From: Thermoplasmata archaeon
Lineage (GTDB): Archaea > Thermoplasmatota > Thermoplasmata > Lutacidiplasmatales > UBA184
NCBI GenBank assembly: GCA_022750435.1
Contig: JAKIVS010000012.1
Coordinates: 1 to 57,737 of the forward strand
DNA length: 57,737 nt
Direction: 5' to 3'
Position 1 is the stretch's first letter, and every line of letters begins with the position of its first letter. Made by a program: the position numbers and the translations under genes. Positions 1-57,737 of this stretch are shown in pieces. The notes under the pieces are model-generated. The model had not been told where the DNA came from. It ran no database searches and saw only the letters and a program-made list of their open reading frames with translations.

Positions 1-51
1 AGCACCCGGCTGATAACCGGGAGGTCGTCGGTTCAAATCCGACTGGGCCCA
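1..51 (+). tRNA. tRNA-Ile (anticodon GAT), 3' part
   Basis: The window opens inside a tRNA. The anticodon stem CCCGG/CCGGG (5-9 with 17-21) encloses the loop CTGATAA, giving anticodon GAT at 12-14, which reads Ile. The T arm is a perfect GTCGG/CCGAC stem (27-31 with 39-43) with loop TTCAAAT. The 3' acceptor strand TGGGCCC ends at 50 with discriminator A at 51. No CCA is encoded, as is common in archaea. The D arm and 5' acceptor strand lie outside the window. Confidence 0.9.
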
Positions 52-212
52 CTTCCGAAAACCAACTCGTGAGAGTTCTGGCGCCCCGGGAATACGGCTG
101 GGTTGGCGAACGCCCCGGACCCACGGGCTCGAACGTCGACCGGGGCGAGCGCTCCGAGGTCCCTGTACTGTAATGTCTCCCCGTGACGCTGCGTTCTAGA
201 ATTCGGAGGCCG

Positions 213-704
213 ATGCTCGACCGACCCGACTCCGTCCCCCGCATCCGCAACTACGAGGTACGGGTCACGCTCCCAGCCCCCCTCGCGTTCGCGTACCGTT
301 GGTGCACCGACTACTCCCCGTCGGACGGACAGCATTCCGGGGAAGGGTACCGGCGGCGAATCCTGGAGCGTTCCTCGCGGCAGGTGACGTTGGAGGACCT
401 GTACGACACCGAACGCGGATGGACTTGGATCCGTCGCGTGATCCGCCTCCATCCGCCGAGCGGGTGGCGGGCCGAATCGGTGGGGAGCGACCGGATGATC
501 TCGGTCGAGTATCGCCTGTCTCGAGTGTCAGTACATCGCACTCAACTCACCATCCGGGCGCGACGCCGGCCGTATGGCATCGGGACCACGAACCCCCCGA
601 GGGCCGTGTGGGAACACACGGTGGCGCAGAGCTGGAAGCAACTGAGCCGTGCCCTGGGAGTGGACTACCAGAAGAGTGTCCGAGGCACGCGTGCTGCGAA
701 GTAA
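213..704 (+). CDS. SRPBCC-like protein
   Basis: The protein has about 163 residues and looks like a single START/polyketide-cyclase (SRPBCC) fold: an N-terminal strand (NYEVRVTLPAP), a WCTDYSP segment, alternating strands and a C-terminal amphipathic helix (VWEHTVAQSWKQLSRAL). Such proteins bind hydrophobic ligands in a helix-grip cavity; the ligand here is unknown. I chose the ATG at 213 because GGAGG lies 4 nt upstream and a TATA-like ctgtaatg at about 168-175 fits a short leader. A GTG at 183 is an alternative. The next gene is a second, unrelated-looking SRPBCC protein in the same direction. The family call is moderate; the function is unknown. Confidence 0.65.
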   Translation: MLDRPDSVPRIRNYEVRVTLPAPLAFAYRWCTDYSPSDGQHSGEGYRRRILERSSRQVTLEDLYDTERGWTWIRRVIRLHPPSGWRAESVGSDRMISVEYRLSRVSVHRTQLTIRARRRPYGIGTTNPPRAVWEHTVAQSWKQLSRALGVDYQKSVRGTRAAK

Positions 705-766
705 CCGCCGCCGAGGCGGAACCGCCTGCCGACAGGCCTTTAGGGGGTGAGGGAGCTATCCGAACG

Positions 767-1219
767 ATGGCGGCGCCGAAGACTCGGACGATCCGCCAGC
801 AAGTCTTCGTCCACGCTTCCCCGAAAAAGGTGTTCAAGGCGATCACCCAGCCGAAGGTTCTCCGGCGCTGGTTCCTCGACGAAGCCGAGCTGTCCCCCCG
901 CAAGGGGGGACGTTACCGGTTCACGTGGGAAGGCGGCCCCACCCACACGGGGAAGGTCATCGAGTTTGTCCGGGGAAAGCGACTGACACTCACCTGGGAG
1001 TGGTCCGACCAGCCCGAAGTCGGAATGACGAAGCTCAAACTCGCGCTTGTTCCCAAGGAAGGCGGAACCGTCGTGAAGTTCACGCACTCCGGTATTCCCC
1101 GGGGGGAGCGGTGGGTCAGCTTCTACGGCGGCGCGATCCAAGGCTGGACGTATTTCGGTATGAATCTCAAGTCGGTGCTCGAGCACGGCCGCGACCTCCG
1201 CTCCGACAACGACTGGTAG
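767..1219 (+). CDS. AHSA1-type SRPBCC protein
   Basis: This 150-residue protein matches the activator-of-Hsp90-ATPase-1-like (AHSA1/CalC) branch of the SRPBCC superfamily. It has the opening pattern of a helix-grip protein (VFVHASPKKVFKAI), the PKVLRRWFLDEAEL segment, a GGRYRFTWEGG strand, an ITLTWEW-like strand and a C-terminal GWTYFGMNLKSVLEHG helix. Members bind small hydrophobic ligands or act as stress-linked proteins; there is no catalytic motif to define a reaction. The ATG at 767 is chosen because the family's first strand begins about 10 residues later. It lies 62 nt after the preceding SRPBCC gene and may be co-transcribed with it. Confidence 0.75.
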   Translation: MAAPKTRTIRQQVFVHASPKKVFKAITQPKVLRRWFLDEAELSPRKGGRYRFTWEGGPTHTGKVIEFVRGKRLTLTWEWSDQPEVGMTKLKLALVPKEGGTVVKFTHSGIPRGERWVSFYGGAIQGWTYFGMNLKSVLEHGRDLRSDNDW

Positions 1220-1349
1220 TCAACGGTGCCTCCCCGGCGGGGGGGGACCGGCGACTCGTTCGTCTGGCGTCCCCCCACCGGATCCGAATGTCCACACCGG
1301 GGTGGGAAGTGGTTCTCCCCGACCGGAACGCCGGCCGAGATCCGTCGCC

Positions 1350-1802
1350 CTAGGACGGCAGGGGGTGGCGCTCGAGCACGAGCCGACCGTGGAGATTGGT
1401 CGCCGTCACCAACTGTCCCCCGTCAATCCCGACCACCAAGATCTCCCCCAACGCCAGCTTGTGCGGGAAGGAGTCGACCGACGGCATCTCGACCGAGGCG
1501 ACCGGACGGGTCGCTTCGGTTCGTGCGGTCGGAGCCACGGCGCCGGCGGTGCCGGTCGCGCTCGCTTGGTACAACTTCTCGTGTCCGTCGCGCACGACCG
1601 AGATCGACCCGCGTCGTACCAAGATTCTCAGTGCGTTGTACACGGAGTTCTTGTGGAACGTCTTGCCGCGCGCCTTGCTGACCTTCTTGGCAATCTGCGA
1701 GGTCGAGAGCCGGACCGACGGGCCGACGGCACGCAGTTCGTCGAGAATCCACTTCTGGGCCCCGCGGAGCTTGCGGGCCGCCCGGGTCGTCTTGCTAGGC
1801 AT
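1350..1802 (-). CDS. winged-helix DNA-binding protein
   Basis: The protein has 150 residues. Residues about 10-75 form a winged helix: WILDELRAVGPSVRLSTSQIAKKV, then the recognition-helix region HKNSVYNALRILVRRGSISVVRDG. An Ala/Thr-rich linker (about 80-105) leads to a small beta-rich C-terminal segment (LALGEILVVGIDGGQLVTATNLHG). It is probably a transcription regulator; its targets are unknown. The ATG at 1802 sits about 27 nt downstream of a minus-strand TATA-like box (ctttacaacc, 1824-1833), so the message looks leaderless. It is a single gene, convergent with the SRPBCC pair. Confidence 0.7.
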   Translation of the reverse strand: MPSKTTRAARKLRGAQKWILDELRAVGPSVRLSTSQIAKKVSKARGKTFHKNSVYNALRILVRRGSISVVRDGHEKLYQASATGTAGAVAPTARTEATRPVASVEMPSVDSFPHKLALGEILVVGIDGGQLVTATNLHGRLVLERHPLPS

Positions 1803-1823
1803 AGTGACAGGAGTTTCAGATTG

Positions 1824-1833
1824 GTTGTAAAGG
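1824..1833 (-). promoter_or_regulatory. TATA-like box of the winged-helix gene
   Basis: The minus-strand reading ctttacaacc is AT-rich in a GC-rich context and is centred about 27 nt before the ATG at 1802. This is the spacing expected for leaderless archaeal transcription. Confidence 0.45.
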
Positions 1834-2022
1834 TATCTGGCGGGTCGAGTCGACCGAACAATGACAGATGGGAAGTCCAGCCGGCCGCGGAGTGCGACGT
1901 CCGGGCCCATCGTGGCACGGAGTCCCAGCCGCGTCATTCGCCCTAGGCGAACCGCTTGCCGGGTACCGCCGAGGGAAGAGGGATGTACCACATCTCCGAC
2001 CGGGAGTCTGCCCGGCCGTGGC

Positions 2023-2460
2023 TCAGCGAGTGCGACGGCGCTTCGTCGAGCGGGCGGGAGGTTTGGGCCGGCTCGGGGCGCGCGACCGCGCCGTCGCGCG
2101 GACCATCTTGGTCGGCATCTCAAACAGCCAGAATATGTTCCCGTCCGGGTCCGCGAATTTCGCCATCGCACCCCAGGACTCGCGGTGGAGTGGTTCGGGG
2201 AACTTCACAGCCCCCTTCCGCATTCTCGTGACGAGCGCGTCCAGTTCGTCCGTCACGAACGCGATTCCCGTGTCGCCCGGCTCAAGCGGCGCGAATCCTT
2301 CGCATAAGTGGAGGACGAACCGGTCGCCGGGCGGAGCGACGAGCACGGCGTGTCCCCTCCCGCCGATGGTGGTGGTCGCGAATCCGAGATTCTTGGTCCA
2401 CCACTTCGCCGTGGACTTCGCATTGGAGACGACGATGGCCACGTCCGCGAGTGCGATCAA
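2023..2460 (-). CDS. VOC family (glyoxalase/dioxygenase fold) protein
   Basis: This is a 145-residue vicinal-oxygen-chelate protein. It shows the paired beta-alpha-beta-beta-beta modules: VAIVVSNAKSTAKWWTKNLGF in the first half and AIAFVTDELDALVTRMRKG with FADPDGNIFWLFEM in the second. The DPDGN turn and a following Glu are the usual metal-ligand and fold signatures. A basic tail (last ~20 residues, SKPPARSTKRRRT-like) is unusual. The start is a TTG at 2460, just before the first VOC strand; no better ATG fits. The substrate cannot be told. It is one of three VOC proteins in this window. Confidence 0.8.
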   Translation of the reverse strand: MIALADVAIVVSNAKSTAKWWTKNLGFATTTIGGRGHAVLVAPPGDRFVLHLCEGFAPLEPGDTGIAFVTDELDALVTRMRKGAVKFPEPLHRESWGAMAKFADPDGNIFWLFEMPTKMVRATARSRAPSRPKPPARSTKRRRTR

Positions 2461-2615
2461 CGGACCCCGGAATCTTCCTGCCTTCTTGAGCCGGCGGGGG
2501 TGTCCCCCCCCACACGGCGGTCGAGCGGGCCGACACTCGTTCCGCGGAGACTCGATTCCCCCACCGGTGGTGGCCCGCCGGCTCGAGGGGCGGCTTCTTC
2601 ATCCTCCGGTCGAGA

Positions 2616-3173
2616 ATGCCGAGACCGGTGGACATGCCGCCCTCGGACTCTCTTCAGACGGTGCAACGGCTGATTGCCTACAATCGCTCGGTGTTCCTCC
2701 GATTCGAACGCTCGCTCGAGCGCCGACCGTGGAAGGACGCGATCGCCGACCACGGCACCGGCCACCTCTCGATGAAGAACACGCTCGCCCACATCCTCAA
2801 CGTCGAGGAAGCGTGGTTCGTCGCCGTCGCCCAGGGCCGCTGGGAGATCTTCGACCGCAAGGGACGCCAGCCGAAGGAGATCGGCTCCTGGAAGGAGCTC
2901 CGGGCGTACCGCGACCACGTCTGGGCGGAGACGGATACGTTCCTTGCGACGATGACGGAGAAGTCCTTGCGCGGCCGCTTGAAGGCGCCGTGGATGCCGG
3001 GCAACTACACCCTGGAGGACGCCTGCTTCCAGGTCACGATCGAGCAGGCGCATCACCTGGGTGAGGTGATCGCCGTCTACTGGCAGCACGACCGGACCCC
3101 GCCGGCGATGACGTGGATCGAGAACCTACCGCAGAACGCCCCGAAGCCGGAGCGTCCTCGCGCCAAGCCGTAG
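2616..3173 (+). CDS. DinB-like four-helix metal-binding protein
   Basis: The protein has 185 residues with the DinB/YfiT layout. An N-terminal helix (TVQRLIAYNRSVFLRFERSL) is followed by a His-bearing helix (MKNTLAHILNVEEAW, first metal-ligand region) and a late helix EQAHHLGEVIAVYWQ, whose H-x3-E/H spacing fits the second and third ligand sites. DinB proteins are often thiol-dependent transferases or damage-inducible proteins; no substrate can be assigned. The start could be the ATG at 2616 or an ATG six codons downstream. The gene is convergent with the methyltransferase gene that follows. Confidence 0.75.
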   Translation: MPRPVDMPPSDSLQTVQRLIAYNRSVFLRFERSLERRPWKDAIADHGTGHLSMKNTLAHILNVEEAWFVAVAQGRWEIFDRKGRQPKEIGSWKELRAYRDHVWAETDTFLATMTEKSLRGRLKAPWMPGNYTLEDACFQVTIEQAHHLGEVIAVYWQHDRTPPAMTWIENLPQNAPKPERPRAKP

Positions 3174-3188
3174 TCGGGCTCTCGGCAG

Positions 3189-4857
3189 TTACGGCGTCCG
3201 GCCGGACAGCCGGCGGACGAACTCGCTGTAGTCGGACGGCCATCGTTCCCGCGGCGTCGGGTCGGCGCCTCGCAGTCCGGGCATCAAGAGTTCTGCCCGT
3301 CGGGCCGGCGAGAGCGGCTCGATCTCGTTCCAGACCGAGCGGAGGTTGACCCGCTTGAGCAAGCCCTTCGTCACCGGGCGCTTCGAGTCGAAGAACGTCA
3401 CCGCCTCGAAGAACTTCAGCGACGGGTCGGAGTTGAGCAGCGCCGCCAGGACCGCCGCGGACATCGGGTCCTCGGTGGGAACGAAGTAGCACGTGTCGTC
3501 GAGCATCACGGGGCGGCCGTCGATCTGGCCGAGGGCCCGGAAGATCGCCTTCTTGTACATTCCGGAGATCGCGACCTTGCACGGGGAGAACGAGTACGGT
3601 CCGACCCCGAACATGCCGAACGGAGGGCCCCCGAGGTAGATCCGGGACTTCCGGTTCTCGAAGAACTCCTTGTGGGACATCAGGTAGGACCACAACATCG
3701 GGGCGTCGGCGCGGAGCGCGTTGGTGTCCTCGCCGTTCTTCTTCTGCGTGACGATCACGCGCCGCTGGATCGTCTTCGGCCGCTCGCTCCCGAGGTCGGA
3801 GCTCTTCAGGAGCGGGTAGACGTACTCCGGCTCGACCTTGACCTCCTCGCTGAGGCGGTTGAACAGGCGCCCGTGGGGGTCCATCACGAGCTCCATGACG
3901 GTCGCCGCATCGTGCTTGATCCCCTGGCGCCACTCGAACGGGAAGGCACCCTCGGAGGAGCTGACCTTCTGGTAGCGCTCGACGTCGGGAACGAGGTGAC
4001 CGTTCACGATCCCGAGGAGAGCGCTCGGGAGGGTCGCCTCGAGCGAATCGTACATCCGGATGGTGTAGTCGGGCGCGCCGTGACCGACATGGAGCGTGAA
4101 CAGGCAGGCGGGGGCGTTGACCCCGAACCACATGTGCGCGTCGATCATCCGCATCGAGCCGTCGTACACGCTCAGCCGTTCCTGCTGGGCGTACCGGATG
4201 ACGTTCCGCGCGACAGAGGTCTTGCAGAGCAGCGCGATCGACGGGTTGAGCGGATAGAGGTCGCGGAGCAGCTTGATCCAGATGAACTCCGCGAGGTCGA
4301 AGTTCGACGCGCCCGTGACCGCGTCGAGTCCCTTCAGGTTCTTCGGATTCGACTTGGCGGGCGTGTTGCCCCCGCCGAGGCGCGCGAGCTCGGCCGTGGT
4401 GATCCACGGCGGGTTGCCGACGACGAGCAGCGGCCCCTTGGTCGTCCAGCGCGGCAATCGCCGGACGTCCGCACGAAGGATGTCCCCGTTGATGATCGAG
4501 ACCTCGGTCTTCGGGGTGCTGAGCTTCGGAGGGCCCCCGATGAAGTGGTGGCCCTGGAGTTCGATGCCCACGACCTCCTGGGGCGGGAACGGCGACTCGG
4601 TGAGGGCGCGGATGAACGCGCCGTCGCCGCACGACGGTTCGAGGACCCGGGTCCACTTCGAGCCGATCGGTCCGAGAGTGGAGAGGATCTCGCGGGCAAG
4701 CTCGATCGGGGTCGGGAAGTCCCCGAACTCGTCAAAGGGGGACGTACGGACCTCCCTGGGCCAATCGCAGAACCACGGGGGACTTGGGACCGTCCCGTTC
4801 GAACAGGCGCGTTGGCCCTCGCGCGGGCGGCGCGGCGGGGCCCCGACCGTCCGTCAT
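3189..4857 (-). pseudogene. N6-adenine-type DNA methyltransferase, reading frame interrupted by a +1 shift
   Basis: The long frame (3189 to about 4850) encodes a SAM-dependent DNA methyltransferase. It carries motif I (EPSCGDGAF) and motif IV (NPPW, about residue 148 of the joined protein), the catalytic signature of adenine N6-methylases of the Eco57I/TaqI kind. Motif I lies upstream of the first usable start codon of that frame (GTG near 4571), and no ATG, GTG or TTG occurs in frame before the upstream stop. The ATG at 4857, 29 nt after a TATA box, opens the neighbouring frame, which ends at a TGA at 4732-4734. Removing one base from the C5 run (4737-4741) joins the frames into 555 residues. 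The junction reads CTT TGA C. It may be a mutation, an assembly error or recoding. No restriction partner is visible. The C-terminal half holds the target-recognition region. Confidence 0.8.
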
Positions 4858-4879
4858 TCGAAGCGCGGAAGCCCGGTGG

Positions 4880-4892
4880 GGAATATAGATAC
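4880..4892 (-). promoter_or_regulatory. TATA box of the methyltransferase gene
   Basis: The minus-strand reading gtatctatattcc contains a strong TATA element centred about 29 nt before the ATG at 4857. It supports that ATG as the true start of a leaderless message and therefore the existence of a frame break downstream. Confidence 0.65.
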
Positions 4893-4993
4893 ACCGGTGG
4901 GCCCCAGGGCGGTTTCGGGGGGGCGAAGTCTCGTTTCGGAGGGTCGAAAGCACCCGAATTCCCGCCCCGAGCGGGACCCCATGGCCGGACCGC

Positions 4994-5395
4994 TCAGCGC
5001 TCGGGCGCGGGACTCGAGGGCTTCGGCTCGAAGACCAACGAGATCGAGTTGACGCAGTGGCGGGTGTTCTTGGGGGTCATCCGCTCCCCCTTGAACACGT
5101 GCCCCAGATGGCCGCCACAGGCATGACAGCGAATCTCCACGCGCTCCCCGTCCGGGTCCGCGAGGTGGTCGACGGCCCCCGGAATCTCGTCGTCGAAGCT
5201 CGGCCATCCGCAACCGGAGTCGAACTTGCTCTCCGAGCGATACAGGGCGGCGTTGCAGCGTTTGCACCGGTACGTCCCGGCCGTGGTCGTGTGCTCGTAC
5301 TCCCCCGAGAACGGTCGCTCCGTCCCTCGCCGCACGATCACGGCCTCCTCGGCCCGGGTCAGCGTCCGCCACTCGGATTTCGCCGGAGCGTCCAT
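4994..5395 (-). CDS. msrB: peptide methionine (R)-S-oxide reductase MsrB
   Basis: This 133-residue cytosolic enzyme should reduce methionine-R-sulfoxide in proteins. It has the MsrB signature: two CxxC zinc-binding pairs (CKRC and CHAC), the GCGWPSF segment, the GGHLGHVF motif and the catalytic Cys in RHCVNS near the C-terminus. The length is normal for the family. The ATG at 5395 is chosen because a TATA box (agatatta on the minus strand) lies about 27 nt upstream. The gene is divergent from the hydrolase gene starting at 5527. An MsrA partner is not in the window. Confidence 0.95.
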
Positions 5396-5418
5396 CGGCC
5401 CTCGGACCTCCCAGGGGG

Positions 5419-5426
5419 TAATATCT
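5419..5426 (-). promoter_or_regulatory. TATA box of msrB
   Basis: The minus-strand reading agatatta is centred 27 nt before the msrB ATG, which suggests leaderless transcription. Confidence 0.6.
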
Positions 5427-5526
5427 CGGCCGCTCCCCCGGGGGCCACGGGCGCCGGATCCTCCGGGCGCCCTCTCTCCCCGAGGGATGACCTCTAGGCT
5501 TTCTATCGAGCCGATTCCCGGCACAC

Positions 5527-6372
5527 GTGAGCTCGACACTTGGGACGGACCTGGAGACCCACGGGGGCGACGGTACTCGACTGGTCGGGAGGCGTTGGGT
5601 CGCTCCCTCCCCCGCGAAGGGCCTGCTCGTGTTGGTTCATGGCCTGAAAGATCATGGCGGCCGATACGAGGCGGTTGCGGCGGCGCTCAACGCCGTGGGG
5701 GTCACGGTCGTGGCATTCGATTTGCGCGGGCACGGACGCTCCGCGGGGGATCGCGCCTGGGTCGCGCGGTTCGGGGAGTACGACTCGGACCTGGCGGCGG
5801 CGGTCCGGTCGGCGCGCGACTCTTGCCCCCAGGTTCCGTTGGTCCTCTTCGGACACAGCATGGGGGGGGCCATCGCGGCCCGATACGCCCTCGATCATCC
5901 CGACGACCTCCAGGGGCTCGTGCTCAGCGCACCCGCCCTTCGTCCTCCCACGGGTGCGCCGCCCGGTGCGGCGGGGCTCGTCCGGTTTCTCAGCGTCGTG
6001 GCTCCCCACGCCCGCGTCTTCCGGCCCGACATTCCTGGGTTCTCCCGAGTCCCCTTGGTGCTTGCGGCCATGGCCGCCGACCCGTTGATCGACCCGCGGC
6101 CCATCCCCGCGCGCACGGCGGCCGAACTCCTTCGCACGATGGTCACGGTCCGCGACGATGCCGCCCGGCTCCGCCGTCCCCTCCTGGTCTTGGCGGGCAC
6201 CGCGGACCGCGTGACCGACCCCGCTGGTGGAAAGGAGTTCGTCGAGCGCTCCGGGTCGTCCGCGCGACAGTTCCGAAGCGTTCCCGGAGCGTTCCATGAC
6301 CTGTGGCACGAACCGGAGGGCCCCGTCCTCGAGCAGGAACTCGCCGGGTGGACCAGGAAGGTCGTCGCGTAA
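5527..6372 (+). CDS. alpha/beta hydrolase, monoacylglycerol-lipase-like (serine aminopeptidase S33 family)
   Basis: The 281-residue protein has the lysophospholipase/monoglyceride-lipase pattern. The oxyanion region is [14 protein letters not shown], then [11 protein letters not shown], the nucleophile elbow GHSMGG (Ser about residue 110), an acid near [10 protein letters not shown] and a catalytic His in [11 protein letters not shown]. It probably hydrolyses acyl esters of lipids. The GTG start at 5527 lies about 25 nt after a TATA-like gctttctatcg (5498-5507), consistent with a leaderless message. It is monocistronic, facing the ABC transporter operon. Confidence 0.85.
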
Positions 6373-6457
6373 CGCAGGCGGCCGCTCCGGGCGCGCGCCC
6401 GAGCCCCGTCGCGGGGCACGGCTCGATGCGGCGCGCAGGACGGCCGCGTCCTACGCG

Positions 6458-8083
6458 CTAAATCGGGAGTTCCCGCAAGAGCCGAACCACGCCGACGGAG
6501 CCCGACCAGGCGACGGCGCCAACGACGAGGGTCAGGACCCCGCCACCCACCGCGAGCACGAGGAGTGTCGTGGACGGAGCGAGGAATCCGGAGCCGACCA
6601 ACAACGCAAGCGCCGACGTCGCCCCTCCGAGGGTCAGGTAGCAGAACATCGCGCCCAGCATCGGCAACGAGCGGACAAACTGCGGTCGGGGACGGTCCTG
6701 GAAATCCGAGTACCGGGCGGCAAAGGCGAGTCCGATGCTGGTCGCTTCGACGACGACGACCACGACGAGAACGAGCATCGCGACGGCGGTCGGCAGCGGA
6801 GGTCGGTCGATCCCCAGCCCCACGATGGCCAGGGCGAACCCCACCGGGAGGGCGACCAGCAAGGTGGCCGCGGCTTTCGCGCGATACACCTCCGTCGCCC
6901 GGATCGGGAGCGTGTACAGATGGACCACCCCGCGTCGTTCCTGGCCGAACGAGGAGGACGAGAGGATGAGGGCCGAGAGCCCGCCGACCCAGACCAGGAG
7001 GCCCAGTTGGAACAGTCCGGCGAACCCTTGGCCGGTCGTGCCGCCGGTCCGGGTCTGGACCAGGAGGATGACGCCGATCACGAACGGGAGGAGCAGCCCC
7101 GGCAGCAGCTCCCGTCGGCGGACGAGCCCCCGCAGGTCCTTGCCAACGAGGGCGGTGGCGGCGGAGGAGAGACCGAGTGCCCGCAGGACCGGATGGCCCT
7201 GCCCAAAGCGGTGCGCCTCGAACTCGACCTCGCCGCCGGAGGGGACCCAGAACCTCGACCTCGCCCGGGCCGCCACGTAGGCGATGGCAACCACGAAGCC
7301 GAGCTGGGCCAAGGTCCCGGCGAGGACCCCCACTGAGTTCCCGTCGACCCCGGCCTGGACCGCATCGGACCCCCACAGGAACGGGATCACGAGCGCGACG
7401 GGTCCGAGCGAGCCGAAGGCGTGGACGCTGTCGAGCAGGATGACCGGGTTGAAGAACAGCTCGAAGCCGAGGACGACGAGGAGGAACACTCCCGCCCGGA
7501 GGATCAGGGTGACGGAACCGCGCTTCCGGCCGAAGGACCCCGCCCGCTGGGTCACGCCGCGGAGCAGCTCGATGAGCAGGGCCCCTTCGAGGAGTCCGAG
7601 GAAACCGAGGCCCACCGCGAGCAACGCGACGGGGACCGTCCCGGTCACCACGCCGAGCCCGAGAGCGACTGCGCCGAGGACAACGACCGAGAGCGAGTAG
7701 AGAACGGTCAAGGCCACGGAGGAGGCGAGCGTGTAGTCGAGGCTCCGGAGCGGGAGCCAGTTCACGGCGTCGCTCGTGGCGAACTTCGAGGTGGACGCGA
7801 GCTCGAAGGTGAGGCCCCCCACGAGGGCCGAGGCGACGGCGACGAGCGGGAGGAACGGGACGAACGTGGCCACCGCGCCGGTGAGGAACCCCGGGTTCAC
7901 CGCCTGAATCTGGCGCCCTGCGACGACGCTGAGCGAGAACAGCACGACGAACGCGACGACGTCGACGATGAGGAGCGCCCGCGGACGGCCGAAGAAGCTC
8001 TTCGGGCTCGAATTCGACCCGCCGGCCCGGAGCTGGGAGGCGATCAGGACCTCGGCGAGCCGTCGCACCTTGCGCAGGTCCAT
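6458..8083 (-). CDS. ABC-2 type transporter permease
   Basis: This 541-residue integral membrane protein has about 12 hydrophobic segments, for example VVAFVVLFSLSVVAG, VVLGAVALGLGVVTG, LLLPFVIGVILLV and AMLVLVVVVVVEATSIG. It starts 14 nt after the ATPase gene and is clearly the membrane partner of that exporter. The substrate is unknown; exporters of this build move lipids, antibiotics, proteins or polysaccharide intermediates. The ATG at 8083 fits the first cytoplasmic helix MDLRKVRRLAEVL. Confidence 0.85.
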   Translation of the reverse strand: MDLRKVRRLAEVLIASQLRAGGSNSSPKSFFGRPRALLIVDVVAFVVLFSLSVVAGRQIQAVNPGFLTGAVATFVPFLPLVAVASALVGGLTFELASTSKFATSDAVNWLPLRSLDYTLASSVALTVLYSLSVVVLGAVALGLGVVTGTVPVALLAVGLGFLGLLEGALLIELLRGVTQRAGSFGRKRGSVTLILRAGVFLLVVLGFELFFNPVILLDSVHAFGSLGPVALVIPFLWGSDAVQAGVDGNSVGVLAGTLAQLGFVVAIAYVAARARSRFWVPSGGEVEFEAHRFGQGHPVLRALGLSSAATALVGKDLRGLVRRRELLPGLLLPFVIGVILLVQTRTGGTTGQGFAGLFQLGLLVWVGGLSALILSSSSFGQERRGVVHLYTLPIRATEVYRAKAAATLLVALPVGFALAIVGLGIDRPPLPTAVAMLVLVVVVVVEATSIGLAFAARYSDFQDRPRPQFVRSLPMLGAMFCYLTLGGATSALALLVGSGFLAPSTTLLVLAVGGGVLTLVVGAVAWSGSVGVVRLLRELPI

Positions 8084-8096
8084 CCGACTCTCCGGG

Positions 8097-8900
8097 TCAA
8101 TGGCTCAAGGCGGAGACGATGTCCCCGAGCGCCGCCGTACCGGTCAGCGCCAGGAACACCTCTTCCAATCCCGATCCAGGGAGTCCGGCGCGAGCCCGCA
8201 GAGCGGTCACGGTCCCGCTCGCCACGACGGTACCGTGGTCGACGATGACCAGGCGATCGCAGATCGCCTCGGCGATCTCGAGGACGTGAGTGCTGAACAG
8301 GATCCCGACGCCCTCCCGGTGGGCGAGCGTGGAAAGGAGTTCCTTGACCAGACGGGCCGATCGCGGGTCGAGTCCGTTCAGCGGCTCGTCGAGGATCAGC
8401 AACCGCGGGCGGTGGAGGAGCGCTCCGATCAGCGCGACCTTCTGCTTCATCCCCTGGGAGAAACCGCTCATCATCGCGTTCTCGTGCCCGACCAGCTCGA
8501 GGGCATTGAGGAACGACTCGACGCGCTCGGAGCGGCCCGCCTGCGGCAGACCGTACATGTCGGCGAGGAAGTCCAGGTACTCCGCCGCCGTCAGGAATTC
8601 GTACAGCGACGGGTTTTCCGGTACGTAGCCGAGCGACCGCTTCAACTCGGTCGAGTCCGGCCCGATCGACTGGCCGAGGACCCGGACCTCCCCGCCGTCC
8701 GGCCGGACGATCCCGAGGGCGATCTTCATCGCCGTCGACTTCCCGGCGCCGTTGGGGCCGAGCAACCCGACGATCTCACCGCTCCCCACCTCGAAGCCGA
8801 CGCCGCGCAGCGCTTCGACCGCAGCGTACCGCTTCCAGACGCCGTCGAACCGGAGCGCGAGCGGCGGAGCGGGCTTCGATCCGGAGAGTGGGGACGACAT
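8097..8900 (-). CDS. ABC transporter ATP-binding protein
   Basis: The protein has 267 residues with a complete nucleotide-binding domain: Walker A GPNGAGKST, Q-loop region YVPENPSLYEF, a signature-like segment SGFSQGMKQKV, Walker B LLILDEPLNGLD and the switch His in FSTHVLE. The CcmA/NatA-like drug or lipid exporter class is likely because the partner is an ABC-2 permease. It is the first gene of a two-gene operon. An AT-rich stretch at about 8959-8970 could hold the promoter with a leader of about 30 nt. Confidence 0.92.
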   Translation of the reverse strand: MSSPLSGSKPAPPLALRFDGVWKRYAAVEALRGVGFEVGSGEIVGLLGPNGAGKSTAMKIALGIVRPDGGEVRVLGQSIGPDSTELKRSLGYVPENPSLYEFLTAAEYLDFLADMYGLPQAGRSERVESFLNALELVGHENAMMSGFSQGMKQKVALIGALLHRPRLLILDEPLNGLDPRSARLVKELLSTLAHREGVGILFSTHVLEIAEAICDRLVIVDHGTVVASGTVTALRARAGLPGSGLEEVFLALTGTAALGDIVSALSH

Positions 8901-9061
8901 AGGTTCGGGCGACGCTCGGGCGAGCGCTCCCCCTACCGAAGGAATGGCGTGGGGTCCCCTATTACTAAATCGCGACGGCGGGATCCTCGCCCGGTCGGGT
9001 CTCGGGGGCCGGCGATGGGGACCGGAGCCTCGCGCTCTCGTCGGCCGGGACGATCGACGAG

Positions 9062-10156
9062 CTACCCGACGCGGCCGGCCCGGACGATGGAGACCCCGTC
9101 GACGTCCACGTCGGCGCCACGGAGCATCGCGTAGAGCTGGAAGGCGAGGTCCGTCTTTCCCCCGAGGAACGAATTGCCGCCGATTCCGAGCAGCGTCATT
9201 CCGGATTCGATCTCCTCGTACTGCGGGATCCCCCGGCCCTTCGGGTTGAGCCCGACACCGAACATCGCAGGGCGGTCTTTGCCGGGCCCTGCGGCGCGGT
9301 ATCGTTCCTCCGCGACCTTCCCGTCGTGGTCGTACGAGAAGCTGACCAGGTGACCTCCCGAGAACTCCCACCGACCGGTCCCGGCCCGGAAGCCGGGTTG
9401 GATGTAGGGGTGGTTGGAGACGATGACCCCCTCGGCGACCTTCTCATCGAGCGCCACGAGCACGGTCCCCGCCGGCGAGTTGGTCAGGAACCCGTACGGC
9501 CGCGCGCGCGCCGCCTTGTCGACAAGCCCCGTCTCGACGCGCGCGTCGTAGCCGGCCAGACCGAGCGACAGGTCGGTGCCGTTCTTGTGTCGAATCCGGA
9601 GTTCGGACCCCGCCTCGAGTCGCGCGGCGACCTTCGTCCCCGCGGCCTGCATGTGCTTCGCGTCGGCGAGGCCGGCCGTGGCGATCTTCTGCCGCCACCG
9701 GGCGCCGTCCAGGCCCAGCACCTTCGCGGCCGGGTCGGTCGCGTACGCCACCGACATCCGGCATCCTCGAAGTCCGTGGCTGCGACCGATCTTGTACCAT
9801 CCTTCGTTGAAGTCGAACGCCGGCGTCCCAACCCGGTCGGGCAGGGCGTCCGCGCGAGGGCGGTCCTCGGGGCCCCAGAAGTAGACGTACACGTCGGCCG
9901 CCTCCAGCGCGGCCCGCTCGGACCGGGACATCCGCCCGACCGATTTTGCCCGTCCTCCGGACACGGCCGACCACCAGGCCCTCTCGTCCTCGTAGATCAC
10001 CATCGGCTCGGCGCCGAGGCGTCGTACCTCCTCGACGAACGCCGGGACGTACGGCAGCCCGTGGGTCCAGCTCTCGATGACGACGGACTCGCCCTTACGG
10101 ACGTTCAAGTTGCGGGCGAGGATCGTGCGAGCCAACTCGGTTTCGAGGCGCGGCAT
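9062..10156 (-). CDS. aminopeptidase, thermophilic metallopeptidase M29-like
   Basis: The protein has 364 residues. Its N-terminus (ELARTILARNLNVRKGESVVIES) and the later RIRHKNGTDLSLGLAGYDAR and C-terminal GIGGNSFLGGKTDLAFQ segments resemble M29 (AmpS/PepS) aminopeptidases or leucyl aminopeptidase-like proteins. The Glu/His metal ligands expected in M29 are only partly recognisable (for example EGVIVSNHPYIQPG and HLVSFSYDHDGK), so the enzyme activity is inferred. It should act in the cytosol in peptide turnover. The ATG at 10156 has a TATA-like ttcaagtacc about 26 nt upstream. It is divergent from the gene at 10263. Confidence 0.65.
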   Translation of the reverse strand: MPRLETELARTILARNLNVRKGESVVIESWTHGLPYVPAFVEEVRRLGAEPMVIYEDERAWWSAVSGGRAKSVGRMSRSERAALEAADVYVYFWGPEDRPRADALPDRVGTPAFDFNEGWYKIGRSHGLRGCRMSVAYATDPAAKVLGLDGARWRQKIATAGLADAKHMQAAGTKVAARLEAGSELRIRHKNGTDLSLGLAGYDARVETGLVDKAARARPYGFLTNSPAGTVLVALDEKVAEGVIVSNHPYIQPGFRAGTGRWEFSGGHLVSFSYDHDGKVAEERYRAAGPGKDRPAMFGVGLNPKGRGIPQYEEIESGMTLLGIGGNSFLGGKTDLAFQLYAMLRGADVDVDGVSIVRAGRVG

Positions 10157-10262
10157 GCCCGTCCGAGCCGCGCACGGTACTTGAAGGTCACCGGACGGGC
10201 CGAGGCGGTCCGGCCCGTTTGCGCACGTTGAAATCACCCTGCCGTCTCCCCGGGCCGGTCGC

Positions 10263-10886
10263 ATGGTCGAGACGGACACCATCATCACCATCCTGAGCGC
10301 CTCGAGCTCGGCGGCAGTCGTCCTGAGCGCGCTGTTCGTGCTGCTCCAGCTTCGCCAGAACGCGAGGCTGCTCTCCGCGACGTTGAACCAGTCGAAGGCG
10401 ACGTTCTCGCTCAACGTCCTCGAGCGCATCACCGACGAATCGTTCCCCCGCCGTCGCGCCCGGATGTTCCTCGTCATCCAGAAGTTCCGCGAGACGGAGT
10501 GGAAGGACGCGTTCGAGTCCCCGGAGGACCTCGAGGTCCGGAACTTTGCCTACCTCTACGAGCTACTCGGCCAGATGGCCCGACAGCAGATCGTGGACCT
10601 CGAGATGGTCCTCGACTCCCTGCAGTATATCGTCGTCCGCGATTGGCAGGTCTTCGAGCCGCACGCCCGGTACATCAGCCAGCGGTACGGCATCGACTTC
10701 CTTGCCTACTCCAACTTCGAGTGGCTCGCCAAGGAGGCTCGGCTGCATTTGGCGCACCGCGGGGAGGAGCAACGATCCGGAGCCTACAACGAGCTCTCGC
10801 ACCGCGAGCAGTCTCAGGGCGCCCCCAGTCGGTGGCCACGCCGAAAGACGTCCCTGCCCCCGCCAAAGACAGGAACCGGTAGCTGA
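10263..10886 (+). CDS. single-span membrane protein, DUF4760-like
   Basis: The protein has 207 residues with an N-terminal membrane helix (IITILSASSSAAVVLSALFVLLQL) and a helical cytoplasmic part (NQSKATFSLNVLERI..., ELLGQMARQQIVDLEMVL). The layout resembles the uncharacterised DUF4760 family. A TATA-like gttgaaatc lies about 32 nt upstream of the ATG. No function can be proposed. Confidence 0.65.
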   Translation: MVETDTIITILSASSSAAVVLSALFVLLQLRQNARLLSATLNQSKATFSLNVLERITDESFPRRRARMFLVIQKFRETEWKDAFESPEDLEVRNFAYLYELLGQMARQQIVDLEMVLDSLQYIVVRDWQVFEPHARYISQRYGIDFLAYSNFEWLAKEARLHLAHRGEEQRSGAYNELSHREQSQGAPSRWPRRKTSLPPPKTGTGS

Positions 10887-11043
10887 CGGGTGACGGAGGG
10901 GCGCCGTCGGCCCCCGTGCGGGGTCCCCGGCCCGACCGCGAATCCCCGCGGCGATTTCGACAATCTCCCGGGTTCGGAGGAGAACCGGTCGTCCGGGGAC
11001 CGAGGGGTTCATCCGCCGCGGGCCCTCCGGAGGGTCGGGGACC

Positions 11044-11496
11044 ATGACGGTCGATTTTGTGCTGGCGAAGGCCCCGGCCTACCGCGTCGCGACGCTTCCG
11101 GCCAAGGGCGGCTGGAGCGAGAACGTCTGTCGCCCGGAGTTTGCAAAGTTGCTGGCCTGGGCCGAGAAGAACGGGCTCCAGACCGGCAAGTGGATCTTCC
11201 GCGGTCTCGACAACGACGGATTCCAGGCCTGCCTCGAGATTCGCGGGACCGCGCGGGCGAGCGGGGCCGTCCGGATCCGCACCCTCCCGGCGAGCGCGGT
11301 CGCGCGGGTGCGCTTCGACCCCGATCTGGTCTCACCCCGCGTCGTGTACCACGGTCTCAACGACTGGCTGCGCTGGCGGAAGAAGGAGAAGGAGATCCGG
11401 GCCGTTCGCTCCACGCGTGAGATCTACGACGGCGACCCGTGGACCGACACGAAGGCGTGGAAGAACACGACCGTCGAGTTCCTCGTGAGCCGCTAG
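11044..11496 (+). CDS. GyrI-like/AraC effector-binding-fold small-molecule-binding protein
   Basis: The 150-residue protein opens with an unbroken strand and turn (FVLAKAPAYRVATLPAKG) followed by a helix (PEFAKLLAWAEKNGL), a strand (GKWIFRGLDNDGF) and a second half ending in the strand WKNTTVEFLVSR. This repeated beta-alpha-beta-beta pattern is typical of GyrI-like/SOUL-type effector-binding domains. There is no DNA-binding domain, so it may bind or hydrolyse a small molecule. The preceding 157 nt contain no other gene that I can support. Confidence 0.55.
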   Translation: MTVDFVLAKAPAYRVATLPAKGGWSENVCRPEFAKLLAWAEKNGLQTGKWIFRGLDNDGFQACLEIRGTARASGAVRIRTLPASAVARVRFDPDLVSPRVVYHGLNDWLRWRKKEKEIRAVRSTREIYDGDPWTDTKAWKNTTVEFLVSR

Positions 11497-11532
11497 TCCC
11501 GACCGGCCCGGGCCGCACCTCACGTTCCGTTC

Positions 11533-12255
11533 GTGTACGACCCCCCACGGTCCGGCCTCTCGCCTCGCCCCGAGCTGAGGAACGAATGGGCCCCGCGCCA
11601 TCGAATCGGCGTGCCCCGACACGGGCCGATCCTGTCCCCGAGGGACCTCGACGTTTCCGACCTCCGTCCCGACGAGGCCCTTCCGGTCGTCTCGGGTGCC
11701 CCCCGAGCGGAGATCGACGGCCGGCTGCCCGGTCTTCGGGACGAGTTGGTCCGAAGCGGGTGGACGGTCTCGCTTGGCGAGCCCGGTTCCGGGGATCCGG
11801 CCCTTCTCGCGGAGACGGACCTTCGACTCGACCTCTCCGCCTTGCGCGACGTCCATCTCCTCCAGGTCGCCTGCGCCGTGGAGTTCGCCGGCGCAATCGC
11901 CGTCGGCTTCCTTTGGCCGTCGATGGGCCATCCGGGCTGGCAGGGCGAAGCGATCACCGGACTGGCGGTGCTCGGGGCCGTCGGCTTGATCGCCCTCCTC
12001 GCCCGCGTCGATTTCGTCAGCACGGTGCTGGTCGTGGAGAGGCGGCCGGAGCGGGGCGTCTCCCCGGGCGGGGAGTCCCACCCTCCGCCGTGGGGACACG
12101 TGTGGGCGAGACGCGTATGGTCGAGGAATTGGGAAGTCCTCGGCGATCGCGGCGGCCGGAAAGTCCTGGAATCGCGTTCGACACCGGCGGCCGTCGCCGT
12201 GGTGCAATCGGCCCGCGCGGCGCTCACGTCGGGGGAGCCGGGCGCCCACGCATGA
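11533..12255 (+). CDS. hypothetical membrane protein with two central helices
   Basis: The protein has 240 residues starting from a GTG. A soluble N-terminal half (SPRDLDVSDLRPDEALPVVSG, DGRLPGLRDELVRSGWTV) is followed by two hydrophobic segments (VEFAGAIAVGFLWPSM and ITGLAVLGAVGLIALLARV) and a polar tail rich in Arg, Trp and Glu. Codon use is GC-rich at third positions like the neighbours, which supports it as a real gene. I do not recognise a family. The 37-nt gap from the gene before suggests co-transcription. Confidence 0.5.
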   Translation: MYDPPRSGLSPRPELRNEWAPRHRIGVPRHGPILSPRDLDVSDLRPDEALPVVSGAPRAEIDGRLPGLRDELVRSGWTVSLGEPGSGDPALLAETDLRLDLSALRDVHLLQVACAVEFAGAIAVGFLWPSMGHPGWQGEAITGLAVLGAVGLIALLARVDFVSTVLVVERRPERGVSPGGESHPPPWGHVWARRVWSRNWEVLGDRGGRKVLESRSTPAAVAVVQSARAALTSGEPGAHA

Positions 12256-12338
12256 CCGGCCTCGGTCGCGGCCCGCGGGAAAGCTTTCGAGGGAACGGCG
12301 GTCGGTCTTAACTCCCGATTTGGAATCCGTCGGCCACC

Positions 12339-12860
12339 ATGCCCGCAAAGCGCACGTCGGCTCCACGCGCCAAGGCTCCCCCCGTTCCGCCGATCCCGAA
12401 GGGATTCCGCACGATGACGCCCTACCTCTGCATCGACGGCGCGGCGAATGCGATGGAGTTCTACAAGCGGGCGTTCGGGGCGACCGAACTCCTGCGTCAG
12501 GCGTTGCCGAACGGCAAGCTGATTCATGGCCGCCTCCAGGTCGGCGACTCGATCGTGATGCTCTCGGATTTCTTCCCGGGCGGCACCGCCGTCGCTCCGT
12601 CGGTGAGCGGGACGACCACGGTGACCTTGCACGTCTACTCGAAGGACGTGGCAACGCTGTGGGCGCGCGCCGTCAAGGCGGGGGCCACGGTGTTGATGCC
12701 CCTCGACACGCAGTTCTGGGGCGAGAAGTATGGGCAACTTCGCGACCCGTTCGGCCACGTGTGGTCGCTCTCCCAGCAGGTGCCGATGAGCGCCGCGGAG
12801 AGGGACCGCAAGCAGAAGGAAGCGATGGCGAGGTTCGCCGCCGGGCCCCACCCGGACTAG
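12339..12860 (+). CDS. PhnB-like VOC family protein
   Basis: This is a 173-residue VOC protein of the PhnB/3-demethylubiquinone-like type. It shows MTPYLCIDGAANAMEFYKRAF, GKLIHGRLQVGDSIVMLSD and the second module with WGEKYGQLRDPFGHVWSL. An Ala/Pro/Lys-rich N-terminal extension of about 25 residues precedes the fold. Metal ligands and substrate are not certain; many members are uncharacterised. The ATG at 12339 has a weak TATA-like tcttaact about 30 nt upstream. Confidence 0.85.
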   Translation: MPAKRTSAPRAKAPPVPPIPKGFRTMTPYLCIDGAANAMEFYKRAFGATELLRQALPNGKLIHGRLQVGDSIVMLSDFFPGGTAVAPSVSGTTTVTLHVYSKDVATLWARAVKAGATVLMPLDTQFWGEKYGQLRDPFGHVWSLSQQVPMSAAERDRKQKEAMARFAAGPHPD

Positions 12861-12869
12861 AAAGCGGGA

Positions 12870-13046
12870 CTACAGTTCGTCGAGCCGAAGGGCGGCGTCC
12901 CGACGGGCCAGCAGGTCGTCCGGCCGCGGGGTCGTGCGGTCGCGCTCCCGCACCAACCGAACGATGGTCTCGTCTGGCGCCTCGCCCGGCCGGGCGACCG
13001 TGTCGAGCCATTCCACCGTGATCTGGGAGAGGTGGGCGGGCTTCAT
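12870..13046 (-). CDS. 58-residue hypothetical protein
   Basis: A short frame from the ATG at 13044-13046 to a TAG at 12870 encodes 58 residues: MKPAHLSQITVEWLD, then APDETIVRLVRERDR, RPDDLLARRDAALRLDEL. It is charged and probably helical, and its size resembles small antitoxin-type or adaptor proteins. A TATA-like cttcaaatccc on the minus strand (13067-13076) lies about 26 nt before the ATG, which supports expression. There is no toxin gene beside it. It lies between a VOC gene and the formate dehydrogenase gene. Function unknown. Confidence 0.5.
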   Translation of the reverse strand: MKPAHLSQITVEWLDTVARPGEAPDETIVRLVRERDRTTPRPDDLLARRDAALRLDEL

Positions 13047-13140
13047 CGCCCGGACAGACCCGTGGGGGGATTTGAAGCCGGCCTACTACGCCGGTTCTGC
13101 GCCGGACTCGCTGCGACCGCCGCAGCGGGCACCGAGCCGA

Positions 13141-14199
13141 CTACGAGGAGCCGTAGGCGTAGCTGTAGCTGGGACTGACGACTTTCCCACCGTCGACGAT
13201 CAGGTAGTCCCGTTCCAGGGACTGGCCCAGCAGGAAGCGTCCCACGCAGTCCTGGACTCCGTCGGCGATCCGCTTCTGGGCCTCCAGCGTCGTCCCGGAG
13301 AGGTGCGGGGTCATCGCGTGGTTCGGCATCGTCCGCCAGGGATGGTCCGCGGCGGCGGGCTGGGGATACCAGACGTCGCCGGCGTACCCGGCGAGGTGGC
13401 CGCTCCGGAGGGTTTCGACCAGAGCGTCCGTATCGACGATACGGCCCCGCGCCGTGTTGACGAGGTAGGACCCGCGCTTCATCATCGCAAGGCGCTTCCG
13501 GTCGAACAAGCGGTCCGTGCCCGGGGTCAACGGGGCATGGATGCTGATCACGTCGCACGCGGCGGTCAGCGCGTCGAGCGAGAGGTACCGGGCCCCGAGG
13601 ACCTGTTCCTCGGCGGTCGTGAGGCGTCGGTTGTCGTAGTAGTGGACCTTCACGTCGAACGGCTTGATGCGCGCGGCGAACCGCTGGCCAATCCGTCCCA
13701 TCCCGACGATCCCGACGGTCTTGTCCTCGAGGTCGTGGGACCGGGCAGCGAGCGCCGCGATGTCCCAGCCGCCGGCGACCACCTGCTGGTACGACGGGAT
13801 GAAATTGCGCACGAGCGCGAGGACCTGCATCACCGCGTGCTCCGCGACGCTGACGACGTTGCTCCCGGTGATTTCGGCGACCGTGATCCGGCGGGTGGCG
13901 GCGGCGGCCAGGTCGAAATGGTCCGAGCCCACACCGGCGGTCAGGAGCAGCTTCAGCTTGGGCGCCTTCTCGATGCGTTCCTTGGTGATGTACGCCGGCC
14001 AGAACGGCGTCGCGATCATCACGTCCGCGTCCACCAACTCCCGGTCCAGGGCGGGGCCAGTGTCGGTCATGGACACGAGGGTGTGCCCCTTCGACTCGAG
14101 CATCGGTCGGAGCCCGAGGGCGTGCTCGGCACAGTTCCAGAGCTCCGGGGTCGTCTTGGCCGCTTCGCCGCCGGGATAGAGGACCGCCACGACCTTCAT
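13141..14199 (-). CDS. fdh: NAD-dependent formate dehydrogenase (D-2-hydroxyacid dehydrogenase family)
   Basis: The 352-residue protein follows the bacterial/plant NAD-formate dehydrogenase sequence closely: LVDADVMIATPFWPAYIT, LTAGVGSDHFDL, VAEITGSNVVSVAEHAVM (with the active-site Asn), a Rossmann GMGRIGQRF, NTARGRIVDTDALVE (catalytic Arg), the GYAGDVWYPQPA Gln, and MTPHLSGTT carrying the catalytic His. Those residues and the DHPWRTMP segment separate FDH from other hydroxyacid dehydrogenases. It should oxidise formate to CO2 with NAD+ in the cytosol. The N-terminus is shorter than in Pseudomonas FDH. The ATG at 14199 has an AT-rich ctaccttttga about 36 nt upstream. Confidence 0.88.
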   Translation of the reverse strand: MKVVAVLYPGGEAAKTTPELWNCAEHALGLRPMLESKGHTLVSMTDTGPALDRELVDADVMIATPFWPAYITKERIEKAPKLKLLLTAGVGSDHFDLAAAATRRITVAEITGSNVVSVAEHAVMQVLALVRNFIPSYQQVVAGGWDIAALAARSHDLEDKTVGIVGMGRIGQRFAARIKPFDVKVHYYDNRRLTTAEEQVLGARYLSLDALTAACDVISIHAPLTPGTDRLFDRKRLAMMKRGSYLVNTARGRIVDTDALVETLRSGHLAGYAGDVWYPQPAAADHPWRTMPNHAMTPHLSGTTLEAQKRIADGVQDCVGRFLLGQSLERDYLIVDGGKVVSPSYSYAYGSS

Positions 14200-14265
14200 C
14201 TTGGCCTCGAGACCCCGAGGCGTGGCGGCTCAAAAGGTAGAAGTTCGGCGCCCAGCCCGGCACCC

Positions 14266-14541
14266 CTAGTCGGTCAGCGGCCGGCAGATGGACTCGAGCT
14301 CGCGCAAGGCGGTCTCGAGCTTCCGGGCCGTGGCCAGGAGGTCCTGGATCGCCACCCGCCCGTCGTCGAACCTCGGCGGGTCGGCGAACCACGCTTCCCG
14401 GAACTGCGCGAGGTCGAGGTCCAGCTGGGCGACGTTCTGCTGGAACTGGGCCGTCGCCGACCGGATCCGGTGGTCCTTCGGCAGCAATCGGGTGAGCTCG
14501 CCCGCCGGGTCGTACGCGAGAAGACCGGTCCGCGGCGGCAT
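14266..14541 (-). CDS. small helical hypothetical protein
   Basis: The protein has 91 residues from the ATG at 14541. It is mostly helix-forming with heptad-like spacing (FQQNVAQLDLDLAQFREAWF, VAIQDLLATARKLETALREL), so a short coiled coil or helical hairpin is likely. There is no recognisable family. It lies just upstream of the formate dehydrogenase gene on the same strand (66-nt gap), so the two may share a transcript. Confidence 0.5.
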   Translation of the reverse strand: MPPRTGLLAYDPAGELTRLLPKDHRIRSATAQFQQNVAQLDLDLAQFREAWFADPPRFDDGRVAIQDLLATARKLETALRELESICRPLTD

Positions 14542-14650
14542 CGCACTCGGACCCGAACTGCACCCAGAAGAACTCTCCGTTGCAGGTGAACGGTGAGGGG
14601 TTTCGGGCCCCGAAGGGGCGGACGCGAGCGCACTTGGAAAGGCGGGCCGC

Positions 14651-15601
14651 TCACCGGCGCGGGCGGACACCAGTACTCGCGAGTCGGTAGGATCGGACGA
14701 GGTTCTCTGCGTAGAACGCAGAGAACTTCCAATCTCGGAACGCGGCGGGAATGCGGGAGCTCCGGAGCTCCGCGACGGAACGACTCGCGCGGACCGCCGA
14801 CCGAGCGGCCCGGTCCAACGAACGCAGGTACGACTCGAGCCGTCGCAGGTCGTCCGGGCCCCCGACCGGTCCGTGGCCCGGAAGGGCGACGTCGACCCCC
14901 AAACCGCGAATTCGGCGGAGCATGTCGGCCCAGTCCGCCGGCACCCCGTCGCCGGCGGAGGGGTGGAGACCCACCGACAACAGGTCGCCCAGGAACACGA
15001 CTCCCTCCTCCGGAAGGTAGGCGAAGACGTCGCTCGGGGAATGCCCGCCCCCGTACGAGATCAGCCGTAGCGTCCGACGGGACCCGTGGATACTGAGCTC
15101 CCGCGAGAACGTAATGTCCGGAGACCGAGGCTCGAACCCGGCAGGGACAGCCAACGTCCCCTCAAACCATCCCCTGTAGAGGGCCCGTTCCGCCGGAGGA
15201 ATCTCCGAATCCGGCGCGTCGACCCCCCGGAGCGCGGCTCCCATCGTGCGTCGGTCCCCGGCCCACTGCCGACGACCCCGCGTGTCGATCAGTCGACGAG
15301 TTCGTTCGGTGGAGATGACCGAGGCCGGGGCGAAGGAGGCGTTCCCCCGGATGTGGTCGCCGTGCCAGTGGCTGTTGACCACGAAGTCGGCGGCACGGCC
15401 GGTGCAATGCCGCGCCGCGAGCGCCAGCTCAGCGCCGGCCATAGGCGTGAGCATCGAATCGAACACGACCGTCCGCCCGCCGAGGTCGATGATCGCCGCA
15501 TTGCACAGGGCATACCCACCATCCTCGGCGATCGCGGACCAAACCCCGGGGCCGATCCGGTGGACACGAAAGTGCTTCCCGGAATGAGGAGTCCGTGCCA
15601 T
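14651..15601 (-). CDS. metallo-beta-lactamase-fold hydrolase
   Basis: The protein has 316 residues and the HxHxDH motif as HWHGDH, then a metal-ligand His in YGGGHSPSDVF, an Asp in FLGDLL and a final His in LPGHGPVGG. This set defines a dinuclear-metal MBL-fold hydrolase, closest in pattern to the beta-lactamase-like or quinoprotein-relay SoxH-type group; the substrate is unknown. There is no clear signal peptide. The ATG at 15601 is preferred over the one 18 nt upstream because a TATA-like cttagtag lies about 28 nt before it. Confidence 0.88.
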   Translation of the reverse strand: MARTPHSGKHFRVHRIGPGVWSAIAEDGGYALCNAAIIDLGGRTVVFDSMLTPMAGAELALAARHCTGRAADFVVNSHWHGDHIRGNASFAPASVISTERTRRLIDTRGRRQWAGDRRTMGAALRGVDAPDSEIPPAERALYRGWFEGTLAVPAGFEPRSPDITFSRELSIHGSRRTLRLISYGGGHSPSDVFAYLPEEGVVFLGDLLSVGLHPSAGDGVPADWADMLRRIRGLGVDVALPGHGPVGGPDDLRRLESYLRSLDRAARSAVRASRSVAELRSSRIPAAFRDWKFSAFYAENLVRSYRLASTGVRPRR

Positions 15602-15729
15602 CGCCCACGGAGACGACACCGCGTCTACTAAGGACCGCCCGGAGACCTTCTTCGCTTCGAGTTAGGGGGAAGCCGGCTCGCTCGGCCCCCCGCGGGGTCC
15701 ACAAAACTCATCCCGGGGCGACCCGGGAA

Positions 15730-15897
15730 CTACGCCTTGCGCGCCTTCAGCCCGTCCTCAATGAGGATGAGGGCTTGCGTCGACAAGGAGCGGCGGTCGC
15801 GCGCCGCGACGGCCCGGAGCCGCCGGAGGACGGCAGGGGGAGCGTAGACGGCGAGGGGGACTCGGCGGGATTCACGCGGTTTCCTCGGGCGCGGCAT
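15730..15897 (-). CDS. ribbon-helix-helix-like DNA-binding protein
   Basis: The 55-residue protein starts MPRPRKPRESRRVPLAVYAP, followed by two helices (PAVLRRLRAVAARD, STQALILIEDGLKAR). A basic N-terminal arm, one beta strand and two helices match the Arc/CopG/MetJ ribbon-helix-helix fold, so a small repressor or antitoxin is likely. GAGGGGAG directly precedes the ATG at 15897. Another ATG lies five codons upstream. No partner toxin is adjacent. Confidence 0.6.
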   Translation of the reverse strand: MPRPRKPRESRRVPLAVYAPPAVLRRLRAVAARDRRSLSTQALILIEDGLKARKA

Positions 15898-15981
15898 CTT
15901 CTCCCCTCTCACTCCTCAGTACCGAGGGACAGCCACCGGGTCGGCGGTGCCGCGACGGATGCGCGGCGCTGCCCTCCGAGC

Positions 15982-15992
15982 GATATATACTT
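15982..15992. promoter_or_regulatory. isolated strong TATA-like element
   Basis: The stretch gatatatactt is the strongest TATA match in the gap 15898-16103. Read on the minus strand it could serve the ribbon-helix-helix gene with a leader of about 60 nt. Read on the plus strand nothing gene-like starts at the expected distance (about 16014, only a 25-codon frame). The rest of this roughly 200-nt gap shows no gene. Confidence 0.4.
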
Positions 15993-16072
15993 GGCGTCGC
16001 CGGGCCGCCCCGACGTGTTGAGCGTCGAGCCAACGCCCTTCCCACGCCCTCCGGCCCGTTCGACAGCCCGGC

Positions 16073-16081
16073 GTTACATAG
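16073..16081 (+). promoter_or_regulatory. TATA-like box of the four-helix membrane protein gene
   Basis: The stretch gttacatag is centred about 27 nt before the ATG at 16104, consistent with a leaderless message. Confidence 0.5.
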
Positions 16082-16103
16082 TCCGGCGCTAGCGAGGCCG
16101 CGT

Positions 16104-16577
16104 ATGGGCGAACCCGCTCCCTCCCCGGGGACGATGAGCGACCGAACGCGACTCCGGTTCGCTCGAATGGCCTGGGGCCTCCTCGGCCTGCTCGTGATCG
16201 AAAACCTGCTTGGGATCTTCGCCACGTTGTACATCACCCTCCCGTCCGGGAACGCGATCCCCGCGATCTTCACCTCGTACCCCGTCCTCGCACTCCACGT
16301 CGCGAACGGGTTCCTGATGCTCGCCGCCGCCCTGTTCCTCACCTATAGAGCGCACTCGATCGGCGCCTTTCCCCTCCGGAACGCCGCCGCCCTCGAGGTG
16401 GTCTTCCTCGCGCTTGCCATTCAGGAGGGGTTCGCCTACGCCGCCACCCAGAACAACGTGTACTCGTTCGGGATGGATTTCGCGTTCCTGATGGCGGTCC
16501 TCGCCGTCGCCCGCATGCTCTTCCTGCTCGGATGGTCCCCCTCACCTCCCACCTCCGGTATGCCCACCGCGGTCTGA
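16104..16577 (+). CDS. four-helix membrane protein
   Basis: This is a 157-residue protein with four hydrophobic segments: AWGLLGLLVIENLLGIFATLYI, LALHVANGFLMLAAALFLTY, AALEVVFLALAIQEGFAYA and DFAFLMAVLAVARMLFLLGW. His64-like (LALHVANG) and other polar residues inside the helices recall small haem- or quinone-associated membrane proteins, but that is only a resemblance. There is no named family. It stands about 40 nt before the PhzF gene, same strand. Confidence 0.65.
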   Translation: MGEPAPSPGTMSDRTRLRFARMAWGLLGLLVIENLLGIFATLYITLPSGNAIPAIFTSYPVLALHVANGFLMLAAALFLTYRAHSIGAFPLRNAAALEVVFLALAIQEGFAYAATQNNVYSFGMDFAFLMAVLAVARMLFLLGWSPSPPTSGMPTAV

Positions 16578-16617
16578 GCGCGGTCGCACGGCGAGGGTCC
16601 GCACGGACGAACGACCG

Positions 16618-17418
16618 ATGGCGAACGTTCCCCTCGTTCTGGTCGACGCATTCTCCCGACGGCCGTTCCACGGGAACGGCGCCGCCGTTTGCATTCTCCC
16701 ACGACCGGCGCCGGTCGCGTGGATGCAGCATCTCGCCGAGGAGATGCGGCAGGCCGAGACCGCCTTCGTCGTGCTGCGCCGCGGGACCATCGGACTCCGA
16801 TGGTTCACCCCGGTCGCCGAGGTCGCGCTGTGTGGCCACGCCACCCTCGCGAGCGCGCATGTCCTCTGGGAGGGCGGATATCGTCCCCCCGAGGAACTCC
16901 TCCGGTTCACCACCCAGAGCGGCGTCCTGACCGCCCGTCGCCTCGGTGCGCAGATCGAGCTCGACTTCCCGGTCGACCCGGTTCGGGAGGTGCGGGCGCC
17001 GAAGGGCCTCATGACCGCACTCGGCACCCAGGCCGTCTTCGTCGGACGCGGTCGCTTCGATTGCCTCGTCGAGGTCGAGACCGAGGCGCAGGTTCGGGAC
17101 CTCGCGCCGGACGTTTCGGCCCTCGCCGCGTTCGACGTGCGCGGCGTCATCGTGACGGCACGATCCAGCCGCCGCGGGTCCGAGTATGTCTGCCGGTTCT
17201 TCGCCCCGTCCCTCGGGATCCCGGAAGACCCGGCGACCGGTTCGATCGCGGCCACGCTCGGCCCCTTCTGGGCCGAACGCCTGGGACGGGCGACGGTGCG
17301 CGCTCGGCAGCTCTCGTCCCGGGGGGCCGAGATGACCGTTGAAGTGCGGGGTGCCAGGGTGGGGATCGCCGGATCCGCCGTGACCGTCTTCCGAACCGAG
17401 ATTCCGTTCGGCGGATAG
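16618..17418 (+). CDS. PhzF-family isomerase/epimerase
   Basis: The protein has 266 residues and both halves of the PhzF fold: VDAFSRRPFHGNGAAVC at the start, AETAFVV with the conserved Glu, WFTPVAEVALCGHATLASAH, and in the second half EYVCRFFAPSLGIPEDPATGSIAATLGPF with the GD/EDPATGSA-type motif. Family members are isomerases of the diaminopimelate-epimerase fold; the substrate here is not known, and phenazine synthesis is not implied. It follows the small membrane protein gene closely. Confidence 0.9.
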   Translation: MANVPLVLVDAFSRRPFHGNGAAVCILPRPAPVAWMQHLAEEMRQAETAFVVLRRGTIGLRWFTPVAEVALCGHATLASAHVLWEGGYRPPEELLRFTTQSGVLTARRLGAQIELDFPVDPVREVRAPKGLMTALGTQAVFVGRGRFDCLVEVETEAQVRDLAPDVSALAAFDVRGVIVTARSSRRGSEYVCRFFAPSLGIPEDPATGSIAATLGPFWAERLGRATVRARQLSSRGAEMTVEVRGARVGIAGSAVTVFRTEIPFGG

Positions 17419-17447
17419 ACGTCGCGACTCCGGCCTCCCGCGCCCGA

Positions 17448-18305
17448 TTAGGGCGAAGGAGGGCGGTCGTCCGCGTCATCGAACCACCCGGACTTCGCCG
17501 GTGAACCCACCCCAGTGAGCGGAGCCGAGCGGCCAAGGAGTCCGAGGAACCGGTTCGCGGACTCTGGCGCGTACCCCTCGAAATGGTTGTTGAAGAACAC
17601 CAACGCATCGTGGATCTCGTCGAGCCTTTCCCGGACGGCCGTCGCCCACCGACGCGCGGTGTCGGAGCGGTCCACCCGCAGCTCCCCGAGCTCGGTTTCC
17701 GAAATGGTCGTGTGGTCGCCGATGAACCGGAGGTAGATCCGGTCGGTCGTCACCACCGGGGGGACGTCGAGGAAGGTCAGTGCCGACCAGGCGAGGGCGA
17801 CCTTGTGGTCGCCCAGCATCCGGCGAAGCTGCTCGAGGCGCTGCCCCTCGTACCACCCGCGGTCGCGGAGCTCCACAGAGAGTGGGAGGGAGGAAGCGAG
17901 CCGCTCGACCAGCCGTCCAAGCTGCTCGACCGAGCCCGCGTCCCCCGTCTTCGGCGGTCGGAATGACGGGGGAAACTGGGCGACGACCCCGACGAGCTTC
18001 GGACCGAGCTCGGCCGCGGCCGATAGGAAGGCGCCCACCTTCTCCTCATCGAGGGGATGGTCGCGCTCCATCAGCTCCTTCGGAAGCTTCAGCGCGAAAC
18101 GGAACGACTCCGGCGTGCGCTGGGCCCATCCCCGGACCATCGAGCGTGCCGGGATGGCGTAGTAGGTCGCGTCGACCTCGACGACGTCGTAGAACCGCGC
18201 GTAGTACGGGAGACGTTGGACGGGAGGCAGGCCGGCGGGGTAGAGCCGACCGTTCCATGCCTCGCTCGTCCAAGAAGAGCACCCTACCCGAACCGTGCCG
18301 GTCAT
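17448..18305 (-). CDS. DUF72 (TIM-barrel-like) protein
   Basis: The 285-residue protein opens with VRVGCSSWTSEAWNGRLYPAG and continues with YARFYDVVEVDATYYAIPA, FRFALKLPKEL and LAWSALTFLDVPPVVTTDRIYLRFIG, which are hallmark DUF72 (YecE-like) segments. The family adopts a TIM-barrel fold of unknown reaction. The last part has DALVFFNNHFEGYAPESANRFL, the usual C-terminal block. The gene is 40 nt downstream of the large propeller gene on the same strand. Confidence 0.9.
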   Translation of the reverse strand: MTGTVRVGCSSWTSEAWNGRLYPAGLPPVQRLPYYARFYDVVEVDATYYAIPARSMVRGWAQRTPESFRFALKLPKELMERDHPLDEEKVGAFLSAAAELGPKLVGVVAQFPPSFRPPKTGDAGSVEQLGRLVERLASSLPLSVELRDRGWYEGQRLEQLRRMLGDHKVALAWSALTFLDVPPVVTTDRIYLRFIGDHTTISETELGELRVDRSDTARRWATAVRERLDEIHDALVFFNNHFEGYAPESANRFLGLLGRSAPLTGVGSPAKSGWFDDADDRPPSP

Positions 18306-18345
18306 CTCGGGCTCCTCGGGGCGTCCGATGCTTCCCTAGGCGGGG

Positions 18346-21096
18346 TCAGCCGGGGAGGTTCGGCGACGGAGGGTCGGGGAACGGCTTCCCCCCGCCTCGG
18401 CGTCCGATTACGGCCCCGGCCAGCCCTCCGACGATCGCCGCGACCGCCGCGGTCCCGAATCCCTCGATCACGCCGAAGTTCGGAGCCGACGACGAGCTGC
18501 TTGTCGTGGTCGCTACCGGGGCGAACGTGATGTTCACGGCGAGGGGAGCGCCGGTCACGGTCACGCTTCCGCCCGTCGGTGAAGCCCGGTAGCCGGCGAT
18601 GGCTGGGACGGTGAACGTGGCGGTCCCATTCGTCACTTGGAAGGTGATCGTCGGGAAGACGGAGGCGAGACTCGTGCCGTTGAAGTCAACGGTCCAATTC
18701 GTTCCGGACGGCAGGTTGCTTTCGCTGAACTGGACCGGATACGTTGTCGGCAACCGGACGAAGACAATCGTCTGGGCTTGGATGACGTCGGTGACCGACA
18801 AGTTCCCCGAGGAGGGGCTGATGGCGTAGCCGGGGATGGCCCCGACGTTGAATTGGACGATTCCGACAGCGCCCACGAGCAGCATCGACGGCGCCGAGCT
18901 CGTGCTCACGACTCCGGCGAGCGTCACCGACCAGACATGGCCCGTCGGGAGCCCCTGCTCGGTGAAATTGATGGGGTAGGCGCCGAGCCCGGGGAGCGTG
19001 ACGATCGAGATGGAGGCGTTCGAGTACGACGCGACGAAGATCTGGCCGTTCGTCCCGTCGTCCGCGATAGCGCCCGGATACCAACCGGTGCTGAGGTTCG
19101 CGACCTCGATACCGGCGGCGAGATTCACCACACCGACCGTGTCGTTATCGAAATTGCTCGCATAGACCGCTCCATTCGCGGCATCGTAGTCGAGAGCTAC
19201 CGTGCCCCCTCCCACGTAGATTGTTTCCGTGACGGCCTGCGTCGTCGGGTCGATGACGCTCAAGTTGTCGCTCGTGTTGAACGTCGTCGTGACTTCGCCC
19301 GCCACGAGGACGTCCCCGGTCGATGGGACGACGATGATCGAATCGCCGAGGGCCGTGAGATTGAGCGTCGCGACGACGAGCTTCGAGAGGGGGTTGAGCA
19401 CCGTGACGTTGTTGCCCGCCCCGATGTACAGGTCCCCGTTCGTCGCGTCGTAGGCGATCCCGTACAGGAAGCCCTGCTGTCCGACCGTCAGCGTTCCCAC
19501 GATGGTGTTCGTGGACCCGCTGATCTCGGTGAGGTCGTAGGTCGTGTGCAGGCTCGCGGCCGTGGGCTCGGAGTTCTCGACAAACAGGTAATCGTAGGCC
19601 GCGGCGAGCGCAATCCCAACCGGACCGAGCCCAACGGGGAGCGTGATGATCCGGAGGTTGGTCGAACCGTTCACGACTGTGACGGAGTCCGAGACGAAGT
19701 TGGCCACGTAGAAGCATTCGTTGACCGAGTCGTACGTGACGGCATCCGGGTCGCTGCCCACGGCGACAGTCTGGACCCGCTGCTCGGTCGTCGCATTGAG
19801 GAGCCAGAGCGCGTCCTGGTCGGACACCGCGACCGCGAGCTCGTTGGAGACGGGGTCGTAGGCCATGGCGGCGGGGGCCAGGCCCAGGAGCACGGACCCG
19901 TCCGGAACCTGCGTCGCGGCGCTCACGAACGTCACGTTGTCCGAATTGACCTCCGCGACGTAGACCTGGGAGGTGGCGGAGTCCCACGCCAGACCTTGGG
20001 GCCCGTTTCCGACACCGATGGTGGTCAGGACCGATTGCGTCCCCGAATTGATGACGTCAAGCGTGTTCGTCGACGTGTTGTCCGTGTAGACGTACCCTTT
20101 GGCCGTATTCTCGGCAAGCGCGTACGGGCCCGCCCCTAGCGGGATGGTGTAGGCGACAACGTTCGAGACCGTGTCCACGACCGCAAGACGGTTCGCGTCG
20201 TAGTCGGCGACATACAAGTACGGCGTCCCGCCGAGCAGAAGGAGGGCGTGCGGGTTCGCTCCGACGTTCAGCGTTGATTCCACGGACCCGTTCGTCGTGT
20301 TCACGAGGGTCAGGTTTCCATCGGTCACGTTGTCAGCGACGTAGAGCGTGTGGTTGGTTATGTCCAGGGCGAGCGCGCGCGGATAGCTTCCGACCGGAAT
20401 CGAGCCGACCACGGCATCGGTCGACCAGTTGAGCACCGCGATCGAGTCGGCGCCGGCCTGCGCGACGTACAGAACTTGGTTCGCCGGGTCGAGCGCGACC
20501 GCGGAAGGGTTCGAAGAAAGGTTGACGACACGGACGAGCGCACCCGTCGACGCGTTGAGGAACGCAAGGGACCCGTACGCGGCGAAGTTGTCGGTCGGGC
20601 AGACGACGATGGCCTCATTGTGCACGTAGTCGAGGGTGATGGCGGTCGGGGTGCCGGGGGTGGGAATGGTCCCGAGAACCGAGCCATTCGCGGCGTTCAG
20701 GATCGTGACTTCGTAGGAATAAGCGTCCGCGACGAAGATCCGAGCCGTGGCGGTGTCGGCCGCCACGGCGTCCGGCCCGGCCCCATTCTCTGGCAGCCGG
20801 GCGTTGCCGGCGAGAAGCGACTGATTGCGAAGGTCGTACGTCTCAGAGACGGACCCCGGTTGGAAGACCCCCCCACTGGGAGTCGCCTCCGGAGGGGTGG
20901 TCGCGCTCAGGTGATTTCCGGTCAGTGGAGGCAATCCGCCGGCCGGAGAGAATCTGGTCGTCGCCGCAGGGACTCCAAGGAGGAGCGCTTCTCCGTCCGA
21001 ATGGTGTCCTGTGCCGAGGACGACCCCACTCGGGAGAATCAAGACCGCTGCAATCACGAGTGCCGGCAGAACGAATGCGATCCTTCTCCACGACAT
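18346..21096 (-). CDS. secreted, membrane-anchored YVTN beta-propeller surface protein
   Basis: The protein has 916 residues if the ATG at 21096 is used; that start gives a signal peptide (MSWRRIAFVLPALVIAAVLI) and fits a TATA box at 21134-21143. A GTG 36 nt upstream is the alternative but leaves the TATA inside the leader. Residues about 75-640 hold roughly 13 YVTN/NHL-type propeller repeats of about 42 residues (pattern YVAN-x-DSV-V-G-G-P). After that come two or three beta-sandwich repeats (GYAISPSSGNLSV, YPVQFSESNLPSGTNW) and a C-terminal membrane helix (AAVAAIVGGLAGAVIG) with a short tail. Probable outer-surface adhesion or structural protein. Many N-x-S/T sequons. Confidence 0.88.
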   Translation of the reverse strand: MSWRRIAFVLPALVIAAVLILPSGVVLGTGHHSDGEALLLGVPAATTRFSPAGGLPPLTGNHLSATTPPEATPSGGVFQPGSVSETYDLRNQSLLAGNARLPENGAGPDAVAADTATARIFVADAYSYEVTILNAANGSVLGTIPTPGTPTAITLDYVHNEAIVVCPTDNFAAYGSLAFLNASTGALVRVVNLSSNPSAVALDPANQVLYVAQAGADSIAVLNWSTDAVVGSIPVGSYPRALALDITNHTLYVADNVTDGNLTLVNTTNGSVESTLNVGANPHALLLLGGTPYLYVADYDANRLAVVDTVSNVVAYTIPLGAGPYALAENTAKGYVYTDNTSTNTLDVINSGTQSVLTTIGVGNGPQGLAWDSATSQVYVAEVNSDNVTFVSAATQVPDGSVLLGLAPAAMAYDPVSNELAVAVSDQDALWLLNATTEQRVQTVAVGSDPDAVTYDSVNECFYVANFVSDSVTVVNGSTNLRIITLPVGLGPVGIALAAAYDYLFVENSEPTAASLHTTYDLTEISGSTNTIVGTLTVGQQGFLYGIAYDATNGDLYIGAGNNVTVLNPLSKLVVATLNLTALGDSIIVVPSTGDVLVAGEVTTTFNTSDNLSVIDPTTQAVTETIYVGGGTVALDYDAANGAVYASNFDNDTVGVVNLAAGIEVANLSTGWYPGAIADDGTNGQIFVASYSNASISIVTLPGLGAYPINFTEQGLPTGHVWSVTLAGVVSTSSAPSMLLVGAVGIVQFNVGAIPGYAISPSSGNLSVTDVIQAQTIVFVRLPTTYPVQFSESNLPSGTNWTVDFNGTSLASVFPTITFQVTNGTATFTVPAIAGYRASPTGGSVTVTGAPLAVNITFAPVATTTSSSSSAPNFGVIEGFGTAAVAAIVGGLAGAVIGRRGGGKPFPDPPSPNLPG

Positions 21097-21133
21097 GCGC
21101 AGATTCCCGATGCGGCGCCGACGGAAGGCCACT

Positions 21134-21143
21134 CATTAAGAAT
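21134..21143 (-). promoter_or_regulatory. TATA-like box of the propeller protein gene
   Basis: The minus-strand reading attcttaatg is centred about 42 nt before the ATG at 21096, giving a leader of about 14 nt, and only about 6 nt before the upstream GTG at 21132. It therefore favours the downstream start. Confidence 0.45.
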
Positions 21144-21263
21144 TGCGGCGAAGGCGGAGCGGAGACTGGAACGCTGGGACGCGCTTTTTTCGAGTTCTCC
21201 GTCGCGGAGTCATCTTTGGTCCCTGAGCGCGTCGAAAGGCGAGATCGATCATCGGGGCCCCGG

Positions 21264-21336
21264 AGCCGCCAGGGAGGATTGAACTCCCGACCTGCTGATT
21301 ACAAATCAGCCGCTCTTCCGACTGAGCTATGGCGGC
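21264..21336 (-). tRNA. tRNA-Thr (anticodon TGT)
   Basis: On the minus strand the acceptor stem GCCGCCA/TGGCGGC pairs fully. The D arm has AGCTCAGTCGGAAGAGC. The anticodon stem GCTGA/TCAGC encloses TTTGTAA (anticodon TGT), and the T arm GGGAG-TTCAATC-CTCCC is perfect. Discriminator T at 21264 fits archaeal tRNA-Thr. No intron. Confidence 0.95.
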
Positions 21337-21454
21337 ATGCGACGGTGACCGGCCCTAGATCGCGTGCTCTTGGGCCTTTTGGGGTACTGCGCCCTGGTAC
21401 CGCCGGAGCCGGAGCTGCCCCGGCCTGGCACTGCCAAATGCGGCGTTACGCTGC

Positions 21455-21703
21455 GTGGAGTTCGTAGGTGACCCCCGTTCCCGGAGAACGTCCGCCGGTC
21501 CAACCCAGCGAGGCGCGAACGGCGACGTCCTCTGCTACTTCCACGACGCGCGGAAGTTCAAGGCACGGTACGCGACGATTGGCTTCAGCTACTCGGCGGC
21601 GTTTGACGACGGCTCAATGGAGCCGGTCGTCTACGCGCTTCGGCACTTCACCGCCACACAAGAGGCGCAGATCGTCGCGCTTCTCGAGAAGGCGCTGCGC
21701 TGA
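21455..21703 (+). pseudogene. C-terminal remnant of a DUF1801-type protein
   Basis: The last 60 residues (GDVLCYFHDARKFKARYATI, DDGSMEPVVYALRHFTATQE, and a VALLEKAL ending) match the C-terminal half of DUF1801-type proteins (pattern CFFQ-x-KFKARYATLGF ... DDG-MWPTAFAL). The N-terminal half, including the GMPAYA-type segment expected before GDVLCYF, is absent and replaced by unrelated sequence. It lies 120 nt from tRNA-Thr. It is likely a truncated, decaying gene, perhaps left by an insertion or deletion at the tRNA; a start at 21455 could still give an 82-residue peptide. Confidence 0.6.
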
Positions 21704-21764
21704 ATCCGGCCTCAGCACCCGCGCCGAGGCAACCCCGCAAGCGACCGATCCCAGGTCGGGTCGG

Positions 21765-23108
21765 CTAGCCCCGAGGGGCCCAGTCCGGAGCGGTCCCGTC
21801 TTCCCCGTCCCCACCATCGGTCGAGGGTCGTGCCAACCGAACGTCTCGGTAGACTGATTCGCCCCGGGGCGTGAACGAGTAGACCCGTAACCTCCGCGAT
21901 TGGCCGGAGACATGTCGGACGTCCTGGGTCAGGACGCCCGCAGCGACCAGACGTCGGAGCACGTTCGTGAGGGTGCTCTGCCCGACGCCGAGGGTGGAGG
22001 CCATCCCGGACTGCGTCAAGGCGAGGGGGCCGATCTCGTCCCGGCCGAGTCGTCCTTGGGCCCCGATGTGAAGCACGACGCGCTGGGTCAGCTGGACTCG
22101 AGATCGGGGAGGCGCCGGAGGGGCCGATCTCGCGCGGTCCGATGGGGGGGATTCGGCCCGCGGGAGTTCCGCCAATTCGGGCACCGGGGACGCAGGGAGC
22201 GTGTCGCGAGCGGAGGACTTGCCCCCCGTTGGCGGCCCGATTGAACCCCCTGACACATCGTCGGGATCTCGCGGAAGCTCGGCCGGCGATCGAGCGGTCG
22301 GTGGGCCCAATCCTCGCCGCGCGAGAACTCGCCCGACCAGGAAGAACGAGAGGGTTGCCGTGAGCGCCAGTCCCGCCGCCACGCCAACGATCCATCCGGG
22401 GGTCGGTGTCAAGCCAAGGAGTTCGCCGGGACCGTCAGAAGTGTCGGCTCGGACGACCTCGGTCCCGGAAGCCATCGCCCAATGCCCGCTCGAGTCGGTC
22501 ACGTTCACCGAGTAGTGGAAAGTCCCCGGCTTCTGGTAGGTGTACACGACGGGGATGCCGGAGCCGACGCTCCCGTCTCCGAACGTCCAAAGTGCGGCGA
22601 CGTACGTTCCAGTCCCTCCGGTCACGTTCGCCGAGAACTCAACGGTGAGCGGTGTGGAACCGGAGGCGGGCGTCGTGGAGATCGCAATCGACAGGGCGCC
22701 GGGACTCGCGGCGACCATGGACGTCCCGTCTGCCGAACACGCCGGCTCCGTCACCCGGACGAGGACCGGATACGACCCTGGGTTGTTGTACCGGTGGAGC
22801 GGCGAGGACGCCCCCGAAACCGAGCCGTTCCAGAAGCTGCCGTCCCCGAAGTCCCAGCTGTACGCGCTTGGGGCACCCGACGAAACCGTCGCGTTGAAAC
22901 GGACCAGGAGCGGCGCCGGCCCGGTCGATGGGCTAGCGGTGACGTCCACCGTGAACCCGCACGCCTTGGGGGCCGAGAGGGCCGACGCGGCGCCCGTGAC
23001 CCCAATGACGACGAAGACCCAGCCGAGAAGGATCCAGAGCCCGTGCGTCCGCGGTCCGCCGAACGCCGGTCGGCGTCGCACCGCACGGCCCCTGCGCGCG
23101 GCGATCAC
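21765..23108 (-). CDS. membrane protein with PKD ectodomain and cytoplasmic winged-helix domain
   Basis: The protein has 447 residues. After an Arg-rich N-terminus comes membrane helix 1 (residues about 23-42, WILLGWVFVVIGVTGAASAL), then two PKD domains (YSWDFGDGSFWNGSVSG and AALWTFGDGSVGSG), a second helix (WIVGVAAGLALTATLSFFLVG), an 80-residue Pro/Ser-rich linker and a MarR/IclR-like winged helix (about 340-425: QRVVLHIGAQGRLGRDEIGP, TLTNVLRRLVAAGVLTQDVRH). The topology puts PKD outside and the DNA-binding domain inside, suggesting a one-component surface sensor/regulator. The start is a GTG overlapping the upstream stop as GTGA. Its winged helix is homologous to that at 54031-54609. Confidence 0.85.
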   Translation of the reverse strand: MIAARRGRAVRRRPAFGGPRTHGLWILLGWVFVVIGVTGAASALSAPKACGFTVDVTASPSTGPAPLLVRFNATVSSGAPSAYSWDFGDGSFWNGSVSGASSPLHRYNNPGSYPVLVRVTEPACSADGTSMVAASPGALSIAISTTPASGSTPLTVEFSANVTGGTGTYVAALWTFGDGSVGSGIPVVYTYQKPGTFHYSVNVTDSSGHWAMASGTEVVRADTSDGPGELLGLTPTPGWIVGVAAGLALTATLSFFLVGRVLARRGLGPPTARSPAELPRDPDDVSGGSIGPPTGGKSSARDTLPASPVPELAELPRAESPPSDRARSAPPAPPRSRVQLTQRVVLHIGAQGRLGRDEIGPLALTQSGMASTLGVGQSTLTNVLRRLVAAGVLTQDVRHVSGQSRRLRVYSFTPRGESVYRDVRLARPSTDGGDGEDGTAPDWAPRG

Positions 23109-24031
23109 GGGGGCATGCGGTTCGGAGGGCGCGGCGGTCCGGTTTGGAGGCGCGCGACCAGTTCGTCCCCTTCCCGCCTCCACCGGCGGGTCTGGGCAAA
23201 TCGGAATCCGAGGCCCGCGGCGAGGATTGTGCCGGCGAGGGCGGCGAGGAGCACGAAGACCGGCGTAGAACCCTGGGAGAACGGGGACGTCGCCCCCGCG
23301 GTGACGGTGATGGAGGGCAGCGTCCGGACCGTTCGATGGCCCGCGCTGTCGGTCACCGTCAGTTGGGGCGTGAAGACGCCCGGAGACTCGTAGAGATGAT
23401 GGACGGGCACACCGGGCAGTTCCGAACCCGAGGTCCCGTCCCCGAACGTCCACTGCAGTGTGATCGGCGGAGTCCCGCCGGCCACGGTCTCGTTGAACGT
23501 CGCGGTGAGCGGCGCGGGGCCGGACCCGGTCAGCTCGACGGCGCTCGCGCCCAGGGAGTTCTGGTCCGTCACGACGATCAACGCCGTCGAGCCGACGCCG
23601 GCGCCGCGGGCGTCGGACGCAATCGCGACGACGCTGAAATTTCCGGAGTTGAGATAGACATGAGAGAAATCAAGTGGGCTCGATCCGGACCACGTCGAAT
23701 TCCCCACGCCGCAGTTCGGCGCCGGGCTCTGGTGGTCCGCCGTCCCGAAACAGACCGAGAGGTTGTACGGCCCCACGCCGTCCGAGACGGAGACCGTGAC
23801 GTTGACGAACAGCGGGGCGTTCCCCACGCTCGGGGAGACGGCCAGCGAGAGGATCGGGGCATCGAAGGTCGTCACGCTCGAGCCGCCCACGAGTGCGGCC
23901 GCGCGGTAGGGCGCTGGGGAACCGGAAGCGCACCCTTCCGCAGCCACGACGGCGAGGAGGAGGGCCACCCCGAGGGCGATCGCCCAGGGCGATGCGGGCG
24001 CTCCCCCTCGGGCGCGGTCCAGTCTCCTCAT
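23105..24031 (-). CDS. PKD-domain membrane-anchored surface protein
   Basis: The protein has 308 residues: signal/anchor helix (WAIALGVALLLAVVAAEGC), two or three PKD-like Ig folds (LSVCFGTADHQSPAPNCGVG, LQWTFGDGTSGSELPGVPVH), a C-terminal helix (VFVLLAALAGTILAAGLGFRFA) and a basic cytosolic tail. A Cys right after the signal (EGCASG) could be a lipid-attachment site, although archaeal lipobox use is uncertain. Start ATG 24031; it overlaps the next gene by 4 nt (GTGA) and follows the previous gene by 31 nt, so the three genes 26201-21765 form an operon. Confidence 0.85.
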   Translation of the reverse strand: MRRLDRARGGAPASPWAIALGVALLLAVVAAEGCASGSPAPYRAAALVGGSSVTTFDAPILSLAVSPSVGNAPLFVNVTVSVSDGVGPYNLSVCFGTADHQSPAPNCGVGNSTWSGSSPLDFSHVYLNSGNFSVVAIASDARGAGVGSTALIVVTDQNSLGASAVELTGSGPAPLTATFNETVAGGTPPITLQWTFGDGTSGSELPGVPVHHLYESPGVFTPQLTVTDSAGHRTVRTLPSITVTAGATSPFSQGSTPVFVLLAALAGTILAAGLGFRFAQTRRWRREGDELVARLQTGPPRPPNRMPP

Positions 24032-24062
24032 CGCCCGCTCTCCGTCGCCTCGCTGAGGGGGC

Positions 24063-26201
24063 TTACCATCGCCGCTCGTCGTCGGCCGCCGATGCCGCGC
24101 GGGCTCCCCCTCCGTGGGGAGTGCGGCGTATGCGGCGCCCCGTGAGGAACCCGCCCAGGCCACCGACGGCGGCTCCCGCGGCGACGACCGCAACGAGCCC
24201 CGCGGTCATGACCTCCGCGGCGAGGCTCCCCGCCGCGAGCTTCCCGCCGGAGATCGGCGTCTCGCCCGAGCCGTTCCCCGAGCCGTTGGATCCGGAGCCG
24301 TTGCCCGTACCGCCGGCTGGCGCGGCGTAGACCCAGACACCGCCTTCGCCGACCAGCACCGTGCCGTACGCATTCGTCGTGTTGTAGACGAACGCCGTCG
24401 CCGGGAACCAGCCCACGTGGGGGTAGTTGACAGTCACCATGAGCCCAGTCACATTCGGCGTGGCGTTGCTCCCCGGTAGACTCCATACCACGAGGAACGG
24501 CGCCGAGCCGCCGTTGATGAACGCCGACAGGATGGTCGTGAGTGGCGAGCCCCCCGTTACCGGGGACGCTGCGACCGTGACCCCGACCGAGGTCGGATAC
24601 GGCGCGGACACGTTCGTGCCGTTGAAGTAGCTCGCGTTCAGCCACACCGCGACCGAAGCCGTCATATCGTTCCCGTTCACGGCGCGGATCGAGAAGTTGT
24701 AGAGCCCTGCCGACGCGTACGAGTGGGAGAAAATCCCCGCAGTCAGGGTCCCGGTGGCGTTCGGGCCCGAGCTCAGGTTGACCAAGATGTATCCTCCGTC
24801 ACCAGTTCGCACGGAGATCGTCGACGCGTTGACGGTCCCGGCGACGGTGAGGTTGAACACGGTGACGTTGATCCGGGTCGGTCCTTCGAGCAGGGCGAGG
24901 ATCGCGGAGAACGAGTAGGTCGCGTTCCACGCCTCGAGCACCCACTCCGAGACTCCCGAGCTCTGCCGGAACAGGACGACGCGGCCGCCGGCGGAAGAGT
25001 TGTTGCCGGAGCCGTTGCCGCCGGTGCCGTTGCCGTGCGAGCCGTTCCCGCCGGTCCCGTTGGAACCTCCTCCCAGGAAGACGACCGACAGTCCCGTCGA
25101 GACCGTGGCCGTGGCGTTCGGGTCCTGCCACCAGATCGAGAGGGTGTACGAACCTTGGGCCGTGTACGTGTTGGTTGCGTTGAAGCCGCCGGCGCCGGGG
25201 CCCGACAGGTTTCCTCCGAAGGTCTGGTTGAGTCCGTTCCCGTTCCCGAACGTGACGAAGAGTCGGGCCGGGGATACGGGCCACTGGAGCGTTCCCGAGA
25301 GATCCAGTGTCGCGGAGGCGTTGCCGTACCAGAGCGACGCGGTCGCGTTGACCGACAACGTACCGTTCCACGCGACGAGCCCGTACTGGATGTAGCTCGA
25401 ATTCCCGCCGGTGGTCGTCACACTCGACCCCGCGGAGGAGTTGTGCGACCCGTTTCCGCCGGAACCGTTCCCCGAGCCGTTGGTCCCAGACCCGTTTCCG
25501 CCCGAGCCGTTGCCCGAACTCCCGTGGGAAAGGAACGTCACGGGGAGTCCGACGCTGACGTTCGCGTCGCGGAAGGAATCCCGCGCACTGATCGTCACGG
25601 TGTAGTTCCCCTGGCTCGTGTAGTTGTATGAAGTTCCGGTGTTCAGCCCGCCTCCGTTCGCATTGACGGACGTGGTCCAGAACCGACCGTTGCCGAAGCT
25701 GACGTTCAGGAAGGTCGGATTCACGGAGTCCGACACCGTGATCGAGACGTTGAGTCGCGCGCTGGTCGAGGCCGGGAAGAGGTCGAGGTCGGCGATGTAC
25801 GTCAACGAGTTATTCCAGGCGGATGCGTCCACAACGGTGAGGTTGGCCGTCTGTTGAACGTACGTCACGCTCGATCCCGACGAATTGTTTCCGGAACCGC
25901 TACCGGAGCCGTTCCCCGAGCCATTGCCGGACCCGTTGGTCCCATTGCCCGATCCGTTCCCGGATCGGTTGGCTGTCCGGCTCGCCGCCGTCGCCGGGTC
26001 CCCGCCGAGGGCTAGGTGGGGAGGCAGGCACGTCGCGACCGGCAGGATCAGCGCGGCCGTGACTACGACCGAAGGGATCAGGACGAGCAGGGTCAGGAAG
26101 ATCACAAGCGCGGAGCGGGAGCGGTGAGCCTTCGCTCCCGTGGTGGAGGGGGGCGAGGGGACGGTCGTCCGAAGAGCGAATTCGCGGTGAGTTCGCAGCA
26201 T
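24063..26201 (-). CDS. sequon-rich PKD-type surface glycoprotein
   Basis: The protein has 712 residues. A basic N-terminus and signal helix (LVIFLTLLVLIPSVVVTAAL) precede four Ig/PKD-like beta modules separated by low-complexity linkers of N-G-S/T units (residues about 78-111 and three more). Nearly every linker unit is an N-glycosylation sequon. A C-terminal membrane helix (AEVMTAGLVAVVAAGAAVGGLGGFLTG) is followed by an Arg-rich tail. Probable heavily glycosylated cell-surface protein. The ATG at 26201 has a TATA box about 28 nt upstream, so the operon message is leaderless. Confidence 0.85.
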   Translation of the reverse strand: MLRTHREFALRTTVPSPPSTTGAKAHRSRSALVIFLTLLVLIPSVVVTAALILPVATCLPPHLALGGDPATAASRTANRSGNGSGNGTNGSGNGSGNGSGSGSGNNSSGSSVTYVQQTANLTVVDASAWNNSLTYIADLDLFPASTSARLNVSITVSDSVNPTFLNVSFGNGRFWTTSVNANGGGLNTGTSYNYTSQGNYTVTISARDSFRDANVSVGLPVTFLSHGSSGNGSGGNGSGTNGSGNGSGGNGSHNSSAGSSVTTTGGNSSYIQYGLVAWNGTLSVNATASLWYGNASATLDLSGTLQWPVSPARLFVTFGNGNGLNQTFGGNLSGPGAGGFNATNTYTAQGSYTLSIWWQDPNATATVSTGLSVVFLGGGSNGTGGNGSHGNGTGGNGSGNNSSAGGRVVLFRQSSGVSEWVLEAWNATYSFSAILALLEGPTRINVTVFNLTVAGTVNASTISVRTGDGGYILVNLSSGPNATGTLTAGIFSHSYASAGLYNFSIRAVNGNDMTASVAVWLNASYFNGTNVSAPYPTSVGVTVAASPVTGGSPLTTILSAFINGGSAPFLVVWSLPGSNATPNVTGLMVTVNYPHVGWFPATAFVYNTTNAYGTVLVGEGGVWVYAAPAGGTGNGSGSNGSGNGSGETPISGGKLAAGSLAAEVMTAGLVAVVAAGAAVGGLGGFLTGRRIRRTPHGGGARAASAADDERRW
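24262..24318 (-). repeat. N-G-S sequon linker 4
   Basis: Short in-frame repeats encode Gly-Asn-Gly-Ser units before the C-terminal membrane helix of the surface glycoprotein. On the plus strand they read as repeated gagccgtt-type units. Confidence 0.7.
24984..25076 (-). repeat. N-G-S/T sequon linker 3
   Basis: Repeated codons for Asn-Gly-Thr/Ser with His and Gly separate two beta domains of the surface glycoprotein. Each unit is a potential N-glycosylation site. Confidence 0.7.
25420..25533 (-). repeat. N-G-S/T sequon linker 2
   Basis: The longest internal block of Gly-Asn-Gly-Ser/Thr units lies between two beta domains of the surface glycoprotein. Near-identical 6- to 15-nt units suggest expansion by slippage or unequal recombination. 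Confidence 0.7.
25869..25970 (-). repeat. N-G-S/T sequon linker 1
   Basis: Residues about 78-111 of the surface glycoprotein consist almost only of Asn, Gly, Ser and Thr, just after the signal region. Confidence 0.75.
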
Positions 26202-26225
26202 GCTCTCCTCGGGTGTATCCCGCCG

Positions 26226-26233
26226 TTATAAGG
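26226..26233 (-). promoter_or_regulatory. TATA box of the surface-glycoprotein operon
   Basis: The minus-strand reading cttataac is centred about 28 nt before the ATG at 26201. Confidence 0.65.
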
Positions 26234-26501
26234 CTCGGGCGAAGATACGACGCGGACACGCACGCACGGAGGTATCGGTGGCGTGCGGGCCAAGTTCCCA
26301 CGGCCGTCCGGGACGCACCTCGTCGAACAGCCCCGTCGATGAGTCCCAGGGGTCCGACGCCAACTCCCACCGGGGCTCGCGGGAAGCGAGATCCTCGGCG
26401 ATCCCGGGCGGGTCCCGAATGTCGGGCCGAGGGGCGGTCCCACGAGGGAAGGCGAAGTTTGGGCCGAGCCCCACCAACCCCCGGCGGGCCACGATGGTCA
26501 T
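26226..26501 (-). CDS. possible 91-residue protein overlapping the FN3 gene stop
   Basis: A frame starting with an ATG that overlaps the TGA of the upstream FN3 protein gene (ATGA) runs 91 residues: it starts MTIVARRGLVGLGPNFAFPR and ends CPRRIFARAL with TAA inside the next TATA box. The 4-nt overlap is the usual sign of translational coupling, and no other gene fills the 296-nt gap 26202-26497. Against it: no recognisable family, high Arg/Pro content and weak codon bias. Low confidence. Confidence 0.3.
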   Translation of the reverse strand: MTIVARRGLVGLGPNFAFPRGTAPRPDIRDPPGIAEDLASREPRWELASDPWDSSTGLFDEVRPGRPWELGPHATDTSVRACPRRIFARAL

Positions 26502-29500
26502 GGTTTGTCCCTTCTCCGAGGGCCGGATCCCGCCGATCGACGTCGAAGCACCACCAACCAGGCCATCCCGAGAGCGACAAGTGCCACGGCGACCCCGACC
26601 GTGAGGCTGCCGACGAGGAACGGTGAAATCCGAGTGGGGGGAGGCGGGTGGGGGAGCGAGACCGCCGGCACGGCGGGGGTCGTGGCGGAGACGGTGCCGC
26701 TCGTGACCGTCGTCCCATTCGGCTCCACGGCCGTGACGGCGAAACAATACGACGTGAGCGGCGTCAAGTTGGTGATCCCGGCCGGGCTCGCGTGGGCGAG
26801 GATGGCCCGCCCCGGCGTGCCGCAGGTCGTCTCCACGAGGGCCAAGAAGTAGCTCACGTTCACGGTGGAGGCGCCTCCTCCCGAGGACGTCCCGAACTCC
26901 CACGAAAGCGACGCCGACGTCGGCGATACGATCGTCAGGTTGACGTTGGAGAAGGTTGGCCGGGGGACCGGCACGGACGGACCGGCGGTGGCCGCCGACG
27001 CGCACGCTGAGAGGGCGCTTTCGCCGGCCGTGTTCCACAACGCGACGGCCCAGTCGTACTGCACCTCCGACGAGAGGCCCGTCACCTCCCAGGCATCCGC
27101 CACCTGGCCGAGGTCCGTGACGCTCGACCAGTTCCCACAGCTGGCGCCCTCATACAGCGAGGTGTTGAGGAGGTCCGTGTCGCGCAGCCCGGTCGGTAGG
27201 ACCCACGTCAGATTCTCACCGTAGGCGCTGACCGCCGCCACATCGAGCTCGGTCGGAGCGTCCGGGGGGGCGCGGAGCGGCGTCGCACGAATCGGCGCCG
27301 AGAGGGGTCCTTCGCCGGACGCGTTCCAGGCTTGGACGGAGAAGCAGTAGGTCGTGTCCGGTAGTAGCCCGGTGGCCAAGTACTCCGCAACGACCCCGAC
27401 GGATGGACCGTGGGTCCACGCCCCGCACTCCAATCCGTAGAACACGGTGACGTTCACGAGGGAGCCGGGGGGATTCGACCAGGAAAGGGCGATGGTCGCG
27501 TCGTTGAGGGGGGTCGCTACCAAGTTCGTGGCCGCCATGGGAACCCCCGCCGTGAGGATGGTGAGGGCGTCCGACCTCGGACTCTCGCCAGTGACGTTCC
27601 ACGCGCCGACTTCCACGCAGTACCGCGTTTGCGGGGTCAGGCCCCGGATCCGGTAGCTCGCGACAACGCCGGCGGAGTTTCGCTGCGTCCAGGTCCCGCA
27701 CGAGGGGCCGACATACACCGTGGTGTTGAGGAGGGAATCGGGGGGGTTCGTCCACGCCACCGTGGCGTTGGTGGCGTTCACGCCGACCGTGCGCAGATCG
27801 GTTGGGACGTCGGGGTCGGACTTCAGCGTCAGGTTGACGATGGTTCCCGCGTCGGCGCTGTGGAGGTTCAACGCCACCACCCGGAATTCGTAGAAGGTGG
27901 CGGGGTGGAGTCCGGTCACGTTGAACGACCGGTTGGAGGAGGTGAGGCTCGTCGAGAACGGCCAACTTCCCGAGGAAGAGCCCCAGGAGAGGGTGAAGTT
28001 CAGGACCGGTGTCTCCGAATCGGTCCACGAGACGTTGACCCAGTCGACGCCCTGCGTCGTGGCCACGACCGGTTCGGGGGGCGGCCCGACCTGCGCCTGT
28101 CCGTTCGTGGACGGGTTCCCGGCCTCCGGAAGTCCGGTCTTCCAGACGTAGTACACCGTCCCGGCGACAGTCCCGGGAGAGGTGCCGGCCACAGGGCATG
28201 TGGTCACGTGGACGAAGTTGTCGAGGCAGTCGTAGCTGTAGTACGAGATCAGCCGCGAGGTATCGAAGTACTGGCCGTCGAGCGAGTACGAGTGCGCGTA
28301 CGCCTGCGTCGGATAGTAGGTGGAGTTGTCCAGGTGGTCCACCGAGACGTTCGAGCTGTAGAACACGATGTGCCCGGGGGTCGGGTCGACCGCAAACGAC
28401 TCGTTCCCGCCGTACGGCCACCACGCGGTCTGGAACGCAGGGCCGCTCCCGACCACCGTGAAGCGATGCTCGTCGGAGCTCACCTGCGGCACGATGCGCG
28501 GGTTCGGGTACTTCGACACGTTCGCGGGACTCTCGTAGAAGTATCGCTCCGCGTCGAGGGTTCCGTTGGCGGACCAGTTGTAGGCGAAGGTCTGGATGCC
28601 GCCCTGGTAGTCGACGCCGGCCCAGAGGAGATGCGCGGTCAGGTTGAGGAACAGGCCGTTGACGCCGTTCGCGACGAAGCCACCGGTGTACCACTGTCCT
28701 CGGAACACCGGCACGAACGTGCCGTTCGGTGTCAGGGTCCACTGCTCCAGATGGTCGCCGCGCGCCCCCTCCGCCTGGAAGTTGACGAACGAGTTCAGGT
28801 ACGGGACCCAGTAGGCGTTGTTCGCCTCGAAATACGTCAACTTCGTCCCGACGTACTGCGTCCCGTTCCACAGGTTCCACAGGTGGAGGGTGCCGTCCGC
28901 CGTGATGAACGCGGCCGTACTGGCGTTCCCGTCGAGGCCGAGCATGTTGACCTGCGCGTTCGTAGTCGTTTGGGAGGCGCTGAAGCCAGTGAAGTTGTGC
29001 TCGAACGCCTGGAACGTCGTCAGGTTCACGGCGAAGAACGTGATCGTGGCGCCGGCGGCGCACTTCGCGAGGCAGCCCGCCCCGTACGCGAACTGGCCGT
29101 CCTGGGTGAGGAAGAATTCGTTCTGCCAGCCGGCATAGTTCATCATGTTCGTGTAGAGCGGGACCCACGCGTGGATCAGCGTCACCGTGTCGTTCGGAAT
29201 CGAGAAGAAGACGAGGTCGTCGGACGCGTTGATGTAGTACACTCCGTCTTGCACCCAGGAGAGCACCGGCTGCTGGACAAAGCTCGTCGCGGAGTTTCCG
29301 TTCCCGTTGTCGAGGATCGTCGAGAGATTGTTCCAGCCGGGGAGGAGAAGCGTCGCGTTGTTGTACGCGATCCGCGGGTAGGCGTACAGGGCCACCGTCA
29401 CGGTGCCGGAGACCAAGAAGGTCGTCGGGGAGAGGGCCGACGGTCCGGAGGGCCAGCCCCCGCCCCAGGCCCCTTGCGGCTGGCTCGCCACGTAGAAGCT

Positions 29501-29962
29501 TCCGAGTCGGGGCACTGAGAGGTTGTACAGCCCTGCGGCATCCGCGACCCCGGTGGCGAGAACGGTGGTCCGGTTGATCGCGAGAATCTCCACCGTGGCG
29601 CCCGCGATCGGAACGGCCGTCGCCCCCTCGTACGGGATCCCGAGCACTTGGCCGGAGAAGGTCGAGTTCGAGGAGACGGACGGTAGGTCAGTGGCTCGGG
29701 GTTCCGTATGCCCCCGCACGGAGGCAATGGCCGACCCCGCCCGGACCGGAAAGCCGGCTTTCGAAAGGGCCGTCGGAAAGGGTAGGGGCGTCAGAAGCAG
29801 AGCGATGACGACCATGGTGAGCACCGCGGCCGGCCACGGGAAGTTCGACCGGCGATCCCGGGGGGTCGGCGCTTGGTGGGCGTCCGGGCCCGGAGCACTC
29901 CTCGTCCTCACGGACTGGCCCCGGCGGCGGGCATTCTCCCGCAAGGGTCCGCGCCGGCGCAT
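26498..29962 (-). CDS. large FN3-repeat surface protein
   Basis: The protein has 1154 residues. An Arg-rich N-terminus and helix (AAVLTMVVIALLLTPLPF) form a signal/anchor. A carboxypeptidase-regulatory-like beta domain follows (GATVEILAINRTTVLATGVA). A central region of about 400 residues is rich in Tyr, Trp and Asn and may be a propeller-like domain. Four to five fibronectin type III repeats occupy about residues 630-1080 (pattern LTPQTRYCVEVGAWNVTGES and VAWTNPPDSLLNTTVYVG). A C-terminal helix (FLVGSLTVGVAVALVALGMAW) precedes a basic tail. Many N-x-S/T sequons. Probable adhesion or cell-wall-associated protein. It is upstream of the sequon-rich glycoprotein on the same strand. Confidence 0.85.
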   Translation of the reverse strand: MRRRGPLRENARRRGQSVRTRSAPGPDAHQAPTPRDRRSNFPWPAAVLTMVVIALLLTPLPFPTALSKAGFPVRAGSAIASVRGHTEPRATDLPSVSSNSTFSGQVLGIPYEGATAVPIAGATVEILAINRTTVLATGVADAAGLYNLSVPRLGSFYVASQPQGAWGGGWPSGPSALSPTTFLVSGTVTVALYAYPRIAYNNATLLLPGWNNLSTILDNGNGNSATSFVQQPVLSWVQDGVYYINASDDLVFFSIPNDTVTLIHAWVPLYTNMMNYAGWQNEFFLTQDGQFAYGAGCLAKCAAGATITFFAVNLTTFQAFEHNFTGFSASQTTTNAQVNMLGLDGNASTAAFITADGTLHLWNLWNGTQYVGTKLTYFEANNAYWVPYLNSFVNFQAEGARGDHLEQWTLTPNGTFVPVFRGQWYTGGFVANGVNGLFLNLTAHLLWAGVDYQGGIQTFAYNWSANGTLDAERYFYESPANVSKYPNPRIVPQVSSDEHRFTVVGSGPAFQTAWWPYGGNESFAVDPTPGHIVFYSSNVSVDHLDNSTYYPTQAYAHSYSLDGQYFDTSRLISYYSYDCLDNFVHVTTCPVAGTSPGTVAGTVYYVWKTGLPEAGNPSTNGQAQVGPPPEPVVATTQGVDWVNVSWTDSETPVLNFTLSWGSSSGSWPFSTSLTSSNRSFNVTGLHPATFYEFRVVALNLHSADAGTIVNLTLKSDPDVPTDLRTVGVNATNATVAWTNPPDSLLNTTVYVGPSCGTWTQRNSAGVVASYRIRGLTPQTRYCVEVGAWNVTGESPRSDALTILTAGVPMAATNLVATPLNDATIALSWSNPPGSLVNVTVFYGLECGAWTHGPSVGVVAEYLATGLLPDTTYCFSVQAWNASGEGPLSAPIRATPLRAPPDAPTELDVAAVSAYGENLTWVLPTGLRDTDLLNTSLYEGASCGNWSSVTDLGQVADAWEVTGLSSEVQYDWAVALWNTAGESALSACASAATAGPSVPVPRPTFSNVNLTIVSPTSASLSWEFGTSSGGGASTVNVSYFLALVETTCGTPGRAILAHASPAGITNLTPLTSYCFAVTAVEPNGTTVTSGTVSATTPAVPAVSLPHPPPPTRISPFLVGSLTVGVAVALVALGMAWLVVLRRRSAGSGPRRRDKP

Positions 29963-30113
29963 AAGGCTGGGGTGGAGATATGTCGCATAGATGCCGCCCG
30001 CCCGAGAGCGGAATCGGAGGTGCCGAGCAGCGGGCCCCGGACGTTCGGGTTCCGGCCGATAGCTCGAGGACGACGTGCGGTCAACCTTTCAAGCGAGGGC
30101 GACTCCCCCGACC

Positions 30114-31817
30114 GTGACCCCCCCGGAGACTCCCCGGCCTCCTATCTCCGCGCCACGGGGACCTCGACTCCGGTGCCGCGGGTGGGGCCAGGAAGCCGCG
30201 ATGCGGCTGCTCATGAACAACCTCGACCCCGAGGTCGCCCGGGACCCGGCGCACCTCATCGTCTACGGCGGACGAGGGAAGGCCGCGCGGGATTGGGAGT
30301 CGTACGACCGGATCGTTGCGACCCTCGAAACGCTGGGGAACGATGAGACGCTCGTCGTCCAATCCGGGAAACCGGTGGGGGTGTTCCCGACCCACGCGGA
30401 GGCCCCACGGGTGCTGATCTCGAACGCCATGATGGTGCCCAAGTGGGCGACCGACGAGGTGTTCTGGCCCCTGGAGGCGCGGGGGCTCACGATGTACGGC
30501 CAAATGACGGCGGGGAGCTGGATCTACATCGGCACCCAGGGGATCCTGCAAGGCACCTACGAGACCCTGGCCGCGCTCGCCCGGGCCGAGTTCCACCAAC
30601 CCGACCTCCGAGGTCGGTGGATGCTCACGAGCGGACTGGGGGAGATGGGCGGTGCCCAACCGCTCGCCGTCACGATGCTCGGCGGGGCCGCGCTCATCGT
30701 CGACGTCGACCCGCGGGCGATCGCGCGCCGCCTCGGGAATCGCTACCTGGACGAGGAGGCGACGTCTCTCGACGACGCGCTCGCGAAGGTCCAAGAGGCC
30801 GCCCGGGCGGGGCGACCCCTCTCCGTCGGCTTGCAAGCGAACGCGGCCGAGGTGTACGCGGAGCTCGTCCGCCGCAAGGTCACCCCCGACGTCGTCTCCG
30901 ACCAGACGGCGGCCCACGACATCCGCGTCGGCTACCTTCCCATCGGATTCACTCCGGAGTCCGCCGAGGCGGCCCGGGGGTCCGACATGGACGCGTACCT
31001 CGCTCGGGTCCGCAGCTCGATCGCGCTCGAGGCGCGCGCCATCCTCGAGCTCCAGATGCGCGGGGCGAAGGCGTTCGACTACGGGAACAACTTCCGCACC
31101 CAGGCGAAGGAGGCGGGCGTGGTCGAGGCGTTCGACATCCCCGGCTACGTGCCCGCCTACATCCGACCGCTGTTCGCGGTCGGGAGTGGTCCCTTCCGAT
31201 GGGTGGCCCTGTCCGGGGAGGCGACCGACATCGCCCGCATCGACCGGATGATCCTGTCGGAGTTCTCCGAGCGGGCCGAGCTCTGCCGGTGGATCCGACT
31301 CGCCGGCGAGAAGGTCCGCTTCCAGGGACTCCCCGCCCGAATCTGCTACATGGCGTACGGGGAGCGGGAACGGTTCGGCCACCTCGTCAACGACCTGGTG
31401 CGCCACGGCGAGCTCTCCGCCCCGATCGCCATCGGTCGGGACCACCACGACACCGGCAGCGTGGCCAGCCCGTACCGGGAGACCGAGGCGATGAAGGACG
31501 GGTCCGACGCGATTGCGGACTGGCCGATCCTCAACGCTCTCCTGAACGCGGTCTCCGGCGCCACCTGGGTCGCGGTCCACCATGGGGGCGGCACCGGGAT
31601 CGGAAACTCGATCCACGCCGGACTCGTCGTCGTCGCCGACGGCACGTCGCAGGCCGACCGACGGATTGGCCGGTGCCTGCACAACGACCCAGGACTCGGC
31701 GTGGCCCGGCATGCCGACGCCGGCTACGAGAGCTCCCTTGCGATCGCCGCCACGGCACGGTTCCGAATCCCTCCGCCGTCGACCGGAGCCATCGGCCCCC
31801 CCGCTGCGAAGTCGTAG
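30114..31817 (+). CDS. hutU: urocanate hydratase
   Basis: The protein has 567 residues and is full length for urocanase, which converts urocanate to 4-imidazolone-5-propanoate in histidine degradation, using tightly bound NAD+. It shows [20 protein letters not shown] at the start, [12 protein letters not shown], the NAD-binding [25 protein letters not shown], GYGERxxFG-like [13 protein letters not shown], and [15 protein letters not shown]. The Cys usual in RPLFCxGxGPFRW is Ala here ([13 protein letters not shown]). GTG at 30114 is chosen because the family's N-terminus aligns from there and a TATA-like cctttcaag lies 25 nt upstream; another GTG is at 30075. No hutH, hutI or formiminotransferase gene is nearby. 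Confidence 0.95.
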
Positions 31818-31856
31818 CACACCGTCCAACGCCCCGGTCGCCGCGCGGGACGGGGG

Positions 31857-31864
31857 TTTATCCC
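31857..31864 (+). promoter_or_regulatory. TATA-like box of the surface protein gene
   Basis: The stretch gtttatcc would place the transcript start near 31887, leaving a leader of about 37 nt before the ATG at 31924. This is longer than for most genes in this window. Confidence 0.4.
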
Positions 31865-31923
31865 GCGATTTCGGCCTCGATTCTCCCGGGACGGCACAAC
31901 GGCCGCCCCAAGGAACGGAACGA

Positions 31924-33345
31924 ATGCAGCGAACGGAACGAACGACGAAGATCTTGGCGACCCTCGGCGTGGTGGCCCTCTTGGCGATGGTCCTCCCGGG
32001 CCTCGCCGCCACCGCCCAGGGGAGCGCCGTCACGCCCGCGGGCGCGACGAGCGCGACGCTCGCGGCGAGCGGGTCGGCGACCCAGCAGTGGGCGTACGGC
32101 GGCGCGAAGTGGGTCAACGTGAGCGTCCAACTCGGCAACGCGTCGTACGCCTCGCACGCGTTCTTCGGCTGGCAGGTCGTCTTCACCGCGACGAACACCT
32201 CGAACGGAACCGTCGCCCTCGAAGCTCAGCGGACGATGGCCGCGAGCCTGTTCGCGAACTACTGTTCGCCGAGCTGCACCAGCCCCTCGACCTCCGGTAA
32301 CCTGTCGATCCAGGGCCAGGAGACGGACACCGGATTCGCCAACCTGACGACGCTGTCGCAGGTGTACGAGACCGGGACCGCCACCCCCGCGGTCGGGATC
32401 GACAACGCCTCCTCGACGGGCACGGCGAAGCTGAACGAGTCGTACACCCTGACGGTCGGCGCGCACTCGGCGAACGGCCACCTCACGGTGTCGGGCACCT
32501 CGCACGGCGCGGTCGCCTTCACGCCGTCCTTCGGCCTCGTGCCGTGGAACGCGGCGCCGAACGTGACCTGGAATTCGAGCGCGGCGTACGTCGCGAGCGG
32601 GTCGTGGGCCCTCGCCTACCAGTACGGCGGGACCTCCCTCCTCGGGACGACGGTCAGCGGCTCCGGCAACCCGAACGGAAACGTAACGGGCTCCGGAACG
32701 GTCGCCCTGGTCGGCGCGGACCTCGGGACCGTCACGCTCGCGAACGGCCGCACGGTGCCGGTCATCGCGATCGGGATCACGGGACCGTTCGACGACGTCG
32801 ACGGCTTCCTGCTGGTGCCCCACGGCTTCGAGATCTTCGGATCCGGCCAGCACGTCTGGGACGCCCACTCGTTCGGCGCCGAGGCCGTGGCGACCTCGCG
32901 TCTCGACATCGTCCTCGACGCGACGGGTCACCGCTTCCAGGTCGTCTCCTCGGCGACGAGCTTCGCCGGGTCGGACACCAGCCTCGGGCAGGGAACGTCG
33001 GTCGTGGCGATCGCCCCGGCCGCCACCGCTCCGAACGCGACCGCCCTCGTCCAGGGCCAGCCGGAAACGGTCGCCCAGGCCCAGAAGGCCTCGGTCTGCC
33101 TGACGACGGACTGCTCGGCGACCACGAGCGCGGCGGGGTCGATCCTGCCGTTCCTGCTCGTCGGTCTCGTGGCCGTGGCCCTCGTCGGCACCGTCGGCGT
33201 GGTCGAGTACCGCGCCTGGTCGCGCCGGAAGTCGGGCGGCGGACGCCTCGTCGGCGGCTACAGCCAGCAGGTCCCCACCTCCCCCGGGCTGCCCCCGCCC
33301 CCGCAAGGGCCGGCGCCCCCCATGCCCCCGAGCGGCGGAACGTAG
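31924..33345 (+). CDS. signal-peptide-bearing, membrane-anchored surface protein
   Basis: The protein has 473 residues: signal peptide (ILATLGVVALLAMVLPGLAATA, cleavage likely after ATAQG), a Ser/Thr/Asn/Gly-rich beta ectodomain with about ten N-x-S/T sequons, a C-terminal helix (ILPFLLVGLVAVALVGTVGVV) and a cytosolic tail ending in Pro-rich segments (PGLPPPPQGPAPPMPPS). The ectodomain is not a recognised family. The Pro-rich cytosolic tail could bind a partner inside the cell. Possibly a surface-layer-like or secreted sensor protein. Confidence 0.75.
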   Translation: MQRTERTTKILATLGVVALLAMVLPGLAATAQGSAVTPAGATSATLAASGSATQQWAYGGAKWVNVSVQLGNASYASHAFFGWQVVFTATNTSNGTVALEAQRTMAASLFANYCSPSCTSPSTSGNLSIQGQETDTGFANLTTLSQVYETGTATPAVGIDNASSTGTAKLNESYTLTVGAHSANGHLTVSGTSHGAVAFTPSFGLVPWNAAPNVTWNSSAAYVASGSWALAYQYGGTSLLGTTVSGSGNPNGNVTGSGTVALVGADLGTVTLANGRTVPVIAIGITGPFDDVDGFLLVPHGFEIFGSGQHVWDAHSFGAEAVATSRLDIVLDATGHRFQVVSSATSFAGSDTSLGQGTSVVAIAPAATAPNATALVQGQPETVAQAQKASVCLTTDCSATTSAAGSILPFLLVGLVAVALVGTVGVVEYRAWSRRKSGGGRLVGGYSQQVPTSPGLPPPPQGPAPPMPPSGGT

Positions 33346-33407
33346 GCAGGCCGAACCGGGACCGGGGGGCGGATCCCCCCGGTCCCCAACCCGTTCTCAC
33401 CCTCGAA

Positions 33408-33878
33408 TTATTTCGGAGCGCTCGGTCGTTGCGAGACCCACGCGTCGACGAGGTCGAGCACGCGTCGGTCCGCCTCGAACTCGACCAGCGAGCGCGCCTC
33501 CCCGAACGAGACCCATCGGGCCTGGTCGAAGATCGGTTCCGGATGCACGGGGCGAACCGTCGTGAGGGCGACGAAGTACACGCACGTTTTGACGACGCTT
33601 CGGTCCTTCTTCGGCTGGAAGAACCGGTAGGTCACCTGGCCAATCTCCGGCCCCAGGGAAATCCCGGAGAGACCGGTCTCCTCCTCGACTTCGCGGGAGG
33701 CCGCCGTCTCGACGGATTCCCCCGGGTCGACATGGCCCTTCGGGAAGCACCAGCGGTCTTCCTCGGTGAGGTGGAGCAGGAGGAGCTCCTTCCGGTCCGG
33801 GTCGACCAGGGCGGCGCCGGCGGCAAGCTCGGCCCGGGCCGGCCGGTCGATCCGGAACTCCTCGGTCGTGCGTCGCAT
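33408..33878 (-). CDS. Nudix hydrolase
   Basis: The protein has 156 residues with a complete Nudix box from residue 48 (GHVDPGESVETAASREVEEE followed by TGL) preceded by a CFPKGH strand, the arrangement typical of Ap4A hydrolases and other nucleoside-diphosphate-X pyrophosphatases. PKG before the box is common in the Ap4A/diadenosine-polyphosphate group. The substrate is not proven. It is divergent from the acyl-CoA ligase gene. Confidence 0.9.
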   Translation of the reverse strand: MRRTTEEFRIDRPARAELAAGAALVDPDRKELLLLHLTEEDRWCFPKGHVDPGESVETAASREVEEETGLSGISLGPEIGQVTYRFFQPKKDRSVVKTCVYFVALTTVRPVHPEPIFDQARWVSFGEARSLVEFEADRRVLDLVDAWVSQRPSAPK

Positions 33879-33973
33879 CGAACCCTCCTCGCTAAGCGTC
33901 CCCGTCGCCGGGAACGCTCCGGTCGTCTCGCGCCGGCCGAGTTCTTAAGTCCGATGACGGTTCGGAGTCCCGA

Positions 33974-35566
33974 ATGCTCGGGCCCGAGGAGGTCTATCAC
34001 GACCTCGCGACCCTCATTCGGGCGAAAGCTCGCAAGAACGGGGACCGGCCCGCGGTGCGGTTCGCCTCTCGATCCCTGAGCTACCGCCAGCTCGATGCCG
34101 GGAGCGACGCGGTTGCGGCGAACCTTCGGTCCGCCGGCATGGCCCCCGGCGACCGGGTCGCGGCGCTCCTCCTCAACGGCCCCGAGTTCGTCCTCGCATG
34201 GTTCGGCGTCGCCAAGCTCGGCGCCGTGTTCGTTCCCCTCAACACCGCCCTCAAGGGCGAGATCCTCCGCTACGAGCTCGCCGACGCCGCTCCGAAGGGC
34301 CTGCTCGTCGACCAACGATTGTGGCCCGCGTACGGCCCCGTCCGCCCCGCGACCAATGCGCCGATGGTGTGGGTCGTCGGAGGGGGAGGCACCGATGGAG
34401 GGTCGGCGCCGGACACTCGACCGTGGGCCGAGCTCGAACGGACGGCGACCCTGACCGACGCGCCGTCGTTGCGAGGATCGGATCCGGCCGCGATTCTCTA
34501 CACGAGCGGTACGACGGGGCCGCCCAAGGGGGCCGTGATCCCTCACGAGAAGTACCTGACGACCCCGCGCGAGATCGGCGCGCGCAGTCGGCTCACACCC
34601 GACTCCATCCTCTTCAGCGCGCTTCCGCTCTTCCACTGCAACGCCCAGGAGATGACGGCGCTCACCGCGATCGAGTTCGACCTGACGGCAGCGTTCGACG
34701 AACGCTTCCACGCCACCACGTTCTGGGAGACGGCAGCTACCTTCCGGGCGACGCACGTCTCGTTGCTGATCGCGATGATCAACGTCCTGTTCAAGCAGCC
34801 CGAGAAACCGACCGATCGCACCCACGCGGTACGGACCGCCCTCACCGCGGGCACGACCAAGGCGGTGTGGCCCGAGTTCGAGTCGCGGTTCGGGCTCTCG
34901 ATCCTCGAACTCTACGGGATGACCGAATGCGGGTGCACGACCTTGATGAACCCGCCGGACCAGGTGCGGGTGGGGTCGATCGGGACCCCCCTCGGCTTCG
35001 TCGAAGCCGATGTGGTCGACGACGACGACCGGCCCGTGGCCGCCGGAGTGCGGGGCGAGCTCGTGGTCCGGCCCCGCGCCCCCTCGACGATGTTCCTCGG
35101 CTACCGCAACAAGCCGGAGCAGACCGTGGAAGCCTGGCGCAACCTTTGGTTCCACACGGGCGACTACGTCACCCGGGACGCGGACGGGTACTACTACTTC
35201 GTCGACCGGAAGAAAGACGTCATCCGGCGACGGGGCGAAAACCTCGCTCCGTACGATGTCGAGAGCGTCCTCAACCGTCACCCGGCCGTGTTCGAGAGCG
35301 TCGTGGTGGGGGTCCCCTCGCCGCTCGGCGAGGAGGACGTGAAGGCGTTCGTGCAGCGCAAGCCCGGCGCCACGGCGACGCCGAAGGAGCTGTTCGAGTT
35401 CTGCGTCGAGAACCTCCCCTTCTTCATGGTCCCGCGCTACCTCGAATTCCTCGACGAGATCCCGAAGACGGCGAACCAGAAGGCGCAACGGTACCTCCTC
35501 CGTCAACGGGTCGGGGGTGAGCAGTACGACCGCGAAGCGCTCGGGATCGTCCTCCGTCGACCGTAG
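33974..35566 (+). CDS. AMP-forming acyl-CoA ligase
   Basis: This 530-residue ANL-superfamily enzyme has the A3 P-loop-like AAILYTSGTTGPPKGAVIPH, A5 ILELYGMTECG, the GDYVTRDADGYYYFVDRKKD hinge region, RRRGENLAPYDVESVL, and near the C-terminus the catalytic Lys in IPKTANQKAQRYLLR. Overall it resembles CaiC/crotonobetaine-CoA and fatty-acyl-CoA ligases. It should activate a carboxylic acid with ATP and CoA; the acid is not known. A TATA element (gttcttaag, 33941-33949) lies about 28 nt before the ATG, so the message is leaderless. A beta-oxidation dehydrogenase and a thiolase-like protein lie a few kb downstream. Confidence 0.92.
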   Translation: MLGPEEVYHDLATLIRAKARKNGDRPAVRFASRSLSYRQLDAGSDAVAANLRSAGMAPGDRVAALLLNGPEFVLAWFGVAKLGAVFVPLNTALKGEILRYELADAAPKGLLVDQRLWPAYGPVRPATNAPMVWVVGGGGTDGGSAPDTRPWAELERTATLTDAPSLRGSDPAAILYTSGTTGPPKGAVIPHEKYLTTPREIGARSRLTPDSILFSALPLFHCNAQEMTALTAIEFDLTAAFDERFHATTFWETAATFRATHVSLLIAMINVLFKQPEKPTDRTHAVRTALTAGTTKAVWPEFESRFGLSILELYGMTECGCTTLMNPPDQVRVGSIGTPLGFVEADVVDDDDRPVAAGVRGELVVRPRAPSTMFLGYRNKPEQTVEAWRNLWFHTGDYVTRDADGYYYFVDRKKDVIRRRGENLAPYDVESVLNRHPAVFESVVVGVPSPLGEEDVKAFVQRKPGATATPKELFEFCVENLPFFMVPRYLEFLDEIPKTANQKAQRYLLRQRVGGEQYDREALGIVLRRP

Positions 35567-35582
35567 TCCTCCCGCCGGCCCG

Positions 35583-36020
35583 GTGCTCGTCCTCGCCGAC
35601 ACCAATGCGATGTTCTGGCCGTTCACCCATGGCGTCCGATTCGCCCCGGAGTTGCAGCGGCTGCTTCCGGGCGGCACGCGCCTGCTGGTCCCGTCCTCGG
35701 CATCGGAGGAGCTCGGGCGACTCGAGCGCCGCGGCGTGGAGGGCGCGAAGCTCGCCCGGTCGCTGGCCGAAACGCTTCCCACGCTCCCGGTCCATGGCCG
35801 CGGGGATTCGGCGATCTTCGACGCCGCTCTTGCGCACGACGCGGTCGTCGCCACGGCCGACCGGGCGCTCGCCGAGCGCCTTCGGTCGGCGGGCCGCGCG
35901 GTGATCGTGCCCCGCGACCGGTCGCGTCTCGAACTCCTCGCGCCCCGGCCGCGCGCCGCCGTCCGGGCAACGGTTAAAGCCCGTCCCTCGGTCCGTCGCC
36001 GTCCCTCGGCGGGGCCGTGA
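35583..36020 (+). CDS. FCF1-type PIN-domain protein
   Basis: The protein has 145 residues, starting GTG at 35583 (first residues VLVLADTNAMFWPF). It has the acidic PIN residues D6 and N8, a Glu in SSASEELGRL and the DSAIFDAALAHDAVVATADR block, which matches the archaeal FCF1/Utp24-like PIN group involved in rRNA processing or as a stand-alone nuclease. The tail is basic. It is 16 nt after the acyl-CoA ligase gene and so probably co-transcribed; a longer start at 35517 would overlap that gene. Confidence 0.8.
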   Translation: MLVLADTNAMFWPFTHGVRFAPELQRLLPGGTRLLVPSSASEELGRLERRGVEGAKLARSLAETLPTLPVHGRGDSAIFDAALAHDAVVATADRALAERLRSAGRAVIVPRDRSRLELLAPRPRAAVRATVKARPSVRRRPSAGP

Positions 36021-36024
36021 CCGG

Positions 36025-37050
36025 ATGCGCGACGACGACCTGTTGCTGAAAACCCCCGGGCTCGAGTTCGGGAGCGGGGTGATCGGCCCCTGCGACATCT
36101 GCGGGAAGCGCCAGGCCGTCATCGTCCTCCAGAAAGAGCGGTTCCAGCTCTGCGTGATCGATTTCCTGAACAAGACTTGGACCGGGTCGAAGGCGACGCC
36201 CGGCTCCCCGCTCCCGCCGTACCGGAGCGAGCGGGTGACTTTCCCCACGGACGCCGTCCCCAGCGGAGAGGCGGCCGGCGTCCTGCTCACCCCCACGAGG
36301 CAGGTGCGGCGCCCGGTCGTCCTGATCACCCCGGAAGTGTACGGGATCACGACCTCGCTCCTCGACGCGGCCATCCATTTCGCTCGGGCGGGATTCGAGG
36401 TGCTCATCCCCGACGTCGGGAAGACGTCCCTCTTTGGGCCGACCGACCACCTGACCAGTCGGCTCAAGCTCCGCACCTCCGGGGGCGTTCCGGTCACGAC
36501 GCCGCGCGTAGCGAAGCTCGTCCGATTCTACGCGGACGCCCTGAACTACCTCCGCACGCGCGACATGGTCAACGCCGACAAGTCGGCCGTCTTCGGTCTC
36601 TCCTTCGGCGGCGCGCTCGCCCTTGCCGTCGCCGGCCTCGACCAGAGGCTGACCGCCGTGGCGCTGGCCTATCCGGTGCCGGTGACCCCGGCCGACGCAC
36701 TCACCCTCGTGACCGCCAAGGTGTTCGTCGTGGCGGGTCGGCGCGACCGCGTCGCCAACGCGAGCCGGGCCCAACTCGAGAAGCTCCCGGGGGGGCAGGT
36801 CGAGTTCGACTGGCTGACCGAGGTCGGCCACAATTACCTCTCCCGCGACCTGCGGGCCTACGACCAGAACCGGGCGGAGCAGTCGTGGGCCGACCTGGTC
36901 GCCTTCCTCAAGCGGCAACTGATGCCGCCGCCACCGAAGCCGCCCACCCCTCCGACGAAGTCGCCGGCCGCCGTCCTCCCGCCGGCGGCGACCGCCGTTG
37001 CGAAACCGGCGGCCCCCCCGGCGACGGCACGGGCCGCAGCTCCCGCCTAG
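36025..37050 (+). CDS. dienelactone-hydrolase-like protein with N-terminal Cys motif
   Basis: The protein has 341 residues. An N-terminal segment (CDICGKRQAVIVLQKERFQL, then a third Cys) looks like a small zinc- or iron-binding knuckle. An alpha/beta hydrolase domain of the dienelactone-hydrolase type follows, with the elbow GLSFGGA carrying Ser where DLH usually has Cys, a late acid (AGRRDRVANAS) and His in EVGHNYLSRD. The last 45 residues are a Pro/Ala/Lys-rich tail. The reaction is unknown. It may be co-transcribed with the PIN gene (5-nt gap) and its stop overlaps that of the SCP2 gene tail to tail. Confidence 0.8.
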   Translation: MRDDDLLLKTPGLEFGSGVIGPCDICGKRQAVIVLQKERFQLCVIDFLNKTWTGSKATPGSPLPPYRSERVTFPTDAVPSGEAAGVLLTPTRQVRRPVVLITPEVYGITTSLLDAAIHFARAGFEVLIPDVGKTSLFGPTDHLTSRLKLRTSGGVPVTTPRVAKLVRFYADALNYLRTRDMVNADKSAVFGLSFGGALALAVAGLDQRLTAVALAYPVPVTPADALTLVTAKVFVVAGRRDRVANASRAQLEKLPGGQVEFDWLTEVGHNYLSRDLRAYDQNRAEQSWADLVAFLKRQLMPPPPKPPTPPTKSPAAVLPPAATAVAKPAAPPATARAAAPA

Positions 37051-37448
37051 AATTCCGTCGGGATCGTCGAGGCGATCTCGACCAGCAACGTGGACGCCTT
37101 CGTGAACCGCATCGCTTTTCCGAAGTTGCCGCGGACCCTCACCTGGCCGGAGAGGACCGCCTTCACCGGGTCGACCTCCCTCCGCAGGATGCGTTGCCAG
37201 GCGGCGCCCGTCGCCTCGAAGGCGAACTCGCTCTCCTCGCCGTGCGCGTCCGCGAGATAGGTCGCGCTTCGGCACGTCCCGTGGGCCAGGTCGAGATGGA
37301 CCCCGGACGGGACGCCCGTCGGGTCGTCGGAAAGGACCCTGAGGAGGACATCGCCCTCCCAGGCGCGGGCGGCCTCCGCGTAGTCGGCCCGTTCGTTCAC
37401 GGCCGCGTGGAACAGGGCGGCCCACTCGGCGGAGGGAAACTTCGCCAC
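37047..37448 (-). CDS. SCP2-type sterol/lipid-binding protein
   Basis: This 133-residue protein matches SCP2: an early helix-rich half with GDVLLRVLSDDPTGVPSG, then LAHGTCRSATYLADAHGEES, a Trp-containing LRREVDPVKAVLSGQVRVRG and KAMRFTKAST. VDPVKAVLSGQVRVRG and GNFGKAM are typical of the SCP2 fold, which binds fatty acyl-CoA or lipids. It lies between the hydrolase and 3-hydroxyacyl-CoA dehydrogenase genes, in keeping with acyl-CoA metabolism. Confidence 0.85.
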   Translation of the reverse strand: MAKFPSAEWAALFHAAVNERADYAEAARAWEGDVLLRVLSDDPTGVPSGVHLDLAHGTCRSATYLADAHGEESEFAFEATGAAWQRILRREVDPVKAVLSGQVRVRGNFGKAMRFTKASTLLVEIASTIPTEF

Positions 37449-37478
37449 GAGCCTCCCAAGGACCGTCGTGCAGAACCG

Positions 37479-38444
37479 TTACGCCGAGTAGTCGTAGAAG
37501 CCGCGACCGGACTTCCGGCCGAGGTGCCCGGCGTCGACGAGCCGCCGGAGCATCGGCGCCGGTCGATACTTTTGGTCCCCGGTCCCGTCGACCAGCGATT
37601 CGGCGACTTCCAGGGTCACGTCGAGCCCGATCAGGTCGGCGAGCTCGAACGGTCCCATCGGGAGCCCCGCCCCGGTCTTCATCGCGAGGTCGATGTCCCG
37701 CGACGACGCGAGCCCTTCCTCCAGGGCGAAGCACGCCTCGTTGAGGATGGGGAGAAGGATCCGGTTGACGACAAACCCCGGCGACTCTTTCACGCGGATC
37801 GGGACGAGGGGATACCGGTGGTTCCGCAGCCCCTGCAGGAAGTCGACCGTCTCCTGGACAACGTCCTCCCGAGTGTCTACGCCGCCCGACACCTCGACGA
37901 GCGGGAGCGTCCCGGGCGGGTTGAAGAAGTGGGTCACGAGGGTCTGCCGGACGTGGCCGAGCCCCTTCGCGAGGCGGGTGACGGAGAGCGAGGAGGTGTT
38001 CGTGCCGATCACCGCATGCTCGGGAAGCTCTTTGTCGAGACGCTCGAGCACCGGACGCTTGACGTCCACGCGCTCGAACACGGCCTCCACGACAAAATCG
38101 ACCGAGGCGAACTCGCCCCAGTCGGTCGTTGGGTGGACCCGCGCAACGACCTCGGCCCCACGGGCCGGGGTGACCTTCGGCGCGAGTCGCCCGCGAAGCG
38201 CGGCGCGCTGCGCCTCGGTCAGCTCGACGCCGAGCGACGCGATTCGCTCCGCCTCCTTGTCGGCCCGCTCCGCGTGGAACCGCACCAGGTCGTCCACGAG
38301 GGTCCGCACGCGGGCCATCCCCCGGTCGACGGCCGGGCGGTCGACATCGATGAGAACGACCGGCAGGTCGTTGAAGGCGAGCACCTCGGCGATGGCCGCT
38401 CCCATCGTGCCCGCCCCGACGACTCCCGCTCGTGCGACGCGCAC
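37479..38444 (-). CDS. 3-hydroxyacyl-CoA dehydrogenase
   Basis: The protein has 321 residues: the Rossmann [14 protein letters not shown] (residues about 8-21), [29 protein letters not shown], the catalytic His in [15 protein letters not shown], then [21 protein letters not shown] and the C-terminal domain ending SGRGFYDYS. This is the FadB/PaaH-type NAD-dependent dehydrogenase of beta-oxidation. The start is taken as GTG 38444, whose [15 protein letters not shown] opening fits the family and which has a TATA-like gttaagta (38479-38486) about 38 nt upstream; a longer frame exists upstream but overlaps the tRNA promoter region. Confidence 0.93.
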
Positions 38445-38511
38445 CGTTCCGACCTCGCGGCGACCACCGCGGGCCCCGTACTTAACGCGCGGCGCGCTCG
38501 GCCTGAACGAA

Positions 38512-38520
38512 CCTTTAAAG
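38512..38520 (+). promoter_or_regulatory. TATA box of tRNA-Ser
   Basis: The stretch cctttaaag is centred about 30 nt before the 5' end of the tRNA at 38546. Confidence 0.6.
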
Positions 38521-38545
38521 AGCGAACCCACCTCGGAGGGCCCGC

Positions 38546-38660
38546 GCGGGGATAGCCCAGCCCGGTAAGGCGCAGGATTGCTAATCCTGTGGTGATTTCA
38601 CCTCGGGGGTTCAAACGGGCGCCGGGACCGACCGGCGGCCGGAAACTCCCCCTCCCCGCG
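38546..38660 (+). tRNA. tRNA-Ser (anticodon GCT) with T-loop intron
   Basis: The acceptor GCGGGGA (38546-38552) pairs perfectly with TCCCCGC (38653-38659), discriminator G. The D arm is GCC/GGC. The anticodon stem CAGGA/TCCTG encloses TTGCTAA (anticodon GCT), and a long variable arm (GGTGATTTCACC, stem-loop) is typical of Ser. The T stem GGGGG (38605-38609) and its partner CCCCC (38648-38652) are separated by 38 nt instead of 7. Removing 31 nt restores the loop TTCAAAT, as in the tRNA-Ile here, giving an 84-nt tRNA. Confidence 0.88.
38616..38646 (+). other. tRNA-Ser intron, about 31 nt, in the T-loop
   Basis: The insert lies between T-loop positions 58-60 (TTCAA or TTCAAA before it, T before the 3' T stem). 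The exact ends can shift by one base (38615-38645 or 38616-38646). Inside, GGCGCCGG and CCGGCGGCC can form a GC-rich hairpin with loop GACCGA and one bulged base, as expected of an archaeal intron presented to the splicing endonuclease. Confidence 0.75.
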
Positions 38661-38712
38661 TCCCCGTCCCTTCGGCCCTGGCCGAGCGGCGTCGAGCGGA
38701 TCCGGCGTCCCG

Positions 38713-39102
38713 CTAGTCGGTCCGATTGGTAACGATGAACTCGTTCCCATCCGGGTCGGCGACCACGCCCAATACGAATCGGACGCCCGGCAATTCGAGG
38801 ACTCTCGGTTCGTTCGCGATCGTCCCCCCGCGCCGGCGAATCTCCTCGCAGGCCGCCACTGGGTCGGCGTGCCAGAACATGACTCCCGAGACCGTCCCGG
38901 GTTCTCGTCCCCCTTCGCCCGGTCCCTGGACGTGCACGCGGAGGATCGTCGAAGTGCCGGGAAAGGCGAACGTCACGCGGCTCGCCGGCGCGCTGAACGT
39001 CAACTCTCGGAAGCCGAGGACGTCCCGGTAGAAGGTGCGCGCCCGGTCGATGTCCTGGACATGGACGGTGACGGCGTAGAGGCCGGTGATCACTTCGTCC
39101 AT
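38713..39102 (-). CDS. VOC family protein (glyoxalase I-like)
   Basis: The protein has 129 residues. First module: YAVTVHVQDIDRARTFYRDV, with His as a likely metal ligand. Second module: VMFWHADPVAACEEIRRRGG and the VVADPDGNEFIVTN end with Asp/Glu positions. Typical of small glyoxalase/bleomycin-resistance-like proteins whose substrates vary. It is a single gene 11 nt upstream of nothing else on this strand except the DUF35 gene, which ends at 39112, so it may be the last gene of the Hjc/thiolase/DUF35 operon. Confidence 0.85.
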   Translation of the reverse strand: MDEVITGLYAVTVHVQDIDRARTFYRDVLGFRELTFSAPASRVTFAFPGTSTILRVHVQGPGEGGREPGTVSGVMFWHADPVAACEEIRRRGGTIANEPRVLELPGVRFVLGVVADPDGNEFIVTNRTD

Positions 39103-39111
39103 TCCGCCCGC

Positions 39112-39477
39112 CTACGACGTGCCAGAGGGCGGGTGGGATTTGGCGTCGTCGATTCCGGTGGCGGCGACGGACTCCGCGTAGTACAGTCCTCCCTCCGTCC
39201 GTACCGTGACCCAACCACCCAGCGCCGGCAAGGGACCGCGGACGATGGCGAGGATCCGGACGCTTTCGGAACCCTCCGCGATCGCGAGCCGGTGGGGGCT
39301 TGTCCAACCCGCGGCCGGCGCGTACAGCTCGGTAGCCGCGAGGACAATCGCGCGCGGTGGGATCTCGCCATGGAGGAGCTCCACCGACCCACACCTCGGG
39401 CATGGTCCCGGATGGGGCAAGAATCTCCCGTGACAATGTTCGCAGCGGACGATCGCGAGCGGCGCAACTTCGCTCAT
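39112..39477 (-). CDS. DUF35 (zinc ribbon plus OB-fold) acyl-CoA-associated protein
   Basis: The 121-residue protein begins with a rubredoxin-like zinc ribbon (CEHCHGRFLPHPGPCPRCGS) followed by an OB fold (IVLAATELYAPAAGWTSPHR, VRTEGGLYYAE). This is the DUF35/ChsH2-C architecture that partners thiolase-like enzymes and carries acyl-CoA between active sites. Its ATG overlaps the TGA of the thiolase-like gene as ATGA, so the two are co-translated and almost certainly form a complex. Confidence 0.92.
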   Translation of the reverse strand: MSEVAPLAIVRCEHCHGRFLPHPGPCPRCGSVELLHGEIPPRAIVLAATELYAPAAGWTSPHRLAIAEGSESVRILAIVRGPLPALGGWVTVRTEGGLYYAESVAATGIDDAKSHPPSGTS

Positions 39478-40616
39478 GCGGCTCCCGCACCGGACCGGCC
39501 GAGGATCGTGACGAAGTTGTGCGACCCGAGTCCCCCGATGGACTGGGCCAGGCCGCACGTCGGGAGTTTCGCGAGCGCCATCGGGCCGGACTCGCCCCGC
39601 AGCTGACGGGCGATCTCGGCGATCTGAACCAAGCCGGACGCCCCCACCGGGTGACCTCGACCGAGGATGCCACCCGAGGGATTCAACGGAACCCGGTCCG
39701 GGGAGGCGGCCGGCCCGTCCTGGAACCACCGGGCGGCTTCTCCGGGAGAGGCCAGGCCGAGGTCCTCCAGGTCGATCAAGGCGAACGGGGCGAACGCGTC
39801 GTGCACTTCGGCGACGTCGACGTCCTGGGCGGTTCGATGGGCCGACTCGAACGCGCGCTGCGCCGCGACCCGGGTCGCGCGGAAGCTCGTGAGTTCCGGA
39901 CGCTCCACCAGCTCGACATGGTCGGTGGCCTGGCCCAGTCCGAGCACGCCGGCCGGGCCGGACGATGCTTCGACGACGACGGCCGCCGCCCCGTCGGAGA
40001 CGGCCGAACAGTGGAGCAGGCGGAGCGGAGGCGCGATCGGGCGACTGGCCCGGACCTCCTCCGCCGTGACAGGCTTCGGAAACTGGGCATTGGGATTGCG
40101 GGCCGCGGCGACGCGCGCCGCCACGGTCACGGCGTCGAGGGCCGACTCCTCCACGTGGTACCGGTCGAGATACCGGCCCGCGACGAGACCCGCCAGGGCC
40201 GGCATCGTGGCCCCGTGGGCCGATTCCGACGGCGCGAGGGAGGCGGCCAGGATCTTGGCGACCTCCGCGTTGGGGAGGTCGGTCATCTTCTCCCCGGCCA
40301 CCACGAGGGCCCGCTTGTACTGGCCACTCCGAACGAGGCCCACGGCGGCGTGGAAGGCGGCCGCGCCGCTCGCGCTCGCCGACTCGACGCGGAACCCGGC
40401 CCCGGTGTCGAGCCCGAGCCGGTCGGCGACCTTCGCCACGGTGTTCTCGACGCCCACGAGGGAGCCGCCCGCCATGTGGGCCACCACGAGCACGTCGACG
40501 GTCTTCCGCCCCAGGCCGTCGAGCGCCTCCCGGCCGGCCTCGCAGAGGAGCTCCACAAGGGATTCGGACCGCTTGCCGAACCGGCCGACGCCGGTCGCGG
40601 TGACCGCGACCCTCAT
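39474..40616 (-). CDS. thiolase-like protein lacking the nucleophilic Cys
   Basis: The protein has 380 residues of the SCP-x/archaeal thiolase type. VRVESASASGAAAFHAAV aligns with the usual VENACxSG, but the nucleophile Cys is Ser (codon AGC). The later catalytic His motif (EVHDAFAPFALID) and GHPVGASG are present, and the C-terminus has LAQSIGGLGSHN. With its DUF35 partner it might be an aldolase or acyl-transfer variant, as in the Ltp2/ChsH2 pair where the thiolase fold is repurposed, or a thioester-binding scaffold. The start ATG at 40616 overlaps the Hjc stop as ATGA. Confidence 0.9.
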   Translation of the reverse strand: MRVAVTATGVGRFGKRSESLVELLCEAGREALDGLGRKTVDVLVVAHMAGGSLVGVENTVAKVADRLGLDTGAGFRVESASASGAAAFHAAVGLVRSGQYKRALVVAGEKMTDLPNAEVAKILAASLAPSESAHGATMPALAGLVAGRYLDRYHVEESALDAVTVAARVAAARNPNAQFPKPVTAEEVRASRPIAPPLRLLHCSAVSDGAAAVVVEASSGPAGVLGLGQATDHVELVERPELTSFRATRVAAQRAFESAHRTAQDVDVAEVHDAFAPFALIDLEDLGLASPGEAARWFQDGPAASPDRVPLNPSGGILGRGHPVGASGLVQIAEIARQLRGESGPMALAKLPTCGLAQSIGGLGSHNFVTILGRSGAGAA

Positions 40617-41167
40617 GGCGAGGGTGCCCCGGGCGACGGGTCGGTGAGTCCGGCGATGATCGTCCAGAACCGGCTCAGCGGCATCCCGGCATCCCAACGC
40701 AGCACGCCGTTTCCCTCCTTCGTCGACTCGACCGGCGGCAACCACCGGTTGAGGACCCGGTAGCGCCCCGTCGATGGGCCCACGCCGCCCGCGTACAGGC
40801 GCCAGTGTTCGCCGTGCCCCCGTCCGACCCGACGGTAGGCGTAGAGGATCACGAGCCCGACGCGGGAGACCGCCGCGCGGTGCTGCTCGAGCTGGAGCGC
40901 CGCCCGGCCGCTCGCGGCGCTGAAACGGATCGTGTCGGACGCGGAGGCCTTGACCTCGAGCGGGAAGGCGAATTCCGAGCGCATCGCCACGAGGTCGAAG
41001 CCGAGGGAGCCGGCCGCACGGACCACGAGGAACGGCGCCCTTCGGACCGCCTCCAGGGCCGGGCGCTCCGAAGGCGGGAGGGATTTCCCGTACTTCGCGA
41101 GCGCCTCCGGGTTCGCCTGGAGGAGCTCCTTCAGCTCCCGCTCGTACGAGGAGGAGCCGCTGCTCAC
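40613..41167 (-). CDS. hjc: Holliday junction resolvase Hjc-like nuclease
   Basis: The protein has 184 residues. It opens SSYERELKELL (N-terminal Glu of the active site) and has the PD-(D/E)xK core as FLVVRAAGSLGFDLVAMR then FPLEVKAS (Asp, Glu and Lys), followed by an ALQLEQHRAAVSRVGLVILYA helix-strand as in archaeal Hjc. It should cut four-way DNA junctions in recombination. Two insertions (PEALAKYGKSLPPSERPALE and the C-terminal region RLYAGGVGPSTGRYRVLNRW) make it longer than the usual 120-140 residues. The GTG start lies about 27 nt from a TATA box shared with the divergent ATPase gene. It is co-transcribed with thiolase/DUF35. Confidence 0.85.
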   Translation of the reverse strand: MSSGSSSYERELKELLQANPEALAKYGKSLPPSERPALEAVRRAPFLVVRAAGSLGFDLVAMRSEFAFPLEVKASASDTIRFSAASGRAALQLEQHRAAVSRVGLVILYAYRRVGRGHGEHWRLYAGGVGPSTGRYRVLNRWLPPVESTKEGNGVLRWDAGMPLSRFWTIIAGLTDPSPGAPSP

Positions 41168-41190
41168 GGCGGCTACTCTCGGAGAGGTTG

Positions 41191-41197
41191 CTTATAG
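41191..41197. promoter_or_regulatory. shared TATA box between two divergent genes
   Basis: The stretch cttatag reads ctataag on the other strand. Its centre (41194) is 27 nt from the GTG of the Hjc gene (41167, minus) and 30 nt from the GTG of the ATPase gene (41224, plus). No second TATA box is visible in the 56-nt gap. Confidence 0.6.
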
Positions 41198-41223
41198 TTT
41201 CGGGGGCGAATCGGTCGTCGGAC

Positions 41224-42675
41224 GTGGCGGCGGCACCGGACCTCGGCATCGCCGAGGAGGAGGAGGCGGTCGCGCGCGTCCTCGCCGACCTCGTCGCAGA
41301 CTCGGACCGACGGCGGGTGGTGCGCGGCGTGGCGACCGGCCGGGCGCGCTTCCGCCTCACCGAATTCCGGGGTCGGTTGCTCAAGGACCGGGTGTTCGAG
41401 GACCCCAGCCGGCTCCTGCAGCGGCTGAAGCGCCGGGGCCTGGTTGAAGAACTTCCCGAAGGGAAGGGCGACCGGTGGTACCACGTTCCGTTCCCCGACG
41501 AGCTCCGGCGCATCCTCCTGGGCGAGGTCGCCCGCCTTCAGGCGCCGGAGCCGGCGGGGTTCCAGGCGGTCCCGAACGAGGCTGAGGAGATCCGCTCCAT
41601 GGACGGGGAGTTCGTCGAGGAACTCCGCGACATTCTCCATCATCGCCTCGAGGCGACCGTCGCCTTCGGTCGCACGTTCACCGTCGACGTGCTCGCGGGG
41701 TACCTCCGCGAACTGTTCGGGGAAGCGCTGTTCGTCGATTCGCTGATCTCGCTCCTCCAGCAGTACGCGCTCGCCGATGTCCCGCTGGTGGCGCCAACCG
41801 GACGGACGACCGGAACGACCGGCTTCCACCTCGCTCTCTTCGGTCCCCCCGGGACCGGGAAGACGTTCTCGATCGACGACATGATCCGGGGCAATCCGCG
41901 GACCGGTGTTCCGCCGCATGGTCTGCCGGGACGGAACCGCTATTGCGGCGGGATCACGCCCGTCCAGTTCCTGCGCGTCGGCGCGTCGTACACTGGGCGC
42001 ACGTTCAATTTCATCGTCCCCGAGTTCAATGACTGGTTCAAGTACAAGGGGATGGTCGAACCGCTCAAGCTCGTGATGGAGCAGCGCGAGGTGAAGTGGG
42101 AGACCACCTTCGGCACCGTCGGACCGTACACCTTCCACTCGTTCTTCTCCGTCAACTACAACGTCCGGACCTCCGGCGCCTCCGACTACTGGACGACGAT
42201 CGCGGACCCGAACTTCGCCGCCCTCGAGGACCGGATGCTGCTGCGGTTCCACCCGATGACCCGCGAGCGGTTCCGCGCGGTGGAGGCGAGCTCCGAGCGG
42301 CTCGAGCTCGGCGCCATCGACTTCCCGCTCGCCCAACGGATCCGGGACCACCTCACGCTCGTCCACGCCATCCAAACGCACCACCCGCTCGTCTCCGGGA
42401 AATTCCGTTCGCGGCCCATCCGACTCGACCCGGGACTCTACACGACGCTCCACGACGTCAGCGAGCGCGCGCTCGCCCGGACGACCCATCCGAAGTTCTC
42501 CCCGCGCCTCAAGTCCCGAGCCGTGCGCCTCGCCGCCGCCGCCTCGCTCGTGGCGTACTTCGCCCGTCCGGGCGAGGGCGCGATCCCGATCGGCCGCGAG
42601 GAGGGAGCGTTCGCCCGCCAATTCTACGAGGAGGAGATCGGTGCCCGCGAGGGCCGACGGGGCGGCGCCTCGTAG
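41224..42675 (+). CDS. AAA+ ATPase with N-terminal winged helix
   Basis: The protein has 483 residues. Residues about 30-100 look like a winged-helix/coupling domain (RARFRLTEFRGRLLKDRVFE). Walker A is GPPGTGKT at about 207-214. The Walker B region reads FNFIVPEFNDWF, with Pro-Glu and no clear Asp. A sensor-like Asn lies in FFSVNYNVRTSG, and ALEDRMLLRFHPM resembles the MCM/MoxR arginine-finger block. This points to the helix-2-insert (MCM/RavA-like) AAA+ branch. Role unknown; partner or substrate remodelling is likely. The GTG start has a TATA box 30 nt upstream. The small zinc-ribbon gene overlaps its 3' end. Confidence 0.8.
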   Translation: MAAAPDLGIAEEEEAVARVLADLVADSDRRRVVRGVATGRARFRLTEFRGRLLKDRVFEDPSRLLQRLKRRGLVEELPEGKGDRWYHVPFPDELRRILLGEVARLQAPEPAGFQAVPNEAEEIRSMDGEFVEELRDILHHRLEATVAFGRTFTVDVLAGYLRELFGEALFVDSLISLLQQYALADVPLVAPTGRTTGTTGFHLALFGPPGTGKTFSIDDMIRGNPRTGVPPHGLPGRNRYCGGITPVQFLRVGASYTGRTFNFIVPEFNDWFKYKGMVEPLKLVMEQREVKWETTFGTVGPYTFHSFFSVNYNVRTSGASDYWTTIADPNFAALEDRMLLRFHPMTRERFRAVEASSERLELGAIDFPLAQRIRDHLTLVHAIQTHHPLVSGKFRSRPIRLDPGLYTTLHDVSERALARTTHPKFSPRLKSRAVRLAAAASLVAYFARPGEGAIPIGREEGAFARQFYEEEIGAREGRRGGAS

Positions 42676-43117
42676 GTCGAAGCGCCCGCCGCCGAGCTAC
42701 CGGCGCGCGGACGCCGACACCGTCCGCGCCGCCGTCGACCGGCTCCTCATCCTCGGCGTCGGCCGCTACTCGTCGCAGGCGGCGTTCCTGCGGGCGTTCC
42801 GGCCGGCGCTCCGAGCCGAGGACCCGAGCATGCGGATCGCCGGCCCGCGACTCCGGTCGCTCTTGATCGAGACGCCGGGCGTCCGCCTCCTGGTCCGGTA
42901 CACCGAAAAGCCCGAGGCCCCGGCGACGATGGTGTGCCCGGTCTGCGGCGCCGACCTCCTCCCGATCCGGAACCGGACGCTGACCGGCGAGGTGGTCGCG
43001 CTGGGACAGAAGTGTCCGCGCTGCGGCTACTGGACGCACCGGCACCGTCGGGTGCCGGTCCGCTACACGATCCAACGGACCCCGGTGCGATCGCGGCGCC
43101 GCGCGGATGCGGCGTAA
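42641..43117 (+). CDS. zinc-ribbon protein coupled to the AAA+ ATPase
   Basis: The protein has 158 residues from a GTG that overlaps the ATPase gene by 35 nt. The basic N-terminus is followed by a helical part (DTVRAAVDRLLILGVGRYSS) and a C-terminal zinc ribbon (CPVCGADLLPIRNR ... CPRCGYWTHRH) with an Arg-rich tail. It could be a nucleic-acid-binding or adaptor subunit working with the ATPase; no family is recognised. Confidence 0.7.
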   Translation: MPARADGAAPRRSKRPPPSYRRADADTVRAAVDRLLILGVGRYSSQAAFLRAFRPALRAEDPSMRIAGPRLRSLLIETPGVRLLVRYTEKPEAPATMVCPVCGADLLPIRNRTLTGEVVALGQKCPRCGYWTHRHRRVPVRYTIQRTPVRSRRRADAA

Positions 43118-43135
43118 CGGTCGAACCGTCGGGAC

Positions 43136-44137
43136 CTACGCCGCCGGCCCGCCGACGGTCTGCATGACCCGGCCGGAATGGGAATCGATCAGGATCATCA
43201 CCTTCTCGCCTTTCCGGTCGAGGAGGAAGTACCAGATCGGCACATGGACGAGCTCGGCCTCGGAGACCTGGATGTTCGAGGTGAGCCCGCTCACCATGTG
43301 GTGGCGCTTGTGCGCCGCCTCGGTCTGCAGTTGCATCACGTAGGCGCGGGCCGCGTGCTGCGCTGCATCCTCTCCCAAGTCCCCGTTTAGGACGGGAGCT
43401 CCTTCCGGGATCTGCTTCTTGTCGAAGAACGTCCGCTCGCTGAGCGCGAACTGGTAGTCCTTCGGCTGGTAGGCGGTCATCCCCTTGACCGCGACCACCG
43501 GGAAATCGTACTGGCCGGCGATCGCGTCCTGCCGGGTCGCGTTGACCGGGGAGCCGATCATCACGGGGATCGGAACGAACCCGCCCTGGCGACCTCCGCC
43601 GAGAACGGAGCCGAGGAGCTCGGCGGCCGCGATGGACCCGACCGTCGACCCGACCCCGACGGCGACGTCGGTGTAGGTGTAGTTCGTGGTCGCCGCGACC
43701 GGGACGACCCAGAACGGGACGAACGAGAGCTTTTGCTCGACGATCCTCGACTCCTCGAACGCCTTGCGGTGCATGAACCCCTGGTCGAGGTAGGCCTGAA
43801 CCAGGGCGAGGGCCGGCCCGGCGGTCGTGATCTTCGGGGAGAGCATCGAGTGCTTGCCGACCTCCTTCCAGCCGGCTCCGCCGAGAGTGACCGTGGCGCC
43901 GCAGTAGTCGCAGGAGATCACCATCTCGCCGAACACCGGGTGCACGGGCGCGCCGCACGAGGGGCAGGTGACGGCCTGGGCGCCCGCGGGCGCGACGACC
44001 TTGTCGGCCGCGGGGGACGGAGGAGGCGGAGGCGTTCCGCCGGCGGCCCCGCCGGAGGCGCCGGGTACCGGAGTGCCGCAGACGAAGCAGAACTTCGCGT
44101 TCGCCGGGAGCTCGGCCCGACAGGTGACGCAGTACAC
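43136..44137 (-). CDS. zinc-ribbon protein with a large soluble domain
   Basis: The protein has 333 residues. Two treble-clef/zinc-ribbon pairs are visible: CVTCRAELPANAKFCFVCGT at the N-terminus and CPSCGAPVHPVFGEMVISCD with YCGA after a Pro-rich linker. The rest is alpha/beta with PFWVVPVAATTNYTYTDVAV, FPVVAVKGMTAYQPKDYQFA and VHVPIWYFLLDRKGEKVMIL, which resemble proteins annotated with TFIIB-type zinc ribbons in SPFH operons. It is last in the operon 46588-43136. Confidence 0.75.
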   Translation of the reverse strand: MYCVTCRAELPANAKFCFVCGTPVPGASGGAAGGTPPPPPSPAADKVVAPAGAQAVTCPSCGAPVHPVFGEMVISCDYCGATVTLGGAGWKEVGKHSMLSPKITTAGPALALVQAYLDQGFMHRKAFEESRIVEQKLSFVPFWVVPVAATTNYTYTDVAVGVGSTVGSIAAAELLGSVLGGGRQGGFVPIPVMIGSPVNATRQDAIAGQYDFPVVAVKGMTAYQPKDYQFALSERTFFDKKQIPEGAPVLNGDLGEDAAQHAARAYVMQLQTEAAHKRHHMVSGLTSNIQVSEAELVHVPIWYFLLDRKGEKVMILIDSHSGRVMQTVGGPAA

Positions 44138-44167
44138 GACGCAGTCCTCCCGATCGACCGAGGTTCG

Positions 44168-45340
44168 CTACGGGAGCGCGGTGCCGCACGACGGGCAGAA
44201 CTTGCCCGAACCCGTGACGCTCGCCTGGCACTTCGGACACGTCCGTGCCGCCGGCGGCGCGAGCGACTGGCCGCACGTCGGGCAGAACTTCTGCCCGGCC
44301 GTGGTGGCCCCGCCGCACTTCGGGCACGGAGGACCCGCGGCCGGCCCGGCCATCAACGTGCCGCACGAAGGGCAGAACTTGGTCCCCGCGGCCACCAGCG
44401 TGGCGCACTTGGGGCACGGCACTTGGCCGCCCGGGGCGCCGCCCGGCGTCCCCACTCCCTGGTACGCGCCCTGCATCGAGCCCGCCATCCCGTAGCCGAT
44501 CCCGAGGCCCGCGCCGAGACCGACGCCTGCGCCCGCGAACTGACCGGCACCGCCGGACTGGTTGGCGGCGGCGGTCGTCATCGCCTGGCCGGCCTGGTAT
44601 TGCATGTAATTCACGCCGAGGACGCTCATCGTCGAGCGGGTGTTGACCGCCTTCTGGACCTCGTCGGGGAGGTTGACGGAGAGCCCCTGGAGCTGCTGGA
44701 CCTCGACGCCCAGCGGTTGGAAGTGTTGCGGAGCGAAGCCGAGGACCGCCTGCTCGATGGTCTGGAGCTGGCTCGCGAGATCGGTGACGTGCATGCCCTG
44801 GTCCTTCAGCTTGCCGAGCGTGTTGTAGACGAGCAGGACCATCTGGTCCCGGAGGCGCGCCTGGACGTCCGCCGTCGTGGCGGCGCCGAACGTCCCCACG
44901 AACTGGTTGATGAACAGGTCCGGACCGGCGACCTTCCAGCGGTAGTCGCCGAAGACGCGCAGGCTGACCAGGCCGAAGTCCGGGTCCTTGAACACGTACG
45001 GCTCCTGGCTGCCGAACTTTCCATCGAAGATGCGGCGCTGGAGGTAGTACACCTCGGCTTCCTGGCGGACGCCGGAAAGCGACTGGATGACGTTGCCGAT
45101 GATCCCGGCGTTGAGGCTCGTGAGAGCGTACCGGTCCGGGCGGTCCAGGTACGCGAGGACCTTGCCGTCCCGGAAGAACACCGCGCTCTCGTCCTCGCGG
45201 ACGACGATGTTGTCGCCGTAGTGGATGTTGCGCGGGACGCGCCACATGACGTTCGGGCCCTTGTAGGCGTCCTCCCAGTTGACGGTCGTCGCGCCGAGGA
45301 GGCTTCCTCCCTTCGGCGGTACCGGATTGTTCGTGACCAT
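44168..45340 (-). CDS. SPFH-domain protein with C-terminal zinc ribbons (YdjI-like)
   Basis: The protein has 390 residues. Residues about 30-250 form an SPFH (stomatin/prohibitin-like) domain of the YdjI/virion-core type: NIVVREDESAVFFRDGKVLA, YYLQRRIFDGKFGSQEPYVF, FGDYRWKVAGPDLFINQFVG. A Gly/Ala/Gln-rich segment follows, then three double-Cys zinc ribbons (for example CPKCATLVAAGTKFCPSCGT). SPFH proteins build membrane-associated scaffolds; YdjI-type ones act in membrane-stress responses. It follows a zinc-ribbon gene by 13 nt and is cotranscribed with it. Confidence 0.85.
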   Translation of the reverse strand: MVTNNPVPPKGGSLLGATTVNWEDAYKGPNVMWRVPRNIHYGDNIVVREDESAVFFRDGKVLAYLDRPDRYALTSLNAGIIGNVIQSLSGVRQEAEVYYLQRRIFDGKFGSQEPYVFKDPDFGLVSLRVFGDYRWKVAGPDLFINQFVGTFGAATTADVQARLRDQMVLLVYNTLGKLKDQGMHVTDLASQLQTIEQAVLGFAPQHFQPLGVEVQQLQGLSVNLPDEVQKAVNTRSTMSVLGVNYMQYQAGQAMTTAAANQSGGAGQFAGAGVGLGAGLGIGYGMAGSMQGAYQGVGTPGGAPGGQVPCPKCATLVAAGTKFCPSCGTLMAGPAAGPPCPKCGGATTAGQKFCPTCGQSLAPPAARTCPKCQASVTGSGKFCPSCGTALP

Positions 45341-45353
45341 GGTTCGCCTCCGT

Positions 45354-46061
45354 CTAGACCTGCACGCCTTGAACCGCTTTCGTCCGGGCCTGGAAGGCGG
45401 CGGTGACCTGGCGGATGCGGCCCCGGGCGTTCTGGATCGCCGGGCCGGCGTCGGTCGGTGAGGGGGACGGGACGTTGAGCGGCGCGAGCGACTGGGTCAG
45501 CGCGTCCGCGGCCGTCACGAACCCGTAGTCGTACTCGTACAGCTGGTCGAGCGCGCCGACGCTCATGCGGGTGGCGGGGGAGATGCCGGTGTAGCCCTGC
45601 TCCGCGTGCCGGATCTGACCCTCGAGCACATTCAGCTCGCTGGCCACCTGCGCCAGGTCGGAGAGGTGCGCGAAATCTCCGGCGTTCGAGAGGGAGGCGC
45701 GCGCGGTCGTGACGATCGTCGCCGCGCGGTGCACCCGGTCGGCGACCTGGAGCCTCAGGAGGCTGTCGGCCGCCCGGTCGTCCTCGCCCTGCCGGTACCC
45801 ACGGAAGCCGGGAAGGAGAAGTTGGACCTTCTTCAGGAACCCGCGGTCCTGGTCGACACGCTGGCGGATGTCGACGGGGGACGGAGGGGAAGCACCGGGC
45901 CGAGGTCCACTGGGCGGGGGCGGCATCGTCATCGACGCACCGCACGCCGCGCAGAACTTGTTCGCCGGAGGATTCGGGGCTCGGCAGCGGGGACACGGCA
46001 GGGTGCCGGCGCCCGGAGACGGACCGCTGGGGCCGCTCGGTCCACCGCCGGGACCGCTCAC
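45354..46061 (-). CDS. zinc-ribbon helical protein of the SPFH operon
   Basis: The protein has 235 residues. After a Gly/Pro/Ser-rich start there is one zinc ribbon (CPRCRAPNPPANKFCAACGA), a Pro-rich linker and a helical domain with coiled-coil character (AADSLLRLQVADRVHRAATI, DLAQVASELNVLEGQIRHAE). It starts with a GTG overlapping the upstream stop as GTGA. It probably links the membrane protein to the SPFH protein, since all share a zinc ribbon or position in the operon; this is inference. Confidence 0.7.
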   Translation of the reverse strand: MSGPGGGPSGPSGPSPGAGTLPCPRCRAPNPPANKFCAACGASMTMPPPPSGPRPGASPPSPVDIRQRVDQDRGFLKKVQLLLPGFRGYRQGEDDRAADSLLRLQVADRVHRAATIVTTARASLSNAGDFAHLSDLAQVASELNVLEGQIRHAEQGYTGISPATRMSVGALDQLYEYDYGFVTAADALTQSLAPLNVPSPSPTDAGPAIQNARGRIRQVTAAFQARTKAVQGVQV

Positions 46062-46588
46062 GGGGGCCCCTTCGCCGAGACGGACGGGCTCGGCGTCACG
46101 TCGCGCTCGTGCTGCGCGGCCGTGTAGTCGAGCGCGGACGGGGGCGAGCTCGCCCTCCATCCCTCACGCCGCTCCAGTCGGACCTGCTCGACCGCCACGG
46201 TCCGATAGCGCCAGTAGGCGCCGACGAGGGTGACGACCAGGAAGAGGAGGATCACGATCAGGACGACGATCTGGGCGATGAAGGTCAGGACGCTCGTGGG
46301 GTTGACCAAGACCGAGCCCACAAGCAGGGCGTACCCCAAACCCGCGAATCCCCACGCGAGCGCGCGGGGCATCATCGGGTCGGGAGCAATCCCCTGCGCG
46401 AGGTACGACCCGAGGGCGAACACGAGGGAGAGGATCCCGATCGTCACGAGGGCGTAGAAGTGGCCGTTGCCGGGGAGGACCAGGTAGATTGCTAGGAAAA
46501 GCAACGCCCCCACGATCGCGAGGACCGCGACGATGGCGCCGCCGAGCGCGGCGGAGCGTGGGGGGTTGGGGGAGGAGGCCGCCGACAT
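46058..46588 (-). CDS. four-helix membrane protein, first gene of the SPFH operon
   Basis: The protein has 176 residues with four hydrophobic helices (IVAVLAIVGALLFLAIYLVL, YALVTIGILSLVFALGSYLA, ALAWGFAGLGYALLVGSVLV, LTFIAQIVVLIVILLFLVVTLV) and a basic C-terminal tail. A TATA-like gatatag (46616-46622) lies about 31 nt before the ATG. It likely anchors the zinc-ribbon/SPFH proteins at the membrane. Confidence 0.75.
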   Translation of the reverse strand: MSAASSPNPPRSAALGGAIVAVLAIVGALLFLAIYLVLPGNGHFYALVTIGILSLVFALGSYLAQGIAPDPMMPRALAWGFAGLGYALLVGSVLVNPTSVLTFIAQIVVLIVILLFLVVTLVGAYWRYRTVAVEQVRLERREGWRASSPPSALDYTAAQHERDVTPSPSVSAKGPP

Positions 46589-46615
46589 GCTACCGACGGT
46601 ACGAGGCGGGGAGGG

Positions 46616-46623
46616 CTATATCA
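46616..46623 (-). promoter_or_regulatory. TATA-like box of the SPFH operon
   Basis: The minus-strand reading gtgatata is centred about 32 nt before the ATG at 46588. Confidence 0.5.
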
Positions 46624-46655
46624 CGTTCGCGCGGGGCGCGGGGTGCGACGGCGTC

Positions 46656-49600
46656 TCACAGCCGTGGTTCATCGTCGGTCCGCTCCCGGGGAGGCCGGGG
46701 CGGTTTGGGAGGGGCTGCTTCGGCGACCGCGGGCGGGGCCGGCGCCGGCTTCGCCGTGGAAGCCGCCGGCTTCGCCGGGGGCTTCGACGGCGCATCCGCG
46801 CCGGCGGATTTCGGGGAGCTTGCGGCGGGGGCACTCGGCGGCTTCGGATGGGCGCTCCCGTCCTTGGTCGGATGCGCCGGCCTGGTCCCGGACTCGGGGT
46901 GGGCCGCCCGACCGGACGCGGCCGCGTGGCCCGGGGCCGCCACCGCCGGAGCGGCTCGTGCGGCCGGCAAGGCGACCGGCTGACCGCACTTCGGGCAGGT
47001 CCGGAACTCGGCGATACAGTGCATGCAGACCGGTGCCCCGCAACCGTGGATCACCGTCGCCATGCCGCCGCAGCCGGCGCATCGAGCTCCGGTCGGGGCG
47101 GCCCGCGGAGAAGGTCCGCTCGCCCGGAACGCGGGCGACGGGCCCGCGGAGGTCGATGCGCCGAGGGCCGGTCCGGCCGGTGCGGCGTTCGGTCCCTCGG
47201 CGACCGGGAAGAAGTCCGCGTCGTCCGGTTCCCCGGGGGCGGGGGTTCGGAATTCCGGGGAGTACTGGCCCAGGTCGAGGGACGGGAGCGGCGCGTGCAC
47301 GGTCCCGCCGGCCGACTCCACGGCCTTGATCAGGCGCGCCTTGAACAGCCCGACCTTCAGCGTCCGGACGAGCTGGAACAGCGTCCGCTGATTCTCCGGA
47401 AGGAGGAGCGCACGCCGCGCCATCTCCTCGACGTCCGGGGCGAGCTTCAGATTCTCCAGGCGAACGTCCATCTCGAGCACGGACCGGACGTAGCCGAACA
47501 GCCGCTGGATCTGGGGGAGCGTGGAGGAGGGGGGGCACAGCACCGCGACGTCGGCGAGGGTGAACCCCCGTCGGTCGAGCCCCTCGGGCCGGTGTTCGAG
47601 CGCGGCGGAGACGAGGCGGTACGACGCCCCCTCGAGCTCCTTCATCTCCTCCGCGTCGAGGCGGTCCAGGTCGACCTTCACGTTCCGCGACAGCGCCTGG
47701 AGGACGGGCTCGAGCAGGTCGAACGGGACGTGGAGGGTGACGAACAGGTCGTTGCGGGTGACGGCGCGCCGGCTCTTCGCCTCGAGCAGGAGCGCCTCGC
47801 GCCCGAACTTCTCCACCTGGCCGTCCCGCGTCTTTTGCAGGGCGGACAGTCGCCCCTCCTTGGCGGCGACGAAGTCGGAGTCGAGCGCGAGCGAGCGGTC
47901 GAAGCTCTCCCGGGCCTCCTCCGGTCGGCCGGTCTCAAGAAGCGCGACGCCGCGGCTGCACCAGGCGTATTTGTTGGCCGGGGCGACCTGGGTGGCGCGC
48001 TCCGCGAGCGCGAGCGCCTCGTTCGGGTGGCCGAGCTTGTCGGCGACGAAGGCGGCCCTCAGAAGGTACTCCGGGTTCGCGGCCTCGAGCGCGATCGCGT
48101 GCGCGTAGGCGTTCGCCGCCTCCGACCACGTCTCGCGGGCGATGGAGAGTTCCCCGAGCCGGACCCAGAGCTCGCCGGACTTCGGCAACGCCTCGGCGCC
48201 CTTCTGGACGGCGACGACCGCCGCCGGGATGTCCCCGAGCCCGCTCTCCGCTTCGCCGAGGAGGAGGAACAAGCTCGCGTTCGGAGGGACCTGGGGGATC
48301 GCCTGCGTCAGGAACGACTTCGCGTCGGCGTGCTTGCCCTGGTCGAGCAGGCAGCGGCCGATCCCGGCGAGCGCGCTCGGCGAGCGCGGCTCCTTTTGGC
48401 GGACCTGCTCGTAGACGGCCTGCGCCTCGGCCTGCCGTTCGAGGGCCATCAGGATCTCGGCGCGGAGCAGGAGGGTTCCCACGGGCCGCTCGCCCGGAGC
48501 GCTGGCCGCGAGCGTCTGGTCGAGGACTTCGAGGGCGAGGTCCGGTCGCCCCGCGGCGAGCCGGAGGCGCGCGCGCCGGGTCGCGATCTCCCCGAGCAAC
48601 GACGGGTCGAGCTGAGCCGCCCGCTCGTACGCCCGGTTCGCCTCCTCCCCGCGTCCCAACTCGGCCGCCAGGTCGCCGGCCTGGAGGAACAGAGCGGGGT
48701 CGCTCGCGTCGGCCCCTTCGGCCGCGAGCAGCTGGTGGAGCGCATCGTACGCCTCCCCCTTCTCGCCGGCCTGGTGGTGGAGCCGGAACTGTTCGAGCAG
48801 GGCGGGCGCGTGGTTCGGGTCGAGCAGGAGGATCGCCTTCAGGGAGTACTGGAGGTCGCCGGTGCGGCCGAGCGACCGGTAGGCGTCGGCACGGGTCTTC
48901 CACGCCCCGACATCGTTCGGGTCGTCGGTGAGCAGTTCGTCGACGATCGGGATCGCCTCGTTGTACCGCCCCGCCACCACGAGGGTCTCCGCGAGGGCGA
49001 GGCGACCGGGGCGGCTCTTCGGGTCGAGCTGGAGGGCCGCGCGGAAGTACTGGACCGCGTCGGCGTAGGCGCCCTGGGCCCGAAGCGCTTCCGCGACCTC
49101 GAACCGGACATGGGGGTCCGAGCCGGCGGCCTCGACCGCGGACTTCAGGGACTCGAGGCCCTCCGTCCGCCGACCCGCCTTCACGAGGAGTTGTCCGCGC
49201 CGTCGGAGAAACAGGGGGTTGTGGGGTTCGGTCCGCAGAAGGGCATCGACGAACCGGAGCGCCTTCGCCTCCTCGTTCAGCTGGCTCAGGACTTCGACCG
49301 CGCCCCAGAGGAGGTCCGGGTCCTCGAGGCCGAGGTCGAGGGCCTGTTGGTAAGCCCCCTCGGCGGCCGTGAGTTGGCCGGTTTCGCGGAGGGCGTGGCC
49401 GAGCTCCTTCTGGACGTCGGCCCGGCGGGCGTTGTCCGGATTCTGGAGGAACTGCCGGTACGCGCGGATGGCCCGGTCGTGGTCTCCGACCAGGCGGGAG
49501 GCGCGGGCGAGGCCGAGGAGGCTGGGCTCCTCGAGACTCGCGTCGAGCGAGGCTCGCTCGTAGGAGACCAGGGCCGCCCGGGCCGCCTCGGCCCGTTCCG

Positions 49601-51134
49601 GTGACCCCTCTCCCTTTTCCAGCGCGAGGCCGAGCATGAGGTTCCCGCGCTCCAACGCCACATCGGCCCGGGTCGGGTCGAGGCGGAACAGCGCCTCGTA
49701 GGCGTTCGGGAGTTCGTCGGTCCGACCGAGTTCCCGCAGGAGCCGCGTGTTCTCCCGGACCCAGGGGAGGGAATCCGGTTGTCGGGCGATCAGGTCGGTG
49801 TAGAGGGCGAGGGCCCCGTCCCGGTCGCCCGAGGTGTCGAGCGCCTTCGCGAGGTCGGCCTTCGCCGCCAGGTCGTCCGGGTCCTCCGCGACCAGCGAGC
49901 GGGCGAACCCGAGCATCAGCTCCGAGCGCCCGGCGGCCCGGGCCGCGTCGACGGCTTTGCGGAGCTCGGCAGTCGCGTTCGGATGGGCCGTCTGGATGCG
50001 CGCGTACGTCGCGAACCCATCGTCGTCGAGGCCGGCGGCGAACTGGAACTCGGCCAGCGAGCGCATCGCCTCGAGGTTGTCGGGCGACGACTCGAGGATG
50101 AGATGGCTCGTCGCCATCCCGAGCGCGTGGTCGTCGGAACGTCGGGCGAGCTCCTGGAGCGCCTGGAGGTTCGCGAGGTTATGCGGGTCCGCCTCCCGCA
50201 GCTTGCTCCGGATCTCGACGGCGAGCGGGAGGTCGACTCCCGCGGCCTCCACGCGCTCGGCCACCTCGGCCAGCTGGACCACGTCGAGTTTCGTCGGTCC
50301 CGCGATCGCCGAACGGAACGCCGCGATCCCCTCGGCGGTCTTGCCGAGGGCGAGGTCGAGCCTCCCTTCGAGGAGCGTGAGGCGTGGGTCGTCGGGTCGG
50401 AGGGCGCGCAGCGGGGCCACGGCGGCGAGCGCCTTGTCGAGTTCGCCGACGGAGGCGAGGAGCTCGGCGTGCGCAAGCTGGAGCTCCGCGTCGTCGGGGT
50501 TCTCGGCGAGCAACGCTTCGGCCGCCTCGAGGGCGGGCCGGTCCCCTCCTTGGGAACGGGCCAGCTGCAGCTTCGCCTTCAGGGCCCCCGAGTGATTCGG
50601 GGCTGCCTTCAGCGCTTTCTCGACGTACTGCATGGAGGCGACGTCGAGCATCTGCGCCCTCAGGTAGGCGTCGGCCGCTTCGGTGCCCCGGCCCTGCAGC
50701 TTCAGCGCGTCGCCCTTGGTCGCCCAAATCGACTTGTCGTGCGGGTTCGCCTCGAGCGCCCGGTCGAGCAACGGGACGACGCGGTCGACGTCGCGGTTCT
50801 GCGAAAGGAGGACGACGGCTTTGTGGTGCAAGAGGGCGGAGCCGCTCGGCGAGAACGCGAGTCCCACCTCGACGGCGCGGAGTGCCAGGTCCGGCTGGTT
50901 CATCTGGTAGAACGCGACGCCGGTCTCGTCGAGGCACTTCGCGACCTCGGGAGAATCGCGGGAGAGGCCGTCCCTATGGCCTTCCACGTACGCGAGGAAT
51001 CCTTTCAGCCGGTCGGCGTGGCGCCCCCGGTCGCGGCGGCTGTCGGGATCCTCGGCGGCGGCGAACAGGCGGCGCGCCTCCTCGATCGGGGACGCGGTCG
51101 GCTCGCGGCGCGCCGGGTCGCTGTCGCCCGGCAT
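46656..51134 (-). CDS. giant TPR protein with C-terminal zinc finger
   Basis: The protein has 1492 residues. More than 25 tetratricopeptide-like units fill about residues 50-1110 (for example AIALEAANPEYLLRAAFVAD and ALDLGLEDPDLLWGAVEVLS). A compact domain with ALEHRPEGLDRRGFTLADVA and LPENQRTLFQLVRTLKVGLF follows. A linker leads to a RING-like Cys-rich module at about 1348-1383 (CAGCGGMATVIHGCGAPVCM, then CPKC) and a 105-residue Pro/Ala/Lys tail. No membrane helix. It probably scaffolds a protein complex. The ATG at 51134 has a TATA box about 31 nt upstream. It is 68 nt upstream of the SPFH operon on the same strand. Confidence 0.85.
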   Translation of the reverse strand: MPGDSDPARREPTASPIEEARRLFAAAEDPDSRRDRGRHADRLKGFLAYVEGHRDGLSRDSPEVAKCLDETGVAFYQMNQPDLALRAVEVGLAFSPSGSALLHHKAVVLLSQNRDVDRVVPLLDRALEANPHDKSIWATKGDALKLQGRGTEAADAYLRAQMLDVASMQYVEKALKAAPNHSGALKAKLQLARSQGGDRPALEAAEALLAENPDDAELQLAHAELLASVGELDKALAAVAPLRALRPDDPRLTLLEGRLDLALGKTAEGIAAFRSAIAGPTKLDVVQLAEVAERVEAAGVDLPLAVEIRSKLREADPHNLANLQALQELARRSDDHALGMATSHLILESSPDNLEAMRSLAEFQFAAGLDDDGFATYARIQTAHPNATAELRKAVDAARAAGRSELMLGFARSLVAEDPDDLAAKADLAKALDTSGDRDGALALYTDLIARQPDSLPWVRENTRLLRELGRTDELPNAYEALFRLDPTRADVALERGNLMLGLALEKGEGSPERAEAARAALVSYERASLDASLEEPSLLGLARASRLVGDHDRAIRAYRQFLQNPDNARRADVQKELGHALRETGQLTAAEGAYQQALDLGLEDPDLLWGAVEVLSQLNEEAKALRFVDALLRTEPHNPLFLRRRGQLLVKAGRRTEGLESLKSAVEAAGSDPHVRFEVAEALRAQGAYADAVQYFRAALQLDPKSRPGRLALAETLVVAGRYNEAIPIVDELLTDDPNDVGAWKTRADAYRSLGRTGDLQYSLKAILLLDPNHAPALLEQFRLHHQAGEKGEAYDALHQLLAAEGADASDPALFLQAGDLAAELGRGEEANRAYERAAQLDPSLLGEIATRRARLRLAAGRPDLALEVLDQTLAASAPGERPVGTLLLRAEILMALERQAEAQAVYEQVRQKEPRSPSALAGIGRCLLDQGKHADAKSFLTQAIPQVPPNASLFLLLGEAESGLGDIPAAVVAVQKGAEALPKSGELWVRLGELSIARETWSEAANAYAHAIALEAANPEYLLRAAFVADKLGHPNEALALAERATQVAPANKYAWCSRGVALLETGRPEEARESFDRSLALDSDFVAAKEGRLSALQKTRDGQVEKFGREALLLEAKSRRAVTRNDLFVTLHVPFDLLEPVLQALSRNVKVDLDRLDAEEMKELEGASYRLVSAALEHRPEGLDRRGFTLADVAVLCPPSSTLPQIQRLFGYVRSVLEMDVRLENLKLAPDVEEMARRALLLPENQRTLFQLVRTLKVGLFKARLIKAVESAGGTVHAPLPSLDLGQYSPEFRTPAPGEPDDADFFPVAEGPNAAPAGPALGASTSAGPSPAFRASGPSPRAAPTGARCAGCGGMATVIHGCGAPVCMHCIAEFRTCPKCGQPVALPAARAAPAVAAPGHAAASGRAAHPESGTRPAHPTKDGSAHPKPPSAPAASSPKSAGADAPSKPPAKPAASTAKPAPAPPAVAEAAPPKPPRPPRERTDDEPRL

Positions 51135-51160
51135 CGGATGGAGCGGCCACCCGGTACCGA

Positions 51161-51170
51161 CGATAAATAG
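51161..51170 (-). promoter_or_regulatory. TATA box of the TPR protein gene
   Basis: The minus-strand reading ctatttatcg is centred about 31 nt before the ATG at 51134. Confidence 0.6.
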
Positions 51171-51211
51171 GTTCGGCGCGCGCGGAACTCGTCGCCGGGT
51201 CTGGGACCCGG

Positions 51212-51218
51212 CTTTATC
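51212..51218 (+). promoter_or_regulatory. TATA box of the HD hydrolase gene
   Basis: The stretch ctttatc is centred 29 nt before the ATG at 51244. The opposite-strand TPR promoter is about 50 nt away. Confidence 0.5.
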
Positions 51219-51243
51219 GCGCGCTAGGCCTCCGTGGCGTCGG

Positions 51244-52509
51244 ATGCCGACGAAGCGCCGCGGTCCCCGCAAGGCGATCTTCGACCCGGTGCACGGCGTC
51301 ATCGCCCTGGAAGGGGTCTCGCTGGACCTCGTGGGTCACCGCGCCTTCCAGCGGCTGTGGGGGATCCGGCAGACTGGCCTCGCCCACCTGGTCTTCCCGG
51401 GCGCGAACCACACGCGTCTCGAGCACTCGCTCGGCGTCTACGCCGTCGTTCGCATCATGGCGGAGCGGCTTGGGCTCGACGACGCCTCGGCCGACCGCGT
51501 GGCGGCGGGCGGCCTGCTCCACGATCTGGGCCATACACCGCTCTCGCACACCCTCGAACCGACGCTCCGGGAGGTGGAGGGGGTCGGCCACGAAGCCCGA
51601 GGCCGCGCCGCGATCGTGGACGGGGCGACGGCCGTCGTCGGAGGCGGAACCGGGCCGAGCATCGCCGAGATCCTCGAACGGCACGGGATCGCTCCGAAGT
51701 CGGTGGCCGAGCTCGTGGACCCGTCCGGAGCGGTTCCGCTCCCTCTGCTCCGCGCGATCCTGCATGGGGCCATCGACGCGGACCGGATCGACTACCTCCA
51801 GCGGGACGCGTACTACACCGGCGTCGCCCACGGAGCCATCGACGCCGTCCGTCTCCTCGACACGGTCCGCGCCACCCGTTCCCGGCTCGTCTTCGCCGAG
51901 AAGGGTCGGCACGCCGTGGAAGGGTTCCTCGTCGGTCGCGCTCTGATGTACTCTTCCGTATACTACCACAAGACGGTCCGCGCGGCCGAAGTGATGGCCC
52001 AAGGAGCCGTCGAGCGTCTGCCCGGGTATCCGGAGGTGGCCCGACCGCTGCTCGACGGCACCGACGCCGACCTCTTGGTGGGCCTCCGAGAGGCCGGCGG
52101 ACGCTCGGCGGCGCTGGCCCTCGGCCTCCTGGAACGACGCCTCCACAAGCGGGTCGTGGGCTGGCGCAAGCTGACCCGCTCCGAGAGGGCCGGTCTTCGG
52201 CGCCTCGCCCGTCGTCCCGCCGAACGCCGCGCGCGCGAAGAGGAGTTGGCCGACCGGATCGGCGCCCCCTCGGGCGGCGTCCTGTTCGACCTCGCTGGCC
52301 TCGAAGCCCGGGAGCCGAAGGGGGAGGATTGGAGCGAGGTCGGCGTCGCCGAGGATGGGAGGATCGTCCACCCGTTCCGGATGCCGAGCGTCTGGCGCTC
52401 GCTCGCCCTGCGTCCGCCGAGCGTCTGGTCGGCGTCCGTCTACGTCGACCCGCGCTTCCGCGCGGTGGCGGAGCGGCGGATCGGGCGGCGCGCCGCCGAC
52501 GTGCTCTGA
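51244..52509 (+). CDS. HD-domain phosphohydrolase (dGTPase/SAMHD1-like)
   Basis: The protein has 421 residues: an early VHGVIALEG segment and RLWGIRQTGLAHLVFPGANH, then the HD signature as TRLEHSLGVYAVV and GLLHDLGHTPLSH (His-Asp pair), and later DADRIDYLQRDAYYTGVAHG, typical of HD hydrolases of the dGTPase/YdhJ/SAMHD1 type. It hydrolyses a phosphate or nucleotide, exact substrate unknown. The 3' end overlaps the convergent EVE gene by 70 nt. Confidence 0.9.
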   Translation: MPTKRRGPRKAIFDPVHGVIALEGVSLDLVGHRAFQRLWGIRQTGLAHLVFPGANHTRLEHSLGVYAVVRIMAERLGLDDASADRVAAGGLLHDLGHTPLSHTLEPTLREVEGVGHEARGRAAIVDGATAVVGGGTGPSIAEILERHGIAPKSVAELVDPSGAVPLPLLRAILHGAIDADRIDYLQRDAYYTGVAHGAIDAVRLLDTVRATRSRLVFAEKGRHAVEGFLVGRALMYSSVYYHKTVRAAEVMAQGAVERLPGYPEVARPLLDGTDADLLVGLREAGGRSAALALGLLERRLHKRVVGWRKLTRSERAGLRRLARRPAERRAREEELADRIGAPSGGVLFDLAGLEAREPKGEDWSEVGVAEDGRIVHPFRMPSVWRSLALRPPSVWSASVYVDPRFRAVAERRIGRRAADVL

Positions 52510-52922
52510 GCCGCTCCGGCCGCGGGCTCATACGAGAGGATCCGCGACCACTGCGGCTCGGTGACCGGCATCACCGAGAGACGGCCGATCCGGACCAGGT
52601 CGAACGACGCGAGCTTCGGGTCGGCCTTGAGGGTCGCCAACGACACCGGGGCGCGCAGGGGCCGCACCGGCCGGATCTGGACCGTCCACGAGCCACGGTC
52701 GTCCTCCGGGTCGGGCGTGGGCGTGCTAGCGACGGCGGCCACGCCCGCCACCGCTCGTTCGGTCCCGGAGTGGTAATAGAACACCTCGTCGCGCGGTCGC
52801 ATCGACTTGAGGTGACGGAGAGCGAGGGCGTTGTGGACGCCGCTCCAATCGGTCTTGCCGTCCCGCTCGAGGTCGGCATACGAGTAGTGGGTCGGCTCCT
52901 CCTTCACGAGCCAGCGGGCCAT
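52440..52922 (-). CDS. EVE-domain (PUA-like) protein
   Basis: The protein has 160 residues with the EVE signature: RWLVKEEPTHYSYADLERDG, WSGVHNALALRHLKSMRPRD, VFYYHSGTERAVAGVAAVAS and the LIRIGRLSVMPV-like end. EVE domains bind modified DNA bases or RNA. The C-terminal tail is Ser/Arg-rich and overlaps the HD hydrolase gene by 70 nt. Start ATG at 52922. Confidence 0.92.
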   Translation of the reverse strand: MARWLVKEEPTHYSYADLERDGKTDWSGVHNALALRHLKSMRPRDEVFYYHSGTERAVAGVAAVASTPTPDPEDDRGSWTVQIRPVRPLRAPVSLATLKADPKLASFDLVRIGRLSVMPVTEPQWSRILSYEPAAGAAQSTSAARRPIRRSATARKRGST

Positions 52923-52967
52923 GCCGTGCGACGCGAGCGCGGGTTGATGACGGTTCCGGGCGGTCGG

Positions 52968-52975
52968 GTTTATCC
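52968..52975 (+). promoter_or_regulatory. TATA-like box of the glycosyltransferase gene
   Basis: The stretch gtttatcc is centred 26 nt before the GTG at 52997. Confidence 0.5.
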
Positions 52976-52996
52976 CCGGCCGGCCATCCGCCCGTC

Positions 52997-54034
52997 GTGC
53001 GGGTCGCCCTCGTCGGAACGGGAGTCCAATCGATCCCGCCGGTGGGCTATGGAGGGGTGGAGCGGACGATCGCCGAGTTCGCGAAGGCGCTGCGAGTCGC
53101 CGGCCACGATCCGGTCGTGCTGAACCGGGTCCGCCACGGGCGCTCGCTCGACGAGTATCTGTTCGCCCTCTCCGTTCCCGGGATGGTCCGCGCCGCCGGC
53201 GTTGACGTGGTGCACGCGAGCACGCCGGTGGTCGCGAATCGGCTGGCGCTCGCTGGGATCCCCTTTGTCTACACGACCCATTCGCGGCACTGGTTCGAGC
53301 GAACGGGCGGACGTCAACGCTTCGGCTTCTGGCTCGAGCGGCGGGCCGTCCGAAGGGCCGCGGCGACGGTCGCCCTCACGCCGGCGCTTCGGGATGTGGT
53401 CGCCCGGACGGTGCCCGCGGCCATGGGCGCCCTTTCGGTGATCCCGATCGGCGTGGATACCGACGCCTTCCGACCGGACCTCGCCGCGCGCACCGGTCGA
53501 GTCGCGCTGGGTGTCGGTGTCGTCCGCCCGATGAAGCGATGGGAGCTCGCAGCGCAGGCCGCGCACGAAGCGGGATGGACGTTCCGGCTCGTGGGTCCAA
53601 CCCCAGATCCGGCGTATGCCGATCGACTCCGGACGATTGGCCCGTCGGTCGAGCTGCTCGGCGAAGTCATGGACGACGAGCTGCGGAGGGAGTACGCGCG
53701 CGCGGATGTTCTGCTCCACCCGAGCCGCGTCGAGCTCCTTGCCGGGGCCGTCCTCCAGGGGCTCTCGGCGGGTCTCCCCGTCCTCGGCGCGGCGCCGATC
53801 GCCTCCCTGGTCGAGGACGGGAAGACCGGCTGGACCGCGCCCGCTGGCGCCAGCGATGCCGAGATCGGTCGGTTCCTCGCCGTGCGACTCCGCGAGCTCG
53901 TGGAGCCCACGCTCCGGACCCGACTCTCGGAGGAAGCGCGTCGCGTGGCCTCCTCTCGATTCTCCTGGCCCGCGGTGGTCGCCGCGCACGAGCGGGTGTA
54001 CGAGACGGTGCGGAGCGGCCGGCCCCGCCGCTAG
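52997..54034 (+). CDS. GT4-family glycosyltransferase
   Basis: The protein has 345 residues. The N-terminal lobe contains VGYGGVERTIAEFAKALRVA and VVHASTPVVANRLALAGIPF. The C-terminal lobe shows ALGVGVVRPMKRWELAAQAA, FRLVGPTPDPAYADRLR and the E-x7-E region as HPSRVELLAGAVLQGLSAGL. These match retaining glycosyltransferases of the GT-B fold that use nucleotide sugars, probably for surface or glycoprotein glycans. GTG start, leaderless-type spacing. Its stop overlaps the winged-helix gene on the other strand. Confidence 0.9.
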   Translation: MRVALVGTGVQSIPPVGYGGVERTIAEFAKALRVAGHDPVVLNRVRHGRSLDEYLFALSVPGMVRAAGVDVVHASTPVVANRLALAGIPFVYTTHSRHWFERTGGRQRFGFWLERRAVRRAAATVALTPALRDVVARTVPAAMGALSVIPIGVDTDAFRPDLAARTGRVALGVGVVRPMKRWELAAQAAHEAGWTFRLVGPTPDPAYADRLRTIGPSVELLGEVMDDELRREYARADVLLHPSRVELLAGAVLQGLSAGLPVLGAAPIASLVEDGKTGWTAPAGASDAEIGRFLAVRLRELVEPTLRTRLSEEARRVASSRFSWPAVVAAHERVYETVRSGRPRR

Positions 54035-54609
54035 CGACCCAGCCGAATCGGTCCCACGTCCCGGGACGATCCCGGGGGCGAGGGACGCGTCGTGCGCCGC
54101 CGGAGGTCGCGGGCAAGAGCCTCCCCGAGCGGGGTCAATTCGTACACTTTCAGTCGCCGGACCTGGTGTTCCACGTGCCGACGTCCGACGGAGAGCACCC
54201 CGGCCGCCACCAGGCGCGCCAGTGCCTTTGCGAGCGAGCTTTGACGGAGACGGAGGGCCGCTCCAATCCCCGCCTGCGACAGGCCGACCGGCGCGAGTTC
54301 GTTCGGGCCGAGCCGTCCCTGTCGGAGAATGTGCAGGATCACGCGCTGCGAGGTCCGCAACGGTTCCTCGTCGTCGACGGTGGACGGCAGTCCGGCGGAG
54401 GTTCCGCTCGGGGGCGCCGACGCCACCACGATCTCGACGCGGGGCGGCGGTGCCGGAACGGCGGTCGGTTCCGACGGAGGCGGTGACGTCACCGGAGCGG
54501 CGACGGGAACGACGGGACGGCGATCCCGGATTCGTTCCAGCACGAGGCGGGCGCCCACGGCGACGGCGCCTCCGGCGAGCGCCCCGGCGAGGAAGTCGGT
54601 GAGGATCAG
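54031..54609 (-). CDS. membrane-anchored winged-helix protein
   Basis: The protein has about 192 residues. A single N-terminal helix (ILTDFLAGALAGGAVAVGAR) is followed by a Pro/Val-rich linker and a winged helix (about 100-180: QRVILHILRQGRLGPNELAP, SLAKALARLVAAGVLSVGRR, KVYELTPLGEALARDL). The winged helix is clearly homologous to the one at 21765-23108. No ATG, GTG or TTG lies in frame before the membrane helix; a CTG at 54609 with AGGGGGA 6 nt upstream is the best start, and the true start may be elsewhere. Downstream partner of the PKD protein gene (44-nt gap). Confidence 0.7.
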   Translation of the reverse strand: MILTDFLAGALAGGAVAVGARLVLERIRDRRPVVPVAAPVTSPPPSEPTAVPAPPPRVEIVVASAPPSGTSAGLPSTVDDEEPLRTSQRVILHILRQGRLGPNELAPVGLSQAGIGAALRLRQSSLAKALARLVAAGVLSVGRRHVEHQVRRLKVYELTPLGEALARDLRRRTTRPSPPGSSRDVGPIRLGR

Positions 54610-54652
54610 ACGGATTCCCCCTGGAGAAGTGGTCGGACCTCGTCGCGGGCCG

Positions 54653-55954
54653 TCACGGGTCGTCGCGCTCCGACGGTCTTGTCTCCGAGGGCGCCGACGA
54701 CCGGCTGAGCTCGCGGACGATCTCGAGGCCGTCGCGGCGGAGTCTGCGACGCCCGAGCGCAAGTTGGAGGGGAGCGAACGAGACCGCGGCTCCGGCCGCG
54801 ACGCCGACCAGGGTCCAGAGCAGCACCGGCGGCGACGAGGTTCCGGACGAGGCGACGGGGTGGGCGGGTCCTTTCGGACCGCCCGTGCTGACGAGATCCG
54901 TGAACGAGGTGTTCGCGGACGCCAGCCTTCCGTGGGCGTCGACCACCGCGACGGAGACGTGGAACGTCCCCACGTCCTCCGGCGTGCAGTTCAGCACGGA
55001 GGTGTTCTGGCTGACGCAGCCCGGTGGCAAACCCGTGTAGGCGTAGGACAACGGGAGGGTGCCCCGGGCCTCGGCGATCAGCGTCGTCGAGTTCCCGAAG
55101 GTGACGTTCGCCGGCGTTGCGAAGAACGCGCTGACCGACGGCCCGGCGGGGACCGAGGGTGACACCAGCAACGCGCCGACCGCGCCCTGGCTGTCGCCCA
55201 CCGCGTCGCTGACCACGACGTAGAGGGCGTAGTTTCCCGGGGCACTCGGAGCGCAGGGAAGGGCCGAGGTGTTCGCCGAGGAGCAGCCGGCCGGCAACGT
55301 GGGATACCGGTAGGTCAGCGGTCCGGACCCGCCGCTGGCGACGACCGAGAGCACGACGGACCCACCGACCGTGACATTCCCGGGTGAGGAGCCGAAGCCG
55401 GAGATGACGAGGGCGCCTGCGCCAGCGCCGAGCGGGTGCACCGTCAGGTTCCCGGAGACCGAGGCGAGATCTCCGGCCACGTCCCGGACGGACATCGTCA
55501 CGTCGAACGACCCGGCGGCCGTCGGGCGGCACGCCAACCGCGAGGCGTTGGTCGACTCGCATCCCGGAGGGAGTCCCCCGTAGGCGTAGGTCAGCGGACC
55601 TCCGGGGGACGTCGCGTTGACGGTGATCGTGGTGTCGTTCCCGAGGGAGACCATGGTCGGGGCGAAGGAGAAGCCCGTGATCTGGAGCATTCCCGAGGGC
55701 CGATCCGCCGCAGCGACGTCCGTACGCCCCAGGTCGACGGAACCGAGAAGGGCGGGACCGCTCGGAGGGGCGCCCGGGGGCCGACCGAGCGCGCCGCCGC
55801 CGAAGAAGAACAGGGCCAGCGCCGACGAGAACAGCAGGACGGCGAGTCCGGTGACGAGCACCGTGCGCCGAATCGAGACATTTCGGACCACCGGGGCCCC
55901 CGAGACCCTCGGTCGGCCCTCGTCCGGGGACCGCGCTCCACGCTGCGAGCTCAT
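54653..55954 (-). CDS. triple-repeat PKD/Ig-like membrane protein
   Basis: The protein has 433 residues. Signal/anchor helix (TVLVTGLAVLLFSSALALFF), then three homologous beta repeats of about 85-95 residues with the pattern PLTYAYGGLPPGCESTNASR, each ending in a V-x-V-x-D strand, and a C-terminal helix (LLWTLVGVAAGAAVSFAPLQ) with a basic tail. The Cys pairs in each repeat may form disulfides. The ATG at 55954 has a TATA-like gcataaac (55978-55985) about 27 nt upstream. It is placed directly before the membrane-anchored winged-helix gene. Confidence 0.8.
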   Translation of the reverse strand: MSSQRGARSPDEGRPRVSGAPVVRNVSIRRTVLVTGLAVLLFSSALALFFFGGGALGRPPGAPPSGPALLGSVDLGRTDVAAADRPSGMLQITGFSFAPTMVSLGNDTTITVNATSPGGPLTYAYGGLPPGCESTNASRLACRPTAAGSFDVTMSVRDVAGDLASVSGNLTVHPLGAGAGALVISGFGSSPGNVTVGGSVVLSVVASGGSGPLTYRYPTLPAGCSSANTSALPCAPSAPGNYALYVVVSDAVGDSQGAVGALLVSPSVPAGPSVSAFFATPANVTFGNSTTLIAEARGTLPLSYAYTGLPPGCVSQNTSVLNCTPEDVGTFHVSVAVVDAHGRLASANTSFTDLVSTGGPKGPAHPVASSGTSSPPVLLWTLVGVAAGAAVSFAPLQLALGRRRLRRDGLEIVRELSRSSAPSETRPSERDDP

Positions 55955-55977
55955 CGTGGTCCGGTGGTCGACCGGGG

Positions 55978-55985
55978 GCATAAAC
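55978..55985 (-). promoter_or_regulatory. TATA-like box of the PKD/winged-helix operon
   Basis: The minus-strand reading gtttatgc is centred about 27 nt before the ATG at 55954. A second AT-rich element (gcatatac) lies at 55992-56000. Confidence 0.5.
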
Positions 55986-56059
55986 CCCGGGCGCATATAC
56001 GCCGCAAGTATTCCGCGCCCACGATGCGTTGACGAGCGGCCCCGACGCCGAAGCCCGGG

Positions 56060-56830
56060 CTAGCCGACGACGAACCCCTGCGGGGTGATGGCGAACGGCC
56101 GGCGCTCGGGGTCGTGCGCCGAGCCTCGCATGCGGACGATCTTGATCTGACGGATCGACCGGTCCCCGACCCACTTGCGGGTAACGAGAATCTCCCCGCG
56201 GGTCAGGATCTCCTCCGGGGAGAGCACCATCGGGTTGCCCGGGGTCGCGGTCAGGAGGGTCGTCACCTCCATCTCGGAGAGGAACCGCAGGAGCGACTGG
56301 ACCTCGGTGCGCTCGGGTTGGATGTCGCCCTGGATGGCGGACTTCATCGCAAACCGGCGGATCGAGGTCAGCGAGTCGACGACGACCCGGGTGAACCGGG
56401 AGCCGCCCATCTGGTTGCGGAGCTTCAGGTGAATCGACTGGATCGAGATGTCGTCGGAGTCGGTCGGCTTGCGGGTCTCCGAGGACAGGTCCCGCATCGT
56501 CTTCAGGTCGGCCAGGGCCCGGATCTCCTGAACGTCCGCCATCCGCTTGATCGCCCGGGTCCCGGGGTTCGCATCCAGCGTCCGGACCGCGGAGAGGTCC
56601 CAACCGAACGCGCGAACGTTCTCGACGATCTCCGTCGGAGGTTCGTCGACGGCGACCAGCAGCACCTCCTCGCCGAGCCGGAGCCCCTCGAGCAGGAAGG
56701 AGAGGGCGAGCAGCGACTTGCCGCTCCCCGTTCCGCCCGTCACCAGGTACGGGCGCCCGGCCAGGAGACCCCCTCCGAGCATCCGGTCCAGCCCGGGGAT
56801 TCCGGTCGAGACGCGGCCCTCCGCGACCAT
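56060..56830 (-). CDS. KaiC-like RecA-family ATPase
   Basis: The protein has 256 residues, a single RecA/KaiC domain: STGIPGLDRMLGGGLLAGRP, Walker A GGTGSGKS (about 32-39), VLLVAVDEPPTEIVENVRAF, a Walker B-like RVVVDSLTSIRRFA and a C-terminal block KIVRMRGSAHDPERRPFAIT. KaiC-like archaeal ATPases work in signalling, motility or regulation. There is no second KaiC domain and no KaiA/KaiB. It is 7 nt after the Pro/Ala-rich gene and so co-transcribed with it. Confidence 0.9.
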   Translation of the reverse strand: MVAEGRVSTGIPGLDRMLGGGLLAGRPYLVTGGTGSGKSLLALSFLLEGLRLGEEVLLVAVDEPPTEIVENVRAFGWDLSAVRTLDANPGTRAIKRMADVQEIRALADLKTMRDLSSETRKPTDSDDISIQSIHLKLRNQMGGSRFTRVVVDSLTSIRRFAMKSAIQGDIQPERTEVQSLLRFLSEMEVTTLLTATPGNPMVLSPEEILTRGEILVTRKWVGDRSIRQIKIVRMRGSAHDPERRPFAITPQGFVVG

Positions 56831-56836
56831 CGCGAC

Positions 56837-57737
56837 CTAGCCCTCCGGAGCGGCGGGGGGATTGGCGGAGTCCGAAGAATCGGAGGACGCAGCGGCGGAG
56901 GTCGATTCTGCGGGAGGGGCCCGAGAGGGGGCCGCCGGCTCGACGCCCGTCACGGGCGACGCCTTCCGTCGGCGGGGCGCCTTCCGCTTCGGTTTCGGCG
57001 GGGGGACGGCGGCCGTGAATTCGGCGGCGGCCGTGGACTCGGCGGCGGCCGTGGACTCGGCGGCGGCCGGAGCAACCGTAGCGGGATCCGGAATGGAAGC
57101 CGGATCGGCGGGCGGCGACCGGTGGGGCGCGTGCGTCGGCGGGGTCGGAGCGGGAAGTTTGGCCGGAGCCATGTCCGGGCCCGAGGATGGAACGGGTGGG
57201 GATTCGGTCGCGGCGGGCGGACTCTTCGGCTTCCGCGGCGCCCGCTTCCGCTTCGGTTTCTCCGGGGCCGGAACTTCTGCGGCAGGGGCCGCTGCGGATG
57301 GAATCGGAGGGATCGACTCGGCCGCGACCGGAACGGCGATCGGCGGCGAGACGAGCGGTTCGAGGAGCGGAGCCAGGACAATCGTCTCCGGCGTGGGAGT
57401 CGGAGCGGCCGCGGGCTCGACCACGGGGACCGCCGGCGCCCCGGCCGGCGAGTCCAGGAGCGGAGGGGCGGCGGGCGCTGGGGGGAGCTCGGCCGCCGAA
57501 GGCTCCACCACAACCGGTGGGGCGAGGACCGGTTCGGGCGCGGGGGGTACTGGTAGGGGTTCCGGCTCGACGACGATCCGGCGTGTGGGCAGGGGCGGCG
57601 GGGGGCGCGCTCCTCGGCTCGGAGCCGACGGAAGCGAGGCGGGCGGAACTTCCACCGGGGGTGGCGGCGGAGGCGGCGGCATCGGTCGCCCGTTCGCCGG
57701 TCCGGTCGGCGCCGGCGGGCTTCGGGACGGTGCGGTC
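56837..57737 (-). CDS. Pro/Ala/Lys-Arg-rich low-complexity protein, 5' end outside window
   Basis: The frame is open to the right edge, so the true start may lie beyond the window; the first ATG inside is at 57682. The visible roughly 300 residues are almost wholly Pro, Ala, Val and Glu with repeated basic patches (PKRKRAPRKPKSPP and PKPKRKAPRRRKASP), resembling histone-H1-like or nucleoid-binding tails. No globular domain is visible. It precedes the KaiC-like ATPase by 6 nt and may be a tail of a larger signalling or DNA-binding protein. Confidence 0.6.
   Translation of the reverse strand, partial: TAPSRSPPAPTGPANGRPMPPPPPPPPVEVPPASLPSAPSRGARPPPPLPTRRIVVEPEPLPVPPAPEPVLAPPVVVEPSAAELPPAPAAPPLLDSPAGAPAVPVVEPAAAPTPTPETIVLAPLLEPLVSPPIAVPVAAESIPPIPSAAAPAAEVPAPEKPKRKRAPRKPKSPPAATESPPVPSSGPDMAPAKLPAPTPPTHAPHRSPPADPASIPDPATVAPAAAESTAAAESTAAAEFTAAVPPPKPKRKAPRRRKASPVTGVEPAAPSRAPPAESTSAAASSDSSDSANPPAAPEG

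What the first reader, a model, noticed from the sequence alone, without database searches (positions are those of the whole stretch)
38546..38660. tRNA-Ser(GCT) interrupted by a ~31-nt intron in the T-loop
Seen: acceptor, D, anticodon and long variable arms are perfect, but the T stem halves GGGGG and CCCCC are 38 nt apart. Deleting about 31 nt (38616-38646) restores a normal TTCAAAT loop. The insert itself can fold as a GC hairpin. Known: archaeal introns outside the canonical position 37/38 occur mainly in Crenarchaeota and relatives with heterotetrameric or broad-specificity splicing endonucleases. Inference: this high-GC, probably euryarchaeal organism would need an endonuclease able to cut there.
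Basis: partly seen in the sequence, partly recalled or inferred. Interest (0 to 1): 0.85.

Follow-up and report, generated by a model that had tools for sequence, protein, structure and literature searches.

The report
T-loop introns throughout a soil archaeon
A transfer-RNA gene of a soil archaeon is interrupted by a 31-base intron in its T loop, and a dozen other tRNA genes found in the same genome carry one at exactly the same place, although the only splicing enzyme detected there is of a kind thought too fussy for unusual introns.

Summary
Window 38546-38660 is a tRNA-Ser(GCT) gene with a 31-nt insert (38616-38646) between T-loop positions 59 and 60; removing it leaves the normal loop TTCAAAT. 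The insert fits a bulge-helix-bulge (BHB) intron: T stem, 3-nt bulge, central helix T54T55C56R57 with the intron's end, 3-nt bulge, hairpin. It occurs in 28 of 36 same-genus relatives searched, with strong covariation. Twelve other tRNA genes of this genome carry an intron at the same site; no intact copy of any of the 13 anticodons was found in the (84% complete) assembly, and His, Asn and Asp have no other detected gene. Nearly the same set recurs in two relatives; a model finds such introns in 41 of 41 same-genus genomes. The organism is a soil Thermoplasmatota archaeon (Lutacidiplasmatales, inferred). Its only detected splicing endonuclease is a two-domain alpha'2 type without the loop (CSL/ASL) linked to relaxed BHBs, so the suggested broad-specificity enzyme is not evident. 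Opposite G57 lies C (21 of 23: four pairs); opposite A57 usually G (three pairs plus A.G, as here). Splicing itself was not observed. Known kind of intron; new lineage and enzyme pairing.

The parts
38546..38660 (+). pre-tRNA-Ser(GCT) gene, interrupted; anticodon GCT at 38580-38582, variable arm stem 38591-38602, discriminator G 38660
   Evidence: direct reading; orthologues L012-L039; uninterrupted orthologues in other families
38546..38615 (+). 5' exon, ends at T-loop position A59
   Evidence: BHB geometry with the cut after the second bulge nucleotide (PMC12397907 section 12)
38616..38646 (+). 31-nt T-loop intron between positions 59 and 60; hairpin 617-618/639-640, G.G mismatch 619/638, 620-625/632-637, loop 626-631
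38647..38660 (+). 3' exon: T60, T stem 3' strand 38648-38652, acceptor 38653-38659, G73
38610..38613 (+). 5' strand of the proposed BHB central helix: T54 T55 C56 A57
38641..38644 (+). 3' strand of the proposed BHB central helix (GGAA, near the intron end): pairs with T54 T55 C56, A57.G mismatch
38614..38616 (+). 5' splice-site bulge A58 A59 | C; inferred cut between 38615 and 38616
   Evidence: geometry; cleavage rule from PMC12397907 section 12
38645..38647 (+). 3' splice-site bulge A C | T60; inferred cut between 38646 and 38647
   Evidence: geometry; same rule
38514..38519 (+). TTTAAA, possible TATA box (-32 to -27 from the tRNA 5' end)
   Evidence: TTA[AT] at -32 to -29 in 29 of 29 Ser(GCT) loci against 7 of 683 control windows (pattern chosen)

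Best explanation
38616-38646 is a BHB intron at position 59/60 of the only detected tRNA-Ser(GCT) gene. The precursor keeps its T stem; T54T55C56R57, nearly invariant in tRNAs, pairs with the intron's 3' end, leaving a 3-nt bulge at each splice site and a GC-rich hairpin beyond. The cell's alpha'2 splicing endonuclease cuts after the second nucleotide of each bulge and RtcB joins the exons, restoring TTCAAAT (enzyme steps inferred). Because the exon side of the helix is almost the same in every tRNA, introns of this design fit many tRNA genes, which may explain why 13-14 tRNAs carry one at the same site. Shown: insert, site, conservation, covariation, no intact copies found, presence of EndA and RtcB genes. 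Inferred: transcription, cutting, ligation, order of processing.
For: Exact excision gives a consensus T loop, the loop seen in uninterrupted orthologues of other families. Same site in 28 of 36 relatives and in 13 genes of this genome. Of 125 candidates found without using the central helix (one a chance hit with no pairs), 122 form all three 54-56 pairs and 2 form two; G57 has C opposite in 21 of 23, A57 in 2 of 101. Helices covary: 12 of 17 pairs changed on both sides, 0 of 500 shuffles; second set 14 of 18 pairs, 1 of 500. No anticodon overlap between 13 interrupted and 23 intact genes; one Ser(GCT) gene per genome, interrupted, in 13 of 13. EndA and RtcB genes present. Conserved box near -31.
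Against: No RNA data. In RNAfold the BHB conformer is not the minimum for 29 of the 33 T arms (it equals the minimum for L167, L170, L171, L174); for the window gene it lies 5.5 kcal/mol above, with P(C56 pair) 0.06, so the central helix may form only on the enzyme, or not at all. The fourth pair is A57.G here, and the literature holds alpha'2 enzymes to canonical BHBs (PMC6379350, PMC4033280, PMC12397907). The assembly is 84% complete, so an intact copy elsewhere is not strictly excluded in this genome. The TATA-like box occurs before only 5 of this genome's 13 T-loop-intron genes.
Confidence: 0.9

Rival explanations
1. The intron is real, but an enzyme other than the alpha'2 EndA (an unrecognised beta subunit or another nuclease) makes or enables the cuts.
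For: PMC6379350 section 5 and PMC4033280 state that alpha'2/alpha2 enzymes do not handle relaxed BHBs; most central helices here lack a standard fourth pair. The genome is 84% complete.
Against: PF01974 finds only the one two-domain gene in this genome; of 29 Thermoplasmata genomes tested, only G038 shows an extra, weak match (E 0.05, below cut-off). Both 3-nt bulges are kept. The Ferroplasma alpha'2 enzyme cuts minimal BHBs (PMC8707768 abstract).
Confidence: 0.07
2. The insert stays in the mature tRNA as an extended T arm.
For: The insert folds into a stable hairpin on the T stem, and RNAfold prefers this to the BHB.
Against: Complementarity of the intron end to 54-56 and the partner of position 57 are conserved, which a retained insert would not need; the T loop could not make the usual D-loop contact (general knowledge); insert sequence diverges while the excised loop stays TTCRAAT; intact loop in other families.
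Confidence: 0.02
3. A decayed or pseudogene tRNA.
For: The finders used here do not report it.
Against: 84-93% identity over the whole interrupted gene across the genus, acceptor and T stems intact in the rows; no other copy found; a promoter-like box is conserved.
Confidence: 0.01
4. An assembly artefact.
For: The genus genomes are multi-contig assemblies and the named relatives are mostly titled MAG.
Against: Same site in many genomes with different insert sequences and compensatory changes.
Confidence: 0.005

Closest known systems
Non-canonical BHB tRNA introns of Crenarchaeota/Thermoproteales (D loop, T loop, acceptor)
   Same: Short BHB introns outside 37/38, several per genome, some genes with more than one (PMC6379350 section 5; PMC4033280 passages)
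   Different: There tied to (alphabeta)2 endonucleases with a CSL; here an alpha'2 enzyme without it, in Thermoplasmatota, with one site, 59/60, used in 13-14 tRNAs (other sites were not surveyed systematically; D-arm inserts were also seen)
Circularly permuted tRNAs joined at 59/60 (Thermofilum pendens, Cyanidioschyzon merolae)
   Same: The junction is the same T-loop position 59/60 (PMC3218864 passage)
   Different: Here 5' and 3' parts are in normal order and the intervening piece is an intron
Korarchaeum cryptofilum alpha2 endonuclease with non-canonical introns
   Same: A single-gene homodimer-type enzyme with non-canonical tRNA introns; described in 2014 as the only such archaeon (PMC4033280)
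   Different: The Korarchaeum enzyme has the specific loop; this one does not
Archaeoglobus fulgidus alpha'2 EndA (2GJW)
   Same: Fold (TM 0.78/0.89); aligned catalytic residues and R280-equivalent arginine; short loop at the CSL site
   Different: Described as limited to canonical BHB substrates (PMC12397907 section 14)

Membership tests
Archaeal BHB tRNA intron | Precise removal restores a consensus tRNA | tested here: met
   TTCAAAT loop, all stems; intact orthologues
Archaeal BHB tRNA intron | Two 3-nt bulges flanking a central helix | tested here: met
   By comparative alignment: complementary segments spaced to leave three nt on each side; RNAfold does not predict it for the window gene
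Archaeal BHB tRNA intron | Central helix of 4 standard base pairs | tested here: inconclusive
   Window gene 3 pairs + A57.G; G57-C in 21 of 23 and A57-T in all 7 f3 and the 1 f2 intron
Archaeal BHB tRNA intron | Excised in vivo by the splicing endonuclease, exons ligated | not testable with these tools
   No RNA data; EndA and RtcB genes present
Canonical tRNA intron | Position 37/38 | tested here: not met
   Insert at 59/60; anticodon arm uninterrupted
Permuted tRNA gene | 3' part of the tRNA encoded upstream of the 5' part | tested here: not met
   Normal order
alpha'2-type splicing endonuclease | One gene with two fused units and catalytic Y, H, K | tested here: met
   Two PF01974 domains; Y291, H299, K330 and R323 invariant in 26 aligned proteins; fold. 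Which residues are catalytic: K and R by alignment to A. fulgidus as named in PMC12397907, Y and H recalled for M. jannaschii
alpha'2-type splicing endonuclease | Homodimeric assembly | not tested
   No complex was modelled
Broad-specificity endonuclease with CSL or ASL | Inserted loop before the catalytic unit's LSL motif | tested here: not met
   No insertion relative to A. fulgidus or M. jannaschii; the 3p1y chimera shows extra residues at that place; same in the printed relatives
Group I self-splicing intron | Catalytic core | tested here: not met
   31 nt only; only tRNA reached Rfam's cut-off in the window

The most novel reading that the evidence does not exclude
In Lutacidiplasmatales and some other Thermoplasmata, loop-less alpha'2 endonucleases process a distinct class of T-loop BHB in which A57.G commonly replaces the fourth central pair. 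If so, the rule that non-canonical tRNA introns need a CSL/ASL-bearing enzyme fails, and splicing must come before every maturation step that reads the T arm.
Probability: 0.55. Interest if true: 0.8.

Novelty: new variant of a known kind. Interest (0 to 1): 0.68.

Why it matters
The accepted picture links non-canonical introns to endonucleases with an added loop ((alphabeta)2 with CSL, epsilon2 with ASL) and holds that euryarchaeal alpha4/alpha2 enzymes cut only canonical BHBs. Here 13 of 36 tRNA genes detected in one genome are interrupted in the T loop, among them the only ones found for three amino acids, the pattern runs through a family of soil archaea, and the enzyme found lacks the loop. 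That makes the rule directly testable with one protein and one RNA. The 59/60 site is also the junction of permuted tRNAs, so such genes could be a precursor state (speculation). In practice, the window gene is missed by both tRNA searches used on the window.

Tried and rejected
Rejected: assembly error, pseudogene, retained insert, group I intron, permuted gene (see rivals and membership). Transposition between tRNAs within the genome was looked at only by eye: introns of different tRNAs share the BHB ends but no evident long sequence identity, so recent copying is neither shown nor excluded. A first promoter pattern hit 11 of 29 loci; the simpler TTA[AT], chosen after seeing those sequences, hits 29 of 29, but only 5 of 13 of this genome's T-loop-intron genes (controls 3 of 325). 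Model R1 scored two G57 introns of G000 at 22-25 bits and a third at 21, near chance, hence R2. Three weak R1 matches in G000 (L173, L175, L176) and one R2 match there (C11:9359, E 0.33; the same place as L176) are not tRNAs. Two weak G017 matches of R2 (L299, L300) gave no tRNA and were dropped. Several ARAGORN calls in G017/G028 were re-read by eye: L306 and L319 as initiator Met with a D-loop insert, L314 as Arg(GCG) with a D-arm insert, L309 as Leu(TAA) with an anticodon intron, L296 as the interrupted Gln(CTG); L312 holds Gly(TCC), whose anticodon my script did not find, next to Ser(TGA). One printed alignment was cut in the middle; I rely on the rows shown. An alignment fitted to R1 (A3) held a few chance matches and was not used.

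Full report
What is there. Window 38546-38660 (+) is a tRNA-Ser(GCT) gene with complete acceptor, D, anticodon and variable arms and a T stem GGGGG/CCCCC whose halves lie 38 nt apart. Taking out 38616-38646 leaves TTCAAAT. ARAGORN and Rfam at its cut-off do not report the gene. The whole stretch folds better than each of 200 dinucleotide shuffles.

Conservation. A search of the own genome plus 60 relatives found the gene nearly full length, insert included, in 28 of 36 same-genus genomes (L012-L039); the other 8 gave no such match. These loci have an insert of 30-35 nt between positions 59 and 60 (L023, not printed there, has the same gene sequence as L022). Insert sequences differ but the structure holds: on 27 sequences (Ser and other tRNAs) 95.2% of cells pair, 12 of 17 pairs show changes on both sides, and the covariation score is 0.454 against at most 0.163 for slid versions, with 0 of 500 shuffles as high. 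Many of these sequences are close relatives, so the shuffle count is not a probability. A second, more diverse set of 33 gives 0.536 against at most 0.173, although 'further pair types' was reached by 3 and 'pairs changed on both sides' by 1 of 500 shuffles.

It is not one gene. A covariance model of the T arm with its intron (R1) found further copies in this genome. With R2 there are 14 matches at E up to 1, of which 13 lie in tRNA genes: Ser(GCT), Leu(TAG), Arg(TCT), His(GTG), Ala(GGC), Asn(GTT), Lys(TTT), Ser(GGA), Glu(CTC), Asp(GTC), Arg(TCG), Gly(TCC), Gln(CTG); the anticodons of Asn and Asp were read by eye. Rfam's tRNA model gives 26 matches in the genome; three are cut-off matches on interrupted genes, the other 23 have intact T loops. 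The 13 interrupted and the 22 intact anticodons (CAT occurs twice) do not overlap. In this 84% complete assembly His, Asn and Asp are found only as interrupted genes. Two better assemblies show almost the same set: G017 14 (these 13 plus Ser(CGA)), G028 13 (Ser(CGA) present, Arg(TCG) not found); among their other tRNA matches I saw no intact duplicate of an interrupted anticodon after re-reading some calls by eye. In 13 of 13 genomes the exon query has one match of 93-100% identity, the interrupted Ser(GCT) gene; weaker ones are 77% matches over 63 nt in G028 and G074, both intact Ser(TGA), and 91% matches over the first 32 nt in six genomes, two of which I read as Leu(TAA).

Distribution. R1 matches at E up to 0.01 occur in 41 of 41 genomes of the genus, own included, and in 78 of 250 of the class sample: 28 of this genus, 17 of other genera of its family, 21 of one other family (f25), and 12 genomes with one match each, which I did not inspect and which may include chance. 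The unmatched genomes shown begin with 'same order', so apparently none of the own family lacked a match (152 unmatched ones are not listed). By my reading f25 introns lie in Lys(TTT), Leu(TAA), a Met/Ile2-type CAT tRNA, initiator Met, Ser(GGA) and a Lys(CTT)-like gene. G038, of another family of the same order, has seven T-loop introns of only 13-14 nt, by my reading in Ser(GCT), Leu(TAA), Arg(CCG), Arg(TCG), Arg(TCT), Gly(TCC) and Glu(CTC). Of the 12 Ser(GCT) genes outside the own family that I read (L040, L060-L064, L066-L068, L071-L073), 11 have an uninterrupted T loop and only G038's is interrupted.

Who it is. The EndA protein's nearest named relatives are Thermoplasmata assemblies, among them Candidatus Lutacidiplasma silvani (85%) and AcS13-54 (91%); contig lengths of G001, G017 and G024 equal those of records in that list. 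I infer the order Lutacidiplasmatales (PMC9287336, passages only; the word 'intron' was not found in that text).

How it works. The intron fits a BHB: T stem; central helix of T54 T55 C56 R57 with the four bases before the last two of the intron; bulges 58-59-i1 and i(-2)-i(-1)-60; then the hairpin. Cleavage between the second and third bulge nucleotide is described for the ARMAN-2 structure (PMC12397907 section 12) and here gives exactly TTCAAAT. In a search of selected loci that used only the T-loop motif, T stem, T60 and acceptor, 125 candidates came out; one is a chance hit, 122 of the other 124 form all three pairs at 54-56 and two form two. Opposite position 57, G57 has C in 21 of 23 and A57 has C in 2 of 101; A57 faces G in 77 of 83 in the own family and T in 7 of 7 in G038 (Fisher p 2e-19, which ignores relatedness). 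So the fourth pair is standard for most G57 introns and a recurring A.G for most A57 introns, the window gene included. RNAfold does not favour the BHB for most: it is 5.5 kcal/mol above the minimum for the window gene and 1.4-8.7 for the other A57 introns; of the six G57 introns it equals the minimum in four (L167, L170, L171, L174), lies 1.0 above in L166 and 2.0 above in L172. RNAfold counts no A.G pair.

The enzyme. One gene, 353 codons, two PF01974 domains. By alignment the catalytic residues are Y291, H299 and K330, with R323 in the place of A. fulgidus R280; all four are invariant in 26 aligned proteins (the Y and H assignment rests on recall). AlphaFold model pLDDT 92 (made on the L081 protein with 25 relatives); nearest folds M. 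kandleri 5x89 and A. fulgidus 2GJW. The broad-specificity loop would lie just before 'LELSL'; the A. fulgidus chimera 3p1y carries extra residues there, the query does not, nor do the printed relatives. All 29 Thermoplasmata genomes tested have the gene. RtcB is present.

Against the literature. PMC4090602 (passages) says Euryarchaeota with alpha4 or alpha2 enzymes have one BHB intron at the canonical position; PMC4033280 (passages) that alpha4/alpha2 enzymes cut only canonical BHBs and that Korarchaeum is the only archaeon with an alpha2 enzyme and non-canonical introns, its enzyme having the loop; PMC3218864 (passages) notes non-canonical introns in three thermophilic euryarchaeal methanogens, and PMC6379350 (section 5) that the A. 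fulgidus enzyme can remove a BHL intron at 37/38 from full-length pre-tRNA. The Ferroplasma alpha'2 enzyme cuts minimal BHBs at 30 C (PMC8707768 abstract and passages). I found no paper describing T-loop introns in Lutacidiplasmatales or other Thermoplasmata in searches of an open-access library, judged mostly from listings; subscription papers and tRNA databases were not searched, and the latter may already list these genes.

What is not shown. No RNA evidence; no cleavage; the position-57 statistics are not independent; anticodon inventories come from incomplete assemblies; the genome search scored only 150 of 7822 first-look candidates in this genome, so 13 is a lower bound.

Noticed in passing
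L162, L253, L261 (Leu TAG); L167, L260, L313 (Lys TTT); L306, L319 (initiator Met); L314 (Arg GCG): Second inserts in the D arm of these tRNA genes. RNAfold shows a 5-bp helix with a 3-nt bulge for Lys(TTT) and initiator Met, not for Leu(TAG), where I read a possible GGCC/GGCC BHB by eye.
   Followed up: partly
L340, L345, L350, L354, L356, L358, L061 (G038): T-loop introns of 13-14 nt with a full four-pair central helix TTCA/TGAA; several of these genes also seem to have D-loop or anticodon inserts.
   Followed up: partly
L326, L327, L328 (f25): tRNA-Lys(TTT) with apparent D-loop, anticodon and T-loop introns in one gene.
   Followed up: partly
L040, L063, L067, L071: A second copy of about the first 22 nt of tRNA-Ser(GCT) starts 78-114 nt upstream of the gene's own in four genomes of four other families. 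Unexplained.
   Followed up: partly
window 15116-15208 (-): ARAGORN reports a tRNA-Leu(cag) that Rfam does not support; G000 has a good Leu(CAG) elsewhere. Probably spurious.
   Followed up: partly
window 1-51: Partial tRNA at the contig start, ending like the tRNA-Ile(GAT) with which contig C28 begins; the end of C17 and the start of C14 likewise share the start of Leu(TAA).
   Followed up: no
window 37479-38531 (-) and 38713-39102 (-): Neighbours match 3-hydroxyacyl-CoA dehydrogenase and the glyoxalase superfamily.
   Followed up: no
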